A stretch of 46,116 nt of DNA, from assembly GCA_007118565.1 (NCBI GenBank), contig SKRI01000192.1, forward strand, positions 1 through 46,116, written 5' to 3'. Under the pieces are notes generated by a model. The model searched no databases, was not told the origin of the DNA, and saw nothing but the letters and a program-made list of their open reading frames with translations. This document shows positions 1 to 46,116 of the stretch, in pieces. The number at the start of each line of letters is the position of its first letter. Within the stretch, counting starts at the first letter, position 1. A program made the position numbers and the translations under genes. The stretch is from Gemmatimonadota bacterium. GTDB taxonomy: Bacteria; Gemmatimonadota; Gemmatimonadetes; Longimicrobiales; Longimicrobiaceae.

Positions 1-2
1 TC

Positions 3-137
3 GGCCTGCTGGTTCCCTCGGCCGCGTTCATCCCGCCGGAGATGAACGTGATCCTGAACCCGCAGCACGCCGACTTCGCGGCCGCCGTGCGGGTGCGATC
101 GACGCAGCCGTTCGCGTACAGTCCGCGGCTGGCGTAA
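3..137 (+). CDS. RES-domain protein, C-terminal fragment (gene starts outside window)
   Basis: The open frame enters from the left edge and stops with TAA at 135-137, giving the last 44 residues. It reads LLVPSAFIPPEMNVILNP, then QHADFA and QPFAYSPRL. The pattern of a proline/serine strand, an N..LNP..P.F segment and a final F.Y.PRL is the usual C-terminal end of RES-domain proteins. That family includes NAD+ phosphorylase/ADP-ribosyl-type toxins of the RES-Xre (MbcT/ParT) modules. The catalytic residues and any antitoxin partner would lie upstream of the window, so toxin activity cannot be judged from here. Confidence 0.6.
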   Translation, partial: GLLVPSAAFIPPEMNVILNPQHADFAAAVRVRSTQPFAYSPRLA

Positions 138-230
138 GCGCCAGTACGGTCTGGACGGCTCTCCCGCTCGGGAAGGCGGCCGACAGCAGCATCTCCGTGA
201 CCTCTTCCGCCGGGCTCCCGCCCTCCCTGC

Positions 231-635
231 TCATCCCACCGCATCCGGCGCCCGCAGCGCCACGCTCGCCTGGTAGCAGACCGGCTCGCGGTCGCATCGC
301 CGGCCGTTCGGGTACTGCGGCTCGTAAGTGGGCCGGACGAGGTGCTCTACCACGCTCCCATCCTCCGCCTCGATACGAATGGTCGCCTCGGCCGGCGTCT
401 CCTCGAAGTAGGCGCGGCACCCCGCCGGACCACCGCAGTCGACGTCGCGCGTGACGATCTCCTCTCCCTGCACCAGCAGCATGACCTGGTACCGCTCCGA
501 GCCGGTATCGGTGATCTCCACCGAAAGAGCGTCCGGGCAGCCGATGTCCGTGCAGTCGACCGGCAGGAGGAGGTTGCAGGAGGATACGGCTAGCAGCAGG
601 CCGGCGGTGAGGATTGCGAGAGCGAATGATCGCAC
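231..635 (-). CDS. Small cysteine-rich lipoprotein, unknown function
   Basis: This 134-residue protein starts with GTG at 635. Residues 1-20 form a lipoprotein signal peptide ending in a lipobox-like VSSC, so it is probably lipid-anchored in the cell envelope. The mature part has several cysteines (CTDIGCP, CGGPAGC, RRCDREPVC) that could form disulfides outside the cytoplasm. A middle stretch is rich in short alternating strands, suggesting a small beta-sandwich. I do not recognise a family. It faces the RES-domain gene tail-to-tail; the 93 bp between them hold only a weak 5-bp stem and no convincing terminator. Confidence 0.65.
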   Translation of the reverse strand: MRSFALAILTAGLLLAVSSCNLLLPVDCTDIGCPDALSVEITDTGSERYQVMLLVQGEEIVTRDVDCGGPAGCRAYFEETPAEATIRIEAEDGSVVEHLVRPTYEPQYPNGRRCDREPVCYQASVALRAPDAVG

Positions 636-764
636 GGTGGAAGCCTCATGGAGGGGTGACGGTGCACGAGAACGAATACGAAGCGCCTTTTATGACACCC
701 GCGCACCAGGGGTCCTCGCGGATGGCCCCTCAAAGATTTATCAGAACCCGAAACGGTCTAGCAG

Positions 765-799
765 AAGAGGCGGGACGTCCGGTGGACGCCCCGCCTCTT
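765..799 (-). terminator. Hairpin downstream of ctaB
   Basis: A 16-bp inverted repeat (765-780 with 784-799) has one G:U position and a 3-nt spacer. It lies 31 bp past the ctaB stop on the minus strand. There is only a short T-rich tail (TCTT), so it may be a weak intrinsic terminator or an mRNA 3' stabilising hairpin. Confidence 0.55.
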
Positions 800-829
800 C
801 AACTTCCCCCGATCCCTATCTCCCCATCC

Positions 830-1876
830 CTACCTGAAGTCCGGATTCTCCAGCACCGGGATGGCGGCCGGGTCCAGCAGATGGCCGAAGGGCAGCAGCC
901 CGTCCACCGCCATGGCCACGAAGAGGAGGGCCAGGTAGAGGAGGGAGTTGCGGTAAACCTTCCAGGCCGGCGCGGTGATCACGGGCGCCCGCGCCAGCTT
1001 GATGATGCCGTGCAGGAACCACCCGCCCAGCAGCAGCGCGGCGAAGCCGTAGAAGAGCCCCATGCCCCCGTAGAAGACCGGGATCACCGTGAGCGGCAGG
1101 AGGATGCCGGTGTAGAGGAGCATCTGCCGCAGGGTGTGCCGCTCCCCCCATACGTTTGGCGCCATCGGCACGCCCACCTTTCCGTAGTCCCGCTGCTTGA
1201 CCAGCGCCAGCGCCCAGAAGTGCGGCGGCGTCCAGAAGAAGACGATCAGGAAGAGGTAGACGGCGGTGAGGGAGATGCTGCCCGTGGCCGCGGCCCACCC
1301 CACCAGCGGGGGAAAGGCGCCGGCCGCCCCGCCGATCACGATGTTCTGGGGCGAGGTGCGCTTGAGCCAGCGGGTGTAGACGAAGACGTAGAAGAGGAGC
1401 CCGGAGAGGGCGAGGACCGCGCTCAGCACGTTGACCAGGAGCGCGAAGATCAGGAACGCAGCCGTGCCCAGGGTGATGCCGAAGCCGAGCACGTGGCCGG
1501 GGCTCATCCGGCCGCTGGGGATCGGCCGCAGCGAGGTGCGCCCCATGCTGGCGTCGATGTCCCGGTCCAGGTACATGTTGATGGCGTTCGCCCCACCCGC
1601 CATCAGGTACCCGCCGAGGAGCGTCCAGGCCACGAGGGAGAAGGGCGGCCAGCCGCGGAGCGCGATGATCATCGGCACCACGGTGGTGACCAGCAGCAGC
1701 GAGATGATCGTCGGCTTGGTGAGCGTGACGTAATCCCGGAGCAGCTGACGCACGCCGCCACCGGCGCGGGCGCTCCGCCCCCACCGCTCGGTGCTCGTGC
1801 TCATCTCCCCGTCCGACGGATCCCCGCCCCTTGCGGCGGAGACGTCGGATTGCGCTGTTGCGGTCGATTCGGCCAT
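830..1876 (-). CDS. ctaB: Protoheme IX farnesyltransferase (heme O synthase)
   Basis: This 348-residue UbiA-family prenyltransferase adds a farnesyl chain to protoheme to make heme O for heme-copper oxidases, in the inner membrane. The first Asp-rich motif NMYLDRDID lies at residues 100-108. The family signature YTRWLKRTSPQNIVIGG starts at about 167, and FFWTPPHFWALAL follows at about 214. Eight or nine hydrophobic membrane segments fill residues 55-340. The first 40 residues are a low-complexity polar extension; an internal ATG (residue 25) is an alternative start. It is divergent from uppP. No cox genes are in the window, so the oxidase it serves is not visible. Confidence 0.95.
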   Translation of the reverse strand: MAESTATAQSDVSAARGGDPSDGEMSTSTERWGRSARAGGGVRQLLRDYVTLTKPTIISLLLVTTVVPMIIALRGWPPFSLVAWTLLGGYLMAGGANAINMYLDRDIDASMGRTSLRPIPSGRMSPGHVLGFGITLGTAAFLIFALLVNVLSAVLALSGLLFYVFVYTRWLKRTSPQNIVIGGAAGAFPPLVGWAAATGSISLTAVYLFLIVFFWTPPHFWALALVKQRDYGKVGVPMAPNVWGERHTLRQMLLYTGILLPLTVIPVFYGGMGLFYGFAALLLGGWFLHGIIKLARAPVITAPAWKVYRNSLLYLALLFVAMAVDGLLPFGHLLDPAAIPVLENPDFR

Positions 1877-1939
1877 ACCCTGCGGAGCTGGGACGGTCCT
1901 CGCGGGACCGGTTCCTCGTCGCGATCTCGAAGCAGAACG

Positions 1940-1967
1940 AATATAGTGGCCCGACGCGGATCTGCCA
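1940..1967 (-). promoter_or_regulatory. Putative promoter for ctaB
   Basis: On the minus strand, TGGCAG (1967-1962) and TATATT (1945-1940) are separated by 16 bp. They would start transcription about 57 nt before the ctaB ATG. The -10 is good and the -35 weak. The rest of the 184-bp divergent gap (1877-2060) shows no clear plus-strand promoter for uppP. Confidence 0.4.
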
Positions 1968-2060
1968 TCCTCCGTCTCCGGCGGCCAGCGGCTTGCAAAC
2001 GGTCCGGCCGCGTCCGCTCAGGCGGATTCAAGCGACGAGCGCTCCATCTCCCTCTTTGTA

Positions 2061-2942
2061 ATGACCATCTGGCAGGCGGTGATCCTCGGGATCGTCCAGG
2101 GGATCTTCATGTTCTTTCCGGTGAGCTCGACGAGCCACCTGGTGCTGACGCAGCACCTGATGATCCAGCAGGGCGCTCCGCTTCCCGGCCCGGAGAGCGC
2201 GGAGATGATCCTCTTCGATCTCGTCGTCCATGTGGGAACGTTGATCTCCATCGCGGTGGTCTTTCGGAAGAGCCTGGGCGGCTTCCTGAGACAGATGTTC
2301 GGCGAGCTCCGCGCCTCCGGGATCCGGCCGGCGGCGCTCTGGGACGGACTCTACACGCGGCTGGCGCTCCTCGGGCTGCTCTCGGTCTTCGTGACCGGGG
2401 CCATCGGCTACCCCATGCGCTCCGTCTTCGCGGAGATCTTCGCGACCCCCATCGCCATTGCCGTGACGCTGACCATCACCGGGTTCGTCCTCTGGTGGAC
2501 GGACACGCTGTCACCTCGGGTGCGAGGGCTGCGTCAGATCACGGTGTTCATGGCGGTGGTGATCGGCTTGGGGCAGGCGCTGGCGCTGATGCCCGGCCTC
2601 AGCCGGAGCGGGATGACCATCGCATTCGCCCTCTTCGTGGGCATGCGGCGGCGGTGGGCGGCCGAATACAGCTTCTTCATCGCCTTCCCCACCATCCTCG
2701 GGGCCACCCTCCTGCAGGGGATCGACGTGGTCCGGGTGGGTGGGGTGGCGGGGATCGGGCTCGGGGCATACGCGGTGGGATTCGTGATAGCGGCACTCGT
2801 GGGGATCGTCGCCCTGCACATCGTGCTCAAGCTCCTCTACCGGGCGCGTTTCCGGTACTTCTCCTACTACCTGTGGGGCCTGGCCGCCTTCATCGCCTTC
2901 TCCGTGCTGACCGGGCGCTTCACCGGCGCGCTCGGTCACTGA
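2061..2942 (+). CDS. uppP: Undecaprenyl-diphosphatase (UppP/BacA family), variant first motif
   Basis: This 293-residue membrane protein of the UppP family recycles undecaprenyl diphosphate to the monophosphate carrier used in peptidoglycan and glycan export. The first active-site motif is at residues 11-27 (IVQGIFMFFPVSSTSHL), and the second is PGLSRSGMT with a following SFFIAFPTILGA stretch. Seven or eight hydrophobic segments are evident. The family's usual first motif is (E/Q)xxxE before FLPVSST. Here Q13 is present but the second position is Met17, not Glu, whereas His26 and the Ser-Arg of the second motif are kept. Length is close to the family norm. The histidine kinase gene follows after 19 bp on the same strand. 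Confidence 0.88.
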   Translation: MTIWQAVILGIVQGIFMFFPVSSTSHLVLTQHLMIQQGAPLPGPESAEMILFDLVVHVGTLISIAVVFRKSLGGFLRQMFGELRASGIRPAALWDGLYTRLALLGLLSVFVTGAIGYPMRSVFAEIFATPIAIAVTLTITGFVLWWTDTLSPRVRGLRQITVFMAVVIGLGQALALMPGLSRSGMTIAFALFVGMRRRWAAEYSFFIAFPTILGATLLQGIDVVRVGGVAGIGLGAYAVGFVIAALVGIVALHIVLKLLYRARFRYFSYYLWGLAAFIAFSVLTGRFTGALGH

Positions 2943-2961
2943 GCGCGTAGCGGGCCCGCCA

Positions 2962-4062
2962 ATGGCCACCTCCCCCGACCCCCGCCTCGCTGAGTCCGGT
3001 GCGGCGCGCGGCCCGCGCTCCGCGCTGGTGCGGCGCCTCCTCCGCGTCCCGCTCTTCTACAAGATCCTCATCGCCAACGCGGGGATCGTGGTGCTGGGGG
3101 CGGTGGCCGGCTCTCTCCTGACCGCGGAGTTCGTCCGGGAGGGAGGGCCGGGAACGCTGACCGAGGTAGTGCTCGTCTTCGCGGTGGCGGGGGTGGGCGT
3201 CAGCGTCTTCGTGAACGCCATCATCCTCCGGCTCGCGCTCGAGCCGCTGCAGAGCCTGGAGGAGACGGCGGCGCGGGTGCAGCGGGGAGATGTGGATGCG
3301 CGCGCGCCGAGGTCCCCCCTCGCGGACCGCGACATCCAGCACCTCACCGAGGTGTTCAACGGGATGCTGGACCGGCAGGCGGACTACCGCCGGAGATTGC
3401 GGGACGTGACTGCCCGCGCGCTCGGCGCGGCCGAGGAGGAGCGGAAGCGCATCGCGCGGGAGCTGCACGACGAGACCGCGCAGGCGTTGGCCGCGCTCCT
3501 CATACGCCTGCGACTGGCACGCGGCGTCACCGACCCCGCGGCGCGCGAGGAGCTCCTTGCCGAGGTGCGGAGCGAGATCGCCGAGACGCTCGAGGGGGTG
3601 CGCCGCTACGCCCGCGGGCTCCGCCCCCCCGCGCTCGACGAGCTCGGGCTGGTGCCCGCCATCGAGTCCCACGCCCGGGCCCTCTCCGAGAACGTCGGCC
3701 TCTCCATTCGTGTGGACGCGGCCGGTATGGAGGGCGTTCTTTCGGCACCCGCCGAGCTGGCCATCTACCGGATCGTCCAGGAGTCGCTCTCCAACGTGGC
3801 CCGCCACGCGGGGGCGGAAACGGCGCGGGTGACACTACGGGAGTACGAGCGGTGCATCGTGGCCACCGTCCGCGACGACGGCCGTGGCTTCGTGGTGAAG
3901 GAGAAGCTCGGCGCAGCGGGCGGCGGCCTCGGCCTCTTCGGCATGCGGGAGCGCGCCGCCTATCTCGGGGGCACGGTCCGGATCGGCAGCCTCCCCGGCG
4001 TCGGCACGGTGGTGCGGGCATGGATCCCAAAGGGCCCGCGGTCTCCGCTCGACCACATCTGA
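2962..4062 (+). CDS. Sensor histidine kinase, NarL/HisKA_3 type with HAMP domain
   Basis: This 366-residue membrane sensor kinase has two membrane segments at about 34-57 and 68-90, with only a short extracytoplasmic loop between them. That suggests it senses the membrane or an internal signal rather than a large ligand. A HAMP domain spans about 90-143. The HisKA_3 dimerisation helix follows, with the phospho-acceptor His169 in RELHDETAQ. The ATPase domain shows the N-box Asn278 (NVARHA), DDGRGF at 305-310 and a GLGLFGMRERA loop. It sits 19 bp after uppP and 88 bp before a NarL-type regulator, its likely partner. The uppP linkage hints at an envelope-related stimulus (inference). Confidence 0.93.
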   Translation: MATSPDPRLAESGAARGPRSALVRRLLRVPLFYKILIANAGIVVLGAVAGSLLTAEFVREGGPGTLTEVVLVFAVAGVGVSVFVNAIILRLALEPLQSLEETAARVQRGDVDARAPRSPLADRDIQHLTEVFNGMLDRQADYRRRLRDVTARALGAAEEERKRIARELHDETAQALAALLIRLRLARGVTDPAAREELLAEVRSEIAETLEGVRRYARGLRPPALDELGLVPAIESHARALSENVGLSIRVDAAGMEGVLSAPAELAIYRIVQESLSNVARHAGAETARVTLREYERCIVATVRDDGRGFVVKEKLGAAGGGLGLFGMRERAAYLGGTVRIGSLPGVGTVVRAWIPKGPRSPLDHI

Positions 4063-4093
4063 GGCCGGCCGGGAAGCGCACCAGCGGCAGGCG

Positions 4094-4102
4094 TGATATA
4101 TT
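4094..4102 (+). promoter_or_regulatory. Extended -10 element upstream of the response regulator
   Basis: TG-A-TATATT (4094-4102) matches an extended -10 and lies about 49 bp before the regulator ATG. No good -35 is seen, as expected for an extended -10 promoter. The regulator may therefore be expressed separately from the kinase. Confidence 0.45.
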
Positions 4103-4150
4103 CGGCACGTTCACCCTGCCTCCCGAGCCCCAGCGCTCCGACACACCGTC

Positions 4151-4798
4151 ATGTCCGCCAGCATCCGCATCCTCCTCACCGACGACCACGCGGTTCTGCG
4201 TGCCGGTCTCAAGGCCCTGCTCGACGCCGAGCACGACCTGAGCGTGATCGGCGAGGCCGGAACCGGCGAGGAGGCGGTCGAGCGCGCTGAAGCGCTCAAG
4301 CCGGACGTGGTGGTCATGGACCTCTCCATGCCGGGCGCGGGCGGGCTGGAGGCCACGAAGCGGATCGCCGCGCTCGACCAGCGGACCAAGGTCCTGGTGC
4401 TGACCGTGCACGCCGAGGAGGAATACCTCCTTCCCGTGCTGGAGGCGGGCGGGAGCGGGTACGTGATGAAGACGAGCGCGGACGAGGACCTGGTGCGGGC
4501 CATCCGCACGGTAGCCCGCGACGAGGTCTTTCTCTACCCCAGCGCCGCCAAGCTTCTGCTGCACGGATACCGGACCACCGAGGAGGAGAGCCCGCTCGAC
4601 CCGCTCAGCGACCGGGAGCGCGAGGTCCTTGGCTACACCGCCGAGGGATACAGCTCGAGCGAGATCGGCAAGAAGCTCTACATCTCCCCGAAGACGGTGG
4701 ACACCTACCGCTCGCGGATCATGCAGAAGCTGGGGCTGCACCACCGCTCGGAGCTGGTTCGCTTCGCCCTGCGAACCGGGCTGCTGAAGGCAGAGTAA
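4151..4798 (+). CDS. Response regulator, NarL/FixJ family (REC + LuxR HTH)
   Basis: This 215-residue two-component DNA-binding regulator has an N-terminal receiver domain (residues 5-120). It carries the acidic pair D11-D12, phospho-acceptor D57 in VVVMDLSMPG, a switch Thr at about 85 and K107 in YVMKTSA. The C-terminal LuxR-type helix-turn-helix lies at about 148-211 (LSDREREVL, then SSEIGKKLYISPKTVDTYRSRIMQKL). It is full length with all phosphorylation residues present. Its position directly after the HisKA_3 kinase marks them as a cognate pair. Its targets cannot be read from the sequence, although the neighbouring uppP is one candidate. Confidence 0.95.
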   Translation: MSASIRILLTDDHAVLRAGLKALLDAEHDLSVIGEAGTGEEAVERAEALKPDVVVMDLSMPGAGGLEATKRIAALDQRTKVLVLTVHAEEEYLLPVLEAGGSGYVMKTSADEDLVRAIRTVARDEVFLYPSAAKLLLHGYRTTEEESPLDPLSDREREVLGYTAEGYSSSEIGKKLYISPKTVDTYRSRIMQKLGLHHRSELVRFALRTGLLKAE

Positions 4799-4805
4799 CG
4801 ACCGC

Positions 4806-5063
4806 GGCTGGCGGCTCGCGGCTCGCGGCTCGCGGCTCGCGGAACGAACGGGCGGGCGCTGGTCCGAAGCTCGTCGGCTCGAGGAGGGAGGTTCTTTCGG
4901 GCTTCGAGCGCCTACCTCTCCGCGGGCAACAATGTTCGGTGTAGTACTCTCACTTCGTCGAACCCCGAGGCGAACGCAAACGCCGAGGGATTCGTGGAGA
5001 CTCCCGATGCCGACGCGACTCCCCGGGCGCCAGCAGCGAGCCGCCAGCTGCGAGCCGCGGGCC
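4806..5063. repeat. Non-coding segment bounded by inverted arrays of a 7-bp repeat
   Basis: The left array (4806-4840) is five heptamers: one GGCTGGC and four GGCTCGC. The right array (5029-5063) is five heptamers in the opposite orientation: GCCAGCA, GCGAGCC, GCCAGCT, GCGAGCC, GCGGGCC. The two 35-bp arrays are inverted copies matching at about 29 of 35 positions and enclose roughly 190 bp with no convincing gene. The whole gap between the regulator and the metalloprotease (4799-5094) is taken up by this. It could be a MITE/REP-like element or a slippage-generated repeat, and its reverse strand yields long spurious ORFs. Confidence 0.6.
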
Positions 5064-5094
5064 CCATGTTCCCCTTTTCCCCGTTCCCTACGCA

Positions 5095-7521
5095 ATGACC
5101 TTCGCTCGACTCGCCCCCCTCGCCCTCGTTGCCGTCCTCGCCGGGTGCGCGGCCGCCACCGGTGCGCCGACCGGTCCAGCCGCGGACGCCATCTCCCAGC
5201 GCACCGCCGGTATGGAGAGCCACGACGGCTTCATTCCGCTGCACTACGACCGGGAGAGCGGCAAGGTGCTCATGGAGGTCCGCCGTCTCGACGAGGACCT
5301 CCTCTATCTGAACACGCTGGCCACGGGGCTCGGCACCACCAGCCCCCTCCTGGATCGGGGGCAGGTCGGCACCGAGGCGCTGGTGCGCTTCGAGCGACAC
5401 GGGCCGCGTGTCCTGCTGGTGCGGCAGAACACCGCCTTCCGCGCCACGGAGGGGAGCGAGGCGCTGGCCCGCTCGGTCGAGGAATCGTTTCCCACCTCGG
5501 TGCTGGCGGCGTTCCCGATCGAGGCCGAAGCGGGGGATGGGATCCTGGTGGACGCCACCTCCTTCCTGCTGAGCGACGTCTTCGACGTGGCGGGACGGAT
5601 CCGCGGGGCAGGCCTGGGCACGGTGCGGCTGGACGGAGACCGGAGCTTCGTGGACCGGGCGCGGACGGGCGCCTTCCCCACCAACTCCGAGGTGCAGGTC
5701 GCGCTCACCTACGCCACCGACGACCCGAATTGGGCCCTGCGGCAGCACGCGCCGGACGGCCGTTCCATTACCCTTCGCCAGCAGCACTCCTTCGTGGAGC
5801 TTCCGGAGCCGGCCATGCGCCCGCGGCGCTTCGACCCGCGGGCCGGACTCTTCTCCGTCGGCTTCCATGACTTCGCGCGCGGCTTCGACGAGGACTACCG
5901 CCAGCGCTACGTGTCCCGCTGGCGTTTGGAGAAGCAGGATCCGGAGGCGGACATGTCCGAGCCGGTTGAGCCGATCGTCTATTATCTGGACCCCGGCGTT
6001 CCCGAGCCGTACCGCACCGCCTTCATCGAGGGCGGCATGTGGTGGAACGAGATCTTCGAGGCCGCCGGCTTTCGCGACGCCTTCCGCATCGAGGAGCTCC
6101 CCGAGGACGTCGATCCCATGGACGCGCGCTACTCGGTGATCCACTGGGTGCACCGCAGCGAGCCCGGCCCGTCGGTGGGCCCCTCCTACCGGGACCCCCG
6201 CACCGGGGAAATCCTGCGCACCGTGATCCGCATGGACTCCCATCGCTCGCTGGTCAACTACGCCATCTACGCGGGAATGCGTCCCGCCCTGGGTCCGGCC
6301 CCGGAGGTGGACGCCGAGGCGTTCGCCATGGCTCGTCGACGGCAGCACAGCGCCCACGAGATCGGCCACACCCTGGGCATCGCCCACAACTTCATCGCCG
6401 CCAGCCAGGGACGAGCCTCGGTGATGGACTACCCGTACGCGCTGGTGGGGCTGGACGCCGAGGGGCGGCTCGACCTCTCCGACGCGTACCGCGAGGGTGG
6501 CGGCGCCTTCGACACCCTCGCCATCCGCTACGCCTACACGCCCTTCGCGGAGGAGGAGGAGGCCGCAGGGCTGGAGCGGATCGTCCGCGAGTCGCTGACC
6601 GACGGGGTACGCTTCATCACCGGCGGGCACGCCTCGCCGGCCGGATCGATTCCGGAGGCCACGCAGTGGGTGGAGGGCGCCACCATGCTCGACGCGCTGG
6701 ACCGCACCAGCGCCGTGCGGGACGTCCTCCTCTCCGCCTTCGACGAGCGCGCCGTCGATCCGGGAGAGCCGCTGGCCATCCTCGGCGACCGCTTCCGCCA
6801 CGTCTACCTCCACCACCGCTACGCCCTGCACGGCGTCACCAAGGCGGTGGGGGGGATGGACTACTCCTACGCCCTCCGGGGTGACGGCCAGCTACCGACC
6901 CAAGTCGTGGATCCCGCGCTCCAGCGCGAAGCGCTCGACCGGCTGGTGGCAGCGATCTCCCCCGAGGGTCTCGCGGTACCCCCGCGGATCGTGGAGATCA
7001 TTCCGCCCGCTCCCTTCGGCTACGGGGGAGACACCTGGGGCTTCGACACCCCGGCGGGCACGGCGCTCGATCCGGTGGCGCTGGCTCGCAGCCTGGCCGC
7101 CGAGGTGGTGGATGGGGTGCTGCACCGGGAACGCGCCGCGCGGCTCGTCTCCTTCCACGCCCGCGATGCCTCCCACCCCTCACTCGACGAGGTGGTGGAG
7201 CGGCTGGTGGCCGCCACCTGGGCTGCCGGGGGCGCTACCGGCGCTGACATGGACGCCGCCCTCCGCCGGGTGTCCCAGCGGGCGGTGGTGGACGGGCTGC
7301 TCACGCTCGCCGCGGACGAGCGGGCCACGGTGGACGCGCGCGCCACCGCCGAGCACCAGCTGGCTGGGCTCGCCGAGCGGCTGCGGCGGGAGGGCGCCGG
7401 AAGCGGACCCGCGGCGGCGCACCGGGAGCTCGCGCGCCGGGACATCGAGCGCTTCCTGGAGCGGCCCACCGAACCGGTGCGGCGGTCGGTGCCGGTGCCC
7501 ATGCCGCTCCCCTGGCCCTGA
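5095..7521 (+). CDS. Zinc-dependent metalloprotease lipoprotein (DUF5117/DUF5118 type)
   Basis: This 808-residue envelope or secreted protease has a signal peptide with lipobox LAGC (Cys19), so it is probably lipid-anchored. The zinc motif HEIGHTLGIAH gives ligands H421, H425 and H431 with catalytic E422 (metzincin-like HExxHxxGxxH), followed downstream by a SVMDYP Met-turn-like segment. The N-terminal half has the beta-rich pattern of these proteins (HYDRESGKVLMEV, then RRFDPRAGLFSVGF, then IVYYLDPGVPEPY). Length is near the family norm. A second relative lies at the right edge of the window. Physiological substrates of this family are not established; nutritional protein degradation is a plausible guess. 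Confidence 0.9.
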   Translation: MTFARLAPLALVAVLAGCAAATGAPTGPAADAISQRTAGMESHDGFIPLHYDRESGKVLMEVRRLDEDLLYLNTLATGLGTTSPLLDRGQVGTEALVRFERHGPRVLLVRQNTAFRATEGSEALARSVEESFPTSVLAAFPIEAEAGDGILVDATSFLLSDVFDVAGRIRGAGLGTVRLDGDRSFVDRARTGAFPTNSEVQVALTYATDDPNWALRQHAPDGRSITLRQQHSFVELPEPAMRPRRFDPRAGLFSVGFHDFARGFDEDYRQRYVSRWRLEKQDPEADMSEPVEPIVYYLDPGVPEPYRTAFIEGGMWWNEIFEAAGFRDAFRIEELPEDVDPMDARYSVIHWVHRSEPGPSVGPSYRDPRTGEILRTVIRMDSHRSLVNYAIYAGMRPALGPAPEVDAEAFAMARRRQHSAHEIGHTLGIAHNFIAASQGRASVMDYPYALVGLDAEGRLDLSDAYREGGGAFDTLAIRYAYTPFAEEEEAAGLERIVRESLTDGVRFITGGHASPAGSIPEATQWVEGATMLDALDRTSAVRDVLLSAFDERAVDPGEPLAILGDRFRHVYLHHRYALHGVTKAVGGMDYSYALRGDGQLPTQVVDPALQREALDRLVAAISPEGLAVPPRIVEIIPPAPFGYGGDTWGFDTPAGTALDPVALARSLAAEVVDGVLHRERAARLVSFHARDASHPSLDEVVERLVAATWAAGGATGADMDAALRRVSQRAVVDGLLTLAADERATVDARATAEHQLAGLAERLRREGAGSGPAAAHRELARRDIERFLERPTEPVRRSVPVPMPLPWP

Positions 7522-7692
7522 ACGCCATCGCCAAACCGCGCCCGTGAGCCGGGAAATTCCCGACGGCCGGGACGGCGATCGAAGGGTTGAATCGCCTGCC
7601 GTACGAGCGTTCGGACCTCGGTTCTGTCGGGGTATTCCCCACCGCGGCGGGGCGGCACACACGACAGCGGATCCACAGCTTTGCCGACAGAC

Positions 7693-7755
7693 CTCCACCG
7701 GGAGACAGGCTATCCTTGGGGCTCGCAACAGTCCTGAACAGTCTCCCCGGTGGAG
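7693..7755 (+). promoter_or_regulatory. Inverted repeat covering the ribosome-binding region of the 51-codon ORF
   Basis: CTCCACCGGGAGAC (7693-7706) is the inverted complement of GTCTCCCCGGTGGAG (7741-7755) apart from one extra base, leaving a 34-nt loop. The right arm contains the GTGGAG that would serve as ribosome-binding site for the ATG at 7760. In RNA the stem would mask that site, so it may be a translational switch. The remaining upstream sequence (7522-7692) contains a short GGGAAATTCCC palindrome but no recognisable gene. Confidence 0.4.
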
Positions 7756-7759
7756 CACC

Positions 7760-7915
7760 ATGATCATCGAATCGTTAAGCAACTGGTCGAAGTCCTCGCT
7801 GCACACGCGCACCTCGAAGCGCGCCCACTTCCGCCCCGTCGTTCCGGGCCGTCCGGTCCGTCCGGAGGGATCCGAGGGCGAGGGCCGCCCGGCAGCGGAG
7901 AACCGCTCGTCCTGA
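7760..7915 (+). CDS. Candidate small basic protein, 51 aa
   Basis: An ATG preceded by GGTGGAGC at good spacing opens a 51-residue frame that ends just before a strong GC hairpin. The peptide starts MIIESLSNWSKSS, then is rich in Arg, Pro, Gly and Glu, with no membrane segment and no recognised family. Support comes from the leader structure, the ribosome-binding site and the hairpin 20 bp past the stop. It has no homology support, and its composition is close to what random high-GC sequence gives. It would be the only gene in the 517-bp interval between the metalloprotease and the ABC transporter. Confidence 0.35.
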   Translation: MIIESLSNWSKSSLHTRTSKRAHFRPVVPGRPVRPEGSEGEGRPAAENRSS

Positions 7916-7934
7916 GCCGGATCGATCGCGGGAC

Positions 7935-7960
7935 CCCGGGCGCGCTCGCACGCGCCCGGG
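7935..7960 (+). terminator. GC hairpin after the 51-codon ORF
   Basis: A perfect 10-bp inverted repeat (CCCGGGCGCG, 6-nt loop CTCGCA, CGCGCCCGGG) lies directly after the small ORF. No U-run follows (CCTCAT), so it is either a weak terminator or a structural 3' end. It also separates the region from the ABC transporter promoter. Confidence 0.45.
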
Positions 7961-7994
7961 CCTCATAGCCGGATTGGGGGGTTGTCGGTCGGGA

Positions 7995-8000
7995 TATATT
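7995..8000 (+). promoter_or_regulatory. -10 element upstream of the ABC transporter
   Basis: TATATT lies about 40 bp before the ATG at 8039. A TTGGGG 15 bp upstream (7974-7979) is the only -35 candidate and is poorly spaced. Confidence 0.35.
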
Positions 8001-8038
8001 GTCCCTGACCGACCGAGCCCCGGATCCACCGCCCCCGC

Positions 8039-9877
8039 ATGCCGCGACCCGACGGCGAACGAACGCTGACGCTGGCGCCGCTCCGCAAGCTTTTCCCGCG
8101 CATCCGCCCGCACCGCGGGGCGCTCGCGCTGGCGGCGCTCTTCCTGGTGCTCAGCAGCGCCATCGGGCTCGTCTTCCCACTCGTGGTGGGCTACCTCCTG
8201 GACGCCGCCTTCGTGATGGAGGATCCGGGGCTGCTCGACACCATTGCCCTCGCGCTCCTCGGGCTCTTCGCGCTGCAAGCCCTCTTCAACTTCGCGCAGA
8301 CCTATCTGCTGAGCGCCACCGGGGAGCGGATCGTGGCTCGGCTGCGCACCGACCTCTTCGCGCACCTCGTCTCCCTCCCGGTCGCCTTCTTCGCGGACCG
8401 GCGTACCGGCGAGCTGACGAGCCGGCTGAGCGCGGACGTCACCCTGCTGCAGAACCTGGTGAGCCACCAGGTCTCGGAGTTCGCGCGGCAGGTGCTCTAC
8501 CTGTTCGGCGCCATCGTCCTCCTCACCATCACCCATGCCAGGCTCACCGCCACCACGCTGCTGGTGGTCCCGGTGGTGGTTTGGGCCGCCTTCTTCTTCG
8601 GCCGGCGGCTGCGGCGGGCGAGCACCACGGTGCAGGACCGGGTGGCAGACGCGACGGGGGTGGCCGAGCAGGTCTTCTCCCAGATCCGCACGGTGCAGGG
8701 CTTCGCCCAGGAGCCCGCCGAACGGAAACGGTACGGACGGCGGATCGATCAGGCGGTGGAAGCGGCTCTCGGCCGGGCGGTGACGCGCGGCATCTTCTTC
8801 GGCGCCATCACCTTCGCCGCCTTCGGCGCGGTGGTGATCGTCCTCTGGCAGGGCGGCCGGCTGGTGCTGGCGGGGGACCTGACGGCCGGCACCCTGGTGG
8901 CCTTCCTCCTCTACGCAGTCACGGTGGCCGCCGCGGTGGGGGCGCTCGCCTCGCTCTGGAGCAGCTACCAGGAGGCGACCGGCGCGGCGCAGCGCGTCTT
9001 CGAGATGATGGAGATCGAACCGGAGATTCGGGACCCGGGGTCGCCGCGGAGACTATCCCACCCGGTGCGCGGAGATGTCAGATTCGAGGGGGTGCGGTTC
9101 GACTACGGGGAGGCGAAGCCGGCCGACGGGGAACCGGGCGGAGCTGTGGACCCCACCTGGTCGCTCCGCGACATCGATCTCTCAGTCCAGCCGGGGGAGA
9201 CGGTGGCGCTGGTCGGCCCGTCGGGCGCGGGGAAGACGACCCTCGCCTCTCTGGTGCCCCGCTTCTGGGATCCGGTGGAGGGTCGGATCACCCTCGACGG
9301 GATCGACCTGCGGGCGCTGCCGCTCGCCGAGCTGCGCGATGCCATCGGCACCGTTCCCCAGGAGACGCCGCTCTTCGGGACGACCATCCGCGAGAACATC
9401 GCCTACGGCAGGCCGGACGCGTCCGAGGAGGAGATCGTGGCGGCGGCACGCGCGGCGCACGCCGAGGAGTTCGTGGACGCCCTTCCGGAGGGGTACGACA
9501 CGGTGGTCGGGGAGCGCGGCATCAAGCTCTCGGGGGGGCAGCGGCAGCGGATCGCCATTGCCCGGGCGCTCCTCAAGGATCCGGCGGTGCTGATCCTGGA
9601 CGAGGCCACCAGCAACCTCGACGCAGAGAGCGAGGCGCTGATCGAGGACGCCATGGAGCGCCTACTCGAGGGGCGGACCACGATCATCATCGCCCACCGC
9701 CTCTCCACCGTGCGCCGCGCCGATCGGCTGGTGGTCATGGACCACGGCCGGATCGTGGAGACGGGGTCGCACGCCGAGCTGATCGGCCGGGACGGCCTCT
9801 ACGCACGCCTGCACGCCCGCCAGTTCCGGGGGGACGACCTGCTGGAACTTTCGGCAGAGAGGAAGGATTGGGAATGA
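8039..9877 (+). CDS. ABC exporter, fused membrane and ATPase half-transporter (MsbA/LmrA-like)
   Basis: This 612-residue half-transporter is expected to act as a homodimer in the inner membrane, exporting lipids, peptides or drugs. The N-terminal type-1 exporter membrane domain (about 25-315) has six hydrophobic helices. The nucleotide-binding domain (about 345-600) carries Walker A GPSGAGKTT at 393-401, Q-loop Gln441, signature LSGGQ at 497-501, Walker B VLILDE at 517-522 and switch His553. All catalytic residues are present. An insertion rich in Pro/Gly/Asp (358-372) precedes Walker A. The substrate cannot be told from sequence. trxB follows 76 bp later with its own likely promoter. Confidence 0.92.
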   Translation: MPRPDGERTLTLAPLRKLFPRIRPHRGALALAALFLVLSSAIGLVFPLVVGYLLDAAFVMEDPGLLDTIALALLGLFALQALFNFAQTYLLSATGERIVARLRTDLFAHLVSLPVAFFADRRTGELTSRLSADVTLLQNLVSHQVSEFARQVLYLFGAIVLLTITHARLTATTLLVVPVVVWAAFFFGRRLRRASTTVQDRVADATGVAEQVFSQIRTVQGFAQEPAERKRYGRRIDQAVEAALGRAVTRGIFFGAITFAAFGAVVIVLWQGGRLVLAGDLTAGTLVAFLLYAVTVAAAVGALASLWSSYQEATGAAQRVFEMMEIEPEIRDPGSPRRLSHPVRGDVRFEGVRFDYGEAKPADGEPGGAVDPTWSLRDIDLSVQPGETVALVGPSGAGKTTLASLVPRFWDPVEGRITLDGIDLRALPLAELRDAIGTVPQETPLFGTTIRENIAYGRPDASEEEIVAAARAAHAEEFVDALPEGYDTVVGERGIKLSGGQRQRIAIARALLKDPAVLILDEATSNLDAESEALIEDAMERLLEGRTTIIIAHRLSTVRRADRLVVMDHGRIVETGSHAELIGRDGLYARLHARQFRGDDLLELSAERKDWE

Positions 9878-9953
9878 TCGGGCCGACCCTGGCAGCCCGG
9901 CTTCCGGCTCGATAGACTGAAAAAGGATTCCCGCTGACAATCGAACACGAAAT

Positions 9954-11012
9954 ATGACGCAGAAGAGCCCTGAACGCCTGGTCATCATCGGCTCCGGCCC
10001 GGCCGCCTGGACGGCCGCCATCTACGCCGCCCGTGCCGACCTGGATCCGCTCGTCTTCGAGGGGGAGCCCTCGCGCAACATGATCCCGGGCGGACAGCTC
10101 ATGTACACCACGGACGTGGAGAACTATCCGGGCTTCCCGGAGGGGATCATGGGCCCGGAGATGATGGAGCGCTTCCGCGACCAGGCCTGCCGCTTCGACA
10201 CGCGCATCGTGGGCGAGGACATCGCCTCCGTGGACTTCTCCCGGAAGCCGTTCCGGCTGAACCCGAGCTACGGCGCCGAGTTCGAGGCGCACGCGGTGGT
10301 GATCGCCACCGGGGCCCGCGCCAACTGGCTCGGCCTCCCGAACGAGGAGCGGCTGGCGCAGAGCGGCGGAGGGGTGAGCGCCTGCGCGGTCTGCGACGGG
10401 GCGCTCCCCATGTTCCGAAACGAAACGCTGGCCGTGGTCGGCGGGGGTGATTCGGCCATGGAGGAGGCCACCTACCTGACGAAGTTCGCCAGCGAGGTGA
10501 TCCTCATCCACCGCCGCGACGAGTTCCGCGCCTCCAAGATCATGGCCGACCGGGCGCTGGCCAACCCGAAGATCCGCGTCCTCTGGAACACCGAGGTCAC
10601 CGACGTCCTCGGCGACGATGCCGTGGTGGGGCTGGAGGTGAGGAACAACCAGACCGGGGAAACGAGCGAGGTCGCCTGCGGCGGCGTTTTCGTGGCGATC
10701 GGCCATACCCCGAACACCGCCTTCCTGGGAGATGAGGTCGAGCTGACCGAGAGCGGCTACATTCGCACTCCCACCCCCTGGCGGACGGTTACCACCGTTC
10801 CGGGCGTCTTCGCCGCGGGCGATGTGATGGACAGCTACTACCGGCAGGCGATCACCGCCGCGGGAACCGGTTGCATGGCCGCGCTCGAGGCGGAGCGCTG
10901 GCTAGCCGAGGAGGGGCTGAGCGAGGTGGCGGAGGTCCCGGTGGACGAGAAGGCCGAGGCCCCGACCGGAGCGGAGGAGGACGAGCCGGTGGAAGCCGCC
11001 GCCCGGGGATAG
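9954..11012 (+). CDS. trxB: Thioredoxin-disulfide reductase with acidic C-terminal tail
   Basis: This 352-residue FAD/NADPH enzyme reduces thioredoxin in the cytoplasm. The FAD-binding [10 protein letters not shown] is at 13-22, the redox-active CAVC (C144, C147) is in the expected place, the NADPH-binding GGGDSA lies at 163-168, and the second FAD motif [10 protein letters not shown] ends near 290. The catalytic core ends at about residue 323. The last 28 residues are an extra tail rich in Glu, Val and Ala, not part of the usual roughly 320-residue enzyme. A weak promoter (TAGACT -10) lies in the 76-bp upstream gap. It converges on the unknown gene at 11025 with 12 bp between stops. Confidence 0.94.
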
Positions 11013-11024
11013 TCGCGGGTCGCG

Positions 11025-11819
11025 CTACTCCAGGAAGCCGAAGAGCTTCCGCGCGGGAGGCGGGAGGAGGGGCTCGTTGTGCTCGACCCGGTCGAGGAGC
11101 CCCTCCAGCTTCTCGCGCGCCCGACGCACCGTCTCCCGGTAGCCGCGGCGCACTCCCCAGGCGCCGAGGGCGGCCACCGGCACCGCCACCAGCACGATCG
11201 GGCCTCCGACGGCGACCCCCGTCGCCAGCGCCACCGCACCGCCACCACCCGCACCCGCCGCCGCGGCTCCGGTGGCGTGGCCGGTGCGGGTGGGACCCAG
11301 ATCCGCGATCATGGAAACAAAACACCGATCATCCCCGTGGGGGCGCACCGCCACCTCCACGGTGCGCGCTCCCGCCAGCGGGAAGCGCCCCACCCCGCGC
11401 TTCATCATGCGCGCCATATCGGCAAACACTCCGGGCGCCGGCTCGTAGACGGTCCGATCCGGGAACCTGCGCTGCACCGAGAGCGTCTCCCGGTCGAGGA
11501 GGTACCTCTCCAGCTCCGCTCTCACCTCCGATGCCGGCCGGGGCACCGAGCGCGCCGCGCGGATGCGCGCCGGGCCGAGCAGCCGGGAAAGGGCGCCGCG
11601 CTCCTCCGGCGACGCGCCGGTCTCGGCCAGGGCGCGCTCCAGGTGCGCCGGAGGGATGCCCAGCTCCTGGCCGATGCGGAGCACGTCCTCGTCGGTGAGG
11701 CCCGCCTCCCCGCCAACACCCTCGGCGGCCTGCAGCTCGACGGCGCGGCGGATGACCGCCTCCAGCTCCCGGGTGGTGAGGCGGCGCGCCGGGAGCCCGG
11801 AGCCCCCCTCCCCGGTCAC
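11025..11819 (-). CDS. Uncharacterised protein with two C-terminal membrane segments
   Basis: The GTG at 11819 overlaps the TGA of the upstream lipoprotein gene (GTGA), which fixes the start and implies translational coupling. The product is 264 residues. Residues 14-60 are a helical, regulator-like segment (LTTRELEAVIRRAVELQ, then LTDEDVLRIGQELGI and HLERAL). The middle is beta-rich, and residues about 185-225 contain two Gly/Ala/Val-rich membrane segments followed by a basic helix. I do not recognise an assigned function. A longer reading of the same frame would run through the lipoprotein gene in another frame and is not credible. Confidence 0.7.
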   Translation of the reverse strand: MTGEGGSGLPARRLTTRELEAVIRRAVELQAAEGVGGEAGLTDEDVLRIGQELGIPPAHLERALAETGASPEERGALSRLLGPARIRAARSVPRPASEVRAELERYLLDRETLSVQRRFPDRTVYEPAPGVFADMARMMKRGVGRFPLAGARTVEVAVRPHGDDRCFVSMIADLGPTRTGHATGAAAAGAGGGGAVALATGVAVGGPIVLVAVPVAALGAWGVRRGYRETVRRAREKLEGLLDRVEHNEPLLPPPARKLFGFLE

Positions 11820-12397
11820 CGCCCGGCCATCTCCCGACGCTGCCGGTCCTGGCGGATCGCGGCCAGGATCTCCACGTCGTTCGCCCGATCCCCGGCGTTG
11901 CGACCGATGTGACGGTAGCGGATGACCCCGTCCCGATCCACGACGTATGAGGCCGGGTTCACCGGCTGGTCGGGCTCCTGGATCACATCCAGGCGGACCA
12001 GCGCCTCGCGGTCGACGCTCACCGCCGGCCCTCCGCTCCCGACCGCCTCCATCGTCGCGGAAAGCCGCTCCGGCGGCTCCGGGGAAAGGGCGAAGATCCC
12101 CGCGCTCGCCTGCTCGTAGGCGTTGCGGTACTCCTCCAGCTCCTGCAGCCGAAGGCGGCAGAGCCCGCAATCTCCCGAGCGGTAGAACTCCAGGAGGGTA
12201 TACTCGGACCGCGCCGGGTCGAAGTCCCACGGGCTGCCGTCCGGCTCCGTCCCCTGGAGCGAAGGCATGCGCTCTCCCACCCCGGTCCCCTCCGGCGCGG
12301 GCGGCGCTTCCGGAGCGGCGGCTTCCGGCTCGCACCCGGTGAGGAGGAGACCGATCACCAGGAGGACGACCGCTGAGACATGTGAAATTGCTGGCAA
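11816..12397 (-). CDS. Thioredoxin-fold (AhpC/TSA-like) lipoprotein
   Basis: This 193-residue envelope protein starts at TTG 12397, chosen because an AGGGAAG ribosome-binding site sits 6 nt upstream and because it gives a clean lipoprotein signal ending LLLTGC (Cys about 22). Longer readings overlap the thiolase. The mature domain has a redoxin pattern: GERMPSLQGTEPDG, then a strand and a CGLC active site in YRSGDCGLCRLRLQEL, then GIFALSPEPPE. A CxxC with a peroxiredoxin-like frame suggests disulfide exchange or peroxide reduction outside the cytoplasm. It overlaps the next gene by four bases and follows a hairpin after the thiolase. Confidence 0.75.
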   Translation of the reverse strand: MPAISHVSAVVLLVIGLLLTGCEPEAAAPEAPPAPEGTGVGERMPSLQGTEPDGSPWDFDPARSEYTLLEFYRSGDCGLCRLRLQELEEYRNAYEQASAGIFALSPEPPERLSATMEAVGSGGPAVSVDREALVRLDVIQEPDQPVNPASYVVDRDGVIRYRHIGRNAGDRANDVEILAAIRQDRQRREMAGR

Positions 12398-12423
12398 CGT
12401 GCTCTTCCCTGTATTCCGAATGC

Positions 12424-12464
12424 GCGTGTCCCCCGGCCGGCGAGCGCCGCGCCGGGGGACACGC
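12424..12464 (-). terminator. Strong hairpin between thiolase and lipoprotein genes
   Basis: A perfect 14-bp inverted repeat (12424-12437 with 12451-12464) has a 13-nt spacer that itself can form a 5-bp stem. It lies about 60 bp after the thiolase stop. There is no U-run, so termination is uncertain; it may reduce read-through into the lipoprotein gene. Confidence 0.5.
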
Positions 12465-12527
12465 CGGGCTGCATCAATCGAACCTACGGACGCCGCTTCC
12501 GCCCGTCCGGGCGCGGGGCGCCGCCCC

Positions 12528-13739
12528 TCAGCTCTCGTACGCCTCCACGACCACCGCGATCCCCTGGCCGCCCCCGATGCAGGCGGTCCCGAGACCGAAG
12601 CGCTTGCCGCGACGCCGCAGCTCGTGCAGGAGGTGGACGGTGAGGCGGGCGCCGGAAGCGCCGAGCGGGTGGGAAATCGCGATGGCGCCACCCGAGACAT
12701 TCGTGCGCTCCCGGTCGAGCCCGAGTTCCTTCTCCACCGCGCAGTACTGCGAGGAGAAAGCCTCGTTGACCTCCACCAGATCCATCTCCTCCAGCTCCAT
12801 TCCCGCCCGCTTCAGGGCGCCACGGGAGGCAGGCACCGGACCGATCCCCATGTGCTTCGGCTCCACCCCCGCCACCGACCAGGAGACCAGCCGTCCGAGC
12901 GGCTCCTTCCCGTTCCTCTCCGCCCATTCGGCCGAGGAGATCACCAGCGCCGCGGCTCCGTCGCCGATTCCGGAGGCGTTGCCGGCAGTGACCGTACCGC
13001 CCTCCTTGAAGTACGGCCGGAGCTTGGCGAGCCCCTCCGGCGTGGCATCCGGCCGCATGTGCTCGTCACTCGCGAACTCGACCTCTCCCTTGCGGGTCTT
13101 GATCTTCACCGGGACCATCTCGGTCTCGAACCGCCCGGCATCCCACGCCTCCTTGGCAAGCCGCTGCGAGCGGAGCGCGTACTCGTCCACCTCCTCGCGG
13201 GTGATGCCGAACTTGTCGGCCAGGTTCTCCGCCGTCACCGCCATGGAGCAGCCGGTGAAGGTATCCGTGAGCGCCTCCCAGAGCAGGTCCTCGTAGAACT
13301 TCCCGGACGGTCCGAGCCGCTGGGACCCCCAGCGCGCCCCCCGAACCACGTGCGGAGCCTGGCTCATCGACTCGGTGCCCCCGCAGAGCGCCACCTCGGC
13401 GTCTCCGAGGAGGATCTCCTGCGCGCCCGTGGCGATGGCCTGGAATCCGGAGCCACAGAGCCGGTTGAGGGTGATGGCCGGGACCGGGATCGGCACGCCG
13501 GCGCGAAGACCCACGTGACGCGCCAGATAGATGGCGTCCGCCGAGGTCTGCAGCGCATTGCCGAAGATCACATGGTCGACATCGTCCGGGGAGATGCCGC
13601 CCCGCTCGAGCGCTCCCTCCGCGGCGGTCACTCCCAGGTCGGTGGCGGAAAGGTCCTTGAGGGCGCCGCCGAATGCGCCGAAGCCGGTCCGGACGGCGGA
13701 GAGGAAGACGATGTCGCGGTCGGTACCCTGCGTTCCCAT
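12528..13739 (-). CDS. Acetyl-CoA acetyltransferase (thiolase)
   Basis: This 403-residue thiolase catalyses Claisen condensation or thiolysis of (3-oxo)acyl-CoA. The nucleophile C95 is in LNRLCGSGFQA. H357 is in SHPLGASGARL, and the second cysteine C387 is in TACIGGGQG, so the catalytic set is complete. The start at ATG 13739 matches the family N-terminus (DIVFLSAVRTGFG); the frame stays open upstream but that part is not thiolase-like. Length is typical (about 390-400). No other beta-oxidation or PHB genes adjoin it, so biosynthetic versus degradative use is open. Confidence 0.93.
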   Translation of the reverse strand: MGTQGTDRDIVFLSAVRTGFGAFGGALKDLSATDLGVTAAEGALERGGISPDDVDHVIFGNALQTSADAIYLARHVGLRAGVPIPVPAITLNRLCGSGFQAIATGAQEILLGDAEVALCGGTESMSQAPHVVRGARWGSQRLGPSGKFYEDLLWEALTDTFTGCSMAVTAENLADKFGITREEVDEYALRSQRLAKEAWDAGRFETEMVPVKIKTRKGEVEFASDEHMRPDATPEGLAKLRPYFKEGGTVTAGNASGIGDGAAALVISSAEWAERNGKEPLGRLVSWSVAGVEPKHMGIGPVPASRGALKRAGMELEEMDLVEVNEAFSSQYCAVEKELGLDRERTNVSGGAIAISHPLGASGARLTVHLLHELRRRGKRFGLGTACIGGGQGIAVVVEAYES

Positions 13740-13919
13740 GAGCGTTGTATTCCGGGAGATGGAGTCGGTGCGATGACCGGACCGCCCTCGCGACGTCCGC
13801 GGGCCGAATCCGGTCCGGTAATATGCCGGCCCGGCGTTTCCAGCGTCAAGCGAGCGAGCCACCCGCCCCGCTTGCCCCGCGCGCTCCGTCCCCGCACTAT
13901 GCGCCGGCCCTCACGACCC

Positions 13920-15038
13920 ATGCGCATGATCTATCGAGCCCTCCGCCCCCTCCTCTTCCGCCTCCCCGCCGAACGCGCACACCGGGCCGGCACCGCCGTC
14001 CTCGATGCCATGCTCGCCCTGCCGGCGGCGCGGCGGCGCCTCCGGTCGACTACCCTGCCGGAGGATCCGGCGCTCGCGGTCGAGCGGTGGGGCATCCGCT
14101 TCCCTGGGCCCGTCTGCCTCGCCGCGGGATTCGACAAGGCGGGCACCTCCATCAACGCCCTCGGCGCGCTGGGATTCGCCGCGGTCGAGATCGGTACGGT
14201 CACGGCGCACCCCCAGCCCGGAAACCCGCGCCCGCGGCTCTTCCGTCTCCCCGCGGACCGAGCCCTCGTGAACCGTATGGGGTTCAACAATCCCGGAGCG
14301 GACGCCGTCGCGGAGCGCCTGATGCGGATCCGCGTCGAGCCGCTCCTCGGCATCAACCTGGGGAAGAGCAAGGTGACGCCGCTCGAAGAGGCCACCGACG
14401 ACTACCTCGCCAGCCTGGAGAGGCTCGCACCGCTCGCCGATTACCTGGTGGTGAACGTGAGCTCGCCCAACACGCCCGGGCTGCGGACGCTCCAGGATCC
14501 GGCTCCGCTCCGCGCGCTGACCGAGGCGGTGGTCGCCCGGAACCGCGAGTTGGTCGAAGACCGCAAATCAGCCCCACCGCCCGTCCTCCTCAAGATAGCC
14601 CCAGATCTGGCCGATGCGGACATCGACACCGTCGCCGAGCTGGCCGGAGCCGCCGGCATCGCCGGGATCATCGCCACGAACACCTCCATCTCCCGAAGCG
14701 GGCTCCGGACCGGACCGGAAAGGCTGGAGGAGATCGGCGCGGGCGGTTTGAGCGGCGCGCCCCTCCTCGAGCGGGCGGTGGAGGTGGTCGCGCGGGTTCG
14801 CGCACGAACGGAGGGGCGTCTCCCCGTCATCGGCGCCGGCGGCATCTTCGAGGCGGGCGATGCATGGCGGCACCTGGCTGCCGGAGCCAGCCTGGTCCAG
14901 CTCTACACCGGCTTCGTCTACGGCGGCCCCGGCACCCCCCGCCGCATCCACCGCGGTCTACGCGAGCGGCTCGACGCGGCCGGGCTGGGATCGATCGAGG
15001 AGCTGATCGGCAGCGGGCTTCGCGATCCGGTCGCCTGA
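13920..15038 (+). CDS. pyrD: Dihydroorotate dehydrogenase (quinone), class 2
   Basis: This 372-residue FMN enzyme oxidises dihydroorotate to orotate in pyrimidine synthesis, passing electrons to quinone at the inner membrane. The N-terminal amphipathic helices (IYRALRPLLFRLPAERAHR) mark class 2. FMN and substrate motifs include LAAGFDKAG at 68, PQPGNPRPR at 99, NRMGFNN at 118 and NVSSPNTPGLR at 179-189, with catalytic Ser182. GAGGIFEAGDAW and QLYTGF follow near the C-terminus. ATGs at 13899 and 13926 are alternative starts; none has a clear ribosome-binding site. The stop overlaps the next start (TGATG). Confidence 0.95.
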   Translation: MRMIYRALRPLLFRLPAERAHRAGTAVLDAMLALPAARRRLRSTTLPEDPALAVERWGIRFPGPVCLAAGFDKAGTSINALGALGFAAVEIGTVTAHPQPGNPRPRLFRLPADRALVNRMGFNNPGADAVAERLMRIRVEPLLGINLGKSKVTPLEEATDDYLASLERLAPLADYLVVNVSSPNTPGLRTLQDPAPLRALTEAVVARNRELVEDRKSAPPPVLLKIAPDLADADIDTVAELAGAAGIAGIIATNTSISRSGLRTGPERLEEIGAGGLSGAPLLERAVEVVARVRARTEGRLPVIGAGGIFEAGDAWRHLAAGASLVQLYTGFVYGGPGTPRRIHRGLRERLDAAGLGSIEELIGSGLRDPVA

Positions 15039-16126
15039 TGCTTCGCGCCGCGCAGTTCCTCCACCGCTACCTCCGGCCGCGCTCCGACAACGTCGGCGCC
15101 GAGGTCCTGCTAGAGACTGAGAACGGGGAGAGGCGAGCCACCTGCTACGCTCCCCCCGGAAGGGGCAGGCATCCCGGCTGGATCGTGCTGCACGGCATCA
15201 CCACCGCCGGCCGGCATCACCCCTCGCTCGTCCGCTTTGCGCGCGCGGCTGCGGCCGCGGGTCGGGTGGTCCTCGTCCCGGAGGTGCCGAGCTGGCGGGC
15301 GCTGGAGATCGATGTGGAAGCCGCGCGCGTCGCGATCGAGGCCGGGGCTCGCCACCTCTCTGGGCGGCCGGAGGTGGAGGGGGGACGGATCGGGGTGGTG
15401 GGGTTCTCCTTCGGCGCCACGCACGCTCTCATCGCCGCCGCGGATCCGACGCTCCGGGCGCGGATTGGCGGAGTGATCGGGTTCGGCGGGTACGCCGACC
15501 TGCGCAGCGCCTTCCGCTTCGGCCTCTCCGGCCGACACCGATGGCGTGGCCGAGAGCATCGGCTGCGCCCGGATCCGTACGGGATCTGGATCGTGACCGC
15601 GAACTACCTGCCGCATGCGCGGGGATACGAGGGGCTGACCGGCGTGGCGCGCGCCGCCGGGGAAATGGCGCGGGAGGCGGGCCGGAGGATGACCTACGCG
15701 GGCGGTGCCGAGTACGATCCGCTCAAGGTCGAGCTGGCCCGGCAGCTCACCGCGGAGGAGCGGGAGGTGTGGAGATCGATCGCCCCGCTCGCTTCCGAGC
15801 CGCTGCCGGCGCCGGAGGAGACGCTGCCGCTGGCAGACGCGCTCGCCGAGGCGGCGCTCACGGTTCAGCCGGAGCTGGATCCGGCCTCGCGAGTGGGGAA
15901 GGTCCGCGCCCGTGTCGTCCTGGGACACGGCTTCTCCGACCGCCTCATCCCCTTCTCCGAGTCGCACCGCCTCGCAGCGCTCCTCCCGGCCAGCCGGACC
16001 GCGGAGCCCACCATCACCCGCTACCTGGCACACTCGGGAGAGGACGAGTCGCTCTCCGGTCCCCGCCGGGCGGTGGAGGCCGTCCGCTTCGTCCGTCTGG
16101 TGGACCGGGCGCTCACCGTCGTCTGA
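15038..16126 (+). CDS. Alpha/beta hydrolase
   Basis: This 362-residue protein has an alpha/beta-hydrolase fold. The oxyanion-side HGIT is at 52, and the nucleophile elbow GFSFGA gives Ser124. A likely acid Asp follows in GHGFSDRLIPF, with His in YLAHSGED near the C-terminus, so the triad appears complete. A helical lid-like insertion lies between about 165 and 285. No signal peptide is present, so it is cytoplasmic. It is translationally coupled to pyrD (TGATG) but shows no link to pyrimidine chemistry. The substrate is unknown; esterase or dienelactone-hydrolase-like activity is possible. Confidence 0.85.
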   Translation: MLRAAQFLHRYLRPRSDNVGAEVLLETENGERRATCYAPPGRGRHPGWIVLHGITTAGRHHPSLVRFARAAAAAGRVVLVPEVPSWRALEIDVEAARVAIEAGARHLSGRPEVEGGRIGVVGFSFGATHALIAAADPTLRARIGGVIGFGGYADLRSAFRFGLSGRHRWRGREHRLRPDPYGIWIVTANYLPHARGYEGLTGVARAAGEMAREAGRRMTYAGGAEYDPLKVELARQLTAEEREVWRSIAPLASEPLPAPEETLPLADALAEAALTVQPELDPASRVGKVRARVVLGHGFSDRLIPFSESHRLAALLPASRTAEPTITRYLAHSGEDESLSGPRRAVEAVRFVRLVDRALTVV

Positions 16127-16129
16127 GGC

Positions 16130-16534
16130 TCAGCCCGCCTGCGGGTCCTCGATCAGGTAGAGCCGGGTGAGCGGCCAGCTCTCCTCGCCGCGGTGCAGGA
16201 CGAACTCGTAGCGCCCCGCCCGCGGAAAGACGACCCGCTCGAGTGGCATCAACAGCCGCGTCTGGGGAGGCACGCCGGTCTCGTCGGGCACCGAGACGTC
16301 GGTGTGTCCGCTGATGGTGAGCGCCGGGCTGCCAGTCGGGTCCACCATGTCGATGCGGAACTCCTGCTTCCCCTCCTCGCCTTCCTCCCAGTCGACCGCC
16401 GTGACGAGGGTGAGCGCCTCCTGGCGCGCGGGGAAGCCGGGGGCGTAGAGCTGCTGGAAGACGCCGTGGATGTCCATGCGGCCGTCCTCGCGGGAGTGCG
16501 CGTGGTCGCAGAGCAGGGCAAAGAGGATCTTCAT
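16130..16534 (-). CDS. Small conserved protein resembling the DUF6941 family
   Basis: This 134-residue protein starts with ATG at 16534, giving MKILFALLCDHAHSREDGRMDIHGVFQQL. That opening, with a strand, a DxA..R..GK/RM.I.G.F..L pattern and a beta-sandwich-like remainder, resembles small DUF6941-type proteins of unknown function. There is no signal peptide. It lies 50 bp after hisD on the same strand and may be co-transcribed with the his genes. Its 3' end is only 3 bp from the end of the convergent hydrolase gene. Family assignment is by eye. Confidence 0.65.
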   Translation of the reverse strand: MKILFALLCDHAHSREDGRMDIHGVFQQLYAPGFPARQEALTLVTAVDWEEGEEGKQEFRIDMVDPTGSPALTISGHTDVSVPDETGVPPQTRLLMPLERVVFPRAGRYEFVLHRGEESWPLTRLYLIEDPQAG

Positions 16535-16584
16535 TTTCTCGTCGTTCGTCGTAGCAGGAGTGCCGTCGGTGGGCGGTGCGCCCC

Positions 16585-17886
16585 TTAGCCGCGGTCCGGG
16601 AGCCGCACGCGCACCGCCTCGGCATGGCCGTGCAGCCCCTCGGCCTCGGCCAGCCGGACCACGTCGTCCGCGTCCTCGGCCAGCCGGGCCGGTGAGTAGC
16701 CGATCAGGCTGGTGCGCTTGAGGAAGTCGTGAACGCCGAGGGGAGATGCCCATCTCGCCGTCCCCCCGGTCGGGAGGACGTGGCTGGGTCCGGCGATGTA
16801 GTCGCCCACCGGCTCTGGGGTCGCATCTCCCAGGAAGATGGCGCCGGCGTTCCGGATCCTCCCGGAGAAGGCGAGCGCGTCCGGCACGAGCAGCTCCAGG
16901 TGCTCGGGCGCCCGCATGTCGGCCACGGCCGCGGCGGTGGAGAGATCGGGGACGATCACGATCCGCCCGTTCGCCTCGAGCGCCTGCCGGGCCACCTCAC
17001 GGCGCGGATTGTCCGCGAGGAGCCCTTCGAGCGCCGCGGGGATCGCCGCGGCGAGCCTCTCGTCCGGCGTGACCAGCCAGGCGACGGCGTCCGGGTCGTG
17101 CTCCGCCTGTCCGATCAGGTCTGCGGCCACGCGCCGCGGATCCGCGGATCCGTCGGCGATCACGAGGATCTCGGACGGCCCGGCGATCATGTCGATGTCC
17201 ACCCGTCCGAAGAGCTGCCGCTTGGCCTCGGCCACCCAGCGGTTTCCCGGACCCACGATCTTGTCGACCGCGGGCACGCTCTCGGTGCCGTGAGCCAGCG
17301 CGGCCACGGCCTGCGCCCCACCGATCCGGAAGAGGCGGGAGACACCCGCCAGGTGCGCGGCCGCGAGCACGGTGGCGTCGAGATGCCCCCCCGGCGTCGG
17401 CGTGACCATGACGATCTCCTCGACCCCCGCGACCGCCGCCGGCACCGCGTTCATCAGCACGGAGGAGGGGTAGGCAGCGCGTCCGCCCGGGACATAGATG
17501 CCGACCCGCCGGAGCGGGAGCACGCGCTGCCCGAGGAGCGTGCCGTCGGCGTGCACGTCGAGGAAGCCTCGCTCGAGCTGGCGCTCGTGAAAGGCGCGGA
17601 TGCGCACGACCGCCTTCTCGAGCGAGGCGCGGAGATCGGTCTCGAGGTCGTCCGCCGCCTGGCGGCAGCTGCGCAGATCCACCTCGAGGATGCCGGCCCC
17701 TGCCTCCGCCCATCCGTCCAGCTCCCGGGCGTAGCGGACGAGCGCGTCATCTCCCTCGCGGGCCACAGCGGCGATGATCTCCGCGACCCGATCGCGAAGC
17801 GCGGCGTCGTCCGCGGAGGCGGCGTGACCGAGCTCATCCCGCGAGGCAGCCGGGTCGGCCACCCGCAGGGTCCGGATCGCGATCAC
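16585..17886 (-). CDS. hisD: Histidinol dehydrogenase
   Basis: This 433-residue zinc enzyme catalyses the last two oxidations of histidine synthesis (histidinol to histidine, NAD+-dependent). Signatures seen are GIYVPGGRAAYPSS, KIVGPGNRWVAEAKR, DMIAGPSEILVIAD, the zinc/catalytic segment IGQAEHDPDA and APEHLEL with GPSHVLPT. The GTG at 17886 overlaps the hisG TGA (GTGA), which fixes the start. Length is typical. It forms a hisZ-hisG-hisD operon on the minus strand, with hisIE about 3 kb away on the other strand. Confidence 0.95.
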   Translation of the reverse strand: MIAIRTLRVADPAASRDELGHAASADDAALRDRVAEIIAAVAREGDDALVRYARELDGWAEAGAGILEVDLRSCRQAADDLETDLRASLEKAVVRIRAFHERQLERGFLDVHADGTLLGQRVLPLRRVGIYVPGGRAAYPSSVLMNAVPAAVAGVEEIVMVTPTPGGHLDATVLAAAHLAGVSRLFRIGGAQAVAALAHGTESVPAVDKIVGPGNRWVAEAKRQLFGRVDIDMIAGPSEILVIADGSADPRRVAADLIGQAEHDPDAVAWLVTPDERLAAAIPAALEGLLADNPRREVARQALEANGRIVIVPDLSTAAAVADMRAPEHLELLVPDALAFSGRIRNAGAIFLGDATPEPVGDYIAGPSHVLPTGGTARWASPLGVHDFLKRTSLIGYSPARLAEDADDVVRLAEAEGLHGHAEAVRVRLPDRG

Positions 17887-18539
17887 GTCACCGTCTCCCG
17901 CAACTCGACCGCCCGGGAGAGCGATCCGATCAGCGCCTGGTGCTCGTCCAGGCGCAGCTTGTGGCTCGCCCGGTTCACGATCCAGCGCGCCGAGGTGTGC
18001 ATCACCTCGTCGAGCACCACGAGCCCGTTCTCCCGGAGGGTCCGCCCCGTCTCCACCAGGTCGACGATCCAGTGCGAAAGCCCCAGCAGCGGCGCGATCT
18101 CCACCGAGCCCGAGATGCGCATCAGGTCCACCTGCACCCCGGCCCGCGCGAAGAAGTCGCGCGCGATCTCCACGTACTTGGTGGCCACCCGGGCCGTTTC
18201 CCCGGTCGGGAGATACGGGTATGCGGTGCCGGCGGGCGCGGCCACCACCAGCGCGCACGCACCGAAGCCCAGGTCGAGGGGGTGCAGGACGTCCGCGCTC
18301 CGCTCGCGCACCACGTCCATCCCCACGATGCCGGCGTCGGCGACGCCCGCCTCCACGTAGACCGGCACGTCCATGCTCTTGACCGGCAGGAGCTCGTAGC
18401 GGCCGCACGCCGAGGGAACGATGAGGCGTCGACTCCCCCGCTCCGCGGGATCGACCTCGATGTCCACCGAGCCGAATAGCTCGAGGCTGCGGTCCCACAT
18501 GCGCCCCTTGGGCAGGGCGATCCGGAGCGGTGCGCTCAC
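17883..18539 (-). CDS. hisG: ATP phosphoribosyltransferase, short catalytic form
   Basis: This 218-residue enzyme joins ATP and PRPP in the first, committed step of histidine synthesis. Motifs are RIALPKGRMWDRSL at the N-terminus, EAGVADAGIVGMDVVRE, and the PRPP loop DLVETGRTLRENGL. It lacks the C-terminal regulatory domain of long HisG, so it is the short form (HisG-S) that needs HisZ, whose gene lies immediately upstream. The GTG start at 18539 overlaps the hisZ stop (GTGA). Histidine feedback would act through the HisZ-HisG complex (family knowledge). Confidence 0.95.
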   Translation of the reverse strand: MSAPLRIALPKGRMWDRSLELFGSVDIEVDPAERGSRRLIVPSACGRYELLPVKSMDVPVYVEAGVADAGIVGMDVVRERSADVLHPLDLGFGACALVVAAPAGTAYPYLPTGETARVATKYVEIARDFFARAGVQVDLMRISGSVEIAPLLGLSHWIVDLVETGRTLRENGLVVLDEVMHTSARWIVNRASHKLRLDEHQALIGSLSRAVELRETVT

Positions 18540-19522
18540 GATACCGGCTCCGCGCCCGCCAGCTCGGCGAGGGTGTCGAGCTCGAGGGCGAAGCCGATGG
18601 CTGGTCGGTCGGAGCCGTAGAGCGCCAGGAGATCGTCGTACCGGCCGCCGAAGCCCACCGCCCGTCCCGCACCCGCCACGAACACCTCCAGCTGGAGGCC
18701 GGTGTAGTAGTCCAGCCCGCGGATCTCGCCCAGGTCGTAGACCAGGTGGCGCCGCAGATCCTCCGGGAGGGCGCGGTCGAGGGCCTGAAGTCGGGAGATG
18801 GCTTCCGCCGCCTCCGCGCCACAGGCGAGTCCCGCGGCTCGCTCGAGCACCGGGCCCCGGCCGATAAGGTCGGGAAGTCCGGAGAGCGCCGCGCGCACGC
18901 CGTTTCCGTTGGGAAGGGAGCCGCCCAGCTCGGCGAGGAGCGCGCGGTCCTTCCGGTCGATCGCGGTGTGAAGTCGCTCCCGCTCCGCCGGCTCGAATGG
19001 GTCGAGGAGCGGTCGGAGGAAGCGCACGTCACCCACGTTCACCTGGAAATCGCGGAGCCCGAGCGAGCGAAGCGTCTCGATGAGGAGCCCGAAGATCTCC
19101 GCGTCACCCCGGACACCGGCCTCGCCGATCAGCTCCGCACCGAGCTGGAAGACCTCCCTGCCGCGATGATCCCCCTCAGCCGCCTGCCGGTAGACCTTGC
19201 CGGCGTAGGACAGCCGAAGCGCGCCGGTGTGCGAGGCCAGCTTGGTGGCGGCGAGACGCGCGATGGAAGAGGTAAAGTCCGCGCGGAGCGCGACCACCCG
19301 CCCGTCCCGGTCCACGAAGCGCAGGAGCCGGCGCGAGAGGTCGGCGCCCGCCCCCAGGGTAAAGACCTCCTCGTACTCGAAGGTCGGCGGAATCACCTCG
19401 GCGTATCCACTCCGCTCGGCGAGCTCGAACCAGGTGCGCTGGATCCGCCGTCGGCGCCGTACGGCGTCCGCGAGCAGGTCCTGGGACCCGGGCGGCACGT
19501 GGGAGATTCGGGAGATAGACAT
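18536..19522 (-). CDS. hisZ: ATP phosphoribosyltransferase regulatory subunit
   Basis: This 328-residue paralog of histidyl-tRNA synthetase lacks aminoacylation and forms the hetero-octamer with short HisG. Class II core features are PPGSQDLL at the start, RRLLRFVDRDGRVVALRADFTSSIAR, and GLDYYTGLQLEVFVAG with GFGGRYDDLL near the end. The tRNA-binding C-terminal domain is missing, which separates it from true HisRS. It is the first gene of the his operon. A weak promoter ends 6 bp before the ATG, so the message may be leaderless. Confidence 0.94.
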   Translation of the reverse strand: MSISRISHVPPGSQDLLADAVRRRRRIQRTWFELAERSGYAEVIPPTFEYEEVFTLGAGADLSRRLLRFVDRDGRVVALRADFTSSIARLAATKLASHTGALRLSYAGKVYRQAAEGDHRGREVFQLGAELIGEAGVRGDAEIFGLLIETLRSLGLRDFQVNVGDVRFLRPLLDPFEPAERERLHTAIDRKDRALLAELGGSLPNGNGVRAALSGLPDLIGRGPVLERAAGLACGAEAAEAISRLQALDRALPEDLRRHLVYDLGEIRGLDYYTGLQLEVFVAGAGRAVGFGGRYDDLLALYGSDRPAIGFALELDTLAELAGAEPVS

Positions 19523-19528
19523 CCGGCC

Positions 19529-19558
19529 AAGCTACGGGCCGCCGGCACCGAGGGGCAA
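19529..19558 (-). promoter_or_regulatory. Putative promoter of the hisZGD operon
   Basis: On the minus strand, TTGCCC (19558-19553) and TAGCTT (19534-19529) are 18 bp apart, and the ATG follows after only 6 bp. If real, transcription would begin at or next to the start codon, leaving no room for an attenuator or ribosome-binding site. Both hexamers are imperfect. Confidence 0.35.
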
Positions 19559-19693
19559 CAACCCGAGAGTGTCGGCCGACCGTTCCGGCTCCCCGCCATG
19601 CTTTCTCGGGTGCCGGACACGGTGTTCGGCACGAGGATTGCTTTGACGGCGCGCCGTAGCCGGTAGGAACCTCACTCCAACTGGGAGAGCATC

Positions 19694-19843
19694 GTGGACA
19701 TCATCATCATCATCGCGATCCTGCTGATCATCTTCGGCGGCGTGGGCACGGCGGTCGGCTTCCTTGCGGACCTGATCTGGATCCTGATCATCATCGGCGT
19801 GATCCTGCTGCTCTTCCGGTTGATCTCGGGACGAAGAGCGTAG
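19694..19843 (+). CDS. Very small hydrophobic membrane protein, 49 aa
   Basis: A GTG at 19694, preceded by CTGGGAGAGC, opens a 49-residue frame made almost entirely of two membrane helices: DIIIIIAILLIIFGG, a short turn with AVGFLADLIW, then ILIIIGVILLLF, and a basic end LISGRRA. The layout is like the small lmo0937-type hydrophobic proteins seen in stress regulons, but identity is not claimed. A strong intrinsic terminator follows 21 bp after the stop, which supports a real transcription unit. Function is unknown. Confidence 0.65.
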   Translation: MDIIIIIAILLIIFGGVGTAVGFLADLIWILIIIGVILLLFRLISGRRA

Positions 19844-19864
19844 CGAGCACCCGGCGGTCGTAAC

Positions 19865-19900
19865 ATGGGAAAGGCCTACTTCCGAGTAGGCCTTTTCCAT
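19865..19900. terminator. Bidirectional intrinsic terminator
   Basis: A 16-bp stem (19865-19880 with 19885-19900; one G:U) has a TCCG loop, with A- and T-rich segments within the arms. It sits between the small membrane protein (plus) and the end of otsB (minus), and can serve both strands. Confidence 0.75.
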
Positions 19901-19929
19901 GTCCGGCTCCGGGCGTGCTGCCCGTCCGC

Positions 19930-20763
19930 TCAGGTCGGACCGGCCCGGTCGGCGAGCCTTTCGAGCAGATCCGCCACCTCTTCGGGACTCCGGACGAAGC
20001 TACGCGCCGCCGTTTCGGAATCGGGTGGGTCACCCACGACGACCCCCTCTCCCCCGCCCGACCTCCAGCCTTCCAGCGCGCGGAAGGCATCCTCGTCCGT
20101 CGTATCGTCCCCGATGTAGAGGACCGGCGTCCCGGACGGCGGATCGAGCCGGTCGAGGAGGAACTCTACCGCCCGCCCCTTGTGCCAGTCCACGTCGGGA
20201 CGCACCTCGAGAACCTTCTTCCCGCGGGTGAGCTTGAGCCGGTTCGCCCCCGCCACCGCGGATTCCACGGCCTCGCGCACCCGCGGGACATCTCCCTCCG
20301 GCGTCTCACGATAGTGGACGGAGAGCGTGACGCCCTTGTCCTCGATCCAGGCCCCCTCGATGTTCTCGAGCACCTTCCCAGCCCGCTCGATCACCCTCTC
20401 GAGCTCGGGACGCGCGGCCTCCGCCTCCTCGTGCCGGCGCGAGATGTCGGGCCCCTCGATCTCCATTCCGTGGTTGCCGGCGTACGCGACGGAGCCAATC
20501 CCCACCTTCTCCCGCACGTCGGCCATGCCCCGCCCGCTGACCACCGCCATCTCCAGCCCGGGTGTCTGGCCGAGACGGTCGAGCACGACGCGAGTCCGCT
20601 CCGGCAGCGCCGCCATGTCCGCGTGGCGGACGATGGGCGCCAGGGTGCCGTCGAAGTCGAGGAGAAGGACGAAGCGCCCCGCTTCACGCCAGGCGGTGAT
20701 CCAGTCGTCGAGCCGGTCGGTGGCGTGCGGGAGGTGGCTGTTGGAACGGTCGTCTGACTGCAT
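19930..20763 (-). CDS. otsB: Trehalose-6-phosphate phosphatase
   Basis: This 277-residue HAD-superfamily phosphatase removes phosphate from trehalose-6-phosphate in compatible-solute synthesis. The nucleophile motif [10 protein letters not shown] gives D36 and D38. VVSGR is at about 74, the cap segment includes [10 protein letters not shown], and the Mg-binding [10 protein letters not shown] is near residue 218. [15 protein letters not shown] is the OtsB-type linker. All catalytic residues are present. No otsA neighbour is seen; the divergent neighbour is hisIE, separated by 106 bp. Confidence 0.94.
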
Positions 20764-20869
20764 CGGTACGAGATGGGTCCGAGGGTCGGAATCGAGGCGG
20801 TGGCGGGAGCTCTGGGTCGCGCACTACATTGGGGCGCCCGTTCCCGCCGGTTCCCGCACGCCCGCACCC

Positions 20870-21562
20870 ATGTCCTGGATCGACGACCTCCACTTCGACG
20901 AGCGGGGCCTGATTCCGGTGATCGCCCAGGAGGCGACGGCCGGCGAGGTTCTCATGCTGGCGTTCGCGAACCGGGAGGCGCTGGAGCGCACGATCCGGAC
21001 CGGCCGCGGTCATTACTGGAGCCGCTCCCGCAAGGAGCTCTGGCGGAAGGGCGCCACCAGCGGCAACGAGCAGGTGGTGGTGGACATCCGCGCCGACTGC
21101 GACGGGGACGCCGTCCTCTACCGCGTCCGGCAGACCGGCCCGGCCTGCCACACCGGACACCGCTCCTGCTTCCACCGCTGTGTCTCCGAAGAAGACGGGT
21201 CGCTCGAGACGGTCGAGGGGGGAACGGGAGATGTGCTCGCTGGAATCGAGCAGGTGGTGCGGCGGCGGGACGAGCGGCGGCCGGAGGGATCGTATACCAC
21301 CTACCTCCTGGAGCAGGGGATCGACAAGATCCTCAAGAAGGTGGGAGAGGAGGCCGCCGAGGTGGTCATCGCCGCCAAGAACGACGATCCGGGGGAAATC
21401 GCGGCCGAGTCGGCCGACCTCCTCTACCATCTGCTGGTCATGCTCCGGGCACGGGGGGTGTCCTTCGCGGATGTCCGCGAGGAGCTCGCCAGCCGCTTCG
21501 GGGAGGCTCCGACGCTTCCCTCGGAACGGTCCCGAATGGACGTCGCGGATCACAGTAGCTGA
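20870..21562 (+). CDS. hisIE: Bifunctional phosphoribosyl-AMP cyclohydrolase / phosphoribosyl-ATP pyrophosphatase
   Basis: This 230-residue fusion enzyme does steps two and three of histidine synthesis. The HisI domain (about 1-115) shows [26 protein letters not shown], and metal-binding [12 protein letters not shown] with [11 protein letters not shown]. The HisE domain (about 120-210) shows [20 protein letters not shown] and [14 protein letters not shown]. The start at 20870 begins [18 protein letters not shown], as in the family. A TACATT -10-like hexamer is at 20825-20830. It is unlinked from hisZGD by strand but only about 1.3 kb from it. The DUF4837 lipoprotein gene follows 21 bp later. 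Confidence 0.95.
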
Positions 21563-21583
21563 TACGAGAACCAGGTGTAGCCG

Positions 21584-22600
21584 ATGCGTTTCAAGATATT
21601 GCTCGCAGCTCTAGTCCTGCCGCTCGCGCTCGCCGCGTGCGACCGGCCCATGGCCATGGGGAGCCCCAACGGGATCATGGCGGCGATGCCGATGGAGAGG
21701 TGGGAGGCGCTGCGGGACGACATCGAGGAGGCGCTCGAGCCGCGCGCCTTCACCGTTCGTGACGAGCGGATGTTCCAGGTGACCCACGCCAATCCGGCGG
21801 ACGAGCGCTGGCCTCGCGTGCGTGAGTTCCGCCGGCTGCTCGTGGTCGGCCATCCGGACGAGCCGTGGATGAGGGACGCGGTTCGTGCGGCGGACTACGA
21901 TGTGAGCGCCCTCCCTGCGGTAGTCGAAGCACGGGACGTGTGGGCCCGCGGACAGCAGGTGATCCTGGTGCTCCTCCCCGATCCCGGCGACGAGGACGCC
22001 GCCCGCCCCATCCTCGACGACGCCGGCTCCCTGGTCCGTGCGGACTTCAACCGGTGGGTGTACCGACGGATGTACGCGAGCGGGGTGAACGAGGAGATGA
22101 TCGACGAGATGGAGGCCACGACCGGGGCGCGGATGCAGGTACCCGCCGTCTATCGGGGAGAGGTCGTCGGCGAGAACACCTACCGCGTCCGCAACGACCA
22201 TCCCGACCCCTCCGAGCTGATCCGCACCGTTCTCGTCACGTCCCGCGCGGGAACCGACGGCGAGATCTCACCGGAAGAGGCGCTCACCTGGCGCACCCTC
22301 ATCGCCGAGGAGGCCTACCGGCAGCCCCAGACCACGGAGACCGATCGGATCGAAGCCGCCACCGTCCGGACGCAGGGAGCTGAGGGGGTGCAGATCCAGG
22401 GCGTCTGGTCGAGCGCACCGGGGGAGTGGCCCGCGGCCGGGCCGTTCATCTCGCGCATGCTCCGCTGCCCGGCGCAGGACCGCACCTACCTCGTCGATGC
22501 CTGGCTTTACGCCCCGGCGCGGGACAAGTACGAGTTCCTGCTGCAGCTGAACGCGATCCTCGACTCGTTCACCTGTGATCGCCCTGTGGCTACCGGATGA
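21584..22600 (+). CDS. DUF4837-family lipoprotein
   Basis: This 338-residue protein has a lipoprotein signal ending ALAAC (Cys19), so it is anchored in the envelope. After it come GSPNGIMAAMP, then ALRDDIEEALEPRAFTVRDERMFQVTH, and RRLLVVGHPDEPWM. This is the pattern of DUF4837 proteins, whose function is unknown. It lies 21 bp after hisIE and is probably co-transcribed. Its stop at 22600 directly abuts the stop of the convergent gene at 22601, leaving no terminator between them. Confidence 0.8.
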   Translation: MRFKILLAALVLPLALAACDRPMAMGSPNGIMAAMPMERWEALRDDIEEALEPRAFTVRDERMFQVTHANPADERWPRVREFRRLLVVGHPDEPWMRDAVRAADYDVSALPAVVEARDVWARGQQVILVLLPDPGDEDAARPILDDAGSLVRADFNRWVYRRMYASGVNEEMIDEMEATTGARMQVPAVYRGEVVGENTYRVRNDHPDPSELIRTVLVTSRAGTDGEISPEEALTWRTLIAEEAYRQPQTTETDRIEAATVRTQGAEGVQIQGVWSSAPGEWPAAGPFISRMLRCPAQDRTYLVDAWLYAPARDKYEFLLQLNAILDSFTCDRPVATG

Positions 22601-23101
22601 TCACCCCTTGCGCCCATTCCCGCCGGTGCCCGGCGTGAGGAAGGCGCGGTCGAGGATCATCTCCTCCTCTCCCGGATCCTCCCACCCGTCGGTGAGCGGG
22701 TCGGGCCATTCTACCCCGCCCTGCTTCACCCGGTAGGGCTGCATCCAGAAGCGGCGGGTGCCGCGTCCGTCCCGCGCCTCCGCGATCAGTACCGGGCCGT
22801 CCTCCTGCTCTCCCGCCACCGCCAGGAGAAGCCGGTCGGGTCGCTTCTCCCGCGCGAAGCTGGCAATCACCTCCGACAGGTACTCCGGAAAGCTCTCCAC
22901 CCCCTCGTCGGGTAGGGGAATCGCCTTGTTCCGGTACTCGGGAGAGGCGTGGCCCTGACGTTCGTGGACGCTGCGCAGCCGCGGCGGGGAGTCCTCGCCC
23001 CGGCGGACGAAGCGCTCGAGGTCACGCTGCACCTCTTCCAGGAAACGGTCTGCCAGGTCGAGGGTGCGGCTGAGCTCGGTGCGGGGCTGGGATTCGGTCA
23101 T
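22601..23101 (-). CDS. Uncharacterised acidic cytoplasmic protein, 166 aa
   Basis: An ATG at 23101 gives a 166-residue soluble protein with no signal peptide or membrane segment. The first 60 residues are charged and helical (ELSRTLDLADRFLEEVQRDLERFVRR). A central alpha/beta part follows (SFPEYLSEVIASFAREKRPDRLLLAVAGEQ, then RRFWMQPYRV), and the tail contains WEDPGEEEMILDRAFLTPG. I do not recognise a family. It has its own likely promoter in the 86-bp gap upstream. Confidence 0.7.
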   Translation of the reverse strand: MTESQPRTELSRTLDLADRFLEEVQRDLERFVRRGEDSPPRLRSVHERQGHASPEYRNKAIPLPDEGVESFPEYLSEVIASFAREKRPDRLLLAVAGEQEDGPVLIAEARDGRGTRRFWMQPYRVKQGGVEWPDPLTDGWEDPGEEEMILDRAFLTPGTGGNGRKG

Positions 23102-23137
23102 GAAACGTGCAGGTCGAGGGGCGTCGAGAAACGCTCC

Positions 23138-23167
23138 AACCTAGCAAGAGCGGCTCCACCCGGTCAA
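23138..23167 (-). promoter_or_regulatory. Putative promoter of the 166-aa protein gene
   Basis: On the minus strand, TTGACC (23167-23162) and TAGGTT (23143-23138) are separated by 18 bp. They lie about 37 bp before the ATG at 23101. Confidence 0.45.
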
Positions 23168-23187
23168 AGGGCCGCCGGGCGATTGGA

Positions 23188-25533
23188 TCAGAACGGGGAG
23201 ATGGCGGCGAACGGATTCGCGTCGCAGAGGAGCGGGGAGCGCTCGATGTGGAAGGCGCTCGCCAGAGAGGGAGCGCTCCGGGCTATGGCCTGCTCACCGC
23301 GCGCCGCCAGCCCCTCGAATCCCGGAACGAGCCGGTCGAGGGCAGGGTGTTGCGGCTCGGGAGCGCCGTGGAAGCGCCAGGCCAGCCAGTCGTGCACCAC
23401 ATACTGCGGAAGGTCCGGCTCGATCAGGGAGGCAAGCGCAAGCGCGCCGTCCGCCACCGCCCCGCGCACCGCGACCTCGGTGGCGAAGTCGAGGAGCCGG
23501 ATCCGCGCCGCGTCGAGCCGCCGGGACTCCTCTCCCGCCGCCACGCGGCAGGGCTCCCGGTCGATGGCCTGGAGGGCGCGGCGCCGCGCCTCCTCGATCC
23601 GGGCGAAACGGGCGTCCGGCGGGTCCGCCCAGCCGGCCCGCACCACCGTGCGCACGACCTCGTCCACCGGAATCTGCCGGAGCGGCCCGTACGAGGAGAG
23701 CGCCCAATCGCGCATTTCGGGAACGACCGGCGCGATGTGATCCAAAATCGCGAAGAGGGCCGGCGGCGCATTGCCGCCCACATCCGGCCCGCGGGTGGTG
23801 CCGTAACCGGTGAGCGCCGGATCCTGGAAGGAGGTGAGGTAGCCTCCGGTAAGCCCGTCGCGCGCGAGAGCCGCAGCCACGAACCAGTCCATGCCTCGCG
23901 CGAAGACCTCAGTGGGGCGGGTGTCGTGGGCCGTCACGGTGGTGTCCCCCGGCGCACGGTGCAGGGACGCGGTGAGCCCGGCCACCGAGGTCGCGATCCG
24001 ATCGGCCGCGCCCCGCCCCTGCGCAATATCCGTGGCGTAGCCGCGCGCATTGTACCGGCGACGGGCCAGCTGCCAGTCGAGGTCGTGGCCGATCTCGTGA
24101 GCCAGCGTTCCCGCTCCCGTCCGCGGGGGAAGGACGAGCGTCCGCGTCCGCGGGTCGTGGAGGGCCAGTGCGTGCGTCTCCCGATCGAACTCGCCGAAGT
24201 GGACGGCGAGACCGCGGATCGATGCGGTGGGGAGGATCCGGTGCAGGTTCCCGAACCCCCGCGAGAGCATGCGGAGGTAGTACGGGTGCCAGCCCTCCGG
24301 AACGGCGGGATCGAAGGTGATCCGCTCCAGCCCGAAGCGGGCCTCCACCTCACGCCGGGGCGGCCCCGGATCGCCCGGCATCCAGGGCACCTCCTGGTTC
24401 CAGGCGCGCATGAAGACCGCCGCCTGCAGGGTCATTAGCGCCACGCGGGCGCGTCCCCTCTCGTCATCCCGGACCCGGGAGGCAGCCGCCGCGATCCGCT
24501 CCTCGTTCCAGGCCGAATCCACAAAGCCGGACCGCACGTCCCGCTCCGCCTGCGTGAGGTCCTGCGACTCCAGATAGGCCCCCCGGTGGATCATCACGGC
24601 CACCGAGATCGGCGCCTGGGGCGGGTAGTCGTGCGCCTCCGCCAGCATCAGGAGACGGTCCGCCACCGGGACAGAAAGCCTTCCCGTCACCTCCGCCCCC
24701 GGCCGCCGCATGCGGATGCCCCGGCCGGCCGGAGCGCTCAGGCGGTGTCGGAGCGTGCGTATCTCGAGGGCGATTCGGGGACTCGTCTCCGCCTCCACCG
24801 CCTCCTCCCACCCGGCCAGAGGGGTGAGGGCGGGTCGCTCCACCCGGAAGCGTCGCTCCTCCCGCCACCGGGTGATCACCTCGAGCGGATCGAGATCCCG
24901 GCCCGCCGCGAACTGCAGCAGCTCCGCGGCATCCTCGCGCGCCCGGCGTCGATCCGCTACCTGCGCGGCCGCATGGGCGATGACGGACTCTGGGATCCCG
25001 CTCACCGTGCGCTCGGTGGCCGCGAGGACGTAGGCCAGCCGCACCGCCTCCTCACCGGAGGCAGCGGTGGGCGCGCGGGCGATGGCCTCCTCGATGAGCC
25101 GGAGATGGTGCTCGCCAGTGCGGGCGTTTCGTGCCGAGCCCGTGAAGCGGACCTGATCGAGCGCGGCGGGATCCACGGCGTACCCCCCGCCGTCGAGGGC
25201 ATCCGCGATGATGCCGTACGCCACGGCCCGCCGGAGGTCGGCGTCGAGGCGGGCATCGGCGCGCACGAACTCCACGAGCCGAAAGGGGCTGCCGATCCCG
25301 AGCCGCGAGCGCTCCAGGTACCCGAGCGCGACGACCTCTTCGTCGGAGAGGAGGTCAGGATCGACGGTCGGGAGGAGGCGCACGAGATCCCGCCCCTCCG
25401 CCAGACGCGCATCGATGTCCGGGCTGTAGCTCGCGGGACGCGCATCGGGCCCGCACCCCGCCAGCAGCACCGCCAGGCAGATGCCGAGCAGTGCGGCAAG
25501 GCGGTGGGGCGCGGTGGCAATGGACCGGTGCAT
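23188..25533 (-). CDS. Large lipoprotein with HExxH metallopeptidase-like motif
   Basis: This 781-residue protein has a lipoprotein signal ending LLAGC (Cys27). The first half is a helical, repeat-like region. At 477-487 the segment AHEIGHDLDW gives a gluzincin-type HExxH (H479, E480, H483). A later conserved-looking RPTEVFARGMDWFV offers Glu542 as a third zinc ligand. Later helices include ALFAILDHIAPVVPEMRDWALSSY. I cannot assign a known family; an envelope-anchored metallopeptidase is the best inference, and no inhibitor or substrate gene is obvious nearby. It follows the HNH gene after 63 bp and may share its transcript. Confidence 0.75.
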   Translation of the reverse strand: MHRSIATAPHRLAALLGICLAVLLAGCGPDARPASYSPDIDARLAEGRDLVRLLPTVDPDLLSDEEVVALGYLERSRLGIGSPFRLVEFVRADARLDADLRRAVAYGIIADALDGGGYAVDPAALDQVRFTGSARNARTGEHHLRLIEEAIARAPTAASGEEAVRLAYVLAATERTVSGIPESVIAHAAAQVADRRRAREDAAELLQFAAGRDLDPLEVITRWREERRFRVERPALTPLAGWEEAVEAETSPRIALEIRTLRHRLSAPAGRGIRMRRPGAEVTGRLSVPVADRLLMLAEAHDYPPQAPISVAVMIHRGAYLESQDLTQAERDVRSGFVDSAWNEERIAAAASRVRDDERGRARVALMTLQAAVFMRAWNQEVPWMPGDPGPPRREVEARFGLERITFDPAVPEGWHPYYLRMLSRGFGNLHRILPTASIRGLAVHFGEFDRETHALALHDPRTRTLVLPPRTGAGTLAHEIGHDLDWQLARRRYNARGYATDIAQGRGAADRIATSVAGLTASLHRAPGDTTVTAHDTRPTEVFARGMDWFVAAALARDGLTGGYLTSFQDPALTGYGTTRGPDVGGNAPPALFAILDHIAPVVPEMRDWALSSYGPLRQIPVDEVVRTVVRAGWADPPDARFARIEEARRRALQAIDREPCRVAAGEESRRLDAARIRLLDFATEVAVRGAVADGALALASLIEPDLPQYVVHDWLAWRFHGAPEPQHPALDRLVPGFEGLAARGEQAIARSAPSLASAFHIERSPLLCDANPFAAISPF

Positions 25534-25596
25534 CGGCGGCGTATCAGGGTTGCGGGCGACTCACTCCATACCCGCGGGACGGCGCCGGAGATCCGG

Positions 25597-25929
25597 TCAG
25601 GACTCCGGCGGCGGCTCCGGATTCGCCGCCTCCTCCACCGCGCGGCGCAGCCGCGGCCACACCGCGGTGGCGAGACGAAGAAAGCGGGCCCGGGTGGTCG
25701 GCCGGTCCGCCAGGTACACCCAGGCGGCGCTGTCCGCCTTCTCCGCATTACAGGGCTGGCAGGCGGTTACCAGATTCCCCTCCGACCAGTCCCCTCCCTT
25801 CACCTGCGGCTCCACATGGTCGAGGGTAAGCTCCTCGGGCGGGAGGGTCCGGCCGCAGTAGACGCACCGGTACTCGTCGCGGGCCAGAATTCGCACCCGC
25901 TGCCGCTCCCGCCGGCTTCCGCGGCTCAC
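25597..25929 (-). CDS. Small HNH-family nuclease
   Basis: This 110-residue single-domain protein has structural-zinc cysteines C22 and C25 (CVYCG) and C57 and C60 (ACQPC). The beta-beta-alpha metal core has D37-H38 (LDHVEP), with N52 and K64 following. This is the HNH_5-type McrA-like fold. A basic start (SRRERQRVRILARDEY) would help DNA binding. Such stand-alone proteins occur in many genomes and their cellular roles are unsettled. It sits 34 bp after ilvA on the same strand; no restriction or phage genes are near. Confidence 0.88.
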   Translation of the reverse strand: MSRGSRRERQRVRILARDEYRCVYCGRTLPPEELTLDHVEPQVKGGDWSEGNLVTACQPCNAEKADSAAWVYLADRPTTRARFLRLATAVWPRLRRAVEEAANPEPPPES

Positions 25930-25963
25930 GGGTGCCGGCGCGGCGTGCTCCTCCCGGGCAACA

Positions 25964-27172
25964 CTATCCCGCGCTCACCACGAAGCCAGCCTCTCGGAGG
26001 GCGTTGGTCACGCTCTCCACATGGTCCCGTCCGCGGGTCTCCAGCGTGACGATCACCTCGGCCTCGTTCAGCCACAGCTCGCCGCTTCCGCGCCGGTGAT
26101 CCAGCTCCAGCACGTTGGCCCCCGCCTCCGCCAGGAAGGCGGTAAGAGCCGCAAGGCTCCCGGGACGGTCGCTCATCCGAACGCGGAGGACGGCCAGACG
26201 CCCGTCCTCCATCAGCCCGCGATCGATGATGCGGGAAAGGAGGTTCACATCGATGTTCCCCCCGCTCATGACCATGACCACATGCTGGCCGGCGACTCCG
26301 GGGACCCGTTCGCGCAGGACCGCCGCCAGCGCGGCGGCCGCCGCACCCTCCGCCACCGTCTTCTCCCGCTCGAGGAGGAGGAGGACCGCGCTCGCGATCT
26401 CCTCCTCCGATACCGTCACCAGCTCGTCCACGTACTTCTCGATGAGAGGGAAGGTGTTTTCGCCGATGCGCCGCACGGCGATCCCGTCGGCGATGGTCTC
26501 CCCGAGCGGGACGGTAACGCGCTCGCCTGCCTCCCGCGCCGCGCCGGCTGCCGCGACCGTGGCCGCCTCCACTCCGACGACCCGCACCCCGGGGCGGCTC
26601 TCCTTGACCGCCATGGCAATGCCCGAAACGAGGCCCCCACCCCCCACCGGCACGACCACCACCGACATGTCCGGCACCTGATCCAAGAGCTCGAGCCCTA
26701 CCGTGCCCTGTCCGGCGATCACTTCGAAATCGTCGAAGGGGTGGACCAGGGTGGCGCCCTCCTCGTTGCGGAGGCGCAAGGCCTCCTCCATCGCCTCATC
26801 GTAGATGGCCCCCTTCAGGATCACGCGCGCCCCGTACCCCCGGGTGTTCGACACCTTGACCAGCGGCGTCCGCTCCGGCATGACGATGGTCGCCGGAATT
26901 CCGAGCCTGCCGGCGTGGAAGGCCACTCCCTGGGCATGATTTCCGGCGCTCGCCGCCACCACGCCCTTCGCTCTCGCCGCGGGGTCGATCGAGAGCATCC
27001 GGTTCAACGCGCCCCGCTCCTTGAAGGACCCGGTCCGCTGCAGATTCTCGAACTTGAACGAGGCACGCCCGCCGAACATCTCCCCGAACGCCTCGGAGGG
27101 AGTGCACGGGGTCAGGACGACATGATCCCGGATCCGGCCGCGTGCCTCTTCAATGTGTCGTAGCTCGATCAT
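25964..27172 (-). CDS. ilvA: Threonine ammonia-lyase with C-terminal ACT domain
   Basis: This 402-residue PLP enzyme deaminates threonine to 2-oxobutyrate, feeding isoleucine synthesis. The PLP lysine is K51 in GSFKERGALNRM. The phosphate-binding glycine loop is VPVGGGGLVSG, with MSGGN further on. A single ACT domain (about 330-402; VRMSDRPGSLAALTAFL) makes it the short TdcB/TD2-like form rather than the two-ACT-domain E. coli IlvA. The chosen ATG fits the family N-terminus. An in-frame ATG at 27208, 12 codons earlier, sits exactly where the promoter would start transcription and may be a leaderless start. Confidence 0.92.
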   Translation of the reverse strand: MIELRHIEEARGRIRDHVVLTPCTPSEAFGEMFGGRASFKFENLQRTGSFKERGALNRMLSIDPAARAKGVVAASAGNHAQGVAFHAGRLGIPATIVMPERTPLVKVSNTRGYGARVILKGAIYDEAMEEALRLRNEEGATLVHPFDDFEVIAGQGTVGLELLDQVPDMSVVVVPVGGGGLVSGIAMAVKESRPGVRVVGVEAATVAAAGAAREAGERVTVPLGETIADGIAVRRIGENTFPLIEKYVDELVTVSEEEIASAVLLLLEREKTVAEGAAAAALAAVLRERVPGVAGQHVVMVMSGGNIDVNLLSRIIDRGLMEDGRLAVLRVRMSDRPGSLAALTAFLAEAGANVLELDHRRGSGELWLNEAEVIVTLETRGRDHVESVTNALREAGFVVSAG

Positions 27173-27213
27173 GGGATGCGCTGTGTGCGCCTGATTGTGG
27201 CAGGACATCCTAG

Positions 27214-27242
27214 TTGATACACTTCGCATTCCAGGGGGGCAA
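27214..27242 (-). promoter_or_regulatory. Putative promoter of ilvA
   Basis: On the minus strand, TTGCCC (27242-27237) and TATCAA (27219-27214) are 17 bp apart. The expected start point (27207-27208) coincides with an in-frame ATG. The same 100 bp must also hold the NUDIX gene promoter on the other strand, where nothing clear is seen. Confidence 0.45.
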
Positions 27243-27278
27243 GCAGCCCCGCGACTCGCACGACCGGCTCCTCCGCCC

Positions 27279-27866
27279 GTGGGCAACCGCTTCGATCTCG
27301 AGCTCCTCCGTCATCGCCTGCGCGCCCGGCCGGGGAGCGATCCGGGGCACCCCGCCGGCTGCGCCGCGGTGGCGCTCATCATCTCCCTCGACCCTGAGCC
27401 GTCCCTCCTCCTGATTCGCCGGGCGGAGCGCGCGGGCGATCCGTGGTCGGGGCATGTCGCCTTCCCGGGAGGACGGTGGGAGCCGGGAGATGCGACGCTC
27501 GTGGAGACGGCCGCCCGGGAAGCCGAGGAGGAGGTGGGCATTCCGCGCGTCGAGCTGGGGGATCCGATCGGGACGCTGGGAACCGTGATCCCGTTCGGCG
27601 GGGTGAGAACGACTCTCCCCGTCCTTCCCACCGTCTTCGAGATTCCCTCCCCCGCTCCCACCCGCCCCAACCGCGAGGTGGCCGCGACCGTCTGGGCTCC
27701 CATCCGGCAGATCCTCGATCCGGCAAGCCGGGGGAGCTATCGCCACGTGAGTGAGGGCGGCGCATGGACGCGTCTGCCCAGCGTCATGGTGGAAGGTATG
27801 ACGGTGTGGGGGCTGACCCACCGGATCCTCTGGCAGTTCCTCGAGCTCGGCACCGCAAGCCCATGA
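27279..27866 (+). CDS. NUDIX hydrolase, CoA-pyrophosphatase-like
   Basis: This protein of about 195 residues starts at GTG 27279, giving a short N-terminus (GNRFDLELLRHRL) as in NudL-type proteins. The start is uncertain, since the frame is open further upstream and no ribosome-binding site is clear. The NUDIX box GGRWEPGD..LVETAAREAEEEVG has all Glu metal ligands. The preceding SGHVAFPGG and LLLIRRAER resemble CoA/nucleotide diphosphatase members that split CoA-type diphosphates. Its stop overlaps the start of the next gene (ATGA). Confidence 0.85.
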   Translation: MGNRFDLELLRHRLRARPGSDPGHPAGCAAVALIISLDPEPSLLLIRRAERAGDPWSGHVAFPGGRWEPGDATLVETAAREAEEEVGIPRVELGDPIGTLGTVIPFGGVRTTLPVLPTVFEIPSPAPTRPNREVAATVWAPIRQILDPASRGSYRHVSEGGAWTRLPSVMVEGMTVWGLTHRILWQFLELGTASP

Positions 27867-28765
27867 AGGGACGCGAAGCGGTCATCCTCGGCTGCGGCTA
27901 TGTGGGGCTGCGCCTCGCACGCCTGCTCGCGGACGCCGGCTACCGGGTAACGGGGACCACCCGCGACCCGGACCGGTTCGACGAGATCCGAGCCGCGGGT
28001 GCACGGCCCGTGCTGATGGAGGCGGAGGAGCCGGAAAGCATTTCCCCACTCGCAGAGCTGGCGCCGGCCATTGTCTTCGACACCGTCCGGCCGCAGCGCC
28101 GGACGGGCGACGACTACTCCATTCGCGCCACGGAGAACCTGGCTGCGGAATTCAGCGGGGTGGGGCTGGAAGCGTACGTCCACCTGAGCGCGACCTCGGT
28201 CTACGGGCGGCGGAGCGGCGCCTGGACCGACGAGGAGACACCCCCCGACCCGGTTTCCCCCGTGGGGAAGGCGCGGCTCCGCATGGAGCGGCACCTCCTC
28301 GCACTGTCGGACACCGGTGTCCTCCCCGTCCGCATCTGTCGCGTACCAGGGATCTACGGACCGGGTCGGACGCTGCGCTCGCGGCTCGAGAGCGGCCGGT
28401 ACACCCTGGTGGAGGGCGTCGATCAGTGGGTGTCGCGGATTCATGTGGACGACCTTGCCGCGGCGGTCGTGGCCGCCGCCACCCGGGGGCGGGACGGGCG
28501 GATCTACCTCCTCGCCGATGACGAGCCGACCCTCGCCCGGGACTACGCCCGGCTGACGGCCCGACTCCTGCGCCTACCGGAGCCCGGATCCCGGGATCCC
28601 GCCTCGCTCCGGGAGGAGCTCTCCTCGAGCGGGTTCGAGCGGCGAGTCTCGGCGCGGCGCTGCCGGAACCGGCGCATGCGGGAGGAGTTGGGCGTAGAGC
28701 TCCGCTATCCTACGGTCCGCGAAGGCGTTCCCGCGGCGCTCCGCGAGGAGGGAGCGCTCGCCTGA
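27863..28765 (+). CDS. Atypical SDR / NAD(P)-dependent epimerase-like protein (YeeZ-like)
   Basis: This 300-residue Rossmann-fold protein has nucleotide-binding ILGCGYVGLRLA at 8-19, then VHLSATSVYG at 107-115 and a substrate-side GIYGPGRTLRSRLESG. It matches the extended or atypical SDRs typified by YeeZ. The usual YxxxK pair is not intact: K136 (PVGKARLRMERHL) is present but position 132 is Ser. The enzyme may thus be non-catalytic or use another base. ATGA overlap with the NUDIX gene indicates coupled translation. The function is unknown. Confidence 0.82.
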   Translation: MKGREAVILGCGYVGLRLARLLADAGYRVTGTTRDPDRFDEIRAAGARPVLMEAEEPESISPLAELAPAIVFDTVRPQRRTGDDYSIRATENLAAEFSGVGLEAYVHLSATSVYGRRSGAWTDEETPPDPVSPVGKARLRMERHLLALSDTGVLPVRICRVPGIYGPGRTLRSRLESGRYTLVEGVDQWVSRIHVDDLAAAVVAAATRGRDGRIYLLADDEPTLARDYARLTARLLRLPEPGSRDPASLREELSSSGFERRVSARRCRNRRMREELGVELRYPTVREGVPAALREEGALA

Positions 28766-28816
28766 GATCGGCGGAGGCGACCCGCATCACCCAAACAACT
28801 CCACAGCGACCATCGG

Positions 28817-29890
28817 ATGAGAGAGAGATCGTACGACTTCCTGAAGCGCCTCCTGGACACCCCCGGACCCTCCGGATTCGAGATCGGCGCCGCCCGCGTC
28901 TGGCGAAAGGAAATGGAGGATGTGGCGGACGAGGTCCGCGGCGACGTCAGCGGCAATTCCATCGCCACCCTGAAGGGAGGAGACGGTCCGCGGGTGATGC
29001 TCGCCGGGCACATCGACGAGATCGGCCTCATGATCGTCCATATCGACGACGACGGCTTCCTCTACGTCGACGGGATCGGCGGCTGGGATCCCCAGGTGCT
29101 GGTCGGACAGCGGGTGCGCCTCCTGACGAAGCAGGGGGAGGTGCCCGGGGTCATCGGCAAGAAGCCGATCCACCTCATGAAGCAGGAGGAGCGCACCAAC
29201 GCTTCCAAGATGGAGGAGCTGTGGGTGGACGTGGGCGCCGACGGTCGGGACCGTGCCACGGAGATGGGGGTCAGGGTCGGCGACCCCGCCGTTCTCGACA
29301 CCAGCTTCGTGGAGCTCGGGGGTGGCAAGATCGTGTCCCGCTCGATCGACAACCGGATCGGGGCGTTCGTGGTGGCCGAGGCGCTCCGACTCCTCGCCGA
29401 AGGCGACCGCCCCACCGCAGAGGTGTCGGCCGTTGCCACCTCCCAGGAGGAGATCGGCTCTCAAGGGGGCGGAGCCCGTTCGAGCGCCTTCTCCCTCGAG
29501 CCCGACATCGCTCTCGTCGTGGACGTGACCTTCGCGAGCGACGTCCCCGGGGTGGAGAAGAAGACGGTGGGAGACCATCGGATCGGGGGCGGGCCGGTGC
29601 TCTCGCGCGGCTCCTCCGTCCACCCGCTGGTGTTCGAGCGTCTCGCCGAGATCGCGGAGCGGGAGGACATCCCGGTCACCCTCCAGGCGAACGCCCGCCA
29701 CAGCCGCACCGACGCGGACGCCATCTACCTCACGCGTGCGGGGGTGGCCACCGGGCTCGTCTCGGTCCCCAACCGGTACATGCACTCTCCGAACGAGCTG
29801 GTTTCCCTGGACGATCTGGAGGCCACCTCGCGCCTCCTGGCCGCTTTCTGCCGGGACCTGACCGCAGACACCGACTTCGTTCCCCGCTGA
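28817..29890 (+). CDS. M42-family aminopeptidase/endoglucanase-type metallopeptidase
   Basis: This 357-residue cytoplasmic dinuclear-metal aminopeptidase of the M42 family forms large tetrahedral assemblies in known members. Ligand and catalytic residues are visible: H65 and D67 (LAGHIDEIG), D178 (SRSIDNRIG), E211-E212 (SQEEIGSQG), D236 (VVDVTFA) and H323 (RYMHSPNE). Length and motif order are typical. It starts the overlapping trio M42 - SRPBCC - ketosynthase; its stop overlaps the next ATG (TGATG). Peptide recycling is the expected role. Confidence 0.94.
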   Translation: MRERSYDFLKRLLDTPGPSGFEIGAARVWRKEMEDVADEVRGDVSGNSIATLKGGDGPRVMLAGHIDEIGLMIVHIDDDGFLYVDGIGGWDPQVLVGQRVRLLTKQGEVPGVIGKKPIHLMKQEERTNASKMEELWVDVGADGRDRATEMGVRVGDPAVLDTSFVELGGGKIVSRSIDNRIGAFVVAEALRLLAEGDRPTAEVSAVATSQEEIGSQGGGARSSAFSLEPDIALVVDVTFASDVPGVEKKTVGDHRIGGGPVLSRGSSVHPLVFERLAEIAEREDIPVTLQANARHSRTDADAIYLTRAGVATGLVSVPNRYMHSPNELVSLDDLEATSRLLAAFCRDLTADTDFVPR

Positions 29891-30360
29891 TGTACACCAT
29901 CGACGAGATCGTGGTACGCGCGCCGGTCGAGGCGTGCTTCCGTGCGGGCGCGGACGTGGAGCGGTGGCCCGAGATCCTTCCCCACTACCGGTGGGTCCGC
30001 TTCCAGCGAAAGGACGGCTTCGGGCGCGGACGGGTGGAGATGGCGGCGCAGCGCCACTTCGGTCGCCTTGCCTACCCTGTCTGGTGGGTGTCGGAGATGC
30101 ACATCGACAAGGAACGTCCGGCGGTCATCTACCGTCATGTGGACGGGATCACGACCGGCATGGACGTGGAGTGGACCTTCCATCCCGAAGGAGAGGTGAC
30201 GCGTGTGAGGATCGTCCACGACTGGCCGGAGGGGCCCCGCTGGCCCCTTCCCGGACTCGCCCGGCGAGGCGTTGCCGACCGGATCATCGGCCCGGTCTTC
30301 ATCCACCATGTGGCGAGTCGAACGCTGCGCGGAATCCGCGAGCATCTGGAGGGAGATTGA
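29890..30360 (+). CDS. SRPBCC-fold (polyketide cyclase/START-like) protein
   Basis: This 156-residue protein opens MYTIDEIVVRAPVEACFRAGADVERWPEILPHYRWV, the typical first strand, helix and WPE/LPHY turn of SRPBCC aromatase/cyclase-like proteins. A curved sheet and a long C-terminal helix (VFIHHVASRTLRGIREHL) follow. The fold binds hydrophobic ligands in a central pocket. It sits between an M42 peptidase and a ketosynthase and overlaps both (TGATG and TTGA). The ketosynthase link makes a role on a polyketide or acyl intermediate possible, but no acyl carrier protein is nearby. Confidence 0.85.
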   Translation: MYTIDEIVVRAPVEACFRAGADVERWPEILPHYRWVRFQRKDGFGRGRVEMAAQRHFGRLAYPVWWVSEMHIDKERPAVIYRHVDGITTGMDVEWTFHPEGEVTRVRIVHDWPEGPRWPLPGLARRGVADRIIGPVFIHHVASRTLRGIREHLEGD

Positions 30361-31616
30361 GCCGCAACGTCCCGTCGGGAGGCCAACGTGTCGCCGTTAC
30401 CGGGATCGGGTGCGTGACGCCCATCGGCAACGGCGTGCAAGGCCTCCGGGCGGGGCTGCGTGCCCGCCGCTCCATGGTCCGCGAGATCGATCGCTTCGAC
30501 ACCTCGCCCTTCCGCTCCCACATCGCCGCCCACGTCGACGATTTCGAGCCCCTCGACCATCTCGACCGGAAGCGTGCGAAGCGTCTGGACCGTTTCGCAC
30601 AGTTCGCCGTCGCGTCCTCGCGCATGGCACTCGAGGACGCGGGCATCCCCGAGGGATCCCTCCCCGCGCAGCGGACCGCGGTCCAGATGGGAACCGCGCT
30701 CGGCGGCGTCGCCTATGCAGAGGGCCAGCTAATCGGCTTTCTAGAGAGCGGGGTTCGTGGCGTGGATCCGCTGGTGGCCCTCTCCGTCTTCGGAGGATCC
30801 GCCTCCTGCAACGTGGCCATCGAGTTCGGCTGCACGGGGCCGAACTCCACCAACGGAATGAGCTGCGCCTCCGGCGCCATGGCCGTGGGCGAGGCATGGC
30901 GTCTCATCCGCGACGGAGAGGCGGAGGTGGCGCTGGCCGGCGGGGTCGAGGCACCGCTGGCGCCGCTCTGCTACGGTGCATTCGCCATCATCCGGGCCAT
31001 GTCGACGCGGAACGACGATCCCGCGACCGCTTCGCGTCCCTTTGACGCGGACCGGGACGGCTTCGTGATGGCGGAGGGCGCCGCGGTCATGGTGCTGGAG
31101 TCCTGGGAGCGAGCCGAGGCGCGGGGCGCCGACATCTACGCCGAGCTCCTCGGCTACGGTACCACCAACGACGGGATGCACATGACGGCGCCGCGCCCGG
31201 ACGGCGCAGAGGCTGCCCGTGCCATGCGCATCGCCCTCGAGCGGGCTGGTACGGAGCCGGGGGAGGTCGATTACGTGAACGCGCACGGCTCCAGCACGCG
31301 GCTCAACGACTCCACGGAATCCATGGTGATCCGCTCGGTGCTGGGCGATGCCGCGGACGGGGTGGCCGTGAGCGGCACCAAGGGGTACCACGGCCACTCC
31401 CTGGGCGCGACCGGTGCCATCGAGATCGCCATCACCTCTCTCGCTATCCGGGACGGATGGATTCCCCCTACCCTGAATCTCGGGGAACGAGACCCCGCAT
31501 GCGATCTTTCCTTCGTCACCGGGGAGGGGTGTGCGCGGCCGGTATCCCGAGCCATCACCAACTCTTTTGGATTCGGCGGCATCAACGCCTCCCTCGTTCT
31601 GGGGGGCTCGCGGTGA
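30357..31616 (+). CDS. Beta-ketoacyl-[ACP] synthase, FabF/KAS II-like
   Basis: This 419-residue condensing enzyme starts at TTG 30357, overlapping the previous stop (TTGA), with GGAGGG just upstream. The frame then reads RVAVTGIGCVTPIG as in the family. The triad is complete: C170 in NGMSCASGAM, H310 in VNAHGSST and H347 in GYHGHSLGATG. The C-terminal NSFGFGGINASLVL is standard. It could be the housekeeping FabF or a specialised ketosynthase. The company of an SRPBCC cyclase-like protein and the absence of acpP, fabD or fabG argue for a side role, without proof. Confidence 0.92.
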   Translation: MSRNVPSGGQRVAVTGIGCVTPIGNGVQGLRAGLRARRSMVREIDRFDTSPFRSHIAAHVDDFEPLDHLDRKRAKRLDRFAQFAVASSRMALEDAGIPEGSLPAQRTAVQMGTALGGVAYAEGQLIGFLESGVRGVDPLVALSVFGGSASCNVAIEFGCTGPNSTNGMSCASGAMAVGEAWRLIRDGEAEVALAGGVEAPLAPLCYGAFAIIRAMSTRNDDPATASRPFDADRDGFVMAEGAAVMVLESWERAEARGADIYAELLGYGTTNDGMHMTAPRPDGAEAARAMRIALERAGTEPGEVDYVNAHGSSTRLNDSTESMVIRSVLGDAADGVAVSGTKGYHGHSLGATGAIEIAITSLAIRDGWIPPTLNLGERDPACDLSFVTGEGCARPVSRAITNSFGFGGINASLVLGGSR

Positions 31617-31702
31617 GCGGCAGGCCTGAGGTTCGGTGAGGGGCAGATGGATAGATCGGCGCGATCCCGCCTCCGAAGCGTCACGGATCTGCAACGATCC
31701 CG

Positions 31703-31730
31703 TTGACCATCTGCGGTATCCATATATATT
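31703..31730 (+). promoter_or_regulatory. Promoter of the RpoD-type sigma factor gene
   Basis: TTGACC (31703-31708) and TATATT (31725-31730) are 16 bp apart, the best sigma-70-like match in the window. Transcription would start near 31737, leaving a leader of about 80 nt. The rest of the 201-bp gap after the ketosynthase shows no further signal. Confidence 0.6.
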
Positions 31731-31817
31731 TCATCAGTTATCAACACCCCATCGTCAGGAGCGGTCGGTATCGGATCCCTTTCGGGACTCCCCGCTCCCT
31801 CTCGTCATCCACCCGGG

Positions 31818-32690
31818 ATGAGCCAAAATATGTTCCTGAGCTCTCGCGCCCTGGACTCGTTTGACCAGTATCTCCAAGACGTTGAGAAGTACCCCCTGAT
31901 CGAAGACCCCCTGGAAGAGCGCCGCATCGCGGAAAAAGCACGTGCTGGAGACAAGGCCTCGGCAGAGCGCCTGGTTACCGCGAACCTCCGGTTCGTGATA
32001 TCCTACGTGAAGAAGTATCAGGGCCGTGGCCTCGGGCTCGCGGAGCTCGTCTGCATCGGCAATGAAGGCCTCCTCAAGGCGGTAAAGAAGTTCGATCCCG
32101 ACAAGGGGGTGAAGTTCATCTCCTACGCGGTGTGGTGGATCCGCCAGACCGTTCTGCAGGCGCTCGCGGAGCAGACCCGCTCGGTCCGCATCCCGCTCAA
32201 TCAGAACTCCAATCTCGTACGCCTTTCCCGTACAGAGACGGCGCTCACCCAGTCGCTGGGCCGCACGCCGACTGACGAGGAGATCGCCAAGGAGATGGAG
32301 GAGCCGGTCGAAACGGTCCGTGCCCTCCGCCGTGTGGCGGCGAGCGAGCTGTCGCTCGATGCCCCCCTGGATCGCAGTGACCGCGACTCCGCCTCCTTCG
32401 GAGAGCGGTTCTCGGGACAGGAGCCGGATCAGATCGAGGAGGAGGTCGAGGCGGGTGCCCGCCGCGAGTTCCTAGAGAAGATGTTCGAGAAGTACCTCAC
32501 CGAGCGCGAGTGCAAGATCCTCTACCTCTACTACGGGCTGGACGAGGGGGAGGAGCGTACTTTGGAGGAGATCGGCACCCTGCTCGGAGTGACGCGCGAG
32601 CGGATCCGGCAGATCCGCAACCGGGCGTTCGAGAAGCTCCGGGAGAGCCCCGACGGCGTGGCCCTCGAGGGATTCTGGGCCGTTCCCTGA
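31818..32690 (+). CDS. RNA polymerase sigma factor, short RpoD/SigA type
   Basis: This 290-residue sigma-70 factor lacks region 1.1. Region 1.2 is SFDQYLQDVEKYPLI. Region 2 spans about 50-120, with ANLRFVISYVKKYQGRGLGLAELV and the promoter-melting/-10 segment KFISYAVWWIRQTVLQALAEQ. Region 3 follows. Region 4.2 is GVTRERIRQIRNRAFEKLR for the -35 element. Size and order match the compact primary sigma factors of Bacteroidota/Chlorobi, so it may be the primary factor or a close group 2 paralog. A single-gene unit with its own promoter and a strong terminator fits that. Confidence 0.93.
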   Translation: MSQNMFLSSRALDSFDQYLQDVEKYPLIEDPLEERRIAEKARAGDKASAERLVTANLRFVISYVKKYQGRGLGLAELVCIGNEGLLKAVKKFDPDKGVKFISYAVWWIRQTVLQALAEQTRSVRIPLNQNSNLVRLSRTETALTQSLGRTPTDEEIAKEMEEPVETVRALRRVAASELSLDAPLDRSDRDSASFGERFSGQEPDQIEEEVEAGARREFLEKMFEKYLTERECKILYLYYGLDEGEERTLEEIGTLLGVTRERIRQIRNRAFEKLRESPDGVALEGFWAVP

Positions 32691-32712
32691 CAGGGCGGCG
32701 AAAGAGTGAACG

Positions 32713-32748
32713 AAAAAAGGGCGACCCCGGGGGGTCGCCCTTTTTTTT
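32713..32748. terminator. Strong bidirectional intrinsic terminator
   Basis: GGGCGACCC pairs with GGGTCGCCC around a 4-nt loop. The stem is flanked by A6 on the left and T8 on the right. It ends the sigma-factor transcript and, read on the minus strand, the BsuPI-like gene. Confidence 0.95.
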
Positions 32749-32764
32749 GCCATCGCCGCTCGGG

Positions 32765-33232
32765 TCAGCGCACACGGATCTGTCCCACCAGCTCCGGCAT
32801 ATCGGGCACGTTCAGGTGCATCCGGACCGAGTACACCCCCGCGGGAGTCGGCGTCTCCCCCCAGGCAGCCCTGACCTTCCACTGTTCCCGCAACTCCTCA
32901 CCGGGTCCGATCCGGAAGGTGTCCGGCCGGGAAACGCATCCATTGTGCATCCCGTTCATCGGAACCGGATGCCCATCGGCGTAGGTCGCGGGATGGGCCA
33001 GGCATCGGGCGCGGCTGGTGAGCACCAGAGAGTCCGGACGCTGGTTGCGGAGACGGAGATCGATCTCGAAGGAGCCGCCGGGGTCGACGGCGCCCGGGGA
33101 GATCCGGAGCTCCACACCCACCTCGTCCATCTCGGTGGAGGCCGTCGTCTGTGGATCCGCCCCGAGCACACCCGTCACGCCGAACGCCACCAGAGTGACG
33201 ACGAAGGCGGTCAGGAATACGAGCTTCGACAC
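32765..33232 (-). CDS. Membrane-anchored or exported BsuPI-like domain protein
   Basis: The GTG start at 33232 gives 155 residues. Residues 3-24 are a signal anchor (KLVFLTAFVVTLVAFGVTGVLG), and the rest is a beta-sandwich: VELRISPGAVDPGGSFEIDLRLRNQ, then LREQWKVRAAWGE and PAGVYSVRMHL. The pattern resembles the BsuPI (intracellular proteinase inhibitor-like) domain found in many envelope proteins. An ATG at 33304 would extend it by 24 residues, but a TATAGT -10 lies between the two starts, so I prefer the GTG. Two cysteines (RCLA, GCVS) may pair. Given the proteases in the window, an inhibitor role is tempting but unproven. Confidence 0.65.
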   Translation of the reverse strand: MSKLVFLTAFVVTLVAFGVTGVLGADPQTTASTEMDEVGVELRISPGAVDPGGSFEIDLRLRNQRPDSLVLTSRARCLAHPATYADGHPVPMNGMHNGCVSRPDTFRIGPGEELREQWKVRAAWGETPTPAGVYSVRMHLNVPDMPELVGQIRVR

Positions 33233-33262
33233 GGGACCGGAGGTGCGGTTCGAGGGTTTTCC

Positions 33263-33268
33263 ACTATA
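33263..33268 (-). promoter_or_regulatory. -10 element for the BsuPI-like gene
   Basis: TATAGT on the minus strand lies 30 bp before the GTG at 33232 and after the terminator at 33321-33353. The -35 region is not recognisable. Confidence 0.35.
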
Positions 33269-33317
33269 AACGAATGAATCGGGCTCTTTCTGACGGAGCG
33301 TCATCCTCCCGGGAGCA

Positions 33318-33353
33318 GAAAAAGCCGGGGCCGACTCACGTCGGCCCCGGCTT
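33318..33353 (-). terminator. Intrinsic terminator of the receptor - sigma - anti-sigma operon
   Basis: A perfect 14-bp stem (33322-33335 with 33340-33353) has a TCAC loop and, on the minus strand, is followed by a run of five U residues (the last two stem bases plus three). It lies 34 bp after the anti-sigma stop. Confidence 0.9.
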
Positions 33354-33386
33354 CCAGTCCTCCCCGGCGGTGCTCCCCCGGTCGTA

Positions 33387-34172
33387 TCAGGGAGATCGTG
33401 GCCCGAGGTCCACGGTCACACCGCCATGGGCAACCTCTGCGCCCGACACCCTCACGAGCGGGCGATCCGGGATGCGGATCTCAACGTCCTGCAGATGATC
33501 CGGGATCAGCAGCCGGTAGAGCACCTCATCCGAGCCGGCATCCCTGATGCGGAGCCCGTCGGGGAGGACGACCAGCTCCTCTTCTCCCGTACCTCCCACC
33601 ACTTCCGCGATCGCCCGTTCTTCGGCGTGGACGTCGATCATGATCCTGCTTGCCCCCGGGACTCCCTCGATCTCGATGCGAAAGACGTCGGCCGGAACAG
33701 GGAAGGCGACGCGGGCGGAGGTGACCAGACCCGGATCGTCGGGAAGCTCCATGACCTCCACGGGCTCCTCCGTCCCCGCCACGAGAGTCACCAGCTCGGT
33801 CCACTGACCCGCCACCCATGCGCGGAGGTCCGGGGTAACGGTCGCCACGAAGCCCGCAAGCAGCACCACAACGGCGGCAACACGGAGCCAGGAAGGCATG
33901 CCCCCGGACCGGGCCGGAGCCGCACGATGGGGCGCCGGCGTCGGAAGGGAGGTGACTCCCGTGACCCCGGGATCACGATCGAGCTCGCGCAGCCCCTCCG
34001 CGACGATCTCCGACCACCCGCGGAGGTCAGCGTGCTTGCGACGGCAGACTAGGCAGCTCGAGAGATGGCTCTCGGCCTTCCCCCGTTCCGCCTCGTCGGC
34101 TTCGGCGTCGAGGAAGCGGACGATCTCTCCGTCCGTCAGGTGCATGTCCGCTTCCGTGAGCGTGTCGGTCAT
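33387..34172 (-). CDS. Zinc-finger anti-sigma factor, single-pass membrane protein
   Basis: This 261-residue protein has an N-terminal cytoplasmic zinc-finger (ZAS-like) domain with H36, C40 and C43 in ESHLSSCLVCRRK. A Pro/Ala linker follows, then one membrane helix at about 95-114 (WLRVAAVVVLLAGFVATV). The extracytoplasmic beta-rich domain (about 140-261; VFRIEIEGVPGASRIMIDV) ends in VTVDLGPRSP. It overlaps the sigma gene by four bases (ATGA), as expected for a sigma/anti-sigma pair. The outer domain would receive the signal, perhaps through the TonB receptor encoded in the same operon. Confidence 0.85.
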   Translation of the reverse strand: MTDTLTEADMHLTDGEIVRFLDAEADEAERGKAESHLSSCLVCRRKHADLRGWSEIVAEGLRELDRDPGVTGVTSLPTPAPHRAAPARSGGMPSWLRVAAVVVLLAGFVATVTPDLRAWVAGQWTELVTLVAGTEEPVEVMELPDDPGLVTSARVAFPVPADVFRIEIEGVPGASRIMIDVHAEERAIAEVVGGTGEEELVVLPDGLRIRDAGSDEVLYRLLIPDHLQDVEIRIPDRPLVRVSGAEVAHGGVTVDLGPRSP

Positions 34173-34666
34173 CCCAGTTCGTCAGGGTCCAGCGTGATCT
34201 CGTTCGCGAGCTTCTTCAGAGCTCGTGCGATGATGGTGCCAATGGACTTCGTCGTCGAATCGACCGCTTCCGCGATCTCCCGGTGCGTGAACCCCTCCTC
34301 GCGGAGGAGGAGCACCGTCCTGTCCCGCTCCGACAGGCGGTCGAGGGCGGTCCGCACCAGCCTGCGCCGCTCTTCCGCTTCCGCGGCATCGTCCGGACGC
34401 CGCGGCTGATGGCCGGTCAGCGTTTCCCGCGGGGTCTCCCGGATCAGCTCGAGCCGCCTCGTCCGAACCCGGGAGCCGTCCCGGACCAGGTTCGTGCCGA
34501 CCTGGAAGAGCCAGGCGCGAACGTTGTCGTCCCGCGGCGGCCGTTCGGCGAGGCGGATGAAGGCCTCCTGCGCCGCATCCGACGCCGTGTCCGAATCACC
34601 GCACAAGCGCGTCAGGTATCTCACCAGATCGCCGTGGTACCGGGTGAACGCGCGTCCGACATTCAC
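34169..34666 (-). CDS. ECF-family RNA polymerase sigma factor
   Basis: This 165-residue ECF sigma starts at GTG 34666, two bases after the receptor stop. Region 2 is LVRYLTRLCGDSDTASDAAQEAFIRLAE with RAWLFQVGTNLVRD. Region 4 is LSERDRTVLLLREEGFTHREIAEAVDSTTKSIGTIIARALKKL. No extra C-terminal domain is present. It is held by the coupled anti-sigma downstream. The operon order receptor - sigma - anti-sigma differs from the usual fecIR-fecA order. Candidate self-regulation cannot be confirmed, as no ECF-type -35 motif is evident upstream of the receptor. Confidence 0.9.
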   Translation of the reverse strand: MNVGRAFTRYHGDLVRYLTRLCGDSDTASDAAQEAFIRLAERPPRDDNVRAWLFQVGTNLVRDGSRVRTRRLELIRETPRETLTGHQPRRPDDAAEAEERRRLVRTALDRLSERDRTVLLLREEGFTHREIAEAVDSTTKSIGTIIARALKKLANEITLDPDELG

Positions 34667-34668
34667 GT

Positions 34669-37203
34669 TCAGAACGCCACCCTGAATCCGAGGAGTGGCA
34701 GACGTGGCAGGCCGTTCACGAATCGATCCTCCACGATCCGGAAGGCCGTGCAGCGCGCCATGCTCGGCGGCGCCGGCTCGTCCAGGCACTCCGCCTCGCT
34801 CCCCTGGTACGTCACCGCGTTCCCCCGGTCCAACACGTTCCGCACCTGGAGATACGCGGTGATGTCCGCGAACCAGACCCGCGTAGTCCAGTCGACCATC
34901 AGGTCGGTGCTCATGTACATCGGACCGCGCTGGGCACCCGGTTGCCCGACCTGCACCGTGTCCTCCCCGACCACTCGCGTATACGGCGTTCCCGTTGCCG
35001 CGGTGAAGGCGGCGCCGAGCCGGAGATCGGGGACCACCCGGTATCCGGCGGTCGCGTCCACCGTATGCGTCCGGTCCGTCGGCGCGGGATAACGGTATCC
35101 GACTGCCGAAAGCTCCGAGAGCGCCGCCGCGTACGAGAAGGAGCCGGTCCACCGTCCGGTCAGCCGCCGTGCGGAAAGCTCCGCTCCGTACGCCGTGTTC
35201 CTCCCCGTTACGAAGAGCGGCCGGTTCAGGTAGAGGCCCGGCGTTGGATCCGGAACCGCCATTCCCGCGGCGGAGCGGTAGTACCCGTTCGCCGCCGCCA
35301 CCCAGTTCGCTCCCATCCAGCGCTCGACCCCGAGGGTCCCGACGTCGGAGCGAATTACCGGGAAGTCATCTCCGGCCAACCCCCACAGGTAGCTGAGGTG
35401 CAGCTCCGGCCCGATCCCCCGCCCCGCCGCTGCGATCGCCTGCGTGTACTGGAAGCTTCGCCCCCACCCCGCGGTGATCGAGAGCTGCGGGTCCAGCGCG
35501 TACCGCATCGTGATACGCGGGGCGATGCGCACCCGCCCCTCTCCCCGCACCTCGGGGCCGGTCTCCAGCCTGACTCCCGTCTGGATCGCCGCGCGCTCCC
35601 CCGGCGTCCAGCGCCGCTCGCCCCAGAGCACCCCGTACCAGAGGTCGGAGCCCATCTCCACCCGCCTCGGGTGCAGCGTGCCGGCCTCGGCGACCACTCC
35701 CGCCGGCGCCATCCGGTTGGCCAGCGCCCGCGGCGGCGGATAGATCGGGCCATCGTAACGCACCTCCTGGCCCACCGCCCCGATCCCGACCGACCAGTCC
35801 GGCGGGGTGTCGTCCACCGTCCACGGGCTGAAGGTGGAGTTGGCGGTGACGTAATAGACCCGGTTGTCCGTGGGGCGCTCGGTGAAGTACGGCGAGGCCA
35901 TATCCACCCCGATCCGCTCCTCTCCCTCCTCCCGGATGAGCGCCTCGAAGCCGCTCATCCCGACGGTGTGGCGCCCCTGCAACTCGCCGACGGGCCCTTC
36001 GAGCGTGATCCGCCCCCCGATGTTCCCCCACTGGGCGCGATTGCCCGTGATCAGCCCGGGGAGGTCACCCTCCAGATTGTCCCGCTCCCAGATCCCGCTC
36101 GCCTCCACCAGCCACCGGTCGGCGAACCGCAGGTCCAGCCGCCCGATCACGTCGGTGAAGGAGAAAGGCAGTTGCGGGTACTCGCCCTCGGAAAAGGCCT
36201 CCAGCGCCCGCGTCGCGAGGTCCAGATACGTCCTTCGGGCGGCGATCATCCAGCCGCCCTGGTCCGCGGGGAGCTCTCCGTCCATGGTGGCGCGCGCGCT
36301 CACGATAGAGACCTCCCCCGCGCCCCGGATCGGCCCATTTCTCCCCCCCGTCCGCGAGCGGAGGTCCAGCACGCCCGCCGCTCCCTCGCCGATCGAGGCG
36401 TCCCGCACACCGGGGTGGAAGAAGGCGGCTCCGATCGCGTCCGGATTCACCGACGAGACCAGCCACCCCGCATGCGTCGGATTGTACAGCGGAAGCCCAT
36501 CGAAATAGACCCGCGTATGATCCCACGCCCCACCCCTCGTCCACATGACCGCCGTATAATCGTCCCGCGCCGAGACTCCCGGCAGGCGCTGCACGGCCCG
36601 GAAGATGTCCGTTTCCCCCAGCGTGACCGCCTCGACCACGTCTTCGTAGGTCAGAGCGCGGACGTCCGGCGCCATCAGGTGCCCCGGCCTCCCCGGTGTA
36701 TCACCCACCCGCAGTGCGACGGGTGAAACCGCGGCGGCGTATCGGCTCAGGGCGAACGGGTTCTCCCGCTGCTGCACCACCCGAACCGGTGTCATCGCGA
36801 TCGGGTGGATCTGCAGCCCCACCGACACCGTGGATCGGGAGATCCGCCGCAGATCGACCTCGATGGAGGTGGCGGAGTATCCGATCCGCCGGATGTGCAC
36901 CCGGTACGTCCCCGGCGGAAGGTTCCCGAACCGGTACGAGCCATCCGGTCCCGTCAGGACCGAGCGCGATCGGTGCAGGAACGGTCCGCCCGCCCTGCCA
37001 GGCTGCATGAGCAGCCCCCCTTCCATCGGCTCGAGCACCACGGTGGCGCCGACCAGCGGGTCCGACGTCTCCGCGTCCACGATCTGGCCGACCAGCGTTC
37101 CGGGAAGCGTCCCCGGACCACGATCCTGTGCGGTCAGCGGTGCGGCCAGGAACAGCGCCCACACGAGCACGGCGCTGATGCCACCGAAGACGGCTCTGGG
37201 CAT
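34669..37203 (-). CDS. TonB-dependent outer-membrane receptor with CarboxypepD_reg front domain
   Basis: This 844-residue protein starts at ATG 37203 with a signal peptide ending LTAQ. Residues about 35-115 form a CarboxypepD_reg-like beta-sandwich (GQIVDAETSDPLVGATVVLEP, then GSYRFGNLPPGTYRVHI). A plug domain follows (VMWTRGGAWDHTRVYFDGLPLYNP), then a 22-strand-type barrel with many aromatic-ended strands and a final Phe (LLGFRVAF) for BAM insertion. There is no STN domain, which classical sigma-signalling receptors carry. The ligand is unknown. It heads the operon with an ECF sigma and its anti-sigma. Confidence 0.9.
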   Translation of the reverse strand: MPRAVFGGISAVLVWALFLAAPLTAQDRGPGTLPGTLVGQIVDAETSDPLVGATVVLEPMEGGLLMQPGRAGGPFLHRSRSVLTGPDGSYRFGNLPPGTYRVHIRRIGYSATSIEVDLRRISRSTVSVGLQIHPIAMTPVRVVQQRENPFALSRYAAAVSPVALRVGDTPGRPGHLMAPDVRALTYEDVVEAVTLGETDIFRAVQRLPGVSARDDYTAVMWTRGGAWDHTRVYFDGLPLYNPTHAGWLVSSVNPDAIGAAFFHPGVRDASIGEGAAGVLDLRSRTGGRNGPIRGAGEVSIVSARATMDGELPADQGGWMIAARRTYLDLATRALEAFSEGEYPQLPFSFTDVIGRLDLRFADRWLVEASGIWERDNLEGDLPGLITGNRAQWGNIGGRITLEGPVGELQGRHTVGMSGFEALIREEGEERIGVDMASPYFTERPTDNRVYYVTANSTFSPWTVDDTPPDWSVGIGAVGQEVRYDGPIYPPPRALANRMAPAGVVAEAGTLHPRRVEMGSDLWYGVLWGERRWTPGERAAIQTGVRLETGPEVRGEGRVRIAPRITMRYALDPQLSITAGWGRSFQYTQAIAAAGRGIGPELHLSYLWGLAGDDFPVIRSDVGTLGVERWMGANWVAAANGYYRSAAGMAVPDPTPGLYLNRPLFVTGRNTAYGAELSARRLTGRWTGSFSYAAALSELSAVGYRYPAPTDRTHTVDATAGYRVVPDLRLGAAFTAATGTPYTRVVGEDTVQVGQPGAQRGPMYMSTDLMVDWTTRVWFADITAYLQVRNVLDRGNAVTYQGSEAECLDEPAPPSMARCTAFRIVEDRFVNGLPRLPLLGFRVAF

Positions 37204-37540
37204 CGGGCGCGGCGCGCGAGCCTGGACACGAGTGAAGGCAGGACCGGATCGTCCATCTTCACTCGTTGCAGAACGATCGGGAAGGAAGAATTCTGACATG
37301 GGCGAGGGATTCGTCTCTCCGCGGGTCCTCATCTACAATATACCACGGAGGATCTCGCCAGGTCCCGGGGCTGCAATCACCCCCTCAGGCCGGGCGCCGG
37401 CACGCTGCCCGCGGGGGCGCCGGGAGAGTGCCAGGTCGAGGTCTGCCTGTTGTCGAGATGCCTGCCGAAGGGTACGGAGTTCCGCCCCCGTCCCGCAACA
37501 GCCCGGGCGCGAAGGGGAGGACGAGCCCCGGTTCCGTTGC
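37204..37540 (-). promoter_or_regulatory. Intergenic region upstream of the TonB receptor
   Basis: These 337 bp hold no gene I can support. On the minus strand a TATATT -10-like hexamer is at 37342-37337, about 134 bp before the receptor ATG, with only a poor -35. A GC-rich hairpin with one bulge (37389-37400 with 37415-37423) may end the methyltransferase transcript. A/T-rich sequence around 37330-37345 is the likeliest receptor promoter. Confidence 0.35.
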
Positions 37541-38209
37541 TCAGGCAGCCGAGCGATCCATCCTCGCCGTCGCTCCCGCTTCTCGAGCCGTCGCCTCCCG
37601 CACCCATCCGACCCCGAGGCGGTACACCGTGCTGGTCGCCGTCTCCACCGCCGTCAGCTGCCGGGCCAGCATAGCGTGAAAATCCTTGCGACCCCAGAAA
37701 TTGACATGACCCGGCGTTCCCCCGATCCGGAGCATGGTCAGGAGCGCGGCGAGCGTCCGGAAAACGGGCTCGCGGGGGACACTGACGAGTACCGCGCGCC
37801 GTGCCACGCGCCGGAGTTCCCCCAGCGCCCGCTCCGGATCGCTCAAATGCTCGAGAACCTGGCTGCAGACGACCAGATCGAACGCGTCGTCCGGAAAGGG
37901 GAGTGCGTAGCAGGATCCCGCCAGGAGGTTCGGCCGGCCGAGGAGCGTTCGATCCGCGAAGGCGACAGCCTCTGGTCGTACGTCCAGCCCGGTGATCTCG
38001 GGCGACAGCCCCCGTGAGTCGAGCCCCTGCAGGATCCGGAGCAGGAACCCCTCACCGCAGCCCACCTCCAGGACGGATTCGGGCTCGACGCGGTCGGCCA
38101 TGTCGAGGAGGGACTCGTGGAAGAGGGCGAGGTGCTTCCGATAGAGGGGATTGGTCGGCTGGTACTTGCGGAAGTTTTCGGAATCGTACCCGGCGGCGTC
38201 GGCGTGCAT
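37541..38209 (-). CDS. Class I SAM-dependent methyltransferase
   Basis: This 222-residue soluble enzyme has SAM motif I VLEVGCGEGFLLRIL at about 46-60, an acidic end of strand two (ITGLDVRPEAV), and motif IV FDLVVCSQVLEHLSDPERAL in the Methyltransf_11/UbiE-like pattern. VLVSVPREPVFR follows. The substrate cannot be told. The N-terminal DSENFRKYQPTNPLYRKHLALFHESL resembles small-molecule or glycan methyltransferases of lipid/saccharide pathways. It diverges from the radical SAM gene with about 100 bp between. Confidence 0.88.
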   Translation of the reverse strand: MHADAAGYDSENFRKYQPTNPLYRKHLALFHESLLDMADRVEPESVLEVGCGEGFLLRILQGLDSRGLSPEITGLDVRPEAVAFADRTLLGRPNLLAGSCYALPFPDDAFDLVVCSQVLEHLSDPERALGELRRVARRAVLVSVPREPVFRTLAALLTMLRIGGTPGHVNFWGRKDFHAMLARQLTAVETATSTVYRLGVGWVREATAREAGATARMDRSAA

Positions 38210-38311
38210 GGGAAGCTGGGATGGGTTGGCAGGAACGGCGAACGGCCACTACAAGATTCCAGCCAGCAGGCTGTGGCCGAACAAAAGCCGAAACTAGTGG
38301 TAGGAGAAAGA

Positions 38312-39388
38312 ATGAACGATCGAGCCCTTCCCATAATCCGCGCGCCGCGCGGCCGCGGCGCCGCGGGGAACCCGAAGAACCGATTCGAACGGCTGCACCT
38401 CGAGACGGACGCGGAGGTCCTCGCCGGGCGGGAGTCGGTCCCGACGCGCTTCTATCGAGACCCGAGCCGCTCCGCCATTACACGGAACGACAGCCCGGAC
38501 GTCGGCTTCGAGTTCAGCCTGAATCCATACCGGGGGTGCGAGCACGGCTGCATCTACTGCTACGCGCGTCCCACACACGAGTATCTGGGTTGGAGTGCCG
38601 GTCTCGATTTCGAGAGTCGGATCCTGGTCAAGGAGAATGCGCCGGAGCTTCTCCGCGCCGAGCTCACCGCACCCCGCTGGAAACCGGCCACCATCGCTCT
38701 CAGCGGGGTCACCGACCCGTATCAGCCGGCCGACCGGACCCTCCAGGTGACCCGCCGCTGCCTCGAGGTGCTGGCAGAGTTCCGCAACCCCGTCTCCATC
38801 ATCACCAAGAACCACCTCGTCACGCGGGATGTGGACATCCTCGGGGAGATGGCCTCGCACCGTGCGGCCAGGGTGAATCTCTCCATCACCTCCCTCGACA
38901 GGACGCTGCAGTCGCGCATGGAGCCTCGAACCGCCACACCCCAGCGCAGGCTGGAGGCGGTGCGCACGCTGAGCGGGGCGGGGATCCCGGTGGGGGTGAT
39001 GGTGGCGCCGGTCATACCCGGCCTGACCGACCACGAGATCCCCTCCATCCTGGAGGCGGCGCGCGATGCGGGCGCAACGGCCGCGGGATTCGTCCTCCTG
39101 CGCCTCCCGCACGGCGTGTCCGAAATCTTCGCAGGGTGGCTCGAGCGGCACTATCCGAACCGGAGGGACAAGGTGCTGAACCGCGTCCGGGAGATGCGGG
39201 GCGGCACCCTCAACGACTCTCGCTTCGGAAGCCGCATGCGAGGGGAGGGAGTTTTCGCCGAGCAGGTACGCGCCCTCTTCGAGACGAGCTGCCGGCGTCT
39301 CGGCCTGAACGAGGCGCGCGCAACCCTCTCGACCGAGGCATTCCGGCGGCCCGCCAGAGGCGGGCAGCTCGGGCTCTTCGACGGATGA
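38312..39388 (+). CDS. PA0069-family radical SAM protein
   Basis: This 358-residue radical SAM enzyme carries its [4Fe-4S] cluster cysteines C76, C80 and C83 in YRGCEHGCIYCYARP. The region before it (PRGRGAAGNPKNRFE, with VLAGRESVPTRFYRD) and after it (SGVTDPYQPADR, VSIITKNHLVTRD) match the PA0069 / spore photoproduct lyase-like group of unknown reaction. An AGGAG ribosome-binding site lies 8 bp before the ATG. The upstream gap holds an inverted repeat CGGCCAC/GTGGCCG. The convergent neighbour ends 6 bp past its stop. Confidence 0.92.
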   Translation: MNDRALPIIRAPRGRGAAGNPKNRFERLHLETDAEVLAGRESVPTRFYRDPSRSAITRNDSPDVGFEFSLNPYRGCEHGCIYCYARPTHEYLGWSAGLDFESRILVKENAPELLRAELTAPRWKPATIALSGVTDPYQPADRTLQVTRRCLEVLAEFRNPVSIITKNHLVTRDVDILGEMASHRAARVNLSITSLDRTLQSRMEPRTATPQRRLEAVRTLSGAGIPVGVMVAPVIPGLTDHEIPSILEAARDAGATAAGFVLLRLPHGVSEIFAGWLERHYPNRRDKVLNRVREMRGGTLNDSRFGSRMRGEGVFAEQVRALFETSCRRLGLNEARATLSTEAFRRPARGGQLGLFDG

Positions 39389-39394
39389 CGCCGA

Positions 39395-40900
39395 TCAATC
39401 CTCCACCGGCTCGAGATCCTGCCGCGCCGGGCCGGTCAGCACCTCCCCGGTCGGCGCGAATCGGGAGCCGTGGCACGGACAGTCCCAGCTGCGCTCGGTA
39501 CCGTTCCAGTGGACCACGCATCCCAGGTGGCGGCAGGTGGCCGTGCGGAGGTGAAGCGTCCCCTCCTCGTCCCGATACGCTGCGACGCGCTTGCCGTTCC
39601 GGACCACGATTCCGCCCTCCCCCGGCCGGAGCTCGCCCGTCTCGGACACGTCCCCGGAGCTGACCCAGTCGGCGTACTGCCGGGCCACGTTGAGGTTCTC
39701 CTGCGCGTACGTTCCCGCTGCTCTTCCCCGGAATCGCGATGGGTCGTAGATCTCCCTCCACTCGTGGTCCTCTCCGTCGACGAGCGCGGGCAGGATCATT
39801 CCGGCGAGCGTACCGTGCGTCATGCCGTGTCCCGAATCGCCGGTGGAGAGGAAGACATTCTCGTTCTCCGGGTCGGCGCCGATGTGCCCGAGGCCGTCCA
39901 TCGGCTCCCATACCTGGCCGGACCAGCGATGGACGACCTCCCCCACCCCTGGGATGTGCTCCCCGCTCCAGCGCTCCAGCGCTTCGAAGCGCTCCTGCCC
40001 GTCGTCCGCCTGTCCCGTCTTGTGATCGGCCCCGCCCACGATGATGTAGCTCCGTCCGCCATCGCGGGCGCGGCGGACGTAATGGTACGGCTCGGCGGTA
40101 TCCCAGAGGAGGATGTCAGGAAAGTCGCTGCGACCCGGATCGAGGGCGATGGCGAATGTCCGGTAGGGGGCCTGCTTCGAATGGATCGCGATCCAGCTGC
40201 TGATCGGCGAGTTGGTGGTGATCACCGCCCGCGACGCGGACACGGTGTGACCGCCCGTCACGCCCAGCTCGACCGGGCTCCCCCCGCTCACCTCCTCGAC
40301 GGCTGTGCCGGTGTGGATGCGGCCACCTCGGCGGAGAAAGGCCTCCTCGAGCCCGGCCAGGTAGGCGAGCGGGTGGAAGCGTCCCTGGCCACGGTAGCAG
40401 ACGCTCGGGCCCGAGAAAGAGGCCACCGGCGCTGTCTTGATCAGCTCGACCTCGGCGCCGGCCGTCCGGGCGGCCCTCGCCTCCTCCCGCATGTCCTCGG
40501 GGGAGGCGTTCTCCGCCCGCACGAGGTAGCCGTCGAGCCGGTGGAAGTCGCATCCGATCTCCTCCTCCCGGACCCACCGCTCGATCTGGTCGATGGCGGC
40601 CGCGTGGCTCCGGTGCCCCGCTCGCGCCCGTTCCTTCCCATGGATCCGCACCAGACGGGGGAATCCCTCGTCGAGCGCGCTGGAGAGATGCGCGGTCGTC
40701 TGCCCCGTCTCCCCCGCCCCGATCATGGCCTTCTCCAGCAGCACGACCTGCCGTCCGCGCCGCGCCAGCGCGTAGGCGGTCGACAGGCCGGCGATCCCCG
40801 CGCCCACGACGCAGACCTCGGTGGAGACGGACTCGCGGAGCGGCTCGTGACGGTTCGGGAGCGGCGTCCAGACGGACCGGCTGCGTTCGGTGGTGGTCAT
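39395..40900 (-). CDS. FAD-dependent oxidoreductase fused to a C-terminal Rieske [2Fe-2S] domain
   Basis: This 501-residue two-domain enzyme has an N-terminal DAO/glycine-oxidase-type domain with FAD-binding VCVVGAGIAGLSTAYALARRG at about 30-50 and substrate-side GQTTAHLSS. A domain-closing VFLSTGDSGHGMTHGTLAG follows. The Rieske domain (about 415-500) has cluster ligands in CRHLGC and CPCHGSRF, all present. Fusions of this kind occur widely as soluble oxidoreductases of unknown substrate. The start at ATG 40900 leaves a 109-bp gap after the upstream synthetase gene, holding a 7-bp hairpin (40972-40990) that could be a weak terminator. Confidence 0.9.
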   Translation of the reverse strand: MTTTERSRSVWTPLPNRHEPLRESVSTEVCVVGAGIAGLSTAYALARRGRQVVLLEKAMIGAGETGQTTAHLSSALDEGFPRLVRIHGKERARAGHRSHAAAIDQIERWVREEEIGCDFHRLDGYLVRAENASPEDMREEARAARTAGAEVELIKTAPVASFSGPSVCYRGQGRFHPLAYLAGLEEAFLRRGGRIHTGTAVEEVSGGSPVELGVTGGHTVSASRAVITTNSPISSWIAIHSKQAPYRTFAIALDPGRSDFPDILLWDTAEPYHYVRRARDGGRSYIIVGGADHKTGQADDGQERFEALERWSGEHIPGVGEVVHRWSGQVWEPMDGLGHIGADPENENVFLSTGDSGHGMTHGTLAGMILPALVDGEDHEWREIYDPSRFRGRAAGTYAQENLNVARQYADWVSSGDVSETGELRPGEGGIVVRNGKRVAAYRDEEGTLHLRTATCRHLGCVVHWNGTERSWDCPCHGSRFAPTGEVLTGPARQDLEPVED

Positions 40901-41009
40901 GGCGGCGAGTGGCGGCTGAAGGATTCGGATGCGCCGCACGTTTCGGGAAGTTCCGTGCCCCGAGCCTGCGCGATCGGGCAATCCCCGATCTCCCCCTTCT
41001 CCCGAATGG

Positions 41010-42248
41010 TCAGAAGAGGTAGAGGGGATGCGTGTCCGGGTTCTTTCCGAAGCAGGTTACGTCCTCGATGCTCTCGATCTCCGGACCCCGGAGCAGCGCC
41101 CAGAGTGTCCGCTCAATGCCGATCCCGCCGCCGAAGGTCTCGGGAAAGGTGGAGCGGCCCTCCGCATCCGTGCGGCTCGCCACCAGGAGAAAAGGGCCGT
41201 AGCCGCCGAGCTCGTCGATGTTCTCGATCCTGCCGTCGCGGAAGACCGGTGCGGTCGGGATGATCCGGTTGTCCAGGAGCCGGGCGATGATCGGCTCGGC
41301 CAGCCACTCGCGAATGGCGCCGCTCAGCACCTCCCGCGCGGGCGTCACCGCTCCGCCCCGGCGCAGCTTCCCCTTCACACAGAGGTCGAAGTTGTAGACG
41401 TCGCGGCTCGGGAAGGAAGCGATCTCCCGACGGGTGCCGTCCCTGTTGAGGTACGGGTAGATGAGATCGTAGTTCTCCCGCATGAGGCCCCCGATCCAGA
41501 AGAACGGGCTCTCCGTCTCCGCGCCGAGCTTCTCCTCGATTCCCGACCGGCCATGCCGGGCGAGCCCTTCGTCGAGCCGGAAGACGGGGAAGGGATCGTC
41601 CGGGAGATCGATGGCCACCCCCAGCGCCTCGAGGTCCCCCTCGTTCCGCTCCAGCACGCGGGAGAGGCCTGCCCTGAACATCTCCTCGAAGAAGCGCATG
41701 GCCCGCTCGAAGTCGGCGCGCAAGATTTCACGGACCTCGTCCGGCCGGTCGTAGTAGTCGTCCAGCTGGACTCCCCGGTTCCGGCGGACCTCCACGTCGA
41801 GCTGGCTGAAGTCGATCAGGTATCGCCCCCGCTGCCCCCCGTCGGGAGAGGGAACCTCCAGCCGGATGTTGGGAGAATCGACCCAGACGCCCTGAATGCG
41901 GGGCCCGAGGCACGCCAGAAACTTGCTGTAGATCATGCTGTGGGTGGTGACGTAGCGCTGCCCCTTGTAGTCGATGGTGGGCGTGTGCTCCACGTCGTGG
42001 TTGAGCGGGTCGGTGACGAGGCTCATCTGCACCCGCTCCAGGTTGAGGAGCCCTGCACGCACCAGCGCCTCCTGCATCCCCGTGACGAACGAGGTACGGA
42101 TGGCCATGACGTGGTAGAGGGCGTCCGATTTCCAGCGCTCCACGTAGTGGCGCTCGATGAAGTGGGCCATGGACGACCCGCTCATGTCGACGGCGGACTG
42201 GAAGTGGGAGAGCTGCTCGCCGATCTGGTCGTACGCTGAATCGTGCAT
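41010..42248 (-). CDS. AsnRS/AspRS paralog without anticodon domain, probable asparagine synthetase
   Basis: This 412-residue class II synthetase-type catalytic domain shows a motif 1-like helix and strand (MQEALVRAGLLNLERVQ), and a motif 2 region with NIRLE followed by LIDFSQLDVEV (compare RHxPEFTQLDVE of AspRS/AsnRS). Motif 3 is GGGIGIERTLWALL near the C-terminus. There is no OB-fold anticodon-binding domain; the N-terminus is a helical region instead. Such AsnRS-derived proteins include the archaeal-type asparagine synthetase, which amidates aspartate through aspartyl-AMP. The upstream leader with Asn codons and a terminator strongly suits an asparagine-supply role. A non-canonical aminoacylating function remains possible. 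Confidence 0.75.
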   Translation of the reverse strand: MHDSAYDQIGEQLSHFQSAVDMSGSSMAHFIERHYVERWKSDALYHVMAIRTSFVTGMQEALVRAGLLNLERVQMSLVTDPLNHDVEHTPTIDYKGQRYVTTHSMIYSKFLACLGPRIQGVWVDSPNIRLEVPSPDGGQRGRYLIDFSQLDVEVRRNRGVQLDDYYDRPDEVREILRADFERAMRFFEEMFRAGLSRVLERNEGDLEALGVAIDLPDDPFPVFRLDEGLARHGRSGIEEKLGAETESPFFWIGGLMRENYDLIYPYLNRDGTRREIASFPSRDVYNFDLCVKGKLRRGGAVTPAREVLSGAIREWLAEPIIARLLDNRIIPTAPVFRDGRIENIDELGGYGPFLLVASRTDAEGRSTFPETFGGGIGIERTLWALLRGPEIESIEDVTCFGKNPDTHPLYLF

Positions 42249-42275
42249 GAGTCCGGAGGTGGGAGACGGAGGATG

Positions 42276-42312
42276 AAAAAAGCCCCCGACCTGCGCGCGG
42301 CAGGTCGGGGGC
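42276..42312 (-). terminator. Intrinsic terminator in the leader of the asparagine-synthetase-like gene (attenuator)
   Basis: A perfect 13-bp GC-rich stem (42300-42312 with 42282-42294; 5-nt loop) is followed on the minus strand by U6 (42281-42276). It lies only 28 bp before the gene's ATG and downstream of its apparent promoter, so it must be bypassed for expression. The next upstream gene (DinB-like) ends 266 bp earlier, with the promoter and leader ORF in between. Confidence 0.88.
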
Positions 42313-42381
42313 CCGGGAGCTCCCTCGCGGAGAGGAGCTACACGGCGATCCCGTCCCACGCGCGCGGGGCGCAGGGGAGAT
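42306..42381 (-). promoter_or_regulatory. Possible alternative RNA pairings of the attenuator
   Basis: By hand, AUCUCCCC (42381-42374, containing the last Asn codon) can pair with GGGACGGGAU (42357-42348). The overlapping CGUGGGACGGG (42360-42350) can instead pair with CCCGGGCCCCCG (42317-42306), which includes the 5' half of the terminator stem. These would be segments 1:2 and 2:3 of a classical attenuator, with the terminator as 3:4. Both helices contain mismatches or bulges and have not been computed. Confidence 0.35.
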
Positions 42382-42418
42382 TGCCGGAATTGTTCCGCGC
42401 CAGCGGGTATGCGCTCAT
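42338..42418 (-). CDS. Candidate leader peptide with Asn codons (26 aa)
   Basis: An ATG at 42418 opens a 26-codon frame reading MSAYPLARNNSGNLPCAP and then RAWDGIAV, ending at TAG 42338-42340. Three of five consecutive codons (42394-42380: AAC, AAT, TCC, GGC, AAT) encode asparagine or adjoin it. It ends 26 nt before the terminator stem. There is no convincing ribosome-binding site upstream, which is its main weakness, though many genes in this window lack one. In an attenuation model, ribosome stalling at the Asn codons would decide between terminator and antiterminator. Confidence 0.55.
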   Translation of the reverse strand: MSAYPLARNNSGNLPCAPRAWDGIAV

Positions 42419-42468
42419 GGTCGAGTCGGTCCGGCGTTCGCGCGGAGAGCGAGAGCCCCGCTCCGGCA

Positions 42469-42497
42469 AGATTACGATGCGGTCCCGCGGTTCACAA
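42469..42497 (-). promoter_or_regulatory. Putative promoter of the asparagine-synthetase-like gene and its leader
   Basis: On the minus strand, TTGTGA (42497-42492) and TAATCT (42474-42469) are exactly 17 bp apart. Transcription would start near 42462, giving a leader of about 215 nt that contains the short Asn-codon ORF and the terminator. The hexamers are partial consensus matches. Confidence 0.4.
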
Positions 42498-42577
42498 GGG
42501 ACCAGAGGGAGCGCGATGGCGGAGCGGACGCGCCGAAAACCGCGGGCAATAAGGGCTATCGTCCGAGCACCCCGCTA

Positions 42578-43120
42578 TCACGCCTCGGTCTTCACCTCCG
42601 GCCGAAGCTGCCGCGTGTGGTGCTCGATGTGCCGCGCCGTAAAGCGCAACGCCTCCTCCGCCGACATCCCTCCGAAGTAGGGGTGCGTCAGCCCGAGGCG
42701 GGAGCGCCGGCCGGCCGCCTCGAACAGCGCCTGGACCAGCCGATCCGCTCCGGACCGGAACCGTTCGATCGTCTCCGCCCGCGGGGCGAGCGGCCCCTCG
42801 GGCCGCGCCTCACGAGGCGCGCGCGCACCGGCCGGAAAGCGTCCACCGGCCAGGAGCCAGGGCTTCAGGGTCAAGCGGAGGAGGAGTCGCATCCAGGGCG
42901 GAGCGCGGAGCCGCATGGGGGGACCGCCCTCCAGCTCCCGGAGGACGGCCTCGTCGGCCATACGGAGGTGGGTGACGATCTCGGTGGGTGACCATCTGCC
43001 CGGCGCCACCGGTCGTGACCAGGAGGCAGCGTCCAGCTCCCGGGCGGCCGCCAGCAGCTCGGCGACCGCACGACGGTGAAGCGTCCGGGCCTCTTCCCGC
43101 CCGATACGCAGCCGGATCAT
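42578..43120 (-). CDS. DinB-superfamily protein (DinB_2-like)
   Basis: This 180-residue helical-bundle protein has RWSPTEIVTHLRMADEAVL in the first half, HPYFGGMSAEEALRFTARHIEHHTRQL at the end, and the fold's usual pattern of His residues (H56, and the ARHIEHH cluster). These could bind a divalent metal as in DinB/YfiT-like putative metal-dependent hydrolases or thiol transferases. There is no signal peptide. It is the last gene of a minus-strand group before the attenuated synthetase unit. Substrate and role are unknown. Confidence 0.85.
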   Translation of the reverse strand: MIRLRIGREEARTLHRRAVAELLAAARELDAASWSRPVAPGRWSPTEIVTHLRMADEAVLRELEGGPPMRLRAPPWMRLLLRLTLKPWLLAGGRFPAGARAPREARPEGPLAPRAETIERFRSGADRLVQALFEAAGRRSRLGLTHPYFGGMSAEEALRFTARHIEHHTRQLRPEVKTEA

Positions 43121-43154
43121 CGAACGGCGGAGCCCGCCGTCACTGGTTCGGATC

Positions 43155-43670
43155 TCAGAGCGCTCCCTCCGCCCGGAGCCTCTCCACGAGCCTGGGCATC
43201 ACCGCCTCCAACATCCCGGTCTCCGCTTCGAAGACCTCCTGTGATTCCAGGTCGAAGTGACAGAGGGTGCCGAGGGCGCGGCCGTCGGGGTCGCGCAGTG
43301 GAACGCCGCAGTAGGAGAGGGTTGACTCGCGGGAGGGGTGGTCGCGCAGCTCTTCATCCTCCCGTGCGTTCCCGGTCCGGAACGGTCTGTCCCGCCCCAC
43401 CACGATGGAGCAGTAGGATTCGCGCATGGGCACATCTCCCCCCACCTCCAGCCGTGGATTCTCCCGGTCGAAGAGGTGGATGTTACGCATGCGGGGAGGA
43501 TCGTGCCGGTAGACCCCGGTGAAGCGATGCGGAATGCGCGCGTTCAGGAATTCGAGCGCGCCGTGCACTCCCGAACGGGAGAGCACCTCGTCGAACGCCT
43601 GCACGACCTCGTTCCGATCGTCGCTCGCCACGTCGTTTCCGGGGCTGGAGGTGGGTAAACCGAGAGCCAA
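43155..43670 (-). CDS. GAF-domain protein
   Basis: This 171-residue protein is a single GAF domain: a helix (VVQAFDEVLSRSGVHGALEFLNARI), then FTGVYRHDPPRMRNIHLFDRE. The mid-domain MRESYCSIVVGRDRPF and STLSYCGVPLRDPDGRALGTLCHFD follow; the last is the classic GAF strand pattern. GAF domains bind small ligands or chromophores. No output domain is fused, so it may act on a partner or be a stand-alone sensor. A Cys in SYCSIV and another in SYCGVP could have redox roles. It sits 34 bp upstream of the DinB-like gene. Confidence 0.85.
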   Translation of the reverse strand: MALGLPTSSPGNDVASDDRNEVVQAFDEVLSRSGVHGALEFLNARIPHRFTGVYRHDPPRMRNIHLFDRENPRLEVGGDVPMRESYCSIVVGRDRPFRTGNAREDEELRDHPSRESTLSYCGVPLRDPDGRALGTLCHFDLESQEVFEAETGMLEAVMPRLVERLRAEGAL

Positions 43671-43684
43671 ACCCTTCGATGCAA

Positions 43685-44158
43685 TTACCGAACGAGCTGG
43701 TCCAGATCGCGCAGCGGGAGCGCACGGCGGCGGAGACGCGCGCCGAGCAGCACTCCGGTGACGCCGACCAGCGGGTTGAGGAGGGCGAGCCAGACCGGCT
43801 GGCGCGCGTTGGCCATCGCCTCGGTCGCATCGACCGTCTCCTCACGGGGCGGCGGCTCCTCCTCCCCACGGGTCAGCGCAGGCATGGCGGCCGCCATCCC
43901 CAGGATCACCACGATCCCCGCCAGAACGCGCGGCGCGATCCGGCTGCGGGCGAAGATGATGGAGATCCATCCTCCTCCCAGCGCGGCGATGAAACCGAGA
44001 AGGAGGCTCGTCACCGCCCAGGCGATGCTTACCTCGTAGCTCCCCGGCCGGAAGGCATCCTCCGCCCCCATCAGCTGGAAGGCGAGGGAGAAGGTGCCAA
44101 AGACGACCAGCGCCATGGCCAGGTAACCGACGACGACACCTCCTGCGAGTCGCAGCAT
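43685..44158 (-). CDS. Uncharacterised membrane protein, 157 aa
   Basis: The ATG at 44158 gives a protein with four hydrophobic segments: about 5-30, 45-72, 78-96 and 121-141. The loop between the third and fourth is rich in Glu and Pro (TRGEEEPPPREETVD). The tail is basic (GARLRRRALPLRDLDQLVR). No family is recognised. It lies between the metalloprotease and the GAF gene on the same strand, with 48-bp and 14-bp gaps, so co-transcription is likely. A role in envelope function is only a guess. Confidence 0.75.
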   Translation of the reverse strand: MLRLAGGVVVGYLAMALVVFGTFSLAFQLMGAEDAFRPGSYEVSIAWAVTSLLLGFIAALGGGWISIIFARSRIAPRVLAGIVVILGMAAAMPALTRGEEEPPPREETVDATEAMANARQPVWLALLNPLVGVTGVLLGARLRRRALPLRDLDQLVR

Positions 44159-44206
44159 GGATCCTTTTCCGGGTCAAAGAGCTCTGCCGTTGGCTGCCGG
44201 TTCGGC

Positions 44207-46116
44207 TCAGCCCTGCCGCTCCACCTCCAGTCCCGCCTCGAGCGCCTTGCCGATTCGGGCGCGGCTCTCGTTGAGGTGGGCGCGGGTGTAGTCGTCGAGC
44301 CTGCCACCGCCCGCGAGGGCACGACGAAGCCGCCCATCCAGATCGGAGAGACGATCCCGTGTCACGGCGCGGGCATCGGCCGGCATGCGGTCCGAGGGCT
44401 CGGTGACGATCTCGGTCATACGGTCGAGGTAGGCGCGCTGCAGATCCCGGCGCTGTGCGTTCACATTCTGCGGCCCGGTCCACACCTCCCCCCACACGGA
44501 GCGCGTGATGCGTGTCAGCATCTCCGGAATGGGGAGCGTCCCCTCCGGACCGAACTTCATCTCGGCGTCCCGGATGCGGGCGAAGACGAGCGGCTGGGTC
44601 AGCTGCGCCAGGAGCGACGCCTGCACCCCCAGCACCTCCTCGTGGAAGGGAAAATCGATCCTGCCCCGCAGGTTGTTCTGCTGACCCCAGTGGGACCAGC
44701 GGTCGGCGCCGAGGGAGCCGAGCAGCTCCGAGGGTACCACGAACGCCTGCTGTCCGAATGCGTACCGATCGAGGAAGTCGAGCGCCTCGATCTGCTTCGA
44801 ACGCGGAATGGCCGCGAAGGGCCCGCGGCTTCCCGGATCCCCGACCCGGTCCCGGTACTGGTGCTGCCCGCCCACGTAGCGGACGGCCACCGAAAGTGTG
44901 CGGGAGTACTGCATGAGCAGCGTCCGGAAGGCGTCGGTGAGGTCGGCGTAGCGGGTGTTGTCCGCCAGCACGTGATCGGCAAGGGTGGGCCAGAGCCCCT
45001 CGATCATCTCGATCCGCTCAGCACCCCAGATAAGGGGGTCACTGCTCAGGTGATAGACCGCCACGTGCGGATCGAGCGCCCCCGGCCCCCGCGCGTCCTC
45101 GTCGGTGCCGTACGCATGTCCAGAATCGGCGGCGCGGCGCGCGATCTCGGCGGCCCGATCGTCGTCCGGCGTGTACCCGTAGGCGATGGCCCAGCGGTCG
45201 TACGAGCCGACCCCGGGGTTGTAGAAGTACCCCGGCTCGGTGCCCTGCGGGGCGATGTTGATGGAGGGATATTCCATCACCGAGCTGTAGATGCCGCGCT
45301 CCTCCGCCCACCGCGGGTCGTGGAGCCTCTCGTGGGGGGTGTCGGTGGATGATCGGAAGTTGTGACGGAGTCCCAGGGTATGTCCCACCTCGTGCATCGT
45401 CACCCAGCGGAGGGCCTGGCCTACGTACTCGGCCGGGACCTCGTCGCGCGGGCCGATCTCCCCCCGTCCAGCCAGGGTGGCCCGGAGGAGCGCGCCCTGG
45501 GCACCGAGCTCGGCACCGAGCATCTCCATCTCTCCGCCCCGCGCCAGCATCTCCAGCTCCTCCTCGGTGGCGTTCAGCGCCTGCTCGAGGGCGGCGACCG
45601 GACTCACCTCGGTTCGCCAGGCGCGCTTGAAGCCGCGCACCATGTTCGCTTCGTAGAGCTGGTCGGATGCGATGATCTCCCCCGTGCGCGGATCGACGAT
45701 CGACGGGCCGATGGCGCCGTAGCTCGGCTGGTCCGAGGTGCTCCAGCGGAGCGTCGGATAGCGGATGTCCTCCGGGTCTGCATCCTCCGGAAGCATCTCC
45801 GCCCGCACCGCGTCCTTGAAGCCGGCCTGTTCGAAGGCGGAGTTCCACGCCTCGACCCCCTCCTTCATCCAGGGCCGGTATTCCTCGGGAATCGAGCGGT
45901 CGAGGTAGTAGACGATCGGCTTCACGGGGTAGACGAGGCCGTTGCCGGCCGGCTCGCCAGGCTCAAGCCGCCACCGGTTCACGTGTCGGACGAAGAACTC
46001 GTCGTCGTCCCGCGAGAAGTCCTTGTGGACCGTCATGAAATAGCCGACGCGGTCGTCCGCCAGCCGCGGCGTCATCGGCACCTCGGGAAGCTCCGCAAAG
46101 GTGTAGTGGATGGAGA
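44207..46116 (-). CDS. Zinc-dependent metalloprotease (DUF5117-type), N-terminus outside window
   Basis: The frame runs through the right edge. The visible part is about 635 residues, beginning SIHYTFAELPEVPMTPRLADDRVGYF; the internal GTG at 46081 is not the true start. The zinc motif MHEVGHTLGLRHNF is complete (HExxHxxGxxH), and SVMEYPSINI matches the Met-turn of the family. VYPVKPIVYYLDRSIPEEYRPWMKEGVEAWNSAFEQAGF is the typical pre-catalytic stretch. It is a relative of the protease at 5095-7521 but clearly diverged. Export signals would be in the missing N-terminus. Confidence 0.92.
   Translation of the reverse strand, partial: SIHYTFAELPEVPMTPRLADDRVGYFMTVHKDFSRDDDEFFVRHVNRWRLEPGEPAGNGLVYPVKPIVYYLDRSIPEEYRPWMKEGVEAWNSAFEQAGFKDAVRAEMLPEDADPEDIRYPTLRWSTSDQPSYGAIGPSIVDPRTGEIIASDQLYEANMVRGFKRAWRTEVSPVAALEQALNATEEELEMLARGGEMEMLGAELGAQGALLRATLAGRGEIGPRDEVPAEYVGQALRWVTMHEVGHTLGLRHNFRSSTDTPHERLHDPRWAEERGIYSSVMEYPSINIAPQGTEPGYFYNPGVGSYDRWAIAYGYTPDDDRAAEIARRAADSGHAYGTDEDARGPGALDPHVAVYHLSSDPLIWGAERIEMIEGLWPTLADHVLADNTRYADLTDAFRTLLMQYSRTLSVAVRYVGGQHQYRDRVGDPGSRGPFAAIPRSKQIEALDFLDRYAFGQQAFVVPSELLGSLGADRWSHWGQQNNLRGRIDFPFHEEVLGVQASLLAQLTQPLVFARIRDAEMKFGPEGTLPIPEMLTRITRSVWGEVWTGPQNVNAQRRDLQRAYLDRMTEIVTEPSDRMPADARAVTRDRLSDLDGRLRRALAGGGRLDDYTRAHLNESRARIGKALEAGLEVERQG

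Follow-up and report, generated by a model that had tools for sequence, protein, structure and literature searches.

A probable asparagine-codon transcription attenuator before an AS-AR-type asparagine synthetase gene in Gemmatimonadota, with a likely separate counterpart in spirochaetes

The window, that is, the whole stretch of 46,116 nt analysed here (contig SKRI01000192.1 of the Gemmatimonadota assembly GCA_007118565.1), carries on its minus strand a gene for a bacterial AS-AR (AsnRS-like asparagine synthetase A), preceded by a short asparagine-containing ORF and an intrinsic terminator. Listed in the direction of transcription, the locus comprises the following elements:

43120-42578, minus strand: DinB-like gene, upstream on the same strand, ending 264 nt before the hairpin
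42469..42497, minus strand: promoter-like pair by direct reading, TTGTGA (42497-42492), a 17-nt spacer and TAATCT (42474-42469)
42338..42418, minus strand: leader peptide ORF of 26 codons, MSAYPLARNNSGNLPCAPRAWDGIAV, with ATG at 42418 and the stop codon TAG at 42338
42380..42394, minus strand: proposed control codons AAC AAT TCC GGC AAT, containing Asn9, Asn10 and Asn13
42338..42377, minus strand: distal block of the ORF, within which region 2 of the switch is proposed to lie; identical to the orthologous locus L005 at 35/40 nt
42319..42338, minus strand: small hairpin of the leader fold between leader stop and terminator, its sequence not conserved in L005
42276..42314, minus strand: intrinsic terminator, with 5' arm 42314-42300, 3' arm 42294-42280 and six T at 42281-42276
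41010..42248, minus strand: the putatively regulated gene, bacterial AS-AR, 412 aa, with ATG at 42248

Directly downstream of AS-AR lies a gene for a FAD-dependent oxidoreductase with a C-terminal Rieske domain (39395-40981, minus strand), which may be co-transcribed with it.

The AS-AR protein (41010-42248) matched no Pfam family at 1e-3, and its match to the NCBIfam model for asparagine synthetase A fell below that model's cut-off. This constitutes an annotation gap, as the protein has many invariant residues in common with relatives in many phyla and yet escapes Pfam. PDB sequence and profile searches instead returned archaeal AsnRS-like proteins first, including asparagine synthetase A, which is the best sequence match in the PDB aside from its P. 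furiosus homologue 1nnh. The AlphaFold2 model was confident (pLDDT 85.5, pTM 0.87) and matched best to 3reu, the archaeal asparagine synthetase A with Asp and ATP. Likewise, archaeal asparagine synthetase A (AS-AR; 3p8t, 3reu) is the best fold match (E 2.7e-17, TM 0.78 on the target) and the closest relative of the class II synthetase catalytic core, although it is shorter than the bacterial protein (294 vs 412 aa). Furthermore, the motif THSMIYSK, whose Lys109 is invariant across 36 relatives, carries the aspartate-type Lys and not the Glu of AsnRS: at the same position, the genome's own AspRS has Lys (QSPQLYK) and its own AsnRS has Glu (VSGQLNVE). We take this position to be the site separating Asp from Asn binding, with the register set by the motif and by knowledge of AspRS and AsnRS. 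Homology and predicted fold thus support the identification of the window gene as an AS-AR-type asparagine synthetase, and the initial annotation had guessed well in proposing an asparagine-making, AsnRS-like enzyme.

Besides AS-AR, the genome encodes a true AsnRS of its own, and no AsnB over the curated cut-off was found in this MAG (94% complete), leaving AS-AR as the only asparagine-making enzyme detected in it; the gene is therefore probably the cell's source of asparagine. AsnB is present in 91/150 genomes of the order, and it accompanies AS-AR in G254, the second Gemmatimonadota genome treated below, and in 4 of 14 scanned spirochaete genomes with AS-AR. As charging by AsnRS needs free asparagine, sensing of Asn-tRNA at the AS-AR gene would make sense.

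The 26-codon ORF with the run Asn-Asn-Ser-Gly-Asn, first noticed in the initial annotation, was confirmed at 42418-42338 of the minus strand, with its Asn codons at 42394-42392, 42391-42389 and 42382-42380. The 266-nt intergenic region was shuffled 3000 times at constant dinucleotide content: none of the shuffles produced an ATG-initiated ORF with at least three Asn in five codons, and a single one did so (1/3000) when GTG and TTG starts were permitted; across the whole window, the leader is the sole one of 196 short ATG ORFs with such a cluster. The Asn cluster of the window leader is not a product of chance. As a control, an equally dense run of any one of 15 amino acids appeared in 24/500 shuffles, so that it is the match to the gene product and the conservation that carry weight. 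Counting against an attenuator, the window leader has three Asn codons only, and these are not all adjacent. The GC-rich stem with six T, previously read as a terminator, is real: it comprises 15 pairs, 11 of them G-C, folds at -32.2 kcal/mol and starts 23 nt after the leader ORF. The leader RNA as a whole folds more stably than its shuffles (z = -2.7).

Elsewhere in the class, AS-AR was found in one genome only among 394 (G254, locus L005; 67% identical), and no further Gemmatimonadota AS-AR gene was detected in 394 class and 154 order genomes, which sets the Gemmatimonadota sample of leaders at two members. The L005 gene, which lies behind a gene unrelated to the DinB-like gene of the window, is likewise preceded by an Asn-rich ORF, MTPAVCIRNSNSNRNNPCARRGREGIGV followed by a stop codon, with five Asn, and by a 17-bp terminator. 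An in-frame ATG lies 24 nt further upstream (L005:2302-2325), with a GAG whose spacing resembles that of a ribosome-binding site, and may be the true leader start. The promoter-like pair proposed for the window, whose -10 box TAATCT ends 50 nt 5' of the leader ATG, fared less uniformly: a strict sigma-70 scan gave no match, whereas a pair of the same spacing and the same -10 box (TTGCGT-N17-TAATCT) recurs at L005 in a similar place.

In a first set of 77 orthologues whose upstream sequence was available, the combination of Asn-rich ORF and terminator was present in L005 and three spirochaetes. None of the remaining 73 had both, although some showed a terminator (L043, L068 and others) and some a weak Asn ORF (L022, L062 and others). 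The attenuator is therefore confined to two lineages and is not a general trait of the enzyme family. With more spirochaetes sampled, the number of AS-AR genomes from that phylum rose to 16, 13 of them with upstream sequence (L078, L079, L083 and L094-L103), and a still larger sample of the spirochaete order contained no new ones; all 13 genes with upstream sequence were preceded by an Asn-rich leader ORF and a terminator. The search for an Asn-rich short ORF plus terminator before orthologous genes, suggested by the initial annotation, was hence positive in L005 and in 13/13 testable spirochaetes of the leader clade, and this comparison strongly supports its attenuator reading. As for paralogues, rumen bacteria (L051 and L061; G397) carry two AS-AR copies per genome, without an Asn leader where read. 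Alternatively, the hairpin could terminate transcription of the DinB-like gene upstream (43120-42578), with the short ORF a chance frame in the spacer; a same-strand gene does end 264 nt 5' of the hairpin, and strong intergenic terminators are ordinary. Such an arrangement appears very unlikely, however, since ORF and terminator stay with AS-AR behind an unrelated gene in L005 and also in the 13 spirochaetes, both Gemmatimonadota have promoter-like elements in the interval from the upstream gene to the ORF, and the Asn cluster is missing from the 3000 shuffles.

The spirochaete leaders contain 3-7 Asn each, for instance MARVFFGNNGNLLNNNAAPGAGPEPNI, MSKSAPLVLRTNNNNNRTAAAAEPVPRA and MKHIANNNSSLNNCRVATADPALCA, and share their geometry with the two Gemmatimonadota leaders. 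In all 15, the last control Asn is followed by the stop after 10-13 codons and the stop by the terminator stem after 18-26 nt, a position of the stop codon that fits coverage of region 2 by a finishing ribosome. Asparagine makes up 20% of leader residues, compared with 2.0-4.2% of the enzymes. In each of the 13 spirochaete loci there is a TTGAC-type promoter with a -10 box ending 6-11 nt before the leader ATG, and their peptides are therefore probably translated from leaderless or nearly leaderless RNA. In many of them (L078, L094-L100), 160-260 nt separate the terminator from the AS-AR start, and this gap holds an extra ribosome-binding-site-like stretch with a start codon, possibly belonging to a second small ORF or to an N-terminal extension. 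In the protein tree, well-supported branches separate the two leader groups, and the leader label needs at least two changes (gains or losses); the Gemmatimonadota and Spirochaetota attenuators likely had separate origins.

What is conserved within the leader ORF differs between its parts. The last 40 nt of the window and L005 ORFs align without gaps at 35/40 identical positions, and all five differences are non-synonymous, whereas the Asn-rich part has diverged in sequence with its Asn retained. This 40-nt block occurs in 2/394 class genomes, once in each and both times before AS-AR, and no further copies were found in the 394 genomes with three mismatches allowed. One might suppose that the ORF encodes a functional small peptide, such as a modified-peptide precursor for the enzyme, with the terminator merely setting the ratio of peptide to enzyme mRNA; the ORF is indeed conserved, and AsnB-type asparagine-synthetase-like enzymes modify peptides (PMC13060819). 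However, every one of the five changes in the block alters the peptide, so that selection acts on the RNA and not on the peptide; moreover, the spirochaete peptides are unrelated to that of the window except for Asn, and none of the neighbouring genes scanned was recognisable as one for peptide modification. We consider a functional peptide extremely improbable. The idea of a modified-peptide precursor was itself rejected, as PesC, from the nitrile synthetase paper (PMC13060819), is AsnB-type and not AsnRS-like. RNA kept at the end of the ORF together with an amino acid kept in its middle is, by contrast, what an attenuator would predict from such an alignment.

Another possibility is that a riboswitch, a T-box or an RNA-binding protein operates the terminator and that the Asn codons occur there by coincidence. 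In Firmicutes, asparagine genes are under the control of T-boxes, which, like the device proposed here, read the charging of tRNA-Asn through a terminator, and a large, structured leader in front of an amino-acid gene would suit such a control. T-boxes differ in that the tRNA itself binds to them and no ORF is required, and Rfam scans, with the T-box model included, gave nothing above threshold in the window, in 14 leader loci or in 14 other orthologues. Furthermore, the Asn codons are retained where the surrounding sequence diverges, and Asn-rich ORFs of equal geometry exist in a second phylum that shares no RNA sequence with the first. Incidental Asn codons under a control of this kind therefore seem a most improbable explanation.

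Returning to an attenuator operated by the ribosome, the folding models were set up with the 3' arm of the terminator not yet made and a ribosome placed either at the Asn codons or at the stop. In 15/15 of them, the 5' terminator arm was more sequestered with the ribosome at Asn than at the stop, a contrast that follows in part from the set-up, as more of the RNA is unoccupied when the ribosome has stalled. The arm was also sequestered in the modelled untranslated window leader, so that termination without translation is not predicted. The 1:2 and 2:3 helices drawn by hand in the initial annotation can both be formed on paper, yet the 2:3 duplex of the GC-rich window leader does not exceed the strength of shuffled ones (z = 0.0), nor does that of L005 (z -0.1), which leaves this helix possible and not demonstrated; an antiterminator formed in the folding models and is plausible in the window leader, though not above the chance level of GC-rich sequence. 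In spirochaetes, the antiterminator duplex exceeded shuffles in L094 (z -3.9), L100 (-2.6), L095 (-2.3) and L102 (-2.0). Within one spirochaete clade, 9 pairs of the leader fold (1:2) had changed on both sides, a value reached by 0/500 shuffles, for a fold derived from one of the aligned sequences, and the same alignment showed no two-sided changes in the terminator or antiterminator helices (92% and 89% paired).

Thus, we interpret the window leader as a ribosome-mediated transcription attenuator that would sense charged tRNA-Asn and control an AS-AR-type asparagine synthetase, a reading to which we assign a probability of about 0.9 from the comparison of sequences. Very probably, it would act as a switch permitting production of the enzyme only at asparagine shortage. 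With Asn-tRNA plentiful, the ribosome would pass the Asn codons and proceed to the stop, covering region 2 at the end of the leader ORF, upon which the terminator (3:4) would form and transcription halt before the gene. With Asn-tRNA scarce, the ribosome would instead be expected to stall at Asn9, Asn10 or Asn13, leaving the end of the ORF free to base-pair with the terminator's 5' arm, and transcription would run into the gene.

Leader-peptide attenuators are known for trp, his, leu, thr, phe and ilv. The arrangement described here has in common with them the codons for the product amino acid in a short ORF, the alternative structures and the intrinsic terminator before a biosynthetic gene, and differs from them in its asparagine codons, its class II synthetase-like target and its occurrence in Gemmatimonadota and Spirochaetota. 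A survey of premature terminators from 2010 (PMC2965389) stated that the leader-peptide systems demonstrated up to that date all came from Proteobacteria or Actinobacteria, and it contributed a further one, for hisS in bacilli; asparagine goes unmentioned in its main text. An Asn-specific leader peptide was likewise not found in open-access papers, which formed the scope of our search. In Sinorhizobium meliloti, the transcript of the trpL attenuator begins at the leader ATG (PMC7298713), as those of the spirochaete leaders appear to do; trpL uses tryptophan codons, and the window leader instead has a predicted 5' UTR of ~40-45 nt. We therefore rate our finding as a new amino acid, a new target and new phyla within the known mechanism of leader-peptide attenuation. 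On a broader view, there is a good chance that these leaders represent an Asn-specific class of attenuators that arose at least twice before one enzyme, that its spirochaete peptides are leaderless, and that it marks a poorly annotated bacterial family as asparagine synthetases.

If this holds true, asparagine would become one more amino acid to which leader-peptide attenuators respond, and the range of the mechanism would extend by two phyla, in an apparently convergent case on one enzyme. A leader tuned to Asn codons would also mean that the gene behind it most likely makes asparagine, providing functional evidence for a protein family whose member in the window matches no Pfam model. Leaders of the Asn type could then serve for finding and annotating such enzymes.
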